The notes under the pieces were generated by a model, which saw only the letters and a list, made by a program, of their open reading frames with translations, was not told the DNA's origin and did no database searches. Position numbers and translations under genes: made by a program. Of a stretch of DNA of 64,000 bases, positions 1 through 64,000 are shown one piece after another. The DNA lies in contig LUCM01004159.1 of the NCBI GenBank assembly GCA_008360955.1, positions 1 through 64,000 on the forward strand, in the 5' to 3' direction. How positions within the stretch are numbered: position 1 is the first letter of the stretch; the number at the start of each line of letters is the position of its first letter. Source of the stretch: Fasciolopsis buskii. Its lineage: Eukaryota > Platyhelminthes > Trematoda > Plagiorchiida > Fasciolidae.

Positions 1-146
1 GTATGTATGTATGTATGTATGTATGTATGTATGCATGTATGTATGTATGTATGTATGTATGTATGTGTGTATGCGTGTATGTATGTACGTATGTGTGTGT
101 CCGTGTATGCATGTATGCGTGTATGTATGTATGTGCGTATGTGTGG
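1..146. repeat. (GTAT)n microsatellite
   Basis: The window opens inside a tetranucleotide GTAT array that becomes interrupted (GTGT, GCGT, ACGT variants) before ending near 146. The reading frames through it give Tyr-Val-Cys-Met repeats, which are a by-product of the repeat and not a protein. Confidence 0.95.
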
Positions 147-2189
147 AGGTGGTATACATTTCGGTTGGGTTCTTCGCAATCCTTATTTAAGCTTTGGAGA
201 GAACCTATGGGTAATGTTAACAGCGTGCATGACTTATCTAAGAATGACAAGCTAAAAATTCGAACCACAGGTCCCCGCAGAAGAATGTGGAAAAACGGTC
301 TAAACATGTAAGACGTCTTCTGAATAGATATTTTGCCAAATGTTCAACGCGACCGATCTAGTTTTCTACGATGTGACTACACTTATTACTGTGTGAGCAA
401 TAAAATATTCCACGTCATTACTCGTCCGCCGGAAATTCCTTATATTCGTGGGTGCCGGGATTCAATGTGGACGCGTTCCACGATTCTAGTCCTATGTGTG
501 TTCTATCCACAAACCGACCTATGGTCGGGCTCGACTCATCAGTCACAAAATAAGCTTAGAAAACCCTCACATTGAGGCATTGATACCGATATCATTCACA
601 CACAAAATTACACATACATTCACTTTTAACAAGTGTCGCGAAAGTGATCTCATAACTTTATTGGAATTTCGCTCAGACTGATTCGATTCCGGAATGGAGC
701 ATGGATCTTTAATTTCCAGTTGTTTTTTATTTTGTTCTAGCATGGTATAAGAACGGTGATGATCAGATAGAATAACATGTGCAAAGGAAGATGGAATCGA
801 AAGAAACAGGGCTTTTCTTTCGTTGGATTGTCCTCCTACTGCCTAGGGCCCGCAGACAGACATACCACCATAGTCTAATCAGACGTGATTGGCCCTCGAG
901 CTTTGTTTCGAGACACCTAGTATCCAGACTATGAACGTGAATGTATAAAGCAACATGCCAGTCATTTTCTTGCATCATATGCGTCAGTGCTGAAAACTTT
1001 GAATGCTGGAGCGTTTCGCTGTTACAAAGAAACTAATGTAAAATCGATGATCAAAGGCGAACTACCCGAACGCATCACATCATACCTTTCGGCTTTTGGA
1101 ATATATGGATACCTGACCAGTATTGCTTCCAACTGAAGCAATGTTCGCAGAAACGGAAATGTGGCTCACGCCCATGTTTGATCTGGCGCAAAAGCGATGG
1201 ATGTTTGTGTAAAAAGGAACTGGGTGTGCATTTCATAATTTGGAAAGATAATGCACGAGATCAGTGATAACCAAACATTTGACTAAGATTGGATATAAGG
1301 GTGACTCACACGAGTAACCCAAACTACCGCACCAACCAGTGCAAAACGTGGTGTATTGCGAAGGCTGTGACAACCGTGTAGGTTAGTCCGATTTCGTGCA
1401 CACAAAAACAGACGACAGTGGATCTTCTGTTAACCTGGTTACTTTCACTTTCACTCACTTGGTTACCCAGTTCCCTGTCCGGCAGCTTTTCCTTTCCATT
1501 TGATGCCTACTTCATGTTTTCATTCGCTCATTATTATTGTGTACTACCACTATTAATGAACGTTTGAATGAGTTTGCCATCGCGCTAGCATGACTGGTCA
1601 TTATGGACTTGAGATCTTTTGTTTGACTGACCAACATAAGAAGTCTTGTCCGTTATAATATACATTGTAACATCGTAGCATATAACGGTAGAAATGCGGT
1701 CCTAATATCCATGCAGACGGCATGTACCGTGGTCCATCTGCGAATTGTCCCTAGAGAATCACAGGGCGCGAACGGCTGTTTTTGAATATTGATTTACAAA
1801 AATATATATATTTATTCAGAAATCCGAAAAAGTGTGCGAAGTAGTGTATTTACGTACTCGTACTGAACAGCGATGGACCCTTTGAGGCTAGGAGCATACG
1901 TAAAATTTCTTGAAATGCAAACTCATTGGGATCTCGGGGACAACGAACACGATGCGTTCACTTAGGAATGACATCGGTGGCTAGTGAAAAATAATTCGTA
2001 ACTGGTACGACTGTCAATACACAATGCTAACGTTTCGAGCAAGATTCCGGATATCCTCGACTTTAGTTGCTGTGTCAGATGCTCCCGTGCGATGGAACAT
2101 ACGGTGACATCGGTCAACGGAGGTCGAGTGTAAGCAAGGTTATTAAAACAGATTCATTGTTAAGAACTGATGGAGCGTTAAGTAGAGTA
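147..2189. other. intergenic, no supported gene
   Basis: All reading frames here are short (up to about 80 codons), overlap each other on both strands and show no recognisable domain. I see no tRNA-like boxes and no convincing exon bounded by splice sites. Confidence 0.5.
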
Positions 2190-3590
2190 CCAAGGCTACA
2201 TTGGGCCTTCCAGTTATGCCTGCAAGTGAATCAGTGGAGATAGATAGAAGCCTTCCACCCGAAATGGTGATCAGGGAGATACGCTTTTTGAAAAAGCACA
2301 AAGTAACTGGGTCAAACGGATTGTCGCGGTCAGTCTTTGAGGACAATGGCGCAGCGTTGATGTTGGAGTTTACAAAACTCATGGAATCAACCTGGGAAAG
2401 GGTTGGTGTGCATCGGTGATTGAACCGATTTACAAGAAAGGTGATAAATCCTCATGTGGTAAGTTTCTCGTCCGAACTCCCCGGGGGGCCTTATTCTCCG
2501 CCGCTTATCTAGTAGACTTGAAAACAGGTTTTCGTCCCTATCGATGGTATATTGACCAAATTTTCACTCTGTGACGATTCTTACAACCTATGCACGTTTT
2601 GCAGACGAGTTCTGCCTTCCTCAAGCTCAAAGTGGTGCTCAACTCAGTCGATCGTGCAACTGAATGTTGTGCCGGGAAAGTTCACTTCACTTGTCTGAAT
2701 TCTGTATTCAAATAGCCGGTGCCGAGCTCATGCTCAGGACCTTTTTACTCGAGTTCACCATGAGAAGTGGTGCTCATCAGGATTGACTCTTTTTATCTTT
2801 ACTTTTCAAGTTTGTCAGTGATATCGTTATGGAGATAGCCCACTCCTCTAGAGAAAATAGTGGCATTGATATGTGGTCAGATAGAAACTTGTTTGACTTA
2901 GAATATGAGTTGGACGTTTAGGTACTGAGTAAAAATCCAATTAAGCTGAAAGTTTTGTTTGATCATCTGAATGAGAGTGTACTTATGACTGGGACGTGTT
3001 TTACAACTTAGAAGTGTTGCAAGTGTTGCAAGACTGGATTGGCTCAAAAGCAAACCTTGTTCTTGCAGGAGAAACACTGATTGATGTGGATAGATCTAAT
3101 TAATTTTGTGGTTGTATCTCACTTGGTGATCGTGCGTCAGATGAAGTATCTTCTCGCATACAAAAGGCCCGGTTGGTGTTTGTTAACTTGAAGCATCTAT
3201 GGCACCGGCGTGACATCCGGTTGTCGACAAAAGATCTAGTGCGCGTGGCAGCAGTCAGGTCAGTATTTCTCTATGGTGCTGAAACATGGCCGTTGAGAGG
3301 ATATGCGAACACTTTCGTTGTTTGATGAAGGTTTTCTTCTTAGTATTGATAGACTATGGTGGGAGAATTTTACAAGTAATTCAAAGATTAGGCGTAATAT
3401 ACTGAGTCTTAGAGTTCAGTAGTTTGAACAGCCATTGAATCAGAGTAGGTTAAAGTGGGTGCGGAAAATGTTGCCTCTTTCTATGAGGCGACTAACTGAT
3501 TTGAAGATGGTTAGAAGTGGGAGGCCAATGATATGGGTAAAAAAGGATGAAAACGCTAACTTGCGGACTGCCTCTTGTCGGTGTAGCTAG
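2190..3590 (+). mobile_element. decayed RTE-type non-LTR retrotransposon (family C), RT to C-terminus
   Basis: Broken pieces of a reverse transcriptase polyprotein occur in the expected order. The start of the RT domain is at 2201-2419 (IREIRFLKKHKVTGSNGLS, matching the usual LKxxKxxGxDG box). A degraded active-site region lies near 2895 (LEYELDV where LEYADDV is expected). Then come a piece around 3030 (DWIGSKANLVLAG) and the post-RT region at 3140-3300 (SDEVSSRIQKARLVF, NLKHLWHRRDIRLS, YGAETWPL). The C-terminal tail (RLKWVRKM) follows to about 3560. Many frameshifts and stops separate them, so it is a dead, 5'-truncated copy. The relic at 8570-9480 belongs to the same family. The boundaries are approximate. 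Confidence 0.8.
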
Positions 3591-3934
3591 ATTACCTGTT
3601 TGAGGTCCTCGAGATCCCCTGAAGCGACCATTGGAAACAATAGGTGATATGGCTCAGTGCCGCATTCAGTGGCATCCTTGTATTTGAGACCTTTTTCTTC
3701 TGCATAGTTCCTCAATTTGGTATTTTTCCTTCTATCATCAGTATTCACCGTAATTGTTTCTGTTTGAGGAGATGGTGCTGTGACGTCGCAAAGAAAACGA
3801 GAGCACGTTGGAGCAAGATTAATGTTTGTAAAAACTGAAAATTGGAACTGGTCCCAGAATTGATGTCTTAGTATGTTATTTACTCCACACTTGGGAGCCA
3901 ACCGTCCGTTGAACAAGTCGTTTATTGAACGCAC
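3587..3934 (-). other. unassigned open reading frame, 115 codons
   Basis: An open frame on the minus strand abuts the 3' end of the family C relic. Its C-terminal half is charged (NTDDRRKNTKLRNYAEEKG) and ends TEPYHLLFPMVASGDLEDL before a stop. I do not recognise a family. It may be an exon of an unknown gene, part of the repeat 3' region, or chance. Confidence 0.2.
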
Positions 3935-6900
3935 GTCGACAGATATCTATTATGTGTGATAAACAAATGAATCGATGCAATAAACGAGCGTTCGTCACGT
4001 GATAAATAATTGGGCAAGCCAACGGTATATTTTTGTATGTAAGCAGTGTCCATTTGTTTGCAGTGTGCATGTTTTCACCTGCTTATGCTAACCTTCTATT
4101 AACCTTCTCTCCAAAGAAACAACTGATTCGTATGAATTCTTGTATGTACCAGCGAAAAATCTTTTGGTCAGGTTTCGAGAGCTCACTGATGCAGTATGGA
4201 CCTTCTTTGAGAGGGACAATTTTTTCTTTCCCGTCACTGGTAATAAAAATGTGCCAAAACTAAGCCTAGTGCAGCTGTTCTTCATTATTCTTATCTGAGG
4301 TCCTTAGACTGCAAAATCTTTCGGTGTGATGTCATGTGATTTTGCAACCGTTTGCTCAAATACTGCCTATGATATTACCTATTTGGTTAACAAGCATCGT
4401 TGGTATTTACTGGTGTGTGGGGAATGACGGAAATCACGGACATAAACTTCACCGTTTTCGTTAAAACAACATGACTTTGCACAGTGGTGTCTGTCATAGC
4501 CCTCCATTAATTGGTTATTCCAGTGTGGGTCATACAATTTCTAGCTGCATTTGCGTGAGTGTGCCAAGGCAAACTTCTGCTGGTGATGTTATTTGAGATG
4601 ACTGCACCAGGGGTTGAACGATGTGACATCGTAAAGCCTTGTGGTTTATTTACAAAACGTTCCGCCCAACCGTTCGATTGGGGTTATAAACTGGGCTCCG
4701 TACCCGTCGAAGCCCCCTGGAGCGACATAAATTTGTGAACTCGGTTGAGATGGATCGTGAATCATCATTTCAGCGATTCTAAGTTTTTCGGACAGCAGTC
4801 TCAGGATAACGATGGTATTTCAAGAAACAGTCAGTTTAATTGGAAACGGTTCTGTTCACCTTAAATAATCATTAGTTAATACGATGAGAGAGTATGGAAT
4901 CAATGAATCTGCGAAGATGGCGTGAACTTGTTGCCATGGTATGGACGGTATTGACTGAGTGCAGAGCATAAATTTGATGGACATCCTGCAGAGCGATTCC
5001 GTACTCAGCCCGTAATTATAGCTCCGGGTTAGCGCCCTTATACGTTTCATGTCAGGTTGACCGTCTTGTAATTGTTCAGGCAACCCGAGTAATGTCTCAG
5101 TTACTATGCCTTCAGATAACATCAGACAGACATCGACAACCATGAGGGGATGTTTCAGGGTAAAATTGTTTACAGTTGTGGTCAGTGATATTCCGACGCC
5201 CGCCAGTCTTAGAAGCAAATTATTCGTATGAGCTCAAGGTTTAGTTTGATTCCCTTTTGTATCGTGCTGAACATTACCGTCCAGGTTTGAATTTATTCCT
5301 GGAAAATTTGTTATAATTCGGAAGTGACTTCGAATGGTGACTGGTACGTTCGGTTTTACCAAACCATATAGTATGTCAGCGTGCTTGGGTCTACCTGATC
5401 ACGAAATCATGCCCAAGTGGTGCATTTTCAAATCGTTGTAGTCGGTTTGCGGTGTGAACCGGGATGCAGTTTTAGCGTCCAAGTTGGTAGTAGTGATTCC
5501 AATCCATACACAACGTCAAAGTTCTACCACAAAATATCATGTAGAATTTGCTCACTACAAATACTGTAAACTCTGCCTTCATTAATCAGCACCTTCTCTC
5601 GCAATTTCTCAGGCGTGTTTGACAACTTTCACCCGGGTTACATTGTTTCTCATCGGCAAAAGATACCTATGTGCTTTGGACATTGTGGTCAGTTCTTTTC
5701 TACTAACCGCAAAACATCATCTCGACAAAAGCATACTGGACCTCAAAAGAAATAAACCACTCGTCTAGGGGAGTAGAGGACCATTACTGAGATACACATT
5801 TTATCATCATAAATTAGCTACACCGAAAATATGATGACCTGGATAGAAAGGAAATTCAGTGTATTATACTTTAGCCAAGAGATAACGACAGGGGAATTTT
5901 TACGGGTAGGTTTATTTGATGGATTGAAGTTTAATTTGAAATCCGATGTTCATCTTGATAACTTGCACTTTGCAGAATGATGATAGGTGTGCACGAATCT
6001 ATCGCGTGCTTAGTTGGGGTTAGGCCTACGTGGCTGACTTGTGCATTCCACAATTTTCGCTTTTGGAAGAACCGAACACAGAATGTTCTGTAGTCTGTAA
6101 TAAACTCTGAGTTCACAGTCTATGCGAATCTCGCGCACCAAAATCAACCGGGGGACGGGAGTGGAGGGAACGGGAAAGCCTTCATTTTCGAATGTCGGCG
6201 GATGGGTAAATCTCACATCTGCTTGGTCTGCGTGATCCAAAACGGGCCCAGTAAGTTGGTCCTCCGACCAACGTCCAATTAGATCGGGATTAGAACACCA
6301 TCAGATTTTCGGTGTTCTTGTTTTTTGGCTAATGGGACATATGCCCTATCAACACCGACTCAGTCAGAAGTGGTCGTCTTGATAACAGAATTCTGGTACA
6401 CATTTCGAGCAAGCCTTAATAATAGAGAAAAAAACAAACGTGCCGCTCTTGGAGGCTACTGGGTGAGCAAGTCCCAATCAAGCTGTACAGGCGAGTTCGT
6501 CGCTGTTAGCATGACTACAACGGACTTGTTCATCGTAAACGGATCCGGTTATGCGAATGGGATGGTTGGCTCAGATGTATACGCGTGATTCGTTCGGTGC
6601 TCTTGTCTTCATCGACCAGAAAACTGTCTCACCCAACGCACATGGGCCTTTTTTCAAAAACAAAAAAATAGCAGCGTTGAGGACAAGGAATTACAACCGA
6701 CCAAAGACGATTTGAAACAAAGCTGCACCAAGCCGAGTATTGGAAAGCATCCAAATAGGCACATCCTATTTCTTCGTGAAATCTGTGCGAGTATTATGTT
6801 CCCCTTAACACGATTAAGTTTGCTAAAGATCACACTAACTGTAATACAAGGACACAAGATAGCCGCGTTGCACAGGAAGTACGATTTGATCAAGAGAGAT

Positions 6901-7601
6901 TTAGGAAGCAGTTGTCTAGTGACCGAATTCGGCAAACCCTTTTGGCTAGTCGGGTTTGCTTCCGACGAACAGCTCCACTGCAAGGATGCAGACCGAGGCG
7001 AATTCGCCCGCTCGGTTCGACTGAGGCTTTCTCACTATGGGATTTGCCAAAGAGACATCAGTTTTGCCTTACTATGATCTGTGAAAAATGTCCGCAAGAC
7101 TTTCGCTGGCTCAAAGTCCATTTCTAAAGAGAGTTTGGCCAGTAAATTTTCTCCATTCCTAAACATTGCTTTTATCGGTTCTTCATTTAGTCGGATCACA
7201 CTAACAAAATTAAATGTCAAGGTTCCCGAGCTTGGTACTAAATTGACACAAAGGCATTCATTCGGCCTATGTATTTGGTGATGCTAGTGAAAATGGATTG
7301 ACAAAACGAATATCAAAGTCTAGAGTAAAACTTAACTTATAAACGTAGTCGTAAACGCCTCGTTATTGCCTGGTAAGGAGAAGGGGTGGGGAAGATCGTT
7401 CAATAAACTTTGACCCAGTTCATTTCGGATTTCGGATCTGGGTCGCTATCCAGTCAAACACAAAACTGGTCCAAATACTGCTCGAATACAAGTATCATAT
7501 TTTGTAACCTGAGTGTGTTTATACAGTTCCACTGAAAAACAAGGGGGCTTGGTGAGCCTGAATCATTGTCAGAGAATAAATGGGGATGAGTGAAATTAAC
7601 G

Positions 7602-7602
<1 letters not shown>
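3935..7602. other. intergenic, no supported gene apart from one open frame
   Basis: Only short overlapping frames are present apart from the one at 4856-5218. The region around 6650-7080 has frames of about 110-120 codons open on both strands at once. None has a recognisable motif, so I do not call them genes. Confidence 0.45.
4856..5218 (-). other. unassigned open reading frame, 120 codons
   Basis: This frame contains LLGLPEQLQDGQPDMKRIRA and several hydrophobic stretches. I cannot place it in a family. Nothing around it shows clear splice sites. It could be a single-exon fragment, a repeat remnant or a chance frame. Confidence 0.2.
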
Positions 7603-7649
<47 letters not shown>

Positions 7650-7658
7650 CATTATTAT
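7603..7658. repeat. (ATT)n microsatellite
   Basis: About 18 ATT units run with one C interruption near the right end. Trinucleotide arrays of this kind are common in animal intergenic DNA. Confidence 0.95.
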
Positions 7659-8569
7659 CCCTCAGCTGCCTTTAATTCAGAAATTTGAAATGTAACATAC
7701 ATTTTCATTTTGCGCTAATGCATGACAAGTCCTGTGGCCAATTAGCTCTGATGTTTTCGTATACGCAGTTTTCCTCTCGATATCCAAAAATTCAGAGCTG
7801 CATTGGAACAAGGCAAAATTACGCAGTCATAGTCTCCAAGTCGAATGCTGATTTTGGCCTAAACTGTCACAATCGAATTCGTAACCAAACTGGCAATGAA
7901 AATTCTGATGTCCTAGAAGGATTTTTAAAATCTCATCCAGCGCCTGGGTATTACCGACATAGCATAAAGAAATGCTTGCTCTGAAAAGTGGTGGTAGGGC
8001 GAAAATAAAATTATAAAACGAATACGTAAAAATTCTTTGGGATTACGTAGATACAAATCTCCAGTATACATGGCCTCAAATAAAAAGCCGACATCGATTA
8101 TGTTTCCCCCAGTGTTGGGTAAGTATCTCATCAGTCGATCGGTTTTGGTGCAGCCATCATTCGATATTCGAATAGATGACTCATAGAAAAGAACACCGAT
8201 GGAGTCTAAACCAGAACAAAGATTTCAGTTGCTTGAAAGCCACTGACTGAGACATTAAGACATATCACCCAGTGCATCCAATGGCCTCTTGGGAGGGTCA
8301 TGTGGAACCCAACTCGACAGTCCTGTGAATCAACAAGATCGGTCAACTGGTTAAGGTTTTCAGACCGTTCGCTATATCACTGACTCACATATTCGACTCA
8401 TCTTCAAACTACCATCTACCTCGACGAAGTGTGCAGCGTACTGCGTGCATGCGCAAAACACGTCCAAATCACTCAAATCTATTCTTAGTGTCCTTCCTAA
8501 AGCATGCATTCCAGCACTTTAAACATGACCTCCCAGTTACTGACAGAATTTCGCAACCATATTATACCA
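7659..8569. other. intergenic, no supported gene
   Basis: A 99-codon plus-strand frame (7685-7984) has no recognisable motif. The right part may hold the 3' untranslated region of the minus-strand relic that follows, but I cannot show it. Confidence 0.4.
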
Positions 8570-9480
8570 ATGCTGCTAACAAAACGGTGATTAAATAGGG
8601 AAAGCTTTTGCATATATACCGTCCTTAACGGCCATGTTTCAGAGTATGATTGACTTTACTACCAATACGTTAATTCGACCATTGATCGATTATCGGATGT
8701 CAAACCGACACCCTAGGCTGATGGATGCCACCTGGGCCTTCTGTATTTGCGAAGATACCTTACTCGATATTCGACTACTTGGTGAAATGTAACCGCCCGG
8801 ATAACGAAACTTATCTGTTTCGTTTAGCTCCTCCCATCTAAGAACAAGGTTGGTTTTCGAGCCCGTCCATTCGCGTAAAGCATTTTGTATGTCGAAGGTG
8901 CAGAATACATTCCAAACTTACCTTCATAACAATTCAGATGATCAGAAGAATTCACAGTTTACTTGGGTGACAATTTAGAAATAAGACGTCGTTTGCTCAT
9001 TGTAAGTCAGACAACTTATTATTTGAGCAAATATCAGTGTTACTATTTTTATATACGTACGAGGCTATCTTCGTTATCGTATCAGTTATAAACTTGGAAA
9101 TAGAAATTGAAAGACGGCAACCCAGACAAACACCAGTTCTCGCGGAGCATTCGAGTGAAAGATCGCCGTAATCAGGAGCCCAGCTTCGGCTGTTTGAATA
9201 CAGAGACCGGAAAAGTGAAATGAATTCCTGTGGCATACCTTTCATTAAAAGACAGACAGAATTATCAGGTCGAATGAGTCAATGGCCGTTTTCAGACCAA
9301 GAATCACAGAATTAGTGAGCCTGCAGCAGTTTGTCTATGTTCGAAGATTCGTCTAATAGTGAATACTTGTCCAATATAACCCGACTATTCAGAAACCAGA
9401 TGGATTCTCACGCATACACATTTCGCGGGCATTAGCCGATACGTGTAGGATAATGCTCGTGTCCAGCTTCTTCCATGGCT
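8570..9480 (-). mobile_element. decayed RTE-type non-LTR retrotransposon (family C), minus strand
   Basis: Read on the minus strand, the order is that of an RTE polyprotein. A degraded RT palm stretch (LKTAIDSFD, from the usual LKAAFDSVDR) lies around 9260. At 9245-8997 is a clean RT piece with KGMPQEFISLFRSLYSNSR, then CLGCRLSISISKF (from GVRQGCPLSPFLF) and NTDICSNNKLSDL. At 8930-8640 is the post-RT region with WTGSKTNLVLRWEELNETD, ISPSSRISSKVSSQIQKAQ and a degraded ETWPL area. Frameshifts and stops break it throughout. It is the same family as 2190-3590 and 40540-40800. Ends are approximate. Confidence 0.85.
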
Positions 9481-11307
9481 TTTACGTAAGGATTTATCAC
9501 CTGTCTTTTATATAGCTACAATCATCGATTTACACCAATTCTTAGGAGATTGCTGGATTTTCCAGGTTGATTCCAGGAGCCTTGTTCACTCCAATGTCAA
9601 CACTTCAAAACAGCATTTCTAAAAGGATGGAGACAGCTGACCCGGTTCTGCTTCTCCGTGCCTACTTCCCTGATGACTTCCTATTCTGATGGAGGACAGA
9701 TGCCTATCCGTACCGTTTCTGATGCCCATATAAGTGGAAGGTCTACTATGACAGTCAGTTAACTAAAATATTCCCCGGTTCTTTTTCCAATTCTTCACAC
9801 AGAATACTTGTGACTGAATCAGCGAGTCTTCCTTCCTTGGACCGGTTTTCCTAGTCAGTCGAGAAATTTTGAGACCATGACCGACTGCTGAAGACTTTTT
9901 TACTTCCTTACATTTTCCTGTCCACCCATGCAGATGACCATTTCTCAGATTCCTGGTCGGTTGACCTCTCAGAGTTTTACGCGTCTCATTTTATTTGACA
10001 TGGGGAGGGAGGGATCTGTGAGCATCCAACAGAGCAAATGAAGCCGAATATACCAACCGCTTCTAAAGTTTACACGATCTAGGGTCCTCTATGGCAGTTT
10101 CCTCTGAGCGAAAGGCTTCTTGGATTTGCTCTCAGTGTCCAAGCGGATTCCGGGCGTTTCGCTGTGACGTCAGTTGCGATGGAACTGAAGTCGACGATTA
10201 TCATCCAGTATTGGCTGTGCATAACGATTGATTTTGTTGTAATCACAGACTAGGTGCAAACAAATGCGGGCTCGCACCAAAGCTTGATTCGCGTCCACAA
10301 ATGTGGATCAAAATTATCTGCGAACTTCGACTGATCCATGTCACTGGTGACAAGTGGGATTGCCATTAATTTTATTTCAACGATTTGAAGATGAAACTGA
10401 TTGCCAGATGACTCGGTGTTGCTTTTTGTGACAAACGTTTGTTTACCAGAAACGGTCTGTGTTTGAAACAACCCTGGGGAAAGCGACTAAAGCTGTCGGT
10501 GAGATCGAATGGAACAGAAGACCGTCCTCAGATGTGCTCTTCGCTCCGGCTAATTAGCCAAGTTGGGCGATGAAATTGCAAGCAAAGTCCATAAATGACG
10601 TTGGGTGCACATTTCTCAGTAATCGGAAAACTCCCGGTAGAACTCGTCTTTGTCCCCAGGTGAGCTGGAGTCAGTGGACACAAACATAGGTGCGACGAAC
10701 GAACAAATGATCTGGGGTAACCAGACTATTTGACCATGAACCCTGTCTTGAGAAAGGTTACCCGAGGTAGCCGAAACGTCGGGCAATTACACATCCTACC
10801 GACAACGCTGTGTTACTGACTTTTGAGCGATTGCATACATGACTGCATCTCAATTACGAATAGTGATCACACAGGCGGGATCTTTTATGTGCCCTTCTGA
10901 GGCGGAGCATACATCCATTTTAAAAGTTTCAGGAGCTACATTTAAGCCAACTTGTTGCTTCATTTGGTTTATCGTGAGGAAACTGGACACACCCAGATGA
11001 AGTGAATAATTGGGCTTAAGTAATGCGTGAAGTATTTTCCACCCTTCTGCTAATATTACCGTCAGATAAACCTATGGAGTCGCAATTTTTCGTCCAATCT
11101 TGCGCAATCCCTTTGGTGGAAGAACGCACGACGGTAAGGTTTTCTGTAAACGGAATGCTGGAGGCATTTGGGCGAGCAGGATTGAACAGCAGTGCACATC
11201 GCAAAGGGGATCATTCTTTGAGAAGCCTAATGGGAGCCTTCAATTCAGAAGTCTGACCCACTAGGCGTTGAGTACGGTACAGGAGCTCTGAACAGAAGTA
11301 TACTTAC
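9481..11307. other. intergenic, no supported gene
   Basis: No frame has a recognisable domain. A short dispersed repeat lies at 10747-10794 and is listed separately. Confidence 0.4.
10747..10794 (+). repeat. short dispersed repeat ending in a GAAACGTCG motif
   Basis: The stretch runs CTTGAGAAAGG, TACCCGAGGTAG, CCGAAACGTCGG, then a run to ACAT. The same pattern occurs on the minus strand at 59711-59756 (CTTGAGAAAG, GGTAGTCGAAACGTTG). I infer a shared repeat tail. Its family is not known to me. Confidence 0.6.
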
Positions 11308-11479
11308 CAATATTCATCCTACTGAAGTAATAGACAATAGGGTCGTGATTTCCCTGCACGAAAATCGACGTAGTGTGGAATTTGTCGTGTTTGTGTGGCC
11401 CATAAAGCTCTCCGTATGGGTTTCTGTTGCCGTGGTTTTCGCCAAGCAGGAAGACGATTAAAGTTAACAAATTCTGAAT
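11308..11479 (-). CDS. internal exon of an unidentified protein-coding gene
   Basis: This is a clean exon on the minus strand. A pyrimidine-rich acceptor (TTATTTTCAG) ends at 11480 and a strong donor (GTAAGTATA) starts at 11307. The 172-base exon is open in one frame for 57 codons, starts in phase 0 and ends with one base of the next codon. It encodes a short hydrophobic stretch (LLTLIVFLLG), then a polar segment with GELYGPHKHDKFHTTSIF and VQGNHDPIVYYFSRMNIG. A membrane or secreted protein is possible from the hydrophobic start, but I do not recognise the family. Neighbouring exons are not identified. The splice sites are the main evidence. Confidence 0.55.
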
Positions 11480-12934
11480 CTGAAAATAACCTGTTCACAA
11501 GACGATGAGAAGCCCCTGACTGAAAGTCTATCTACTTATGCTCGTTGTTCTTGTACTCACTTGCATCCCATTGAGTTGTCGGCTCAAATTAGCCCCAACG
11601 TGAAGTACTAGGAGGCGGCTTTTTCAGGCTTCTACCCACTAACCTTCCAGGCATGACTCAATCAACTGCTTGAGATAAGCTATCCTGTATAGCTCGTTTG
11701 GTCACGGACGCGCGCAAGCTGACAAACCACGTCAAGGTGCAGACTGATCGTGATGTTTTAAAGGGGTTAGCCATTGAGTCCTCGGTGGATCAGAGGCTAC
11801 ACGGCAGGAACGCATAGGTGCGAGAAAGCGCCGACTAGCGAAGGGAGGAAGTGTGCAGAGCGTTTATCTCTCTATGTCAAAATTAATCTCTCAGCTTTTG
11901 CAGGTGTTTGAAATAGGTGCGACACGATCTTTTATGAGTTACCTGGAGATCCATGGAACAGCAGTGCCCCAGTGCTTTGTTCGGAGGTGTTTTCTGTGAA
12001 AATGGGAACAGACGTAAGTCAATGTGTCAGCATCAAGCTAGATAACAATAACCGTTTCAATTGGTTAAGTGCCGGTCAGCATTCTACTGAAACAGCGTCA
12101 CTTGGAATCTTGTTTCAGCAAAGTATTAAATAAAACCCGTATAACAGACACACCTGGATTGAAATTGTTTCGGTAGTTACAAAGACCACGAGTTAATTGC
12201 TGACCCCGTTTTATTTGTAACTGGAAGAGTTTGACTAACAGTGGCCATCTTGGACGTATATAGATGACGTTTCCATTGATGATAGATCCAAGAAGTTTTA
12301 TACTTAGAAAGAAGCATCATCTGAAAAAAGCAACTAAGTATTATATAAGACTTGGCCTAGACTTTCTTCTGGCCTATCTAAGGATTGGTCACGGTAACAA
12401 TATTATCCACTTGAGCCCGTGGAGACAGATGACTAGTAAACACTGTGCCAGTTATCTGTCTGAATGCTAATAGTGTAATTGTGTCCCGAATATAATCCTG
12501 TGTTAACATTACCCTCGGTGACCGCTGGTGATTAGCAATTCCTTTCTGGTATCATCTATTTAGATCTAGAGATAAGGAAACAGAGATTCTGGGGAAAATT
12601 TTTGCCTTTGTCGAGTCTAGAAAATAGGGCCTCTGAAATCAGTAATGGATGCTGATATGTCCCCGACTGGTCACCAGGCCCAGTGGAAAAAACGGCATAT
12701 TCTAACGCAGCAATTTGCCTTCTTATCCGTACGGCGGGAGTATTTCACTCTATTGTTACTGAGACTTGGAGTCAGTCGGGCTCCTCAGCTGTAGAGTTCA
12801 AAGTAGTACGTGAAGCTCATGGTAAAAAATCAGCTTGGAACCTGGTTGTGGATGAAAAATAGCCCTAACGATTGTGCGCAGTTCAAAACCTGACTGAAAT
12901 AGTTCAGGAAGTTCGGTTGGCAGACTGCTGACAA
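11480..12934. other. no supported gene
   Basis: This would be intron or intergenic sequence upstream of the 11308-11479 exon. I see no exon here with both good splice sites and a recognisable product. Confidence 0.4.
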
Positions 12935-13005
12935 GTGCGGCATGCTTTGTAACTCAGTTGGTAGAGTATAAGCCATACGAATGCATGAGTTCGAATCCAG
13001 CCAAC
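12935..13005 (+). repeat. tRNA-like element (tRNA pseudogene or SINE head)
   Basis: An A-box-like stretch (TAACTCAGTTGGTAGAG, 12950-12966) and a B-box-like stretch (GAGTTCGAATCC, 12987-12998) lie at roughly tRNA spacing. The flanks do not pair into a clear acceptor stem by eye, so I call it tRNA-derived rather than a working tRNA gene. Confidence 0.55.
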
Positions 13006-15275
13006 CTCGATGATATTTCATATTTGGGTCGATAAGTACGTTCGAAGTGGTTCAACTCGTTTTGTCCGAATATCATCACGCACTACGCAACGTGAAGTGT
13101 TGGCCACGTTTTCAACAGTACGTAGTTGTGGTAAATTCGGAAAGCACGTTAGACTTGGAACGACTGGGTGAAAATGCATTTAATAGATAGTTTCCCAGAA
13201 CTCAAGCTAATTTATCCAGTCAGTGCTGTGGAAATTCTCATTTTGAGTAAGATACCTATCAAATGTCATGACAATGGTGATTAAAAGTGAAATTACGCTG
13301 TACTTCCCTCACGACTAGTATTTGCTATTCGATGGAATTTCTAGCAACTCGGTCCACGGGTACATGGAAAAATGCTAAAAGGTATTCGACACTGTTTGAC
13401 TTGATCGTCACATCCGATGCTGAATCCAGCCGTAGAGCTATTCGACAGTCATTTACGCCCGGAGTTACGTATTTTCCCATCTGACTGAGTAAGGGATTTA
13501 TCTTTGGGAACTAGTGCCTTTGACTATTGATCAGCACGGGAAGACAGTACATCATGCTCTGGATACCATTTTTCTTCTCCAACAGAATATTTGGCCTGAA
13601 GCTTTGAACTTGCGATATCTTGCTACCTGCGTGGAGTTTCACTGGAACGTGATTCCTAACTGGTCAGATTCCTTTGGCTGTCAGCGGGATGCCTCCGACC
13701 GATGGCTCTGCGGAGGAAGTCTAAGTAGGTTTCAGTTAGAAGATATAGTCAAACCCTGGTAACGCTACCGTCTGTCCGTCCAGGTCAAAGGACCACACGA
13801 AATAATAAGGCGCTTTTAGGGAGGCCTAGTAATATGGATTCATAAATAGTTATCGAGAGATGCGTGGATTTATCTTCCCCATCTTGGTGATCTAAATGAA
13901 ACGTATCACTTTGCACATGATGCATAACACAAGACGACCAGCCGAAAGAACTGCGAAAATTCCATAAACAATAAGTTCAAAGTCGTCCAGCCAACGACAG
14001 GGAAGGTGAAGGATTTTCAACAGTTGTTTTAGCAGACAGAGAGAAGGGGTTTTCTGATTCGATGAGCTTGGCCTCGCCAAACCCTGTAAGCTTCACAATC
14101 CGGTTGTACAACTAAAATTTGAATGACCGAGTCTGATCAATTCAATGACCTGCTGATAAAAGATGTTTCACGATAAATGGTGCCGTATCTGTCACTCAGT
14201 TCTGTTCGGTGGGGTCCTATTGCGTCAATAAGTTTAAAATCCACTATGGGACAACTATTTGAATCATGTATTGGCAAGTTCTACGACTGTACAGTGTCAC
14301 AACATTTGCAGTCATTTCAGAGAAGTTGGGCTGGCAGATAAGTTCCCCCTGGGACGAACTTTAACGCTGAATGTGGTTAAGCACGTGGTCATCTACCATT
14401 AGAAATGCAAAACAACTGGTTTTTTGGCATCTGTGGGTGTTTCGTTATTTTGTCTTATTTTCACAGTTTTTAATGGATTTTTCCGATTAGTCGTTAACCA
14501 AAAGTGGTTGCCTGGTGAATTCGGCTTTACTTGAAACTGGCTCCGATTGCCGATGGCTCAAGCCCTTCGAAGGATGTCTTTTTGGGGATATCGTTGAAAG
14601 ATGTCGAGCCACAGGTAGATTACGACATATGACGGTCGCTTCAGACTATGGCTAGCTCGTTGTGGTTTGCCATCAGTAAATCATATATTTAAAACGCTCC
14701 TAAACAGCAGATTCATGTTCCATTCTATTTCGTAGGACCCAGATAAATGAGCATGGCGATGAGTCAAAAAGGGGATGAAACAATCAATTTCTGAACATAT
14801 ACTGAGACTTCCTCAAAACATGGTTTACACCAAAGTTGCGCGTTAATATGACGCATCAGCTGACTTCGATTAGCTTCCCGAAAAGTAATCGGCAAGTCCG
14901 GGTCCTAGAGAGGTTTCAAATCTCTACCTGATCACCCTGCTTTAAATCCAAACTGGACATTCTATCGAGTAAAGGATCGAGTCCTTTAAGTTGCAAAGGT
15001 AATAAACATTTCCACAAAAGAACACTAGTAGAAATTGATTCAACATCCATTGAATACATGGTATGAGAAATTCCTGCTGAAGCCAGGAAAATTTCGTCCA
15101 CTTTTTTTCCATATTTCATAAGTGAACATGTCCATGTTTTCCAAATTGTGAAGGCTAGTTGACACATTGGGAAATCTTGCTAGTGCTAGTCTTGTGTTCG
15201 ACTCGCTTACGTGGTTTGAGGAGATAATTGATGATTCGTAAGCGAAATATTCAAACACCCGCGGTTCGCGGCCTC
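13006..15275. other. no supported gene
   Basis: Frames of 60-83 codons on both strands lack recognisable motifs, and I found no convincing exons. A tRNA box pair or retroelement motif is also not visible here. Confidence 0.4.
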
Positions 15276-15439
15276 CTAGCCCGTCCGTGTGGGCACGTGA
15301 TTCGCAAATGCATGCGGATGGGGAGGGAAGGAGGAAGAAGGCGCTCTTCCACTGATCAACGAGTTTTCACAGCTGAACCTTTTAGCATCATTCGGATCTG
15401 CCAAATGGTATTCCATGAGTCCGGTGGATGACACTTTCA
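15276..15439 (-). CDS. possible terminal exon of an unidentified gene
   Basis: On the minus strand a strong acceptor (TTTTTTACCTTCATAG) ends at 15440 and is followed by a frame open to a stop at 15276. It encodes VKVSSTGLMEYHLADPND, then KRFSCENSLISGR and a Pro/His-rich tail. If the acceptor is used in phase 2 this would be a last exon, or an internal exon with an unrecognised donor. No family is recognised. The evidence is one splice site plus an open frame. Confidence 0.3.
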
Positions 15440-18400
15440 CTATGAAGGTAAAAAATAACGAAAGATAATAATGTGATACAACGAATTTCAGCACATGTGG
15501 AAACATTGGCGAACGAACAGTTCTATTCTCGTTGGCTTGCTTATGACCTTAAGCGCCACTAGATTCATCGTTTCTGTTTGAAGTCAAAAACCTAGCTAGA
15601 TAGCATGAAGTGAGATCTTTGCTTGCAAATTTATCTGAGACACCATATAGAACCTTTTGTTTGCTTGCATGTTCCACAAGGATTTTGGACCAGATACAAG
15701 CCACCTGAGTTAAGTCGGTCTCAATCAGTTCTTCCAGTATGATTTTCTGAATTAAGTGTGCTTCCATGTGAACCCGCTTGTGTATGCATGTTTATAGTAA
15801 GCCTGAATGTGTCTGAGTCTTAGTCGATGCTGAAGTGCACGTAAACGAGACATTGATGGAGGCGTAACCTGCTGATTGTATGTGCCGCCAAATCACCATG
15901 ACTGATTCATGTTTTACAGAATGAGTGCTAATGTATGCATATACCTGCTCTAAGTTCGTTTTTAAGTTGTGGGGAGAAGTGGTAATACTAAGGGCATATG
16001 GAAGCGTATGCGAGCTTTGCATTGGAGCTTTTAAAAAGGTGGCCTCTTTTACGAACTGCCATATCCGATCGTATGTTAACACGACAACAAGCCAATAACT
16101 GACATTTAATAGAGGTTGCAATTTGCAAAGTTTGGCTGAACAACATTTCCACTATAGATTTTGTCAGCGCTTGTCTAACTCCAATCAATATGAACCGCAT
16201 TAGAGCCCAATTGTTCTTCAACTAGAATTAAGTAGCCAGGCCTAATGCCGGAAGTCGAATATAATTAACCCACCTTGACTTACAATATAGACCAAAACCG
16301 GTAGCACAAAACTGTCGAATACCCTGATCTGATGAACTGTAGAATGGAATGGTCACTTAAGGACTGCACATCAGGAAGTGGATGCCACCAGCCGGTAGAT
16401 ACTCCATCACTGAGCTAACGAGTAATTTTTTGGGAGAACGACCAGGAAGCAAATATCATATTACGCATAACATCTGGCTTTCGTGGCATGTTCAAGTACC
16501 GCAAGTTATGAATTCTTCAGATGAGGTTTCCAAGTATATAGTTGCTTCTTCCCTCGGTTCATCGAAATACCGTCTTTGCGACCGTCGGATGGCCGCAACC
16601 TTTGAAGCAATCCCTTGGAGCCTATCTGTTTTAGATAATCTCCAGAAAGACTACGGCGCGTTTTGCGGGGGAGAGATAGGTCTGAGGGTTTTTCAAAGAA
16701 AAAAATTCATTGTATGAAGGACAACAAGCCCTTAATCAGATATTGGTACTGACATCATACTTGCAGTTCGAGAACACTACGATTGAGTCTCTTGTTATCA
16801 GACTGGATGATGCTACTAATATCTGTCCGAATTAGCCAGACGTCTTCGTTGTCTTGTCTCTCATTTTGCTTGTACAACAAGGCAACGGATGAATCAGAAA
16901 GTTACTCACGAATGTCATTGATGAATGCTTTCTTGTCATTAGAAATCTGTTACTCTATTTTGTATCCTGGTAGGCCAACAGAAAATGTTTAAAGACCCAT
17001 TAAAAGGGACGTTTATGATGGTCACAAACCCTGCCCTACAAAGCACAGATTGAATAAAGTAAACAGCCTGAACTTCCGGAACTGGTATGCAAAGGTAGGG
17101 GGAATATTATTGTGTGAAAATAATGAGCATAAACTTTTCAGTGGTCCGGCTTATTCTGGGATCCAGCTGAATTGGCTTAAATGCAATTCGTACCCCCTCT
17201 GAAGGGTTTTGTGTAATAATCTAAGTTCCACTCAAAACTAAATCAAATTTTCTAAATCCTGATGAGGACTGGAACCTCATGACAAATGGTCAATACTTCA
17301 ACTTTACGGGTAGAGCGGGGACACAACCACACACGAATTGCCCCGGAGAAATTGGTGACTTTAAAAGCATACCGCCTCGTATTAGCCAGTGAGCATTTAG
17401 ATGAGGTTGATTTATACTATTTTTGCTACTATTTTATGGAAACACCACGATCCATATTCTTTCAGGGGATCTCGGATTAAAAATCTGCTCTCTGCAATTT
17501 CAGTAGGCTGATCCAAAGATTAGATAAACGCGACCATTTGGAATCGGGAACTATGCAGAACAGTATAATAACGATTCCAGAGAAACAAAAATTATTTCGA
17601 ACGATACATTTGCGTGCATTTTTTCTGTTCGTCCTTTGCCATGCGAAGCATCAACAACATTGGACACCGCAAAAAACAATCAACGAGGAAGATCAATCAT
17701 CCAGGAAATGTTCCACTCAACTGCTGTGTGCAATTAATACACAAGTTGACTGATTAATCACCGCATCAAATTTTATAGACTTAAGTACCCTGGTTCATCA
17801 GATGTTGTTGACAAATCAGAATCAGGCGGTAGGGTTTCGCACACAGTTTTGTGAAATTGAAACCCCAACGAATGACTGATAATACATTTGCCATGTTTCT
17901 GAATTTCAGTTCAGTGAAACTCAGCCAGAGAGCGTAAGGCGGTCCGATAACAGCGAAACCTCCTTCACTCACAACTGTGGCCGTGTAGCCATTGTAACAC
18001 TGGCTTGAATGATTTGTTCCGGGTGTGATTTTGGTGGGATACTTTGGACTGAACTAGCCACTTGTGTGAACAATTTGCAGTTTTTTGAAGGATAATCAAA
18101 ACGACCGTAACCAAACCGCTTTGATTCGACTTTAGGCTCAAGTTCACCGTCGCGTATGTCTGTCTTGGCATAGGCTCACTCGAAGAATAAATCCTGGACT
18201 CTTGATTTCCGCTTTCCTTCCTTTGATCGGGCTTCGATGAGTACAGTTCCAAGTCCATCAAAATCGGCTAGCTTGGACCGTTGATTGCCAAATGACAATG
18301 ACGTGCGTCTGTTCACATTCATTCACTTAGTCTTGAAGTTGTCAGCTGAAATGTTCATATTAGGAAAGCGGCTTTACATGCATTACTTATTCCTATGGTC

Positions 18401-18544
18401 GATACATTTAACGGAAAGAGTTGGCTTGCTACTGATTATTTGTACAACAAATTCATGGTATACACCAATCTTGTTTCATCGGTGCGCTTTGTTAGGGGTT
18501 CCATTGTCTTCTATAGGACAGTGACAGAACAGTTATGATTGTAG
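15440..18544. other. no supported gene
   Basis: Frames of about 110 codons at 15792-16121 (minus) and 16382-16717 (plus), and 98 codons at 17965-18261 (minus), have no family I recognise. I leave them uncalled. Confidence 0.35.
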
Positions 18545-18640
18545 ACGAACGGTGTTCAAGCGGATAAGACCGCGGTATTTGTAAGTGAAAGTCGTGGGTT
18601 CGAATCCCGTCACTGCCGACAAACGTCTCACACGCGGGTG
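18545..18640 (+). repeat. tRNA-derived SINE-like element
   Basis: A type II-like A box (TGTTCAAGCGGATAAGAC, 18553-18570) precedes a perfect B box (GGGTTCGAATCCC, about 18596-18608). An ACTGCCG tail then resembles the element at 20815. The arrangement fits a Pol III promoter from a Leu/Ser-like tRNA. I cannot fold a full cloverleaf, so a SINE or tRNA pseudogene is more likely than a tRNA gene. Confidence 0.65.
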
Positions 18641-20814
18641 TGACCCCATCCAAAAATACTGTGCATTTGTTGTGCTACGAGTAGGGGAACTGAATAGAGT
18701 ATTATTGCTAATGTTTGAAAATGAGAGAGGGGTGATTCTGACGTTTCGTCGTCAGAATCTTGACGCATTCCTCTCAATATCCTCCTGCAATCGTTTATTG
18801 GTAAGTCTAGAATTGATCACTGAGTCAACTGATAAATTTAATTCATTCGATGAAATGACTCGTCATCCATCATAACCATACAGCTAGTCAGCGAAAGCGA
18901 TGGAAACAATCGATCAAATCCCTCCACTAAACAGTTTGTTTCCTGTGCCGAATGAAATGGTTCTCGTCCGCATGATGATTTTGAGAACCCTAATGAAGCG
19001 GTGATAGTGTGGTGTCAGAAAAATGAATGGTACAAATCCAGTACCTCGTATTTTCATCAGTGGTAATATGACAACCGCGATTATTCGTAACAAACTGCTT
19101 GTCAGTTGGTCCACGGCTATAGTTGATATTCTCTCTCCTTCCGAATAATCCCACGTTTTAGAGTGCGTTCAAATACGAAAACCTAGGCGAATGTGGAAGA
19201 TACCTCCTTGTAATGATTCTCACTCCAGAGTAAAAGCTCGTGTTTACTTACTGGATGTTGACCGAGATAACAGCTTTTGTTCGCAAACTATCGGGAAGGT
19301 TTCGGACGCACCCAAATTAGAGGATGAAGGTCAACATTTTGACCTAGATATTCATATGTAAATGCCAAATCCGAAGCAAGTTATTTTAAATTTAGAGGTT
19401 TCACACCGTAAAATTCCTTACTGATTGAGGAGACGGTTCAGTTCAAACCATTTAAAGGCGCTAAAATTGACATGCATGTTTATTTCTACTAAAAATTGTT
19501 ACTTTTCGAAGTATTCTTGACCTTATTGTAAGTGGTCTGAACGAATTTCTCGCCTGACACTACTCCTTTCTGAGTGGCTGACTTCTGCAGTTCCACAATG
19601 AGTCGTAAGGTAATTGTAACCTCCGGATATATATATATATACATATAAAATCTCTGTAAACATGAGGTGCTTTTGTGCTACTGGTTTGCTAACTTGTTCC
19701 GCTGTATTCCTCCAATCCAGTGAGAGAACTTCATATCTCGGGCCCTCATTTAACGGGTAGACCAATGGTGGAATTGTTGTGCGCTTACGAGCCAGAAGTT
19801 CATCAGGGCGTCTAGCTTACATTTCGCACTGTGTATTACATCCTAAACGCGCTCGGTCTGGTCCACTGTCAGCTACTATGAACACGGTATTTGTGTCCAT
19901 ATTATGCTCCGTGACGCCGCATTGTCTTCAGCCGTGCGCTACGCGACGTGTTATTGAGGTCTTGTCTCCTGCATTTGTGTGCTATCGGTAGCCTGGTGTT
20001 GATTTTCGGCGTCTTGTGTGTTTTGCATAAATGCACCAATCCAACGACAGCATTATTGCGTATATTCCAGGGACCAGCTTCTTGTTCGAATGGACAATGA
20101 AATCGTAGAACAAGATGCTTTAACATCCGAATCCATCACAGTTGAAATAATCCGTTTGACTTGAGCGACCCCTATGTAACCCACTTGTACATGCTAGTGT
20201 TACATTGTAGACGGTTCGCATTTAGACAATCCAGGTTCGAATCATAGTTGAAGTGTAGTGTACGAGTGGTGAGGGTCAGCAGCAAACCTGTTACACCGGT
20301 CTCATGGAAGGAAGTGATCCCGCGAGTTCCATGGATGATTTGTGCGCAGACCTGTGGATAAATGAAATCTGTCAAATTTTCCCGTTCACCTATCAAGATA
20401 GTAAACCAGAGCATGAGACAAACCTTGCAAGTGTAGGTGGGACATCATAGAGGGATGAATTGCGCAAGGTCCGTGTAGGCGGACTAGGGGTGTTAACGAT
20501 TATTCGGAGAAAATAGTTCATAACGGAAAATTATTTTCTGAGCGATCCGCTTTATTACTTGATGATTTTGATATATATTTCTTCGGGTGCGCTTATTTTA
20601 GCGGGCACGAAATCTGTACCTTTATTGACTTCCCGACCATCCTGGCTCATTTAAATTCACCGTTTATTCTAAAGAGGCAGAAGTCTGGTTCCTGGTGCAT
20701 TATTTATGCTAACTGATGAATCACTGACATCTCATTTTCACTCTATGAGCAAATACTGGAGTCCCACCGAGTCTCAAGCAATACATTATTGGCCGTGTTA
20801 CCTGGATCTTTATG
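18641..20814. other. no supported gene
   Basis: Only short overlapping frames and a tiny AT run near 19630 are present. A lone B-box-like GGTTCGAATC lies near 20230 without a good A box. Confidence 0.4.
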
Positions 20815-20981
20815 ACCGGGGTGATCACACGGATAAGGCCGAGAAGGTTGGACGTGAGAGCCGCGGATTGGAATCCGCGCAGTGCTGGTAAACTTACCCA
20901 CTTGGCAGCCAACTGCTGGCCCCGGCCGTCTTCCTGAGAAATGCCGAATGCTTTCGCACAATTAATAAAAGAAGTAAATAA
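20815..20981 (+). repeat. tRNA-derived SINE-like element, second copy
   Basis: This matches the 18545 element in layout: an A-box-like GTGATCACACGGATAAGGCC, then a mutated B box (GGATTGGAATCC) and CAGTGCTGG in place of CACTGCCG. The body continues through a GC-rich segment to an A-rich end (AATAAAAGAAGTAAATAA) near 20981, as expected for a SINE tail. Confidence 0.6.
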
Positions 20982-21296
20982 CCATTATTCTGACAGACGC
21001 AACTAGTTTGTCCATTAACCGCACGCACAAACAAATTGCAGCGCAAATGCAGTCAAGGACAATTTCCACCAAATGCTGCATGACATCTAACGCATAGCGA
21101 AGCAGGGTAACATCGTGAGTTTGGCAAAAAAACAATATTAGAGTAGGTCGGCTGTGTTTGAATAAGGAGCATCTAGAAGGCGCCGTCGGTCTCGATTACT
21201 GCCGCTATGTGAATGGAGAATGGTTGTTGGCTTTCTGGTCAGACAATCGATTGTTTCTCAACAGTACGAGCAACAAACATTCCAATCGACGGTAAA

Positions 21297-23270
21297 CCGC
21301 CTGCCGCCCATCCACTTCGAGTCAATGGCAGATCCAAGGCGACCACCACATCGCTATTGGCTACAAATAGAGGAACTGCCTGCAGGACTCTCGGTAGTAC
21401 TGGAGAATTCCCCTCCATCCCAATCACGCGTTAGTTTGTACTAACCTGTTTATATGCCTTGCTGACCTCTCAAAATGCACGTTGCAGTGTCGGTTAGATT
21501 GCGACAAGCTATCTGATCCCAATCACCGATCAATCTTTCGAAGCGCACTGGCTGAAAAGCTAGAATTTCCCACACCTCAAAGCATCAATGTGCATTGGTC
21601 GCTTATCAAGAATGGATTGCATTCTGCTTCGTAAGTTCCAACCTGACCCGTCGCGTTGTGACAACCTGGATTTCTGCTGAGACTCCGCGTCTTCTTGACG
21701 CACGCCAGTCCATCCCATCTGGTAGCAGGTACAGTGAAGCACGGCTCGTAACGAGAGGTGAACTCCGTGCAAGCTTGTGTACGGATCGCGAGATCTGGTG
21801 GTCTCGACGCGCTTTGGAGATGGAACGTGCTGCCGCCATGGGCAATTCTCGCAAGTTGTCTCACGTTACCCGAGCTATCGATAAGAAAGCATTAGGTGTG
21901 AGCAAAACAATCTGTGAAGAAAACGGTTCGCCTGTCCACAAACTGCAGCGCCGTGTTATACGATGGGAAGAGCATTTTCATGGACAATTTGGCTAACCAT
22001 CAGCGTCAGCCAATCCCGCAGCGATTCCGGCAAGCGTCCACTTGTCAGGCGCAAAAGATCCACCAACTGAGGCAAAGATCCTCAGGGAAATCCGAGCTTT
22101 GGAACGTCATAAAGTGCCGGGGTCTGATGGGCTTTCCCCAGCTCTGTTTAAAGATGAAGGAATGGAAAGGTCAGAGAACTTCAATTTTTGTTCGCGAGGG
22201 TTTAGTACTCCGAGAAACTCCCTCCTCTTAGGGAAGAGTCGATTGTTGTCCCCATCTCCAAAAAGGGCTTGCGCAGTCACTGCACTAATCATGGGGTTAT
22301 TAGCCCAATCCCGATAGCGTCAAAGCTGATTTCGTCAACTAGTCTTCGCGCGTTGTGCAACACTCGTGAAGAGCAAACTGGCGAGGAACAGGCTCGGCTT
22401 CGCGCTGGTCGTATCGATCAAGTATTCACCCTCCGACAGATTTCAGAGTACCGTTTCACTTTCAAAAGACCAATGATCATAGTGTTCTTGGACATTCGCA
22501 CAGCCTTTGATTCTGTTGATAGATTTGCACAATGACACTGTTTGTTGAAAACTGGTATACCTGAGAAGCATGCCTCAGCCCTCAAAGAGTTCTATCGTTG
22601 TACCTCAGGTCGAGTTAGGGCTTGTGGCCAACTTTCGTCACTCTTTGTCGTCTCCGGTGGAGCACGGCAAAGCTGCCCTATATCTCTATTTCTTTCCAAT
22701 AGAACGCTTTATCTGGCCTTTTAGACGGTGGAATTAAACTCCTCTCAGGGAATAGAGTCTTCACTTAGAGTATGCCGGTGATATCGCCGTGCTGAGTGAC
22801 GATGCGCAGGCAATTCAACGCGCGTTGAACCACATGTCCATTGAGGACTCTAGGTACGGTATGTGCTTTGCACTTTCAAAATGTAAAGAACTACTTAAAG
22901 GCTGGCAAGAGCCTGTGCCTGAACTCATTGTCTGTGGTGATCGGTTGAGGTAGTCAATAGATTCAAGTACCCCGGAAGCCTGCTCATACCTAGCGGTGTT
23001 GGGGAGGTGATCACTACACGAATCTCAGCCTTCACGAACCTACGACATTTAAGGCGCCGTCATGACATCCAGCTTTCCCTCAAATGAAGGGGGCACAATG
23101 CAAAAGTTCATACTGTTAAACTTCACGGTTGCGAGACCTGGCCTAGTCGTGTTGAGGATGCTCGTGACTTCCTATTTTTGACAATCGATAGTTCCGAAGC
23201 ATTGCTCTAGTCTGGTGGGAACATCAGGTGAGCAATAACGAGGTGCGTGGTCGTGTGCTGGGCGTAGACA
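21297..23270 (+). mobile_element. RTE-type non-LTR retrotransposon, family A, 5'-truncated and broken
   Basis: The copy begins in the linker between endonuclease and reverse transcriptase (DREIWWSRRALEMERAAAMG, 21780-21840). It continues with the RT start (ILREIRALERHKVPGSDGLS, 22080-22140) and the palm (PMIIVFLDIRTAFDSVDR, near 22470-22525). Next come the motif GGARQSCPISLF (near 22670) and an active-site box reading YAGD rather than YADD (near 22772). Post-RT pieces (LRHLRRRHDIQLSLK at 23040, WWEHQVSNNEVRGRVLGVD at 23215) complete it. Frameshifts at about 21990 and later, plus stops, make it inactive. The segment 21297-22950 recurs at 42119-43831. Confidence 0.85.
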
Positions 23271-24269
23271 GTTGTCCTTAGAATGAGATAATCGCACCAC
23301 GTCACCTTCGGGGGTTTTGACACGCAGTGCGCATACCCACCCATCGTCCATCTTTTTGTACGTGATGGACAAGGGCGGAAGAAGCGAGGAGGCGGCAATG
23401 CTATGAATTGGCACAAAGATGTGCAGAATTTGGCTTCGGTCAGTGACTCCTGCTTTCTTGTTTGGGGCCCGCTAGATGAGGATTGTTGTTGGTTGGGGAC
23501 GCTGAGATATGGCTGAGAATCAAAGTCAATGTTGCGTTGCCTGTTTGTAGAACTCACCCGACTTAAACATAAACCGAAAATAAATAAATAGTCACAAAAT
23601 GCATACGACGTAAACAAAACGAAAACAATCGGTTTGTTCTGGTTTATTATTTTCCTCTTTCTGTGAAGTTCCATTTGAATGCACTTTCAAAATCTATCCC
23701 AAACATATCTATACTATCGAACAGACGGCCGTTGAAACAGAGATGGTGCGCCGAAATCAGACAACTTACTGGTAGATCAAATACCACTTCAACCATTCTC
23801 ACATGGGGATAGGAATATCACTATAATAATCTCAAACATAAAGTTGAAAGGAAAAGGTGTAAGAGGGAAACCATGACAAAAGCAACATGTCACGGAACCT
23901 GACTTACGCCGTTTGAGTACACAGATTGAAAAAGTGAGAGGAACTTCTCAGAGAAAACCCTCGGGGAGAGAGAGCGTCAGAGTAGGTCCAACGACCGAAT
24001 CGAATGCCGCTTCCAGACCAAGGAAGACGGAGGTCTTGGGCGCTCGGAAGGTGTGTTTATGTTCGACGGTTTGTCAGGTAGAATGTTTGTCCAAGTCGGC
24101 AACCGAACGGATTGTCACACACACCTTTCGCGAGGACCAGATAATTGGAGAATTCACTGTGATACCTACCAGATTAATTCCTTTGCAATTATGACATAAC
24201 TGTACGAAACCCTTCCTGCAAACTGGTACAATCACCGAAAAACACCGGCCCTTAGGAATCCGTTCGCTT
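23271..24269. other. no supported gene; long minus-strand frame of unknown meaning
   Basis: A 155-codon minus-strand frame (23207-23674) runs from here into the antisense of the family A tail. Its middle part is Ser/Gln-rich (PNQQQSSSSGPQTRKQESLT). It may include an unknown exon but has no family I recognise. The rest shows nothing. Confidence 0.3.
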
Positions 24270-26416
24270 GCCGAGAATGACATCATAAACCTTGTTAACT
24301 CCAATGGCAACACTGCCACAGGCTGCGGAGGAGAGATAGTTCTTCTCACTCAGTTTTCTGATGCCATTCCAAAAAACCCATCGTGCGGATAAACCAGTTT
24401 CTGATGGAGGACAGGTAAGTGTCCGCAATGTTTTAACTGTACGCACAAATGAAAGATCCAGTGCACAAAATATTTGCTTGGATTGTAGAAACGGGCTACC
24501 AAACTGCTCCAGCGCTCCAGGCGACGCTCCTGAGAGTGAATCACAGAGCTTTCGGATTCCTTGACCAACTCAAGGTTTGGGGTGCAAACTTAATCGGAAA
24601 AAATGAATGGACGAATAATTGATCCAAGCGGATGGGCATGCATCCAGCCAATCCTCGCTGCCTTGTGGATGGATTTCTGTTAGAACCAAAGGGTTCTGAT
24701 GAGAACTCTAGTCGTTCACCTGCTTAGGTGAAATCAGTCTAGTAGCACCCGTCCATCATCTCCTGAGTGCCAAGAAATTATAAACAATTCTACAGGGGTA
24801 ATCCGGACCGCGATGTCCATCGCAGTCAAAAGAGTGGGTAGTGGTAAGCAGACATTTGCTCACGTTTTCGCCCCAATCTCCCCCGGCGCCCTCTCCCTAC
24901 CCATAGTGCTTTCACTGGTTGCATGCCCGACACCTGGAATGATTCATCTCCAAATAGTGTCATGAATGGTTTTCAGTCTCGCAGTTCAAATTCTCTTAAG
25001 CCTCGTCAGCCATTTGGTCTCGGCTCTTTCAATGGGAGTACTTTCATGCAGACCAGTAAACAGGCGTGCTCAGTGCACGGAAGGGATCCACTAGCGATCT
25101 AAATCTGCCGCACCCGTGAAACGCGAATTCAAGATTCGAGTAGTGTAATTCAACTAACTTGTGCGTATTATCTCAAGATATTTCCCGTGCACCTCAAAAG
25201 ACGAAGCAACTCAAACTTCGGGTGAACAAGATGTAAGAAAAACTTAAATGACAAGGCTGGAAGCATGGTACGAGACAGCAACATATAAATACAATTCCGC
25301 AAAAAGTTGATAGAAGAAAGGGAAAATAACAAACGGCAAGATGACAAGTTCTGCTCGTTTTGTTCCCAGCCCTATACATCTTGTGACTTTAGTTCCTTTT
25401 CCAGTTTTTAGAGAGAGGGGGGAGGTACACAAGTTCTACAGACAGGTTATATAACATTAGCATCACATTTCGGTTGAGAGCCATAGATCCTAGCGTTTCC
25501 AGCCAACGACGGTACTCATTTATTGGGCCCCAGCACGAAAGAAGGAAAGCAACAATCGAGGCAAAAATCGAAGCTAACTTATTCACATTACTAAGCCAGG
25601 TCACAACCTGATCATCCCGTCGCTTCTTCCAGCCTTATCGAGCACATGCAAAAAACACCAAGAGGCAGACGATGGACAGGCATACGCAACACATGTCCAA
25701 ACTATCAACGGAGATGTAAAGCGATTAAATTAGTCAGAAGACGACTGTCCGCTTCTAGAACATGTCGATGCATCTCGTCATTGCGCGCCATATGTTCCCA
25801 CCAGACACGAGCAGTGCTTCGGAGATACCGGTGGTCGAACACAGAAAGTCGCCTGGAATCCTAAAATGGGAAAGGACAGGTCTGTTGAACGTAAAGAACA
25901 CAACGATTAATAGTCGCTAATGCGCTGTAAGACTTCAGAGGTCGGCTGGCATTCTACATGATAGATATGTTAAGCGTTACTTGTGTGACATCTCGGAATA
26001 CGCTCCAACAGACGATGGTATTGACATAAGGAACGGATTTGTCGATGGTACTAGCGTTCACAAGAGGGAAGGCTCTGAAAACGCAATAGTACCAGGTGAT
26101 TCTAACAAGCAAACTAGAAAACCTAGTGCGTCAAAAGTTTGTTTGGAAGGATGTTGCGTCTTACCCGCACAGCGTAGAGATAACGGAGGACTACTCCAGT
26201 TTTGTGGAGACAGCCACTTGTTTTATTTTTTACGAGTTCCCGTGGCATAGCCTCAAGTAATCTACCGTTGACACAATTCTGTCCAAAACTGCACGCCCTA
26301 CTGGTCCACGCACGTCGAATCAAACCATGCATTAGTTTTATTGAGATCCTCGCTAAAGCTGAAAATAGATATCGACCTGAACCGCAGACCCGGTTGGTCA
26401 TAGAATGTATATCTGA
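24270..26416. repeat. left copy of a 2147-bp near-identical duplication
   Basis: This block matches 32692-34838 at a constant offset of 8422 bases, so no indels separate them. The single difference I noticed is C/T near 24290. It includes about 330 bp of unassigned sequence plus the first half of the family B element. The right copy ends at a sequencing adapter, so I think this left copy is the real locus. Confidence 0.9.
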
Positions 26417-28492
26417 CTTGGATGTTCGCATCAGTGGCAACTGAGAACTACCACACAAACTAAGAACTCCGCCTAACAGTAATGTAGATGAGCGGTGGGA
26501 CCGAGTCAAGCAACCGACGCGGTTGACAGAACGTTCTGAACAGTCTTAAATCCGTTGTCCATCAAAATCGCTGAGTATGATGGAGCAAAAACGACAGCCG
26601 TAAAAATGTAAGAGAAGAAGATGCGACAACATCTACATCGTCAAGTGACGATAAGCCTCAAGAGTGACCGTGGAAACTGGTGAGTTGAGATACCAGAATA
26701 AATGAAATCAGTGGTTGCCCTAGGTAACAATCAAATACTGCGACGCCGATGGGTGGCGTATTTCGGTGAGTGAAACCGTTTGCCATAGAGCGAGAGGTTG
26801 TACACGGCGGACGACAGAGACTCGATCGCTGGGCTGAATAATTCAAAGACCAACTTAACTGTCACTGCACTGATGTTGTTAATTAGGCGTAAATAACAAT
26901 GAATCATTGGTATCACTTGACTTCCCCCCCAACGGAACTGGAAATAGAATCGACTACTCAATGTTGGAGCAGAGAAAAGCGACCAGTCCCGACCAACTCC
27001 CCCCAAGTTCTTTCTTACTTGTTCGCTCCGTCATATTTGGAACGAGGAATGCACTCCATTGTCAAGAAGCGAATCAGTGAAGTCCACCACATTCGAGAAA
27101 GAAACACAATGACTATACTAATCATAGCGGGACCAGTTTAGTTCCGGTCGATACCGAGGTATCAGCCACGATGTTGTTGCTTTGCCTAACAATGATTCAC
27201 GAGAGTAAAATCCGCAGAAAGTGAGTACGATTTGGCTCAGGTCCAGATTTTCACCAATCGCCATCTACTTGAAACGTCCGACACACCACGCCGCCCGATG
27301 GTCGTTGTGTTCCTCAGCTTGAGAAGAATCGCTCACTCAGTCGACCTAAATGCGCCATTCAGTTCCATTCACGAGGCTTGTTAACATCCTACGAGATTTG
27401 TACTCGCACACATATGGTTACATAAAGGTATAGGATGAACCATCTATTTATTCGAAAACGTTCTAGTTGAGCTTCGTTGATGATTAGACAATAGACGAGG
27501 TGTCAAAATGCAGACGTTAAAGTTGAAAATGGCAAGAAACTAAGGCCGAGATTACATGCACTGCCTTATAAGCTTGATCTATTGTATGGAGAGTAGTGTG
27601 CACTAGACAGGTTGACAGCTGTGGCCTAATTTTGTGTGGACTTGACACCTTCAAATCGCAAAGTGCTGCCTAAAAACTAAATGACAGTACCAAAATAACG
27701 ATTCTCTTCTCGGCAGATGGGTGACGAACAGTGGTAGCGCGACAATGGAAGCGAGCACAAGCATATCTAAGGCTCAGTGGGTATACGCCGGACTGAAACA
27801 CTTGTGGCCCCGACCAGATGTTTCGCTGACAACGAAAGGTCTTGTGTGCTGTGCTGCAGTGCACGCGATTCTGCTGTATGGCTGCGAGACACGGAGTTTA
27901 CATTCTGAAGATACTCGTCACTTGGAAGTATTCGCTCACGGATATCTGAGCAGCATCGCTGGGATTGGATGATGTGACCGCGTGAGCAATGCGCAAGTAA
28001 TAGATACCGGTTCGGAGAATATTTCACTAAGGCTTATCAGGCTTAGTAAACTTCGTGGATTGGGTCCCGTGTTGCGTACGGCGGACACATTTACCGTACC
28101 GTGCCTGATTTACAACCTCCCACTGTGTGGGAAAAGCCACGTGGAAGTCAACAGATGACGTGGGAATGTGGAATGAGAAAGAGTACAGAGAACTGGGGTA
28201 AAACAGTCGCTTCACATCTTTATGGGTGGTCCAAAGGATCCGCTAACCAGGCAGCTGGGACGAGGAAGGACATCGCAGCGAACCGTGAACAGTGGCGACC
28301 GTCATTTTCTGTCGAATAGAAGTGACTGAAAATATGCGTTGTTAAGGTCAAATCATATTCCGTGTTGGCTGATATAAAATTCCTTTCCTTATTGACCTTA
28401 CATATTCATTCTTCCTATTGCAACATGTAATTCCGGGAAGAAGGCAGTGTTCAGCGGGACTTCCCTGCTGCTTAACGCCGAACGATGATGAC
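24600..28492 (+). mobile_element. near full-length but heavily decayed RTE-type element, family B
   Basis: The 5' leader aligns by eye to 54750-55140 (AGAACCAAAGG block). The endonuclease region follows near 24975-25150 (LKPRQPFGLGSF, TRIQDSSSVIQLT), with a later endonuclease piece at 26085-26215 (VPGDSNKQTRKPSASK from GDLNAHVGKLSASE, then LPAQRRDNG). The linker is near 26640 and RT fragments at 26940-27400. The post-RT segment is at 27720-27970 (KAQWVYAGLKHLWPRPDVSL, LLYGCETRSLHSED). The 3' end (AACGCCGAACGATGATGA) is at about 28474-28490, the same terminus as the copies ending at 50460 and 58354. Many stops make it long dead. Confidence 0.8.
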
Positions 28493-30349
28493 TGTCTTGG
28501 TGGCAATGCGAGCGCGATGTCAAGTAAGATGGAAGCCTACTTGCGCAAAATCCACCTAGAAACTAACGTAGCGAGTCGGAACCGCACCGGTGGACATTGG
28601 CCTACCGATGGGATTCTCTTTCCTCTCAGCTATCGAGGACGACGATCTCGATGAACACAGTGTTCTGTGATCGTTATCCGTATCGACTGACTTAGTTTAG
28701 CTCAACGATTGCAGTAATCGTAAGATGTCATTCCCGCAGTGTTGAGACACCGTTTCCCATGCACTGATCTATGCTCAGGATGCTCAGATTACGGCGGACA
28801 CAACAATCTGCGACAGATTCACCGGGTCTAACCACATGCATCGAAGCTAAAAAAAAATGCGCAAGAAGCCACCAGTCTGTACACGGAAGCAAAATGCACT
28901 TTATTTGTCCGCTTAGATCGTCCCTACTCGTAGTGTACGAATTCTCGTAGACTGATCGAGGTGCAACTCTTCAAATCACACGGAAAATAGTGCCTTTATC
29001 ATGACAGACGAACATAACGGTTGTCCAGCGCTTCCGATTTATTCAATAGTTTGGACGCCCTATCCCATTTATATTAGTTAAGGTTAGTTCAAGAGGCTTT
29101 CGCTCAGACCAGATTGAAAACTGTACGTCCAATTCTAGAACCACAAGTTAGTCGGCTCACCCACTGGTTGTCGCTAAAGGATGGCCAATGAACGCACGCA
29201 CTCGGAAGCGGCATAAATCGAGATCTCTGGAAAAATAATGAAATGATTCGCATCAGTCTGAAACTTCTATACAGTTTATTTAGGCATATTGTCTGGCGCT
29301 GTAAACGTTGTAACTAGAGTTCCATTCATTGGTGTCCACAAATGATTGAGAAAAAAGGGGAGGCGGCGGAACATGAAGAGGGATCTGATGAGACGGACGG
29401 GCAGAGGAACATGACTAGTCGGAATCATCCACAACAACGGAAGCCGAGTCAGGGCAAAGGTATAGTCCGCTGTGATCTGAATGCAAGTATCCCGATTGCT
29501 CGTGTCCTAGTAGTGCAGTTACCGAGCGATGGAATGGGACGAATTATTTGATATTCATCATGTGATCCGAAGATGAACAACATCCGGGTATGGTTGGGAT
29601 AGGCAAAGGAAATTGAACAAACAGATCTACATTTCTGGGAATTAGCGGAAAGTTACAATACAAAACCTGGGATGGAGAAGAGTGACTGAGTCTGACAGCA
29701 AGTGCACTGGTGAAAGGGAAAATCTTATCCAGACGGTTTTTTCGCACTGTTCTAAGAGGACTGTGATCATATTTTGAGAAACCTCAAGTGAGTGGTGGAT
29801 ACGTGGTCAGGAAAACAGGAAATCAGAGACCCATAATCAGGGCTCACTGAGGTCAATGGGGATCAAACAAACAAATACACATATATACAAACTGATGGTC
29901 GGTGACCTTGAACAGCATCAAACGAGACATAAAGGAAAACGGGCCGGTTCTCGCCATCCAACTGAATAAACAGAAGACATGTGCAACAAACATGCGTAGA
30001 AGGTAGCCCAATTCATGATTATCACGTATATGGACAACAAACCGCGTCCAGAGACCGCCAAGAGCAACAAAACTTCCTTCTCGGAGCCCCTTCGAAAGAA
30101 CCGGAGGACACTGAAAATGGTATGTGATTTTCTGACAAGAATTTATACACCGGCGGGTGAACCAGTTGCTACCCACATGTAGCAGATCAATACAAGAGAA
30201 AAGAGAGCGGAAAGATCTTGGACTCATCAAAATCCGAGTTCACCTGAATTACCGGACGAGATCATCCGACGTCCAACGACGATTTGAGTTTGTGTGAAAT
30301 AAACCGATATGGCGGTCGGGTGTCTAAAGGGCCGTTCGTATATTTGTCC
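28493..30349. other. 3' flank of WAPL, no supported gene
   Basis: This lies downstream of the WAPL stop codon on the minus strand and so should contain its 3' UTR. A minus-strand AATAAA (TTTATT at 29275-29280) is a possible polyadenylation signal but is about 1.07 kb from the stop. A 125-codon minus-strand frame at 29853-30230 has no recognised family and probably falls in the 3' UTR. Confidence 0.35.
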
Positions 30350-30624
30350 TCAGTTAGCTCCAGCCTGTCGCGCGGTAGTTTTCGCTGTAACGGCGATAAC
30401 ATCTGACCCCCCGTTAGGCGTCCTTTTGTCCTGCGCCTCCAGCACACGCACAATGCGAAGAATTGATTCTGAGCCTGAGGAACCCACGCCTTTTGTGAGT
30501 GACAGAAAACTCAACAACTTGGCCAGCATGATAGCCAATGGACGGAATTGACCATCTGGCAGCTTAGTTCGAATGCGATCGGCGTAACGAGGACTGGACT
30601 GGAGTATACAGCCCAGGAGAAGGG
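30350..30624 (-). CDS. WAPL: WAPL terminal coding exon
   Basis: The acceptor CTCTCACTGCAG precedes 30624. The first two bases complete the alanine codon begun in the previous exon, giving the conserved YAALLLGCILQ join. The exon continues with KLPDGQFRPLAIMLAKLLSF, LSLTKGVG and ESILRIVRVLE, which match the last helices of animal WAPL. It then adds about 25 residues (QDKRTPNGGSDVIAVTAKTT onward) beyond the usual C-terminus before the stop at 30350-30352. Vertebrate WAPL ends soon after the VIEYLE-type helix, so the basic Thr/Ala tail is specific to this lineage. Confidence 0.93.
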
Positions 30625-32079
30625 CTGCAGTGAGAGCGACAGAAATTACACAAGAGGTAGTTTGTATATAGCTTTGAATCATTACAAAGGTAATAGATCG
30701 GAGTGATATCATTTGTGTGCTATTACGCGACCGAATTCGAATAACGCAGCAAGCATACAAAAAAAATGAAAGAACCGCGAAAGGATGTAACTGTGCCAAT
30801 GGTAATAGCACTTAAGCCGTCATCGGATGGATCCGGTGTGCTTATCAAAGGAACAAACTCAGTTTTGGCAAATAAGAACTGATGATAATGTTCCATCCGG
30901 ACATTCACCTTGTCCAACCATGCTTGGGAACTCGGTATTTAGATACAGATGGACGATCTCGAAAAGAAACTGAAAAGCAGGAAACTAGGGTGAAGTTAAT
31001 TTCAGTCGAACCGATGTCAACGTCATGATGTGAATGAAAGCGATGCAGTCTGACCAGCCAGTAAGCAGTATGAATTCTACCGGTAAGGTCGTGAAAATCA
31101 GAACCAGTTCAGTTTTGACATGTGGAGATTTCCACCGCCGGATTTGAATTTGCATTGCGAGCTAACCAAAATCGAATAAAATCGGATGGCTAAAACAAGT
31201 TGCCAATGAAAGCGGAGCAAATAAATGAAGTGCTGTGAACGCGAGTGCATCACAGGGTATGACGTCGATTTGCATCATTTTTCCTCCAGAGATCCAATGA
31301 GTGGATCCCGAGTTGCAAAATAATAGCAGACAGGATCAGTGGTTAATCCTGATAAATCAGTTCATTGTCACGAACTGATCGCCTTCTAAAACCCCTTTAA
31401 CGAATAATCTAGCACGACGAAGCCAACCTGTGGATAGCAGCACGTGCTTCCCACGCCGATCACTATAGATTGTCTAGATTAGTTCATTACAGAACCTGAT
31501 CTTGGACCAATGTATCCTGAATCGTTGATCATGAACATCAGCTATGTTGGAAATTTCACGATTGGTCTGTTGGCTGCAATCTCTTTACTGGGTCATCAGA
31601 TTAAATTTGGCGGCCAATAGTCCGACACTTGTCACTTCGGTATAGTTTTTGGAATCATGTGTACAACTTATCGTCGGAAAACCGCAGAGCTGCGAAAAGT
31701 GAAAATCCTTCATTAGGTGACCGGACAAAATAAAAAGGCCACGTATATTGACACCCGAGGAGAAACGACGACGAGAACCATTCTCCACAAATGCACGAAA
31801 TTTAGCTAGCACCTAGAGAAAAAGCACTTTTGTTGAAGATCAAGTGCATGTATCAATGCTCAGCAGAAGGTACTAAATCTTGTAGTACCATGCACACAGA
31901 ACAATAAATAAGTGACTTTTTCACGATAAGAGAATTCACCCATCAACTAGTGGAGTATACCGTGGGCAGAAATGTGCTTGATTCCTTAGTCACAACTACG
32001 GGAAAAACGCCAAACCGGAAATAAAATGCTGAATTATTCGCAAAGACCTGACTTGGTAGCACATTCAAAAACAACCCAC
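30625..32079 (-). other. WAPL intron, no other feature seen
   Basis: This 1455-base intron is bounded by GTGGGT (32079 leftward) and TGCAG (30625). No retroelement or RNA gene is visible in it. Confidence 0.7.
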
Positions 32080-32394
32080 CAGCATACGCAGCTACCACGG
32101 AATCTTCCATATGCCGTTGTGCCTGCGACATCTGTTCGGCCAAACGTTCCTGTTCCTCCTGTGTATCGACCACGAATTCCACATCCGCGCCGCTCCCCAC
32201 ACTCTCATCGTCATCCTCGTCGTCGTCCTCGTCATCTCCGCTATCACTGTTGCTATTCCCGCTGACCACCTCCTCTCCCTCGTCATCGTCATCATCATCA
32301 CCATGCCTACAGTCGGTGGAATCGTCATCGTCATCAGCATCACGGCGAATATGGCTGTGATGCCCACGCTTGTGATTTTTTCGTCTCCGGCGGC
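32080..32394 (-). CDS. WAPL: WAPL exon with long acidic tract
   Basis: The acceptor TTCTTCGTTAG ends at 32395 and the donor GTGGGT begins at 32079. The first two bases complete a Gly codon from the previous exon (GLLG|RRRRKNHKRG). A basic start (RRRRKNHKRGHHSH) is followed by Asp/Glu runs (DADDDDDSTD, HGDDDDDDEGEE, GDDEDDDEDDDES). The conserved ending is QAQRHMEDSVVAAYA, which matches the WAPL helix HMEDCIVASY. Vertebrates have a shorter Glu/Lys-rich linker at the same place. The acidic runs are coded largely by GAT/GAC/GAG triplets, so slippage may have extended them. Confidence 0.93.
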
Positions 32395-32691
32395 CTAACG
32401 AAGAACATTGCAAATGAACAGTATGGAATTGCTCGAACAGTGAAGGTGAACAGAGATGAATCTTGGAAATCCGATACATACAAATGCAAGTATGTGTCCT
32501 TATAATCAACCGGAACGACCAATTAAAGAGACTCATCTGCGATAAATGTTGAGTTCAGCGAAAAAAAAGTACCACGCGTTGCAAACACCGGCAAACATTT
32601 GTCAAACCAAGGGCCGATGTGCAATCAAAATATCAGCGAAAACGGGCGCAGAGAGAAAAAAATGAAGGTGAAGCATGAAGGAAGGGACCAG

Positions 32692-34838
32692 GCCGAGAAT
32701 GACATCATAAATCTTGTTAACTCCAATGGCAACACTGCCACAGGCTGCGGAGGAGAGATAGTTCTTCTCACTCAGTTTTCTGATGCCATTCCAAAAAACC
32801 CATCGTGCGGATAAACCAGTTTCTGATGGAGGACAGGTAAGTGTCCGCAATGTTTTAACTGTACGCACAAATGAAAGATCCAGTGCACAAAATATTTGCT
32901 TGGATTGTAGAAACGGGCTACCAAACTGCTCCAGCGCTCCAGGCGACGCTCCTGAGAGTGAATCACAGAGCTTTCGGATTCCTTGACCAACTCAAGGTTT
33001 GGGGTGCAAACTTAATCGGAAAAAATGAATGGACGAATAATTGATCCAAGCGGATGGGCATGCATCCAGCCAATCCTCGCTGCCTTGTGGATGGATTTCT
33101 GTTAGAACCAAAGGGTTCTGATGAGAACTCTAGTCGTTCACCTGCTTAGGTGAAATCAGTCTAGTAGCACCCGTCCATCATCTCCTGAGTGCCAAGAAAT
33201 TATAAACAATTCTACAGGGGTAATCCGGACCGCGATGTCCATCGCAGTCAAAAGAGTGGGTAGTGGTAAGCAGACATTTGCTCACGTTTTCGCCCCAATC
33301 TCCCCCGGCGCCCTCTCCCTACCCATAGTGCTTTCACTGGTTGCATGCCCGACACCTGGAATGATTCATCTCCAAATAGTGTCATGAATGGTTTTCAGTC
33401 TCGCAGTTCAAATTCTCTTAAGCCTCGTCAGCCATTTGGTCTCGGCTCTTTCAATGGGAGTACTTTCATGCAGACCAGTAAACAGGCGTGCTCAGTGCAC
33501 GGAAGGGATCCACTAGCGATCTAAATCTGCCGCACCCGTGAAACGCGAATTCAAGATTCGAGTAGTGTAATTCAACTAACTTGTGCGTATTATCTCAAGA
33601 TATTTCCCGTGCACCTCAAAAGACGAAGCAACTCAAACTTCGGGTGAACAAGATGTAAGAAAAACTTAAATGACAAGGCTGGAAGCATGGTACGAGACAG
33701 CAACATATAAATACAATTCCGCAAAAAGTTGATAGAAGAAAGGGAAAATAACAAACGGCAAGATGACAAGTTCTGCTCGTTTTGTTCCCAGCCCTATACA
33801 TCTTGTGACTTTAGTTCCTTTTCCAGTTTTTAGAGAGAGGGGGGAGGTACACAAGTTCTACAGACAGGTTATATAACATTAGCATCACATTTCGGTTGAG
33901 AGCCATAGATCCTAGCGTTTCCAGCCAACGACGGTACTCATTTATTGGGCCCCAGCACGAAAGAAGGAAAGCAACAATCGAGGCAAAAATCGAAGCTAAC
34001 TTATTCACATTACTAAGCCAGGTCACAACCTGATCATCCCGTCGCTTCTTCCAGCCTTATCGAGCACATGCAAAAAACACCAAGAGGCAGACGATGGACA
34101 GGCATACGCAACACATGTCCAAACTATCAACGGAGATGTAAAGCGATTAAATTAGTCAGAAGACGACTGTCCGCTTCTAGAACATGTCGATGCATCTCGT
34201 CATTGCGCGCCATATGTTCCCACCAGACACGAGCAGTGCTTCGGAGATACCGGTGGTCGAACACAGAAAGTCGCCTGGAATCCTAAAATGGGAAAGGACA
34301 GGTCTGTTGAACGTAAAGAACACAACGATTAATAGTCGCTAATGCGCTGTAAGACTTCAGAGGTCGGCTGGCATTCTACATGATAGATATGTTAAGCGTT
34401 ACTTGTGTGACATCTCGGAATACGCTCCAACAGACGATGGTATTGACATAAGGAACGGATTTGTCGATGGTACTAGCGTTCACAAGAGGGAAGGCTCTGA
34501 AAACGCAATAGTACCAGGTGATTCTAACAAGCAAACTAGAAAACCTAGTGCGTCAAAAGTTTGTTTGGAAGGATGTTGCGTCTTACCCGCACAGCGTAGA
34601 GATAACGGAGGACTACTCCAGTTTTGTGGAGACAGCCACTTGTTTTATTTTTTACGAGTTCCCGTGGCATAGCCTCAAGTAATCTACCGTTGACACAATT
34701 CTGTCCAAAACTGCACGCCCTACTGGTCCACGCACGTCGAATCAAACCATGCATTAGTTTTATTGAGATCCTCGCTAAAGCTGAAAATAGATATCGACCT
34801 GAACCGCAGACCCGGTTGGTCATAGAATGTATATCTGA
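32692..34838. repeat. right copy of the 2147-bp duplication (probable assembly artefact)
   Basis: It is the same as 24270-26416 with constant offset 8422. It stops exactly at an ambiguous base (34839) and a Nextera junction adapter (34840-34877). This placement points to misjoined reads rather than a genomic duplication. Confidence 0.9.
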
Positions 34839-34839
34839 N

Positions 34840-34877
34840 CTGTCTCTTATACACATCTAGATGTGTATAAGAGACAG
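34840..34877. other. Nextera mate-pair junction adapter (synthetic contaminant)
   Basis: The 38 bases are CTGTCTCTTATACACATCT followed directly by AGATGTGTATAAGAGACAG. These are the two inverted Tn5 mosaic-end oligos joined as in circularised Nextera mate-pair libraries. It is a laboratory sequence left in the assembly, preceded by a single N at 34839. Confidence 0.98.
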
Positions 34878-35017
34878 GTTCCCACCAGACACGAGCAGTG
34901 CTTCGGAGATACCGGTGGTCGAACACAGAAAGTCGCCTGGAATCCTAAAATGGGAAAGGACAGGTCTGTTGAACGTAAAGAACACAACGATTATTAGTCG
35001 CTAATGTGCTGTAAGAT
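34878..35017. repeat. third copy of 25794-25933 after the adapter
   Basis: The sequence restarts at GTTCCCACCAGACACG, repeating 25794-25933 (and 34216-34355) with few differences such as ATTATTAGT for ATTAATAGT. It is the other side of the mate-pair read through the adapter. Confidence 0.85.
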
Positions 35018-35144
35018 CCAGTGCCTCCTGGATTTAAGACCACAAGCGAAATCTGCGGACAAATTCATCGCCGCGAAATATAACCGCACTGCTCGTCGTA
35101 ACTGCTGCTCGTCGAAGTTATTAATTCCTTGGATTGATTCTGGT

Positions 35145-36720
35145 CATAGCCGTTGCGAAAAACCGACTCACATAGACGGTGGACGGCCAGTCGCGGTTAT
35201 GGCCTACACCGATGGCCGTTAAGAGCTGGCGCAAAAATCGCACTAAAACTAACGCATAGTTCGACTCGACGTACGTGATCCAGCACGATCTACAGTTCTG
35301 AACAGAACCGCGCCAACGGTAGCTTACTTCAATATGGTCGATCTAACTCACATTACCGATCGAGTTAGAGCTTCATGTCACCATGCGACGCGAACTGTGT
35401 CGGAAGTTCGTACTAGACAAGAACAGTTATTGTCCGCAAAGAATTGGAGAAGTCTTTCCCCATTATCTGTTCGCTGAGCAGGCAAGTCACAGCGCCCACC
35501 TAAACGGGCTTCCGATGCACTAAGTTTTCCAACGTGTGCATTCAAATCACCTACTACCAATACAATGTCAGAGCCTTTGCTCTTCCGAACAAGAATGATG
35601 AGGTCATCATAAAACTCATCGTTTTGCATGCCAGTGCTGCAGTCTTTTGGGGATGTATGACGAGACGACAAATAAACTGCGCTTAACACTACTATCCTTC
35701 CGGACACCCACTGATCCCTGCAGTCTCACGGCACATAAGCGACTGTTGACTGGGATCCAGTCTAAAAAGGCCGCCTCAGCCTTCTCACTTAAGACTATTC
35801 CTACACCGCGTTGACCCACAGCTTGAATCGCTTCGTCTCTCGAAGCGTGCAGGAAATATCTTGACGAGAAATTAGGCGCAGTTAGTTGAATTACTCTACT
35901 CGAATCCTGAATTCGTGTTTCACTCACACAGCAGACATCAATCAAAAGTGAGCCCACTGTCAGAGCCAAACATGCCTGTTGGCCAGCCTACGTGAAAGTG
36001 CGCACACTGAAGGAACCGAGATTCAGAAGCTGACGGGAATTGAGAAAATGTGAGCTGACAGACTGGAAGCCACCTCGCAGATCATTTGACACTGAACCGT
36101 AGGGAGAATCGAGCGTGTTTTCAGTGGGGCACCATGGGTAGGCAGAAGGGCAAAGAAATTCGGTTGGAGACAGAGGAGACACGCTGAATGAAAGGGAGAC
36201 GGAATATGTTTCTCGTTCCAAATATCACGAAGCAAGGAGGTAAGGGATTTCATCAGAGCTTCTCCACCCATTTTGAAAAGAACTGAGTGAAGTCGATCAG
36301 GACCGGTTGCTTTCCCCCTATTCAGAAGTCGAATATTCGACTCCACTTGCAATTTCGTTGGGGCATCAAGTGACACCTACAAAGGATTTGCAGCTACAGA
36401 CGTCGGCCTAAATACGTTAGTGTGTGGCCAGCTAAACTGATCCTTGAAGTGTTCGGCTCAACGGTCCAACCTTTGTTGTCTACCATGGATGAGTTCTCCA
36501 TTCCTATCGCACACGACTTCACTAACCGGAATTCGCCGCCCACCGCTGGCGCGTATAAGCTTAAACAGTCTTTGACTGTTACCTGAAGCGGCCGCTACTT
36601 CCATCTCTTGAGCTACCCTAATTCGCCAGTTTTCACGGTCATTCTTATAGCTTATGACCAATTGACACTGCAACTGTCGACGTATCTTATGCACCTCCAG
36701 GTTGACTATGTACTACTGTT
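35145..36720 (-). mobile_element. rearranged family B element, minus strand
   Basis: Read on the minus strand, the order is linker (36694-36458, IRRQLQCQLVISYKNDREN, EMEVAAASGNSQRLFKLIRA), RT start (36376-36230, ESNIRLLNRGKATGPDRL, LLRDIWNEKHIPS), then a jump near 36195 to the 5' leader. The endonuclease follows (35969-35378, GDLNAHVGKLSASEARLGGR) and then linker-proximal sequence. The normal order is leader, endonuclease, linker, RT. This is therefore two partial units joined head to tail, or a deletion between tandem copies. The endonuclease part is the exact reverse complement of 55258-55849, with the same frameshift. Confidence 0.85.
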
Positions 36721-37840
36721 AAAAAGAGGCGAGTAGTTAGATTCAACGCTTCACTAAAAGATTCACTGTCAACACATGAAAATCTGACAGGTCAAAAGGT
36801 CAAAATCGAGTTCAGAAGACGGTGAACGGACGGACAGATTGGGTAGAGAACCACTGAGGACTGTATTTCAAGGTAAAGCAACGTATCATCTCATTCTCTC
36901 AACCAATATCTTAACAACCTCTCTTCATTATTCTGTCGCCGCTTTTACAGGCTTGCGGAGATTCAAAATACTCCGCCGAGGACCGCCGACTATTAGTCAT
37001 TTCTCTCACATCAGTGAAGGATTGTATTCAAATATTTTGCAATCAAGATACTTGCGGAACCCGTGCGTCACCTGCAAAATGATTCAACAAAATGCTGATC
37101 TTATGTTTGCACACGTTTAACTTTTCGTTCCATACTCGCCAGAGCCACTATTAACAGGGATTCCGCAGTCCCTTAATGAGCATATATCCTCAACTGAAAC
37201 CGTGACTCGGCCGACCTTTTCAGCAACCTTTCATGAATAGTCTCATTAATAGATTGAGTGATACTTCCTATTTTCGACGAAATAACGAATACAATCATAT
37301 TTCCTGACTGGAATGCGGATAACCATGTAAGCAAAAGCCTGAAACAATACAAAACGAAGTAGAAGAGCGAATCCTTAGTAGAAATACGTTAGGGGTTTGG
37401 GATTTTACAGTACTAGTTAGAAACCGGACTTGCGCTGCCCTAACAAGGATGACAAACTAAGTTGTTCGGCCGAAAGGATCCAGAAGTGATTCACAAAAAA
37501 CAATTGATAAAGTAAAACAATCCTCATCAAAGTTGGAGTAACCAACTATTTTGCCATCTGATTTCAAAAAGATGAACTGGTCATCAAACTGAGCGAGACT
37601 AAATTGAAAATGAAAAGATCGACACAGTCTTACGGTCAGTTTTCGGCATTGCTGTGAAAATCACAATAAGAATTGTTCGGTTCTAGCTTTACAGAATTAC
37701 AAACCATCACTCACGACTTCGGTCTCTCCGCACAAATCACCATTAACATGGCAACCGCATATAAACAGTGACCAAAAAGCGCGCTTGATACTGTAAGGCT
37801 AGAAACAATCGATTCACGTGCCATGGAAAAAAGTTCGTAC

Positions 37841-38072
37841 CCAAAAGCCCGCATGTCGGGGCAAAACCGGTAGCTTTGCGATCCTCAATCAGGCGCCATT
37901 TCAAACCAGCCTCCTCGATATGAGTCGGTCGGCCAAAGCGCGTTTGGTCAACAGCATCTCCCGAGGATTTCACACTGGTCAACTGCTCTCGACGACGTCG
38001 AGCCGCCTCGTCGTCATCATCGTCCCGCTCGAAATCGTGATTGCGCGCCTGCTCTTCACGCGTAAGGAACAA
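37841..38072 (-). CDS. WAPL: WAPL exon
   Basis: The acceptor TTTCTGAACAG precedes 38072, giving the join LVQ|LFLTREEQARNHDFE. This matches the ALVQLFLERE helix of animal WAPL. An acidic then basic run follows (ERDDDDDEAARRRREQLTS), then variable sequence to GFAPTCGLL. The donor at 37840 (GTACGA) is weak by sequence. However, using it lets the next exon complete a Gly codon in the correct frame, which supports it. Confidence 0.85.
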
Positions 38073-39013
38073 CTGTTCAGAAATAAAATGAATGAGTGGC
38101 AGTACAAAAGACCAGAAAGCAAAATGCCAAGTGAAGCTATGTCTCCGAATTAATGAAGGACATTTGAGTACACAATATCAAACGAAAGGATAAAAACAGA
38201 AATGCAGGGAATTCTTATTCATATATCTGACTAATCTTTGTACACACCTTGTTCCACTGGAACCATGACGAAAGAAAATCAAAGAGCGCGAGATAATTAT
38301 AAAATAATAAGTGTGTGGGTTTCACAGTATACAACATCTCTTTGAGACCCTTTCACATCATTGATTGTCCGTCGTCATGTATGGCTCCTTTGTGAACTGT
38401 TGCACCACTCGATCGCCCAGTTCAGAACAGGTAAACTTATTCGAGGGTGCATCTCTAGTCCTTGTGAAACCGAACACCATCTACAAGCCAATAGTCACTT
38501 TAGAGGAGCCGGTGGCAAGTCGAAAAGTTAAAGCACCTCTTCTGGAAAACCTCGAGAAATGACCTCATTTAGTAGATGGATCACGCTCGCTGCGTCAGAA
38601 TGGTACTAACTTGTGATATTTCGTATTAAGCCGGAAATTCATATTCAAGGGAATTTGGTCTCAACCAGATTGAAGGCGAGTAGTCTGCAATCAACCTGAA
38701 CAAAAGATAGAATAGATAAACTTAATTCCAGTTCAAACAACGATAAATTATGCACTGCGAGAGTACCACGAAACCAGAATACACGATTGTAAATCAAACA
38801 CCCAACCACTGGGCTATCCGAGTTGATTCCCGACAGCCCAGATAAAGTAGTTGTGTTACACTTGACTTCCAATGGTGAGTTGATAATGAATGGCGAATCA
38901 TCACAAGTAGAACCTACTCATTTTATCTCATTTTCAAATCCGCAAATGTAATTAATAACCGAGAATGAACATCTAAAGGTACTGAAAGCATGTCTACGTA
39001 AACGGGAAATTAC
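38073..39013 (-). other. WAPL intron, no other feature seen
   Basis: This 941-base intron has donor GTAATT at 39013. A tRNA A-box-like stretch on the minus strand near 38810 (TAGCCCAGTGGTTGGG) has no matching B box, so I do not call an element. Confidence 0.65.
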
Positions 39014-39393
39014 CTGCACTAATTCATCTAGCGCTGAAGTGAGTCGTGTTCGGCTTTTGACGGAAATTTCATTTTCTTCGTCATTCTCATCATCGTCGTC
39101 AGGATCGTTATCGTCGTCGTTCTCATCCTGATCACCAGCAGCAACAACCGAATTAGATCCGGATGTCCCGGTTTCCGAACGACTGCCATCTGCGTGTTTC
39201 TTTGGAATGTCAAGATGAACTAGTCGCGTGCGATTCTCCGGACAATGCTCGCACAAGTTGACCAACAAACATAAAGCTAACACGAGTAGATCGAACCGCT
39301 TGTTATCTGGCAGTCTCTGGGGTAGACCCAACAAACATTGGAGAATGGTTTCCAGCAATCCCGGGCAACCGCCTAGGCGATCGCTTGCAAATT
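39014..39393 (-). CDS. WAPL: WAPL exon with conserved hydrophobic helices and an acidic insert
   Basis: The acceptor TATCTTTCAG ends at 39394. The exon completes a Glu codon (SHN|E) and reads FASDRLGGCPGLLETILQC, PQRLPDNKRFDLLVLALC and LLVNLCEHCPENRTRLVHLD. This matches the WAPL segment whose vertebrate form contains LPQEQRFDI and GLLINLVEYS. It then diverges into a Ser/Gly then Asp/Glu-rich insert (DENDDDNDPDDDDENDEENE) before ALDELVQ and donor GTAATT. The exon is 380 bases and ends in phase 0. Confidence 0.93.
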
Positions 39394-39917
39394 CTGAAAG
39401 ATATTAATTAGATTTGAGTTAGTTCTATCACGCGACCCTAGGATAAAGGACAATGTGAAGATCACGGACTGGTGTTGCGAGCAAAAAGAATGAAAGACAT
39501 CCAAAGGAAATTAAATGAACGGAATGCTTTGGACCAAAAAATGGGGTTGTGAGACCATGCCATTTAATTTAGTGGAAAGGCTAATGGTAAATATCCCGTC
39601 CAAGAAACCCCCGATCGTGAATAAGTCGACTGAATTAACATCCAGTCCTTATCGCGCCCAAGTGGGTCTCTTTGGAAACGTGGAATATATGCCACGCATG
39701 AAGGACCAAGAATGCACATCCAACCACAGGGAAAGACGCCCCTTGATCTGCCTCCAACAACTGACTGATCAGAAGATCCGAGCAACGATGTAAACGTTTA
39801 ACGGGGTTGAAGTGAGAAACATTATCTTGAAAAAGTGAAGTGTGATATGCATGATGCGTAAAGCGAAGAAATGAAAAAAATGAGATAATGCAATACATTT
39901 TGGGGCTAGTAACTCAC
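39394..39917 (-). other. WAPL intron, no other feature seen
   Basis: This 524-base intron has donor GTGAGT at 39917 and acceptor TTTCAG at 39394. Confidence 0.75.
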
Positions 39918-40263
39918 CGTTGTGGGACACATTTACAAGGAACCGGAATATGCCTAGCACACAGTCGACGAGAATAGACTGATCGTTTGGCGTTGACTGG
40001 GATCCCAATGGTGAGCTGCAACTGACTGTAGTTGTGCTGGTAGTGAGGTTCGAGCCCGTTTTTGTTAAGGGAATTTTGCTTGCGATGCTTGAGGTGAGTT
40101 GTGAGGAAACGAATGGGGGGCTGGACGCGAGGGATGTCGGGAGGATTGGTTGTTTTGGTAGATGCGAAGCACAGAGGCGTACACAACGCAGTAAACGATT
40201 CACTAGTAGTCGGTCCCGATACCGAACCAAATAAGTTTGGTTATCTGAGTTCATGTAGGTCAT
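39918..40263 (-). CDS. WAPL: WAPL exon
   Basis: The acceptor AACACATCCAG precedes 40263. The product begins MTYMNSDNQTYLVRYRDRLL, matching the WAPL segment around NPENQSYLIAYKD. It goes through RLLRCVRLCASHLP and a Ser/Thr-rich linker to ILVDCVLGIFRFLVNVSHN, which matches the vertebrate IIGVLLNLTND helix. The donor GTGAGT leaves one base of the next Glu codon. The Ser/Thr-rich loop is about the same position as the vertebrate linker but differs in sequence. Confidence 0.93.
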
Positions 40264-40539
40264 CTGGATGTGTTGGAAACAAGGAAATACAAACACAAAG
40301 TAATCTATTATATTTTTGGCACAGAAGCAGATCATACAGTGTCATCGCTCTGACTGACCGTTTAGCGTACAAAACAATTTACACACGAAGCGGCATGGAA
40401 GATAAGCGAAAGGCAACTTCAAAAAACTACCATCGGGGCCTGTTTCGAACTGCGTCATGGTTCAAATGGGTTCTGCGGACCCCATCTCTATATGACAGGT
40501 ACTAAAACATAAACATACCTTTCGAAAGCACAAGGTTTG

Positions 40540-40800
40540 TCTTTCTTCAGCTGGACGCGGCATTCAACCCAGTCCAAATAAACCTCTTTCGATCGCTGTT
40601 TAGGAACAGCCGAAGCCGAGCTCGGGCGGCTATCGGCGATCCTCCATCCGAATTCATCGTAGGAAGTGGTGTTCCTCAGGAAGGTCCTATCTTATCTCAC
40701 CAAACATGTAACGAAAATGATCATAGAAATCGGTCTACCATCATGTGACAACAATGGCACTGATATTTGCTCGGAAGGTATAAAGCCTGAATTAAAAAGG
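40540..40800 (+). mobile_element. short family C retrotransposon fragment
   Basis: RT palm pieces lie in two frames: LDAAFNPVQINLFRSLFRNS with SEFIVGSGVPQEGPILS, then MIIEIGLPSCDNNGTDICSE. These line up with the 8997-9245 relic (LFRSLYSNSR, then NTDICSNN) and lack everything outside the palm. Confidence 0.75.
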
Positions 40801-42118
40801 ATTCGTCGCCAATGCATGCAAGAGCGGTATAAACTAACGAACCATAAGAATCATAGCATGACAAGTCCCATATTTAACCATGTATTGATGGCTTCGGTTT
40901 TGAACGGGAATACGCTTTTGGATAAGAAAACTTCAAAAGTGAACCGTAATACACAAAAAACACGAAACTTTACTATGAAATATTTTAGACCTCCAAAATT
41001 GACCCTATCAAGTGCCGTTAAATTCTACTCCATAATGTGCATGCAATTCCTGGCGTAATCTCCCAGGAGTCCAAACCACATCTTGGTCCATACTATTTCG
41101 TCACTTTAGTATCGTCACGAGCACAAGTGCTTTCTGTCAGACCCTGGAATCTTCGTAAAATGGGCCAACCAGAATCCTGCAGGGATTTTCGACTGCATTC
41201 TGCGATATCTTTATGAGAGCCGATCTGTCAATATGCTCCAATAATTCCAAGCATCTTGACGTATGTAAGGATCATCATTATCGTAAAGCGTTAAACAGCA
41301 GGGCGAGCTCCACTGGATACCCGCTTTCTCCCAAATTTACATACTGTTTTAAGGAAGAACGAATATATAATGCGGTAATGTAGTGGACCTGCCGAGACGG
41401 AAAAATAAAGCAATGTCACCATACTACCGAACCGTACACACGCACTTTTCTCATTCATTCTGACTCGACCGAAAGTGACAACACGACCGTCACCGTTCAC
41501 GGTCCGCTACCATATACCATGGCGTCCTCAGCCAGCTGGCTGACAGGTCTTTTGAACCCCAACCACTTGGAAGTGAGGCAACCACTTCACCTAGGCTCGC
41601 TGTGCATTTTTTCTTATTCGACGCTGCCACATCATCTGTTAAGTTCCAAGTGGCTTCTTAGGCTCCGTAGGGGAAAAGTAAAATAGCCCAAAGTACGGTG
41701 AACGTGGCAGCCAGGTAGCAAACAAACAAAAAAACTTAAGCTACATCTGCCGTGATATTGTACACTTTGAAACTGCAGTTAACAGTAAATTATTAACGTC
41801 CGATTTGTTGGCGTGTTTAGTCGTTCCAATCTTAACAACACCACACAATCCTACAACGGAGTTGAAAACACTGCATGCGCACTATCAGCTTATCAAGTGC
41901 TTCGGTACAACGTTACTCTGAAATCATAAATCTTGAACAAACGGGCTCTGGATTATGAGCACTACCTCATAGAACAATCCACTCGAAAGTAATAAACAAA
42001 GCATGAAATGATAAACAAACTTAGGAATCAATAGAGTAAATAATAAGTTGAGGAAAAAAACAGATTTTCAATACAAAAAGCCGTTCTCCGCAGCACTGGG
42101 CCTGTTCCAAACGTCGGT

Positions 42119-43831
42119 TTGCCGCCTGCCGCCCATCCACTTCGAGTCAATGGCAGATCCAAGGCGACCACCACATCGCTATTGGCTACAAATAGAGGAA
42201 CTGCCTGCAGGACTCTCGGTAGTACTGGAGAATTCCCCTCCATCCCAATCACGCGTTAGTTTGTACTAACCTGTTTATATGCCTTGCTGACCTCTCAAAA
42301 TGCACGTTGCAGTGTCGGTTAGATTGCGACAAGCTATCTGATCCCAATCACCGATCAATCTTTCGAAGCGCACTGGCTGAAAAGCTAGAATTTCCCACAC
42401 CTCAAAGCATCAATGTGCATTGGTCGCTTATCAAGAATGGATTGCATTCTGCTTCGTAAGTTCCAACCTGACCCGTCGCGTTGTGACAACCTGGATTTCT
42501 GCTGAGACTCCGCGTCTTCTTGACGCACGCCAGTCCATCCCATCTGGTAGCAGGTACAGTGAAGCACGGCTCGTAACGAGAGGTGAACTCCGTGCAAGCT
42601 TGTGTACGGATCGCGAGATCTGGTGGTCTCGACGCGCTTTGGAGATGGAACGTGCTGCCGCCATGGGCAATTCTCGCAAGTTGTCTCACGTTACCCGAGC
42701 TATCGATAAGAAAGCATTAGGTGTGAGCAAAACAATCTGTGAAGAAAACGGTTCGCCTGTCCACAAACTGCAGCGCCGTGTTATACGATGGGAAGAGCAT
42801 TTTCATGGACAATTTGGCGGACCACCATCAGTCGTCCAAGCCAATCCCCGCAGCGATTCCGGCAACGTCCACTTGTCCAGGCGCTAAACGATCAACCAAC
42901 TGAGGCAAGATCTCATGGGAAATTCCGAGCTTTGGAACGTCATAAAGTGCCGGGGGTCGCGTTTTGATAGGGCTTTCCCCAAGCTCTGTTTTTAAAAGAT
43001 GAAGGAATGGAAAAGGTCAGAGAACTTCCAATTTTTTTCGGCGAGGTTAGTACTCCGAGAAACTCCCTCCTCTTAGGAAGAGTCGATTGTTGTCTCCCAT
43101 CTCCAAAAAGGGCTTTGCGCAGTCACTGCACTAATCATTGGGGTTATTTCAGCCCAAGTCCCGAATAGCGTCAAAGCTGAATTTCGTCAACTAGTCTTCG
43201 CGCGTTGTGCAACACTTCGTGAAGAGCCAAACTGGCGAGGAAACAGGCTCGCGCTTTCGCGCTCGGTCGTACTCGATCAAGGTATTCACCCTCCGACGAG
43301 ATTTTCAGAGGTACCGTTTCAACTTTCAAAGAGCCAATGATCATAGTGTTCTTGGAACATTCGCACAGCCTTTGATTTCTGTTGATAGAATTTGCACATG
43401 ACCACTGGTTTGTTTGAAAATCTGTATACCTGATGAAGGCATGCCTCAGCCTCAAAGAGTTCTATCTTGTTACCTCAGGTCGAGTTTAGGTCTTTGGTGC
43501 AACTTTCGTCACTCTTTCGTCGTCTCCGGTGGCAGAACCGCTAAAGCTGCCCTATATCTCTATTTCTTTCCAATCGAGAACGCTTTATGCTGGCCTTTTA
43601 GACGGTGGAATTAAACCCTCTCAGGGATAGAGTCTCATGGTAGAGTATGCCGGTGATTATCGCCGTGCTGAGTGACGATGCCGCAGGCAAGTTTCAACGC
43701 GCGTTGAACCACAATGTCCATTAGAGTGACTCTAGTACGGGTATGGTGCTTTCACTTTCAAATGTAAAGAACTACTTAAGGGCTTGGCAGAGCCTGTGCC
43801 TGAACTCATTGTCTGCGATGAGCGGTTGAGA
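42119..43831 (+). mobile_element. second family A copy, right part with many single-base insertions
   Basis: It matches 21297-22950. The first 690 bases or so (to about 42810) look identical to the other copy, including the linker frame (DREIWWSRRALEMERAAAMG). From there on, single-base insertions appear every few tens of bases, mostly lengthening short runs. The end at about 43831 breaks off abruptly from the family A sequence. The sharp change from perfect to noisy suggests a change of read type in the assembly rather than decay. Confidence 0.85.
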
Positions 43832-43944
43832 AGGTGGACCTACGCCGGTGGAGAAAGATAAGATGACGCTGCAGCGAACATAAGCAACACATTTTAACTG
43901 TTGGAAATGTACTTTTTCTATCATATTTTTTGCTCGATCAACAT

Positions 43945-45276
43945 CTACACACATATCCCATGTCTCGCAATCATATAACTGAACTGAAACGCACTGCAGC
44001 ACAGTTTACACGACCTTTCAACTTTCAGTGAAAATATCACGTCCCACGCCACAAGTGCTTCAGTCCAAGCGTAAAGTCTGCTCCAGCTTTCGATATAACG
44101 CGCGTTTACCTCCACTCCCGGGGAAAACCATCGCTCGACAAGCAGCTAACCAAGGTAGGCTGAACAGCCTACAATCGTTATTTCTCTCTCCATCCAGTAT
44201 CAAGTTCGGCGCTGCTGTCGTCCAGTCCTGTAACAGCACTTTGCACTTTGAAGGTGCAGCCATCATTTGTGTTAATCTAAGTCACCACAGCTTTCTTCTC
44301 CATTTGCCAGTTCATCGCCTACATCTTAGAGACTTCCTGAAGCATCTTCCATCACCTCATCCATGACCAGAAGTTGAAACCAGTAAGGGAGAGATAAGAC
44401 ACCTTGTCGAACGCCACTAGTCGTCTCGAATTGAACTTGATAGTTCATCTGTATATACCCTAACGCAGACCATAGGTAATATTCGAGTACAATGCGCACC
44501 AACAGGTTTACGAATCGTCGTTGCATACCCTCTGGTACAGAGCACTGAATAGTGCCGGTCGATCCACGGAGTCGAAAGTTCACCTTATCAATGTCGGGAA
44601 GACTACGGATCGTAGGGCGGCGGTCGTGTGGTGGCCGTTTCGGGTATCTGTTCGGAGAGTGAATTCTTGTCGAATCAACCTCGACCTGGACAAAATCCGG
44701 CCGTGCAGTTCGCGGATTTACTCTCGCGAATCTGGTGTCGAAACGGCCAGTAATAGCGAAGCAAACACCTTAGTAAAACTATCGGAAGTTCTAACAAATC
44801 TCACAATGATGCTGCAGTCACTCCGGTGCCTCCTGCTTCATTAGTTTTCCATCAGGAAGCAAGCCTATTGGAGAAGCTGAGTCCCCATGATTTTCGCATA
44901 CGTTGACTTTTGTTGTCGGTCAAGATTGCTCGAACAATAAACAGTGTTACTTCCAGAAAAAGCGGAAGTGAAAACTGAGAGTCGAAGCTGATGTCCATCC
45001 ACATTAATATCATTTATGCCACCGGAACAAATCTGCCACTTGTGCACAGCACATGAAGAAAAAACACTGGTAGAGGAGCACCGGTGCGTAAGCGAGAATA
45101 GAAAATCCCGAGAGTGGTCTAATGAACACCATGGCCCAGATTAGCGCCCTGTTCAGATTGCGTCTCGAATATGGTCAGTCCGAATGTTCGGACCTTCAAA
45201 AAACCATCAATTAAATTGCCAGTACAGAAGCCCAGTTGCTGGATCAGTGCAAACTTAACTTTAGTAGTTTTATTAC
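43945..45276 (-). repeat. noisy duplicate of the sequence right of the gap
   Basis: This stretch repeats 45315-46590, including non-element flanking sequence, up to the last bases before the Ns (GATCAGTGCAAACTTAA then TTTTATTAC). It carries frequent one-base insertions. I take it as an uncorrected long-read copy of the same locus, so it should not be counted as a separate element. Confidence 0.85.
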
Positions 45277-45301
45277 NNNNNNNNNNNNNNNNNNNNNNNN
45301 N
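45277..45301. other. assembly gap (25 N)
   Basis: There are twenty-five N bases between two versions of the same intron sequence. Confidence 1.
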
Positions 45302-46170
45302 TCAATCATATGCTGATAACATCTACACACATACTCCATGTCTCGCAATCATATAACTGAACTGAACGCACTGCAGCACAGTTTACACGACCTTTCAACT
45401 TCAGTGAAATATCACGCCCACGCCACAAGTGCTTCAGTCCAGCGTAAGCTGCTCCAGCCTTCGATATACGCGCGTTTACCTCCACTCCCGGGAAACCATC
45501 GCTCGACAAGCAGCTACCAAGGTAGGTGAAACAGCCTACAATCGTTATTTCCTCTCCATCCAGTATCAAGTTCGGCGCTGCTGTCGTCCAGTCCTGTAAC
45601 AGCACTTTGCACTTTGAAGGTGCAGCATCATTTGTGTAATCTAAGTCACACAGCTTCTCTCCATTTGCCAGTTCATCGCCTACATCTTAGAGACTTCCTG
45701 AAGCATCTTCCATCACCTCATCCATGACGAAGTTGAACAGTAAGGGAGAGATAAGACACCCTTGTCGAACGCCACTAGTCGTCTCGAATGAACTTGATAG
45801 TTCACTGTATACCCTAACGCGACCATAGGTATACGAGTACAATGCGCACAACAGGTTTACGAACTTCGTTGGCATATCCTTCTGGTGGAGAGCACTGAAT
45901 AGTGCTGGTCGATTCGCGGAGTCGAAAGCACCTTTCAAATCGGGAAAGACTACAATCGTAGGGCGGCGGTGCGTGTGGCGCGTTTCGGGTATCTGTCGGA
46001 GAGTGAATATCTTGTCGAATCAACCTCGACCTGGACAAAATCCGGCCTGCAGTTCGCGGATATTACTCTCGCGAATCGGTGTCAAACGGCGCAGTATTAT
46101 CGAAGCTAACACCTTAGTAACTATCGGAATCTAACCAATCTCACAATGATTGCTGCAGTCACTCCGTGTG
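45302..46170 (-). mobile_element. family B element, minus strand, 5'- and 3'-truncated
   Basis: On the minus strand the RT starts at about 46160 (NDCSNHCEIG then stop). It continues with the palm (45938-45687, KGAFDSANRPALFSALHQKD, FETTSGVRQGCLISPLLFN) and the post-RT region (45605-45306, LDGEEITIVGCFTYLGSCLS, RISKAGAAYAGLKHLWRGRD, VQLYDCETWSMCVD). It keeps Tyr in VQLYDCETW, where the plus-strand copies have a stop. It shares the stop after GSL and the RT-core deletion. The left end meets the gap. Confidence 0.85.
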
Positions 46171-46679
46171 CCCTCCTGCTTCATAGTTTTCCATTCAGGA
46201 AGCAAAGCTTATTGGAGAAGCTGGTCCCATGATTTTCGCATCGTTGACTTTTGTTGTCGGTCAAATGCTCGAACAATAAACATGGTTTCTTCCAGAAAAG
46301 CGGAAAGCTGAAACTGAAGTCGAAGCTATGTCCATCTCACATTAAATCATTTATGCCACCGGAACATCTCCACTTGTGCACAGCACATGAGAAAAAACAC
46401 TGTAGAGGAGCAACCGGTGCGTAAGCAGAATAGAAAATCCGAGAGTGGTATAATGAACACCATGGCCAGATAGCGCCTGTTCATGCCGTCTCGAATATGG
46501 TCAGTCGAATGTTCGACTCAAAAACCATCAATTAATATTTCCAGTACAGAACCCAGTTGCTGGATCAGTGCAAACTTAAACTTTTAGATTTTATTACCGC
46601 TTTTTATCAGGAAAATTAAGTTGATTTTATATTTTAATATGGAACGTAGAAAAATACTAAAACGAGTCGGGTGACTTAC
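46171..46679 (-). other. intron sequence beside the family B copy
   Basis: No element motif is recognised. Most of it is repeated in noisy form left of the gap, so it is a useful unique anchor for reassembling the intron. Confidence 0.5.
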
Positions 46680-46967
46680 GTTTTCCAGTAGTTTCGTGTA
46701 ATGACAAACACGACGAAGCTTATCCAGAGCAAAACTGTCTAATCCGGTTGGGTTTGTAGAGTAACGCCAGACAGATTTGGGACGACGAAATCGACGGCCT
46801 CGATCGTCCTCTTGTTCTGGATCCAGATCCGCCAGATAATCTACGGCATCCGCTGCAGCATCGGCTACACGATCCAATCCGCCGCCATGACGCAGTTCAG
46901 CCTTAAACCAGTCCGCAGCTTTCCTGGTTCCCAGATTTAAAATAGATTCCAACACGAGATCCGCCGC
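46680..46967 (-). CDS. WAPL: WAPL exon
   Basis: The acceptor TGTTCATCCTAG precedes 46967 and the donor GTAAGT begins at 46679. The 96 codons, in phase 0 at both ends, begin AADLVLESILNLGTRKAADW and continue FKAELRHGGGLDRVADAA. This matches the vertebrate WAPL run AMETLLSL, DWFKEELR, GGLDHIVD. The rest (DPEQEDDRGRRFRRPKSVW, then LDKLRRVCHYTKLLEN) corresponds to the WGAERCLRVLESV helix. The Arg-rich stretch in the middle is a lineage insert. Confidence 0.94.
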
Positions 46968-47539
46968 CTAGGATGAACAGACAAACGAGGGAAAGTGAGT
47001 TTGTCTTATCAAAAAGTACTATATTTGACGTAGGTTGTTCACATTAAGGTGGTTCAACAAAATGGTTCAGGAAGCTACGTACATGTTTAAATACGGAGGA
47101 TGTCGGGCACTCATACCCGAAAATAGTATTCGCAGAAACGCGCAAATCAAGTGACTAAGGGTGTCCATTACTTCAGGGTTAAGGATATATGAATTTTTCT
47201 GCACTCGGTTTTAGACGAGAATTCAGTTATATTTCAAAAACAAGTGACAGCGTTGTCGGCATGGAATGCACTTGATCAACGTTCAGGATACCGTGGGAAA
47301 CGTTTCTAGGAGCAGGTGATCCTAGATATATGAATAGTCCGTTGAATGCATTCCCAAACGGAGAACTCTGTTACAGACTCTTCGAAAATTACGGTGATAA
47401 TAATTCACTAAGGAGTTCAGTAATTTGGATTGCCATTGTTGAAGCCTTCAGGATCATGATTACTGGTTGTCCCCAGTAGTCAAGTGGTCATCTGTGGAAA
47501 CGACATGAAAGCGAAAGGCAGATACCATGACGGACAAGC

Positions 47540-50415
47540 ACAGGAAAAACAGGACCGTGCTGAAAATTGCATCGAGCGAGGTGGGTAGTGATAGGCGTGC
47601 TACTGCTGACAATTGGCTCTCAATTATTCAAACTATCTCTGTCTCCAACCGAATCTCTATGACCTTCCTGCCTACCCAAAGTGTCTCATTGAAAACACGC
47701 CTAACCATCCCTACGTTTCCGTGTCAAATAATCAGCTAGGTGGTTTCCAGTCTGTTAGCTCACAATTTCTCAAGCCTCGTCAGTCTCTGAATCTCGGTTC
47801 CCTCAATGTGTGCACTTTAATGAACGCTGGCCAACAGTCGCGTCTGGCTCTAACAGCGGACTCACCTGTGACTGATGTCTGTGGCTTGAGTGAAACACGA
47901 ATTAAGGATTCGAGCATAGTAATTAAACGAACTGCTCCGAAAGACTACACCTAAGACAATTCCTGCACACTTCAGGAGACGAAACACATTAAGCGCCGCA
48001 GAGCGACATAGCGATCGGTGAAGCTAGCTACCATTGACGCGATTCTGTTCAGAACTGTAGATCGTACTGGATCACGTACGTCGAGTCGAACCATGCGTTA
48101 GTTTTAGTGCGATTTTTGCGCCAGCTCTTAACGGCCATCGACGCAAGCCACAAACCCGGCTGGTCGTCGAACGTCTGTCTGATTGGGCTGTTCGCAACCG
48201 TTATGAACAGAGACTCCCCGGCGAACTAGTAACTTCGACGAGCAGCAATGGAGACGATCAGTGGGGTCAAATGAAGCAGCTGATACATTTGGCAGCAGGT
48301 TTCGCTTGTGGTGCTAGATCTAGCATTCATCAAAGACACTGGATCTCGCATGGGTTTCTGGGCCTCAAGGAGCGAAAACACCATCTTCCTAACTAGAAGA
48401 AGATGAATGAGATACGTCGACAGTTGCAGTGCCAATTGGTCATAAGCTATAGGAATGACCGTGAAAACTGGCGAATTAGGGTAGCCCAAGAGATGGAAGT
48501 AGCGGCCGCTTCAGGTAACAGTCAAAGACTGTTTAAGCTTATACGCGCCAGCGGTGGGCGGCGAATTCCGGTTAGTGAAGTCGTGTGCGATAGGAATGGA
48601 GAACTCATCCATGGTAGACAACAAAGGTTGGACCGTTGAGCCGAACACTTCAAGGATCAGTTTAGCTGGCCACACACTAACGTATTTAGGCCGACGTCTG
48701 TAGCTGCAAATCCTTTGTAGGTGTCACTTGATGCCCCAACGAAATTGCAAGTGGAGTCGAATATTCGACTTCTGAAGAGGGGAAAAGCTGCCGGTCCCGA
48801 CGACCTTCCCCCAGTTCTTTTCAAATTGGGTGGAGAGGTGCTGATGAAATCATTTACCTCCTTGCTTCGTGATATTTGGAACGAGGAGTGTATCCCGTTA
48901 TCGTGGGGTGAGTCACTGATTGCACCCATCTTCAAGAAGGGTACACGGAATGACTGCAGCAATCATTGTGAGATTGGTTAGATTCCGATAGTTACTAAGG
49001 TGTTAGCTTCGATAATACTGCGCCGTTTGACACCGATTCGCGAGAGTAATATCCGCGAACTGCAGGCCGGATTTTGTCCAGGTCGAGGTTGATTCGACAA
49101 GATATTCACTCTCCGACAGATACCCGAAACGCACCACACGCACCGCCGCCCTACGATCGTAGTCTTCCTCGACTTGAAAGGTGCTTTCGACTCCGTGGAT
49201 CGACCGGCACTATTCAGTGCTCTGTACCAGAAGGGTATGCCAACGAAGTTCGTAAACCTGTTGTGCGCATTGTACTCGTATACCTATGGTCGCGTTAGGG
49301 TATACAGTGAACTATCAAGTTCATTCGAGACGACTAGTGGCGTTCGACAAGGGTGTCTTATCTCTCCCTTACTGTTCAACTTCGTCATGGATGAGGTGAT
49401 GGAAGATGCTTCAGGAAGTCTCTAAGATGTAGGCGATGAACTGGCAAATGGAGAGAAGCTGTGTGACTTAGATTACACAAATGATGCTGCACCTTCAAAG
49501 TGCAAAGTGCTGTTACAGGACTGGACGACAGCAGCGCCGAACTTGATACTGGATGGAGAGGAAATAACGATTGTAGGCTGTTTCACCTACCTTGGTAGCT
49601 GCTTGTCGAGCGATGGTTTCCCGGGAGTGGAGGTAAACGCGCGTATATCGAAGGCTGGAGCAGCTTACGCTGGACTGAAGCACTTGTGGCGTGGGCGTGA
49701 TATTTCACTGAAGTTGAAAGGTCGTGTAAACTGTGCTGCAGTGCGTTCAGTTCAGTTATAAGATTGCGAGACATGGAGTATGCGCGTGGGAGAAATTCGT
49801 CGGCTGGAGGTTTCCCATTACCGATGTCTACGTAGCATCACTGGGATTGGAAGCAGTGACCAGGTGAATAATAGAGAGGTCATGAATCTCGTACTAGGCG
49901 CCGGCTCTCAGAATGCCTTGTTTCAGCGTGTGAAACTTAGTAGACTACGCTGGTTGGATCACATGTTGCGTATGACGAACACTCGTCTACCATATCGTGA
50001 CCTATTTTGTGTTCTTCCCGATGAATGGAAGAAGCCATGCGGAGGCCAACAGATGATGTGGCAACGCGAGATGAGAAAATGTACAGCGAACTTAGGTAAA
50101 GTAGATGTCTCACGTCTTCGTGGTTGGGGTCCGAAAGACTCGTCAACTAGCTGGCTGGAAACACTGAAGGATATGGCAGTGAACCGTGAACAGAAGCAAT
50201 TGTGTTGTTATTTTCTATCGAACCAGAATGATTGGGAAAGTAAGTCTAAACAGTAAGACTGTGTTCCGTATGTTCGCTGCAGCGGCATCTTATCTTTCCT
50301 CACTGGCGTGGGTCCATACCCCCGTTCCCTCTGGATATTCACGCTTCTAATGAAAATGTAATTCTGAAGAAAAGACAGTGGTCAGTGAGGCTTGCCCTCC
50401 TATGTAACGCTGAAC
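47540..50415 (+). mobile_element. family B element with endonuclease deletion, antisense to WAPL
   Basis: The leader and start of the endonuclease are at 47600-47950 (FLKPRQSLNLGSLNVCTL, GLSETRIKDSS). About 500 bases of endonuclease are then missing, and the copy resumes near 48029. The linker is at 48403-48639, the RT start at 48721 (IRLLKRGKAAGPDDLPPVLF), and the palm at 49174 (KGAFDSVDRPALFSALYQKG, GVRQGCLISPLLFNFVMDE). The active site reads DYTND, not YADD. The post-RT region runs 49507-50256 (LRWLDHMLRM, GWGPKDSSTSWLETLKDMA). Stops lie at 48979, 49423 and 49759. The part 48029-50221 matches 55906-58098 with constant offset 7877. Confidence 0.9.
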
Positions 50416-50460
50416 GATGATGATAATGATGACGATGATGATAATGATGATGATGATGAC
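50416..50460 (+). repeat. (GAT)n 3' tail of the family B element
   Basis: The repeat is a GAT/AAT/GAC triplet run directly after CTATGTAACGCTGAAC. RTE-clade elements commonly end in short tandem repeats instead of poly(A), and the 58296 tail is the same. Confidence 0.9.
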
Positions 50461-50851
50461 TGAAAGATATTTTGAGCACTGTTGGAATTCTCCTCAAACA
50501 ACTGCCTAGTTCAGTTAAGGCAGTAGGGCACCTCAGGGGATTCTGAGAGAATACTAGTGTTGAACCTAACACGTTTCCTTTTTCTCAACTATTTTCTTAT
50601 TTCACGAATATGATACCTTGCCCGTATAAACACACGAAAAATATAACGACGGCTGGAAGCTGTGCGACAGCAAGACTACGCACAGTGGCTGCTAAATGAT
50701 CAGCAAAAGCATCTAAGAAACCAACAAAGGTTATTAAATCGAAGTGGTATACGCTTTCCTAAGAACAAAAAATTACTCCGAGACCGTCGGTAAAAGTAAA
50801 ATAAACTCGGACAAGACAGCCAGTGATGAAAATTAGCAAGAAACTAGTTAC

Positions 50852-51189
50852 CGTGAGCTGTCGGGTCATCTGAAGATGACGTGTGTTTAGACCAGATACT
50901 GAACCAGTCGGTCGAGCGGACGGTGCCAGTGTGCTAACTGACGACGAAGTAGTTGACGGGATTCTTGAAACTGGTCTTTTGATAACACCAAGCAAAAAAC
51001 TGTTTGCGTCGCTTGGTGAACTGCTACTAGTGAGTCCCGATGCCCCATTGTTAACTGAAGATTTCCGGGTGCTGCTCTGATGATGCTGAAGCCCATCAAG
51101 CAGCTGACGAACTCGGGTGCGGACCCGTTCAGCTTCCTTGTTTGTTCGCGACAAACAAGACTGGTGGCCATTGGTGGTAGATGCCATTG
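50852..51189 (-). CDS. WAPL: WAPL exon with Ser/Thr-rich insert
   Basis: The acceptor TACTTCATGCAG precedes 51189 and two bases complete a Thr codon. The product is MASTTNGHQSCLSRTNKEAE, then RVRTRVRQLLDGLQHHQ, where vertebrate WAPL has the helix KIKEKIRRLCETVH. A long Ser/Thr/Pro-rich segment follows (SGLTSSSSPSDANSF, RIPSTTSSSVSTLAPSARP), then NTRHLQMTRQLT and donor GTAACT. The insert has no counterpart I know in vertebrate WAPL and may be a disordered, modifiable loop. The donor is the least certain point; the reading phase of the next exon agrees with it. Confidence 0.85.
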
Positions 51190-51285
51190 CTGCATGAAGT
51201 ACGGGGAAGCAGACAGACTTAATAATGAACAGATAAGTTGGATGGATGAATGATCAGTATTCGGAAGAAACGAGGAAAAACTTAC

Positions 51286-51400
51286 TATCTGGTGCACCCA
51301 GTAGTTTGAGCATGACAGGCAATGACTCAGCATCAAACACGTTGGGGTCCCGATCTCGAGATAAGATGAAAAACAGACCAGCTGATGTAATCGCCAGGGT
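51286..51400 (-). CDS. WAPL: WAPL exon
   Basis: The acceptor TTCTTTACAG ends at 51401 and the donor GTAAGT begins at 51285. The 115 bases encode TLAITSAGLFFILSRDRDPN and FDAESLPVMLKLLGAPD. This matches the animal WAPL segment LCTAALMFILSRDR followed by SLDLMIRLLEL. It starts in phase 0 and leaves one base for the next exon. The FILSRDR core was the clearest single match in the window. Confidence 0.95.
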
Positions 51401-51878
51401 CTGTAAAGAACGGAAAATTTGCTCAAATAGCCGCATACAACATGCAATACAACAAAGCGCGACAAGCCAAGTTTCTATCGTGTTTCTAATCACATACATG
51501 TATAACACGCATAGCGAATACCAAGATAAGTAACAATGTTTCACCCAGATTTGTTTCGGACTTCAAAGGTTGTGGAATAATCTTGTCAAGTAGAGCGGTT
51601 GTGAAGCTGTGATAACCCGTACGATTCATGTTGTACGGTACTGAATACGCGCAAGGACGCATCTCCAAATGCTACACATGTAATCCAAAACCACGTGATT
51701 ACGACTGAACGTCTGACAAGCGAACTAGAAAAATGCTTAGTGTAAACCAGGCATAAAAATGTAAATTAGCACTACCTCAACCATAGAAGGAAAATTGCAT
51801 ATTATGAAACCATGATGAATGGATAATTATACAATCGCAGGGAAACGGTGGTCAGAATGACATGGCATGGAAACTTAC

Positions 51879-51990
51879 GTAATCCTTGTGTGCATCATGG
51901 AGATTGGCACAAATGCGTTTGATCAGACCGTGCGCATTAACCATGTACCGGAACGACGCGGTCAAACATTTATTGGCGAGAGTGAGTACG
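51879..51990 (-). CDS. WAPL: WAPL exon
   Basis: The acceptor CAACCTTTCAG ends at 51991 and the donor GTAAGT begins at 51878. The first base completes the Ser codon AGC begun in the upstream exon, giving TRALS|VLTLANKCL. The rest reads TASFRYMVNAHGLIKRICAN, LHDAHKDY. Animal WAPL has LATKC, FRMHLRAHG and HD/DD at the same spots. The exon is too short to stand out as an open frame and was found by reading the minus strand for the expected sequence. Confidence 0.93.
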
Positions 51991-52479
51991 CTGAAAGGTT
52001 GCGTAGGAGTAGTTGTTTTGAGAGCAAACATTCATTCAATAAGTTTTTCCATAGCACAGGGTGGATAAACATGCGAATACATGTGAACAGTGCAGCAACA
52101 GAGTGAACAGCTATTTCGGGTAACGAATACGCCGAACTCAGTCTGCAACAAACGTCACAAAGTTTCTAAGGAATGGTTTTGAGTTTATTTACTAAACGTC
52201 CGAAGCTTCAGTGGGGAAACCGCAAGCTCCATTGTTTCTAAGGTTCACTAAAATTAGTAAGATTCAGAAACCAGAATGCCGAGAAACGAAGAGGAATAAA
52301 AGCCAAATTCGCAGCGGGTCAGTCATAGTAACGCCTCGGACGACAGCGAATTGACGTCTAGCCAGGAAACAAAGTGGGCGCTCGGAACACAACACACTCT
52401 TTGCAGGGCAACGAGATCGTCCAAACTACGCATAGATGACAAGTGTTGATTGAACCCATCAGTTTCCAATCAACTCTTT

Positions 52480-54535
52480 TACGCCCCTCTGCTTATCCAC
52501 AATATTCCCCTTAACAACGCCTGGTATCTGCAAAGGTTCACCGTCAAATAGTTTTGTTAGTGATTTTCAATATGGTACCCCAAATTCGTCAGCCACAAAT
52601 CTGTCTCCAACGTGCGCACCTTCATGCACCCTGGTCAACAGGCGTGCCTAATGCTCACAGTGAAATCACTGACGACTTATACCTGTTGCGTCAGTGAAAC
52701 ACGAATTCAGAATCCTAATAATGTAGCTAAACTAACGGCACCCAAAACCTCGCCAAGATTTTCCTTGCGCGCATCAGGAGAGGAAGCAACTCGAGCTGCG
52801 GGTCAGCGAAGCGTAAGGATAGTCCTGTTCATCAAGGCTGAAACGGTCCTTTTGGAGCGGATGTTGACTAAAAGTCTTTATTATACATAAAGAGTCCAAG
52901 GGTAGACCGGTGTTCAAAAAGATAGCTCGGTTGAGGATGACCCATTTTCCATTGTTCCAAAGGTTCCACAGATCGTAGCATTAACCCGAAGAAGGATGAG
53001 ATTCAAGATGAACTCGTGATTCTCGTGCGATCTGGCATTATCGTGGTAGCAGGTGATTTTAATGAACAAGTTTGAAAACTCAGTGCATCAAAAGCTTGTA
53101 TAGGTGGTTTTGCTTTCTGATTATTACACCTTATCTTCGGCATGACTGTATCAGATTCATGATGCTGTGAAGACACCATGACTCCGATGCCAACAACATT
53201 CGTCTATCATCCGCCAACAACGGCCTCGTTTTAGCCTAACGAGAGAACCGATCTTTAAAAAGGACAGCCTTCGCGAATCTGCGACACTTAAGGCGCCGCC
53301 ATGACATCCAGCTTTCCCTCAAATGAAGGGGGCACAATGCAAAAGCGAATCCCTAACATCCTGCAAGTATTGTACTCGCAAACACAACTATGTGAGAGCA
53401 TACGGTGAAATACCAAACTCATTCGAGACGACCAGCGGTGTTCAACAGGGGTCTCATTTTTTCATGCTTGTTCAACGTCGTAATCGACGAGGTAATGAAA
53501 GATGTCTCAAGAAGTCATTGAACTAGAAAGAAACTGACTTGGATTATGCAGACGATTTTGTGCTTGTTTGAATCTACGAGGTATGCGCGCAACGTGCATT
53601 TGACAAACTCTAAAAGGCTGTAGCTCCATTCGGCATGTGCTTCGCACCTTTAAAGTGCTGTTACATAACTGGACGTCAGCAGCGCCTAGTTTGATTCTGG
53701 ATGGATTGTCGATCGTTTCACTTAAGCCAGCAGCCGCGTGACAAATGATGACAGCACGACAATAGAAGTGAACATATGCATACCCGATGCTCCAGGGTGT
53801 ACGCTGGTCTGAAGCACCTGTGCCGCCGACCCAAAGTCGGGAAAAGTGTACATCTTGTCACAATGTGCTTAGTTCTGTTGTATGATTGCGAAACATGGAA
53901 TCCACATTCTGAAATTTTCCACTTACAGGTTTTTCATTTTTAATGTTTGCACAGTATTGGGAGAATTGGATGGAGTGACCAAATGAGCAATGAGCAAGTT
54001 AAGAATCTAGTAAAGGTGTCAGTTTTAGGGACATTTCATCACAGCGAATGAAGCCCAGTATATTTCGTTGGTTGGTCTACGTGCTGCGTGTGGTGAGCCT
54101 TCGCTTACCAGATCGTATCCGATTTTGCGTGCCTTTCATGGAATGTAAGAAGACACAGAGAGGTCGGCAGATGACGTAGCAGCGCCGAATGAGAAAATGT
54201 AAAACAAACTTAGGTAAAATAGGTTTTGCGCGTCTTTATGGTCGGAGTCCAAGGGATCCGTCACCCAAATGGTTGGAGACATTGAAGGATAGGGCAGCGA
54301 ACCGTGAACCGCGGCGATCGTGCTGTCATATCCGGTCGAATCAGAATGAAAAACTGCGTCGGTACGGTTCGACTGTATTCCGTGTTGACTGATACACTAC
54401 CACTTCCTCTTCGACTGTAGGTTCAATGCCTATCCACCTAAAATATTCATTCTTCCTACCCCAACGTGTAAATCTGGGAAGGAGTGGCCGATGTGACAGG
54501 TACTGCTGTTTAACGCTGAACGATAAGGATGATAA
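52480..54535 (+). mobile_element. older, mosaic family B element that keeps the YADD box
   Basis: The endonuclease start is at 52560-52870 (SETRIQNPNNVAKLTAPKTS). A GDFNE motif lies near 53050 (VVAGDFNEQV). A block at 53253-53344 reads like the family A post-RT region (LRHLRRRHDIQLSLK) and nearly matches 23024-23110. The RT palm then follows (YGEIPNSFETTSGVQQGS at 53400-53450). The active site at 53542-53556 is intact as DYADD. The post-RT region ends with SPRDPSPKWLETLKDRAANR (54240-54300), and the 3' terminus AACGCTGAACGATAAGGAT is at 54513-54531. Many stops are present. Confidence 0.85.
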
Positions 54536-54729
54536 CTCGTGAGCATTCCTACCGGTTATCCCGTAATATCACATCTATATCGCATGGTTTATCATCCATG
54601 GCGCTGCTTCCTGTCCTTGTATGTTAATCCCTACCACTGGATTTGAATCAAATTACCGAAACATGATTTATTGACAATTAAAGCATGAATGCAGTTAATT
54701 AGGTATGCTTCATACCCATTAAGGTTCAC

Positions 54730-57700
54730 TACACGGGAGGAGGGGGGAGTGGAAGACTAAATGATCCGAGTAGATGGGCGCCCACTACGCTGTACCCCGC
54801 TGTCTTGCGGTCAGGTTCTTGTCAGAACCAAAGGCTTTGGTTGAGAACCCTAATCGTTCTTCTGCTTAACGGCTAGACTCAGCAGTATTCGTCCACCAAT
54901 CTCCATGAGTTATACGCTTACAAATAATTCCATACTGCATCGGTCGTCGCGCAGGATAATCAGGACCGCGCTGCCCATTACATCGAGCGCATTTGGGGTG
55001 GGTAGTGATAAGTATGGTACTGCTCAGACTTCTCGCCTATTCAACCCGTACCTTGTCTCCAACCAAACCTCTTACCGCTTCTACCTACCCATAATGTTCC
55101 CACTGATAACACGCCGGATACTCACAACGGTTCGGTGTCAAATAGTGCAGTAGGTGGTTTTCAGTCTGTTAGCTCACATTTTCTCAAGCCTCGTCAGCCT
55201 CTGAATCTCGGTTCCTCCAGTGTGCGCACTTTCACGTAGGCTGGCCAACAGGCATGTTTGGCTCTGACAGTGGGCTCACTTTTGATTGATGTCTGCTGTG
55301 TGAGTGAAACACGAATTCAGGATTCGAGTAGAGTAATTCAACTAACTGCGCCTAATTTCTCGTCAAGATATTTCCTGCACGCTTCGAGAGACGAAGCGAT
55401 TCAAGCTGTGGGTCAACGCGGTGTAGGAATAGTCTTAAGTGAGAAGGCTGAGGCGGCCTTTTTAGACTGGATCCCAGTCAACAGTCGCTTATGTGCCGTG
55501 AGACTGCAGGGATCAGTGGGTGTCCGGAAGGATAGTAGTGTTAAGCGCAGTTTATTTGTCGTCTCGTCATACATCCCCAAAAGACTGCAGCACTGGCATG
55601 CAAAACGATGAGTTTTATGATGACCTCATCATTCTTGTTCGGAAGAGCAAAGGCTCTGACATTGTATTGGTAGTAGGTGATTTGAATGCACACGTTGGAA
55701 AACTTAGTGCATCGGAAGCCCGTTTAGGTGGGCGCTGTGACTTGCCTGCTCAGCGAACAGATAATGGGGAAAGACTTCTCCAATTCTTTGCGGACAATAA
55801 CTGTTCTTGTCTAGTACGAACTTCCGACACAGTTCGCGTCGCATGGTGACATGAAGCTCTAACTCGATCGGTAATGTGAGTTAGATCGACCATATTGAAG
55901 TAAGCTACCGTTGGCGCGGTTCTGTTCAGAACTGTAGATCGTACTGGATCACGTACGTCGAGTCGAACCACGCGTTAGTTTTAGTGCGATTTTTGCGCCA
56001 GCTCTTAACGGCCATCGACGCAAGCCACAAACCCGGCTGGTCGTCGAACGTCTGTCTGATTGGGCTGTTCGCAACCGTTATGAACAGAGACTCCCCGGCG
56101 AACTAGTAACTTCGACGAGCAGCAATGGAGACGATCAGTGGGGTCAAATGAAGCAGCTGATACATTTGGCAGCAGGTTTCGCTTGTGGTGCTAGATCTAG
56201 CATTCATCAAAGACACTGGATCTCGCATGGGTTTCTGGGCCTCAAGGAGCGAAAACACCATCTTCCTAACTAGAAGAAGATGAATGAGATACGTCGACAG
56301 TTGCAGTGCCAATTGGTCATAAGCTATAGGAATGACCGTGAAAACTGGCGAATTAGGGTAGCCCAAGAGATGGAAGTAGCGGCCGCTTCAGGTAACAGTC
56401 AAAGACTGTTTAAGCTTATACGCGCCAGCGGTGGGCGGCGAATTCCGGTTAGTGAAGTCGTGTGCGATAGGAATGGAGAACTCATCCATGGTAGACAACA
56501 AAGGTTGGACCGTTGAGCCGAACACTTCAAGGATCAGTTTAGCTGGCCACACACTAACGTATTTAGGCCGACGTCTGTAGCTGCAAATCCTTTGTAGGTG
56601 TCACTTGATGCCCCAACGAAATTGCAAGTGGAGTCGAATATTCGACTTCTGAAGAGGGGAAAAGCTGCCGGTCCCGACGACCTTCCCCCAGTTCTTTTCA
56701 AATTGGGTGGAGAGGTGCTGATGAAATCATTTACCTCCTTGCTTCGTGATATTTGGAACGAGGAGTGTATCCCGTTATCGTGGGGTGAGTCACTGACTGC
56801 ACCCATCTTCAAGAAGGGTACACGGAATGACTGCAGCAATCATTGTGAGATTGGTTAGATTCCGATAGTTACTAAGGTGTTAGCTTCGATAATACTGCGC
56901 CGTTTGACACCGATTCGCGAGAGTAATATCCGCGAACTGCAGGCCGGATTTTGTCCAGGTCGAGGTTGATTCGACAAGATATTCACTCTCCGACAGATAC
57001 CCGAAACGCACCACACGCACCGCCGCCCTACGATCGTAGTCTTCCTCGACTTGAAAGGTGCTTTCGACTCCGTGGATCGACCGGCACTATTCAGTGCTCT
57101 GTACCAGAAGGGTATGCCAACGAAGTTCGTAAACCTGTTGTGCGCATTGTACTCGTATACCTATGGTCGCGTTAGGGTATACAGTGAACTATCAAGTTCA
57201 TTCGAGACGACTAGTGGCGTTCGACAAGGGTGTCTTATCTCTCCCTTACTGTTCAACTTCGTCATGGATGAGGTGATGGAAGATGCTTCAGGAAGTCTCT
57301 AAGATGTAGGCGATGAACTGGCAAATGGAGAGAAGCTGTGTGACTTAGATTACACAAATGATGCTGCACCTTCAAAGTGCAAAGTGCTGTTACAGGACTG
57401 GACGACAGCAGCGCCGAACTTGATACTGGATGGAGAGGAAATAACGATTGTAGGCTGTTTCACCTACCTTGGTAGCTGCTTGTCGAGCGATGGTTTCCTG
57501 GGAGTGGAGGTAAACGCGCGTATATCGAAGGCTGGAGCAGCTTACGCTGGACTGAAGCACTTGTGGCGTGGGCGTGATATTTCACTGAAGTTGAAAGGTC
57601 GTGTAAACTGTGCTGCAGTGCGTTCAGTTCAGTTATAAGATTGCGAGACATGGAGTATGCGCGTGGGAGAAATTCGTCGGCTGGAGGTTTCCCATTACCG

Positions 57701-58295
57701 ATGTCTACGTAGCATCACTGGGATTGGAAGCAGTGACCAGGTGAATAATAGAGAGGTCATGAATCTCGTACTAGGCGCCGGCTCTCAGAATGCCTTGTTT
57801 CAGCGTGTGAAACTTAGTAGACTACGCTGGTTGGATCACATGTTGCGTATGACGAACACTCGTCTACCATATCGTGACCTATTTTGTGTTCTTCCCGATG
57901 AATGGAAGAAGCCATGCGGAGGCCAACAGATGATGTGGCAACGCGAGATGAGAAAATGTACAGCGAACTTAGGTAAAGTAGATGTCTCACGTCTTCGTGG
58001 TTGGGGTCCGAAAGACTCGTCAACTAGCTGGCTGGAAACACTGAAGGATATGGCAGTGAACCGTGAACAGAAGCAATTGTGTTGTTATTTTCTATCGAAT
58101 CAGAATGATTGAAAACATTCGCGTTTGTACAGTTAGACTGTGTTCCGTGTGTTGGCTGCAGCAGCATCTTATCTGTTCCCGCCTGTGTAGGTCAATACCC
58201 TTGTTCTCCTTTGATATCCACTCTTTTTATATAAACGTGTTACTTTGGGGAAAGGCAGTGGTCAGTGAGGCTTGCCCTCCTATGTAACGCTGAAC
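54730..58295 (+). mobile_element. most complete family B element, inactive
   Basis: The leader starts near 54730. The apurinic-type endonuclease is at 55170-55849 (CVSETRIQDSSRVIQLTAP, QAVGQRGVGIVLSEKAEAAF, GDLNAHVGKLSASEARLGGR), split by a frameshift near 55600. The linker is at 56280-56516 and the RT start at 56598 (RLLKRGKAAGPDDLPPVLFK). The palm follows at 57051 (DLKGAFDSVDRPALFSALYQ), then GVRQGCLISPLLFNFVMDE, and an active-site remnant LDYTND near 57345. The post-RT region runs 57384-58112. Stops lie at 56856, 57300 and 57636. The 3' end is GTAACGCTGAAC plus a GAT tail. The layout is that of the RTE clade. The family is multi-copy here and could once have been mobilised by active relatives. 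Confidence 0.92.
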
Positions 58296-58354
58296 GATGA
58301 TGATGATGATGATGGTGATGATGGTGATGATGATGATGGTGATGATGATGATGG
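58296..58354 (+). repeat. (GAT)n 3' tail of the family B element
   Basis: A GATGAT run with GGT interruptions forms the element terminus, matching 50416-50460 in position and unit. The poly-Met frame through it is an artefact. Confidence 0.92.
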
Positions 58355-59710
58355 GAGGAGGAGAATCGGCAACCATGATCCTGAAGCTTAGTTGCGTGCA
58401 ACGATGTACGACCCCATCATGTCAGGTGATAAATAGCAGCGCGACAGTGAATCACCATCGCGAACAGCAAAAACAATCGGTTTGTTGCCCTTGACATACC
58501 GGAGTTAACGACCATCGTTGAGGTATGCATTTTCTCAACATGAATCAGTTTTATCAAAAATGTGCCAACCTGGATAGAGCTATACGACCTCTTCGAAAAA
58601 AGACAGTGCCAGGTAGACGTCTACAGATAAATCGGAATGGTGAATGTAGACTTTAATGTTTATCTGGATGAGGATTCACCATTTAAGATTGTTTTTCCTA
58701 AGCTGAAGAACCGATGTCATGTTCGGCTTGGATAGAACGCAGGAATCTTCTGGGTCAGAGGCATTACTAGTCACAAATACTCAATCTGATAAGGAAGAAG
58801 CGGCCCCCAATATTTACACAGGTAACTGAACAACCGACCAATGAATGAGTTTTGATCTTTTGACCCATCTGGGCATTGACCTAAACACCAACCTATCAGG
58901 CTCACAACGCATCGAGATGTGAGGGGAAGTCATGTAATTTCTTTTTCTGATGGCAATCACTAGAAGACACGTAATGCAGATAGCCTTTCTTCAGATGATT
59001 TTCCAAGATGACGGTGGTCCACCTCACAATAGGTGACCGAATTTCATGCATTCTATGGAATCAACTTTCCTTATAGTTTACAAATCACTTGATACGAGAG
59101 TGCAGTGTTGATTTCTAGCAATAGCTAAAAATGTGAAAACGTTAGATATAGAGATTAGAAGTACGGGTCTGATTTTAGGTGGATTCACCCACAGTAGGGC
59201 CGGGCATACACCTGCAATCATCCCGTTCGGTACGTTTCCGATACGAACATGGAGCCCCAGATTAGAGCTCAGTTCAACAAATTAAATTATTTATTACAAC
59301 TTTGTGCACATACTGTATCATCAAAACCATGACCAAAAATGAAAACAGATCAAGGTGAAAGAGAAAAAACAGGAAACGCTACGGACTTCCCCATACACAT
59401 GCTATTACCTTCACTCTTTATTCAGCCTCGTCGGTCATCCATCGGGTTCCATGACTCGTCAGTGAGCTGGACACTGCCCGATTGCCCAAACCGAAGTTGA
59501 GTTAGCCATAGACACTTTCCTAATGCTAACCTTTCGGCGAAGTTTTACAGCCCTATTCAGGCTGACACAATTTCGATAAGGTTGAACCAGGTCAAGAAAA
59601 TGCATGCCTTAGTGATAACCGTTAGCTCGGAAATGTTACGAAGAACAAATCAATCGTCCGAATGTTTGGTTGTGGATGATATGTTGTTCCTAATACAGCG
59701 TTCTTGGTAG
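58355..59710. other. WAPL intron sequence, nothing recognised
   Basis: No domain-bearing frame, tRNA box pair or retroelement motif is visible. Confidence 0.45.
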
Positions 59711-59756
59711 ATGCAATGTGTCAACGTTTCGACTACCGTAGATAGTCTTTCTCAAG
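59711..59756 (-). repeat. short dispersed repeat, opposite orientation to 10747-10794
   Basis: On the minus strand it reads CTTGAGAAAGACTATC, TACGGTAGTCG, AAACGTTGACACATTGCAT, parallel to the 10747 copy. The two share about three quarters of positions by eye. Confidence 0.55.
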
Positions 59757-60025
59757 GCAAGTTTTGTTTGGTTTTAACTCTAATGCATTCTCAGTGTGAA
59801 GACGCTACGCAGAGGAGTCATCGCACAAGGATGAGGAACTGTATGAAAAAGATGAAAAACGACGATAATGAACAAACGACGGGAAACCCCGCAACATAAA
59901 CGGGAACAGGGACATTTATGTGCCCCAAGGTTATCGGTGAAAAATTTTTGTGCGGTGCAACAGGACGAACAAACAGATTCCCAAATGCTGACGACCCATC
60001 AAAGTATATGGGCAGCTTGTCGTAC

Positions 60026-60097
60026 ATATGCTTGCTGGTCAAACAGGCTAAGCAGGAGACATCTTTGTTGAATCCTAAACGCTCACATACGTCTGTA
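60026..60097 (-). other. possible SELENOF-like exon or pseudogene fragment inside a WAPL intron
   Basis: The minus-strand frame 59818-60297 contains STDVCERLGFNKDVSCLACL. The spacing C-x2-LGF-x5-C-x2-C equals that of the N-terminal Cys region of SELENOF (Sep15), the ER selenoprotein that binds UGGT, where vertebrates have CRELGFSSNLLCSSC. A possible acceptor (TTCCGCACCAG) lies just upstream and a weak donor (GTACGA) after the KHM residues. I found no following exon with the CGU selenocysteine motif. A retained fragment, a nested gene or a chance match are all possible. Confidence 0.3.
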
Positions 60098-60321
60098 CTG
60101 GTGCGGAACAGATGCCCAAACCATTGACGTTGGCTTGTTCTTTCGGTTGCATACTGTACTGGAAAGAAATTGTACTGCTGTTCATCGAGAAATTCAACGG
60201 GTAATATCCAAGAGTTAGAAGTCAACTGTTCATATGAAAATAGTAATTTACATTTTCTACGGAGGACTTGGCAATTGTCTTGATGAAAACCAAACAATGG
60301 GGATATTGCATAAAAACTGAC

Positions 60322-60458
60322 CTCAGTGCCCGCGTGTTCGTTTGATTGTGATCAGCCAGGCCGTCGATCAGGTATTCTACATCATCCAACAAGTGTTGAG
60401 TTTCACCACGTTCTTGACACACATGTGCCTCTTTGACTTTCTGAACTACCGTGTACAG
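60322..60458 (-). CDS. WAPL: WAPL exon, start of the conserved WAPL domain
   Basis: The donor GTCAGT begins at 60321. The chosen acceptor is CGCCTCACCAG, ending at 60459. The product is LYTVVQKVKEAHVCQERGET, QHLLDDVEYLIDGLADHNQT and NTRAL plus two bases of Ser. Animal WAPL begins its conserved domain with ELYTVV, xVK, GExQ, DDxEYLLxGL and TRCLS in the same order. The frame is open upstream (IQRLPPHQ), so an earlier acceptor at about 60508 is possible. The later one fits the family start and the phase of the candidate upstream exon. Confidence 0.9.
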
Positions 60459-61073
60459 CTGGTGAGGCGGGAGACGTTGGATAAAGTGTATGGGGAAGAG
60501 AGCGAAGGCTATTGATAATTTGTCGGCAAGAGAACAACCCATCCTAGTGACTAACAGTGTAAACAATTGCTTAGTTATAGACAGTATGCATCATTATCTT
60601 GGCTTCTTGCCTGACACTTGTACTAGTTCCATTTTCAGGATTATGGGCACTGGTTGTCAGTAATAGCACGGCAAACCTGAGATTATGAAGTTTGTATCTC
60701 GCATTGTCTTCATGGGGAAAAAATCATTGACGGTGAAAACAAGTCACCTAAGAAATCGTCTGAACACAAAGAAAATTCACATTCTTATTATAGAAACCGC
60801 TGATTGTTAGGCAGCGGCGATCAATGTATCAAGTAAACCATGGACACCGGCGGTGATTTTGTGGATACAAATCAGACGATCACATCAGGTGAGACCAGTC
60901 GACCATAGCGAGTTGAGGACGCACAATGACAGTGGATAAGGGAACTTTGATATCTTTAGGACAATGCGCGAAGCTTGTAAATAGTAGATGACTAAAAATG
61001 GAAAAGATGCTGAACACTGGATTACGTAGAATAGACAAACCAAACACGAGTTTACTTGGGGAGCAGTACTCAC

Positions 61074-61104
61074 ATCTTTAGTACGCATATCCCTGGCTCG
61101 TTGT
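61074..61104 (-). CDS. WAPL: candidate upstream WAPL exon (3' end only certain)
   Basis: A strong donor (GTGAGT) starts at 61073 after codons for EQRARDMRTKD. Joining it in phase 0 to the next exon gives RTKD|LYTVVQ, like the charged residue before LYTVV in other WAPL proteins. The 5' boundary is unclear; AG dinucleotides near 61100-61108 could be the acceptor. The evidence is one donor, correct phase and fitting residues. Confidence 0.5.
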
Positions 61105-62887
61105 TCGCTCACGCATAATAGAGGTCACGAAACGAGTAATCATGAACAGAATGTGAAAACAATGGAAGCAAATACCGACGAGCGGCGACAATCATCAGGA
61201 ACATGCTAGAACTTCATGAATGGCGACCGGTAACGGTGTAACGACCAGTACCAAACCACACTGACCTAAAATCGTTAACAGTTGTCCTTGGTATGCCTTC
61301 TCTTTCAGTCTTGATCGTTCCCATTTATGAGCGGCATTCAAAGACAATAACCAAATGTAACAATTTCTTCCATAATGGTTTATTACAATTCGGTGAGAAA
61401 GAGCTAGTTAACCTGCGGCTCAAAGAGATCCATTTAACATTCGAGACAAAGCAGCTGATCACAGATGAGCGAAACGCCGGTAACAGGATTCACCGTAATT
61501 ACACTCGACAGTAACCCACACGATTTAGGAAAAAGACCCGATATTCCCAGAGCGGAAGCATTGGTTGAGACTTTCACGCTTCATAATCCCTCTAACATAT
61601 GCAACGAGAATAGTACAACAGAATGAGTATGAGTACACCTGAAAATCCTGTCTCAAACATTGTCCTAATAGGCCGGATGTGACGAGTCGGGCCAATAGAC
61701 TGTCATCTACACGATTTGCAATGAGAATGAACCGTTTTCAAGATCGCCAAATACAAAGACAAGATTAAAAATGAGAGAAAGAGGTTCATAAGCAATACAA
61801 GACCTTTGGTTTCACGACAAACCGTTTACACTGCCTTGTTATCTTGTGCATTCATGGATCGTGACATCGTTTGTGTCCCCAAATCGATCTCGAACCAAAG
61901 ACCGAATTTCCAGTTCCAGTTTGCACAACCCTTAATACTGCACCAAAATGAACTAGTTTTGGTTTCTACCACATAACACCGTCCTACTCAAAGGATAAAA
62001 AGATAAAAAGAAACAGTGAAAGGCCAATTGCAATGCAGAAAACCAAAGAATTGTGTAGAATAGGTAAGGTTTTGAATGTAGGAGCATCACTGATTGCAGC
62101 ACTGAACCATATCACCTATGGTCTCCAGTCACCGTTTGAGAGGACCTTCTGAATCCCAACTCGGGAGGCTAATTGAACTCATAAGGCTAGATGTTTATGT
62201 TCTTCATCTGGATTGATCAAACGCTACAATCGTATGGTTCTTCGTGATTTACCTTTCATGAGCCATTAAGCTAGATTAGGGACTAATCATTAAGCTACTT
62301 ATCCCAAGTTTGCACCACCTGTTAGACACAGCAAAGTGGGATAACAAATTGATTTTAACGAGACATGAATGCTGGAGTAGATCAGCTGTCCTGAAACGAG
62401 GCGCACTAGGGAGACCCATTCGATCTCGAATCCCGTCTCTCAGCAAACGAGCAACGGTTGTTTCATATTGGTTCAGACCATCGACTGTACCCATCAGAAT
62501 GAACTAGAGGTTCCGTCAACCCGTACGCAAGCTGGCAACTCCCTCCCCTCTTCGGTTGATCGACAGGTCCAGAAAGACCACAATGCAACCAAATACCAAA
62601 GGCTGTTTACAACATTGCCGGTCGCACAAGTCGCACTCCTAACTTTGGCCAGGCGCTGATATACACTAAGCTGATCATGTGTAACGGTGGGTATCCAAAA
62701 TGTACGACGCAAAGATGTTTAGACTGCAATAAGCTCTCTTACACAGCTTGCCTGCAAATTTTTCTCAACGCATTAGCAGAAAAGCTCGCAAGACCTCCTA
62801 AAAAATCGATGAGCACTGGTGGTGTATCAACAATGCCTCGAACTCTGCAGGACTACTGAGTATTCGCATGCCCGGCTCTGGAAACAA
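61105..62887. other. no supported gene; probable WAPL intron or upstream sequence
   Basis: Minus-strand frames at 62276-62494 and 62494-62712, and plus-strand ones over the same stretch, have repeat-like character but no family I can name. I found no N-terminal WAPL exons here. Confidence 0.35.
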
Positions 62888-64000
62888 GCTGAGGCGGCCT
62901 TTTTAGACTGGATCCCAGTCAACAGTCGCTTATGTGCCGTGAGACTGCAGGGATCAGTGGGTGTCCGGAAGGATAGTAGTGTTAAGCGCAGTTTATTTGT
63001 CGTCTCGTCATACATCCCCAAAAGACTGCAGCACTGGCATGCAAAACGATGAGTTTTATGATGACCTCATCATTCTTGTTCGGAAGAGCAAAGGCTCTGA
63101 CATTGTATTGGTAGTAGGTGATTTGAATGCACACGTTGGAAAACTTAGTGCATCGGAAGCCCGTTTAGGTGGGCGCTGTGACTTGCCTGCTCAGCGAACA
63201 GATAATGGGGAAAGACTTCTCCAATTCTTTGCGGACAATAACTGTTCTTGTCTAGTACGAACTTCCGACACAGTTCGCGTCGCATGGTGACATGAAGCTC
63301 TAACTCGATCGGTAATGTGAGTTAGATCGACCATATTGAAGTAAGCTACCGTTGGCGCGGTTCTGTTCAGAACTGTAGATCGTACTGGATCACGTACGTC
63401 GAGTCGAACCACGCGTTAGTTTTAGTGCGATTTTTGCGCCAGCTCTTAACGGCCATCGACGCAAGCCACAAACCCGGCTGGTCGTCGAACGTCTGTCTGA
63501 TTGGGCTGTTCGCAACCGTTATGAACAGAGACTCCCCGGCGAACTAGTAACTTCGACGAGCAGCAATGGAGACGATCAGTGGGGTCAAATGAAGCAGCTG
63601 ATACATTTGGCAGCAGGTTTCGCTTGTGGTGCTAGATCTAGCATTCATCAAAGACACTGGATCTCGCATGGGTTTCTGGGCCTCAAGGAGCGAAAACACC
63701 ATCTTCCTAACTAGAAGAAGATGAATGAGATACGTCGACAGTTGCAGTGCCAATTGGTCATAAGCTATAGGAATGACCGTGAAAACTGGCGAATTAGGGT
63801 AGCCCAAGAGATGGAAGTAGCGGCCGCTTCAGGTAACAGTCAAAGACTGTTTAAGCTTATACGCGCCAGCGGTGGGCGGCGAATTCCGGTTAGTGAAGTC
63901 GTGTGCGATAGGAATGGAGAACTCATCCATGGTAGACAACAAAGGTTGGACCGTTGAGCCGAACACTTCAAGGATCAGTTTAGCTGGCCACACACTAACG
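62888..64000 (+). mobile_element. family B element, 5'-truncated, running off the window
   Basis: It begins abruptly in the endonuclease (AEAAFLDWIPVNSRLCAVRL) and matches 55447-56559 at constant offset 7441, with no difference I noticed. It includes the same endonuclease frameshift near 63040, GDLNAHVGKLSASEARLGGR, and the linker at 63721-63957. The RT part lies past the window end. The 5' cut-off is typical of target-primed reverse transcription, but the perfect identity to a dead copy is not. Confidence 0.9.

Follow-up and report, generated by a model that had tools for sequence, protein, structure and literature searches.

A synthetic mate-pair junction adapter beside a single-N gap in the Fasciolopsis buskii assembly

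We report that the 38 bp following a lone N in a 64,000-nucleotide stretch of the Fasciolopsis buskii assembly (contig LUCM01004159.1; the whole stretch analysed is referred to here as the window) are almost certainly a synthetic adapter, whatever the mechanism that left them there, and that the feature is an artefact of the laboratory and of assembly, not biology. The same adapter recurs throughout the assembly, commonly with the sequence on its left ending as the sequence on its right begins, and we suggest that it caps contig ends whose overlap with a true neighbour then stands in the scaffold twice.

Identity of the 38-mer

Position 34839 holds the N, in our reading the sign of a scaffold gap; directly after it come CTGTCTCTTATACACATCT and the exact reverse complement of CTGTCTCTTATACACATCT, which together occupy 34840–34877 and match the adapter with 0 mismatches; both 19-base halves are present and abut directly, with nothing between them. 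The earlier note had given the 19-mer and its inverted partner as 34839–34877, which resolves into the N and the exact 38-mer. The 38-mer is the longest perfect palindrome of the window (38 nt; the runners-up reach 16 nt). No further match to the 19-mer at up to 3 mismatches occurs elsewhere in the 64 kb (chance expectation 0.01), and seven other adapter patterns were sought across the window and not found. We take the 19-base half to be the Tn5 mosaic end. No 9-bp target duplication is visible across the adapter, and from a circularized fragment we would expect none.

Among the papers covered by a full-text search, the 38-mer is printed in PMC7357533 alone; excerpts of that paper show the identical letters in a biotin-labelled ring adapter that was ligated onto sonicated DNA to circularize fragments of ~4 kb. 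A related procedure, tagmentation with biotinylated junction adapters, circularization and removal of the junction sequence by NxTrim, is described in excerpts of PMC6298255, and Nextera mate-pair kits are mentioned in passages of three flatworm genome papers (PMC6530080, PMC8166898 and PMC6890685), none of which is tied to the present assembly. Judged by its letters, the 38-mer points to a circularized mate-pair-type library as its source. Nextera, the kit named in the earlier note, is a likely origin that we infer rather than identify, because in PMC7357533 an adapter of identical sequence was joined to DNA broken by sonication. While the 38 bases are identical to the Nextera mate-pair junction or ring adapter as it appears in that excerpt, here they sit in a scaffold beside a gap N instead of having been trimmed from reads.

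Outside the Fasciolopsis assembly, prokaryote contigs carry the 38-mer in at least 120 stretches (17 organisms are named among the 80 matches listed) and viral contigs in 7, and it is present in 5 of 72,556 plasmid records; it occurs in 0 of 50,697 phage records and 0 of 20,395 E. coli records. One plasmid record, H3, titled a complete sequence, has six matches, a number that includes both strands of the palindrome. In agreement with these matches, with the printed 38-mer and with its copies in the own genome, the earlier note's reading of a synthetic circularization junction adapter is upheld.

Repeats and WAPL order around the site

The left side of the N is formed by a 2147-bp near-copy (32692–34838, plus strand) that ends at the N and differs by 1 mismatch from 24270–26416 (plus strand), the latter lying inside a continuous LINE. 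Distant relatives (~70 % identical) align straight through 26416/26417, and therefore the copy at 24–26 kb is continuous and the copy at 32.7–34.8 kb stops at the N. On the adapter-capped side the sequence starts with a 139-bp repeat (34878–35016, plus strand), 137 of whose 139 positions are identical in 34216–34354 and 25794–25932, and then forks from this repeat into antisense LINE sequence (35014–35028), AGA being common to both sides of the fork and the passage into the antisense LINE falling at 35014–35017. In a genome search in which 40 of 2016 candidates were scored, query positions 1–139 matched only at 34878, 34216 and 25794, and none of the 39 matches listed besides the query itself crossed query position 139/140. 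The piece 26200–26700 has a sole other near-identical place, 34622–34838, with the next genome matches at 67–73 % (40 scored of 1459 candidates), and a recent LINE insertion as the source of the 2147-bp copy is, on these matches, not favoured.

The window site is one-ended in its overlap. Its right flank is a direct repeat of 34216–34354, 662 nt upstream, over 139 nt only; the remaining 484 nt of the left side are unmatched, and the 2 kb downstream contain no copy of the left flank. We infer that 34355–34838 is a false extension that followed the wrong repeat copy; perhaps all of 32692–34838 is a false or repeat-driven contig extension, and the 2147-nt copy may instead be a real local duplication. 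The right-hand repeat differs at 2 of 139 nt and the left-hand copy at 1 of 2147, which hints, at few informative sites, that the intron has a diverged copy of its own. The local errors at the site are thus the N, the adapter and the 139-base repeat, and perhaps the 2147-base near-copy. The outer limits proposed in the earlier note, 32692 and ~35017, are real edges (the start of the 2147-nt copy and the end of the 139-nt repeat), and its caution that repeat counts and variant calls between them are suspect is borne out by the near-copies and the genome matches.

The bases preceding the copies share no words of ≥8 nt with 28350–28900 or 34839–35300; three 10-nt words preceding the intron copy recur at 39696–39874, with no element end visible there. 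Alignments to other LINE copies that scored above shuffle level all stopped short of 24270, the best starting at 24605. A fold-back hairpin at 35017 was dropped, the LINE positions of its two sides not being apparently equivalent. The LINE ORF search gave no matches, and the Rfam and tRNA scans were empty. Beyond the fork, 35028–36696 holds antisense LINE pieces in swapped order, matching 56200–55054 and then 56775–56278, such that along the LINE a reverse-transcriptase-like part precedes an endonuclease-like part (domain names from ORF reading). Elsewhere in the window, a 25-N gap (45277–45301) lies between direct copies (43940–45276 and 45318–46597) that are 90 % identical and perhaps represent unmerged allelic or repeat contigs, and LINE stretches 55447–56559 and 62888–64000 share 1113 nt without a single difference, the second running to the window end, as either a real recent copy or a false duplication.

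The site lies among blocks homologous to WAPL (4K6J), all on the minus strand: residues 9–58 at 60.2–60.6 kb, residues 172–219 at 46.6–47.0 kb, residues 323–385 at 38918–39403 (E 6.2e-10; Pfam PF07814 at E 5.6e-8, above cut-off) and, across the site, the C-terminal residues 497–566 at 30350–30811 (E 1.2e-11; no Pfam match). Two weak matches agree with this order, at 51.3–51.6 kb to residues 90–127 (E 0.58, the last of 30 hits) and at 31.9–32.2 kb to residues 475–511 (E 1.4); the ORF at 39.8–40.3 kb gave no WAPL match, and one of the nine ORFs scanned matched the Pfam WAPL family. The C-terminal ORF has six matches, one being the window itself, and these include Spirometra (71 %) and Protopolystoma (78 %), both Platyhelminthes. 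The WAPL gene seemingly extends over ~30 kb (30350–60590, minus strand), with LINE copies between its blocks.

Since neither the order nor the strand of the WAPL blocks changes across the site, the scaffold order is supported and the error looks local; the long-range order here seems sound. None of the WAPL blocks found overlaps the suspect stretch 32692–35017. The adapter lies between two WAPL blocks of the same strand and so presumably within a WAPL intron; of the earlier note's placement, the position between blocks stands and the intron is presumed from homology. Its claim that the 38-mer marks a false join is too strong, given that the blocks are colinear and given what is found at the sister sites.

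The 38-mer throughout the assembly

The own assembly (703,196,239 bases in 6974 contigs) contains 115 exact copies of the 38-mer and 0 copies of the control, the 38-mer pattern read backwards. Fifty of the 115 places were analysed, the window's included, each of the remaining 49 together with as much as 2 kb of flank per side. At 40 of the 50 sites a single N stands no more than 2 nt from the adapter, at 35 directly against it, and 10 sites have no N; 40 of the 43 N runs within the 200,139 nt examined sit at the adapter. Of the 40 N-bearing sites, 38 have less than 4 nt of adapter on the contig end beyond the N.

At 29 of the 50 sites the left side ends with the very sequence that opens the right side, over 46–1513 nt (median 599). 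A further five sites, the window's among them, are one-ended, and at 16 no overlap occurs within ~2 kb of the adapter. Two of the overlaps occur without an N, and the shortest (46 nt, at site L145) falls in a GTAT repeat. Pairing left sides with right sides from different sites as a control gave 2450 ordered pairs, with 2 full overlaps and 3 one-ended, all of them among three sites with GTAT-type repeats. A GTAT microsatellite of 35.5 copies also stands at the beginning of the window (1–142). Any match at all between flanks is shared by 18 of the 1225 pairs among the 50 sites, none of them involving the window. The 38-mer is therefore found at many places with unshared flanks, as well as in unrelated assemblies, as is expected of a junction adapter. 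By comparison of their flanks, the 29 sister sites look like neighbouring overlapping contigs left unmerged, and adapter on one side together with overlap is the pattern expected if the adapter caps one contig end and hides its overlap with the neighbour.

A possible mechanism and its alternatives

We suggest that untrimmed reads may carry the mate-pair junction adapter into a contig end, that the scaffolder would set the adapter-capped contig after its true neighbour, and that the overlap of the two contigs would go unrecognized because the adapter caps the contig end, with the result that they would be laid end to end with one N and the overlapping sequence would be present twice; the order of these assembly steps is itself presumed. 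The account builds on the adapter, the N, the repeats, the genome-wide pattern and the WAPL order, all observed directly, and we count against it the 16 of 50 sites with no overlap, the 10 of 50 with no N, the two overlaps lacking an N and the one-ended overlap of the window. Taken whole, from adapter-capped contig through hidden overlap to end-to-end join, we hold it to be quite probable. Both parts of it have relatives in the literature. False duplications beside assembly gaps are described in excerpts of PMC9516828, just as near-identical copies here flank one N, but the causes named there are haplotype divergence and sequencing errors, whereas we propose an adapter cap. Excerpts of PMC5368935 describe negative gap sizes for overlapping contigs and the insertion of gaps between overlapping contigs by SOAPdenovo2; in contrast to such unmerged contigs, the overlap here is seemingly hidden by a 38-base synthetic cap.

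The same repeat geometry of end, adapter and start would arise if a short circularized fragment had been assembled as sequenced, reads round a circle of 0.1–1.5 kb being built into a contig. In 127 loci outside Fasciolopsis (the prokaryote and viral stretches given above) with 154 junctions, several per genome and hence not independent, an N lies directly beside the adapter at 5 junctions. In favour of this alternative, every second copy of a flank within the retrieved stretch that reaches 98 % over at least 90 nt is direct. For the right flank these lie upstream only in 19 cases, downstream only in 6 and on both sides in 1 (121 usable), and for the left flank downstream in 14 and upstream in 2 (129 usable); that all are direct is true only at this threshold, looser matching adding some inverted and short second copies. 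An inverted second copy is also present at two of 41 own-genome sites. A read round a circle would, however, be expected to cap both contigs, and at 38 of the 40 N-bearing sites the adapter is on only one; moreover, Nextera mate-pair inserts are typically 1–10 kb (excerpts of PMC4458127) as against a median overlap of 599 nt. We consider this origin unlikely for the assembly. Very unlikely, in our estimate, is a wrong scaffold join around a synthetic adapter, bringing together unrelated regions of the genome: the right side does turn into antisense LINE after 139 nt, a transition seen at no other place listed (40 scored of 2016 candidates), and the N has repetitive sequence on either side, but residues 323–385 of 4K6J at 39 kb and 497–566 at 31 kb lie on the minus strand in unbroken order across it. 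As for a natural Tn5/IS50-like element or other real genomic palindrome, the 19-mer does resemble what we take to be Tn5-type ends, but the natural outer and inner ends of IS50 have 0 exact matches in the window, where no such ends bound a transposase, and nothing separates the two halves; the flanks are not family-like, as the flank comparison of site pairs indicates, and the counts in E. coli, phage and plasmid records given above speak against it as well, such that a natural origin is scarcely credible.

Finally, returning to the adapter cap as the preferred reading, we think it reasonably likely that in mate-pair assemblies contig ends capped by adapter systematically give rise to false tandem duplications, the 38-mer with a single N tending to mark true neighbours whose overlap stands twice. 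For users of this assembly the 115 remaining adapter copies are a warning: counts of repeats and calls of variants or tandem duplications near such sites are probably in error, given the 46–1513 bases standing on both sides at 29 of 50. The remedy is routine, namely adapter screening and overlap merging. If capped ends do yield false duplications, searching public genomes for the adapter could locate such errors. The feature is ordinary as a cause and useful as a warning.
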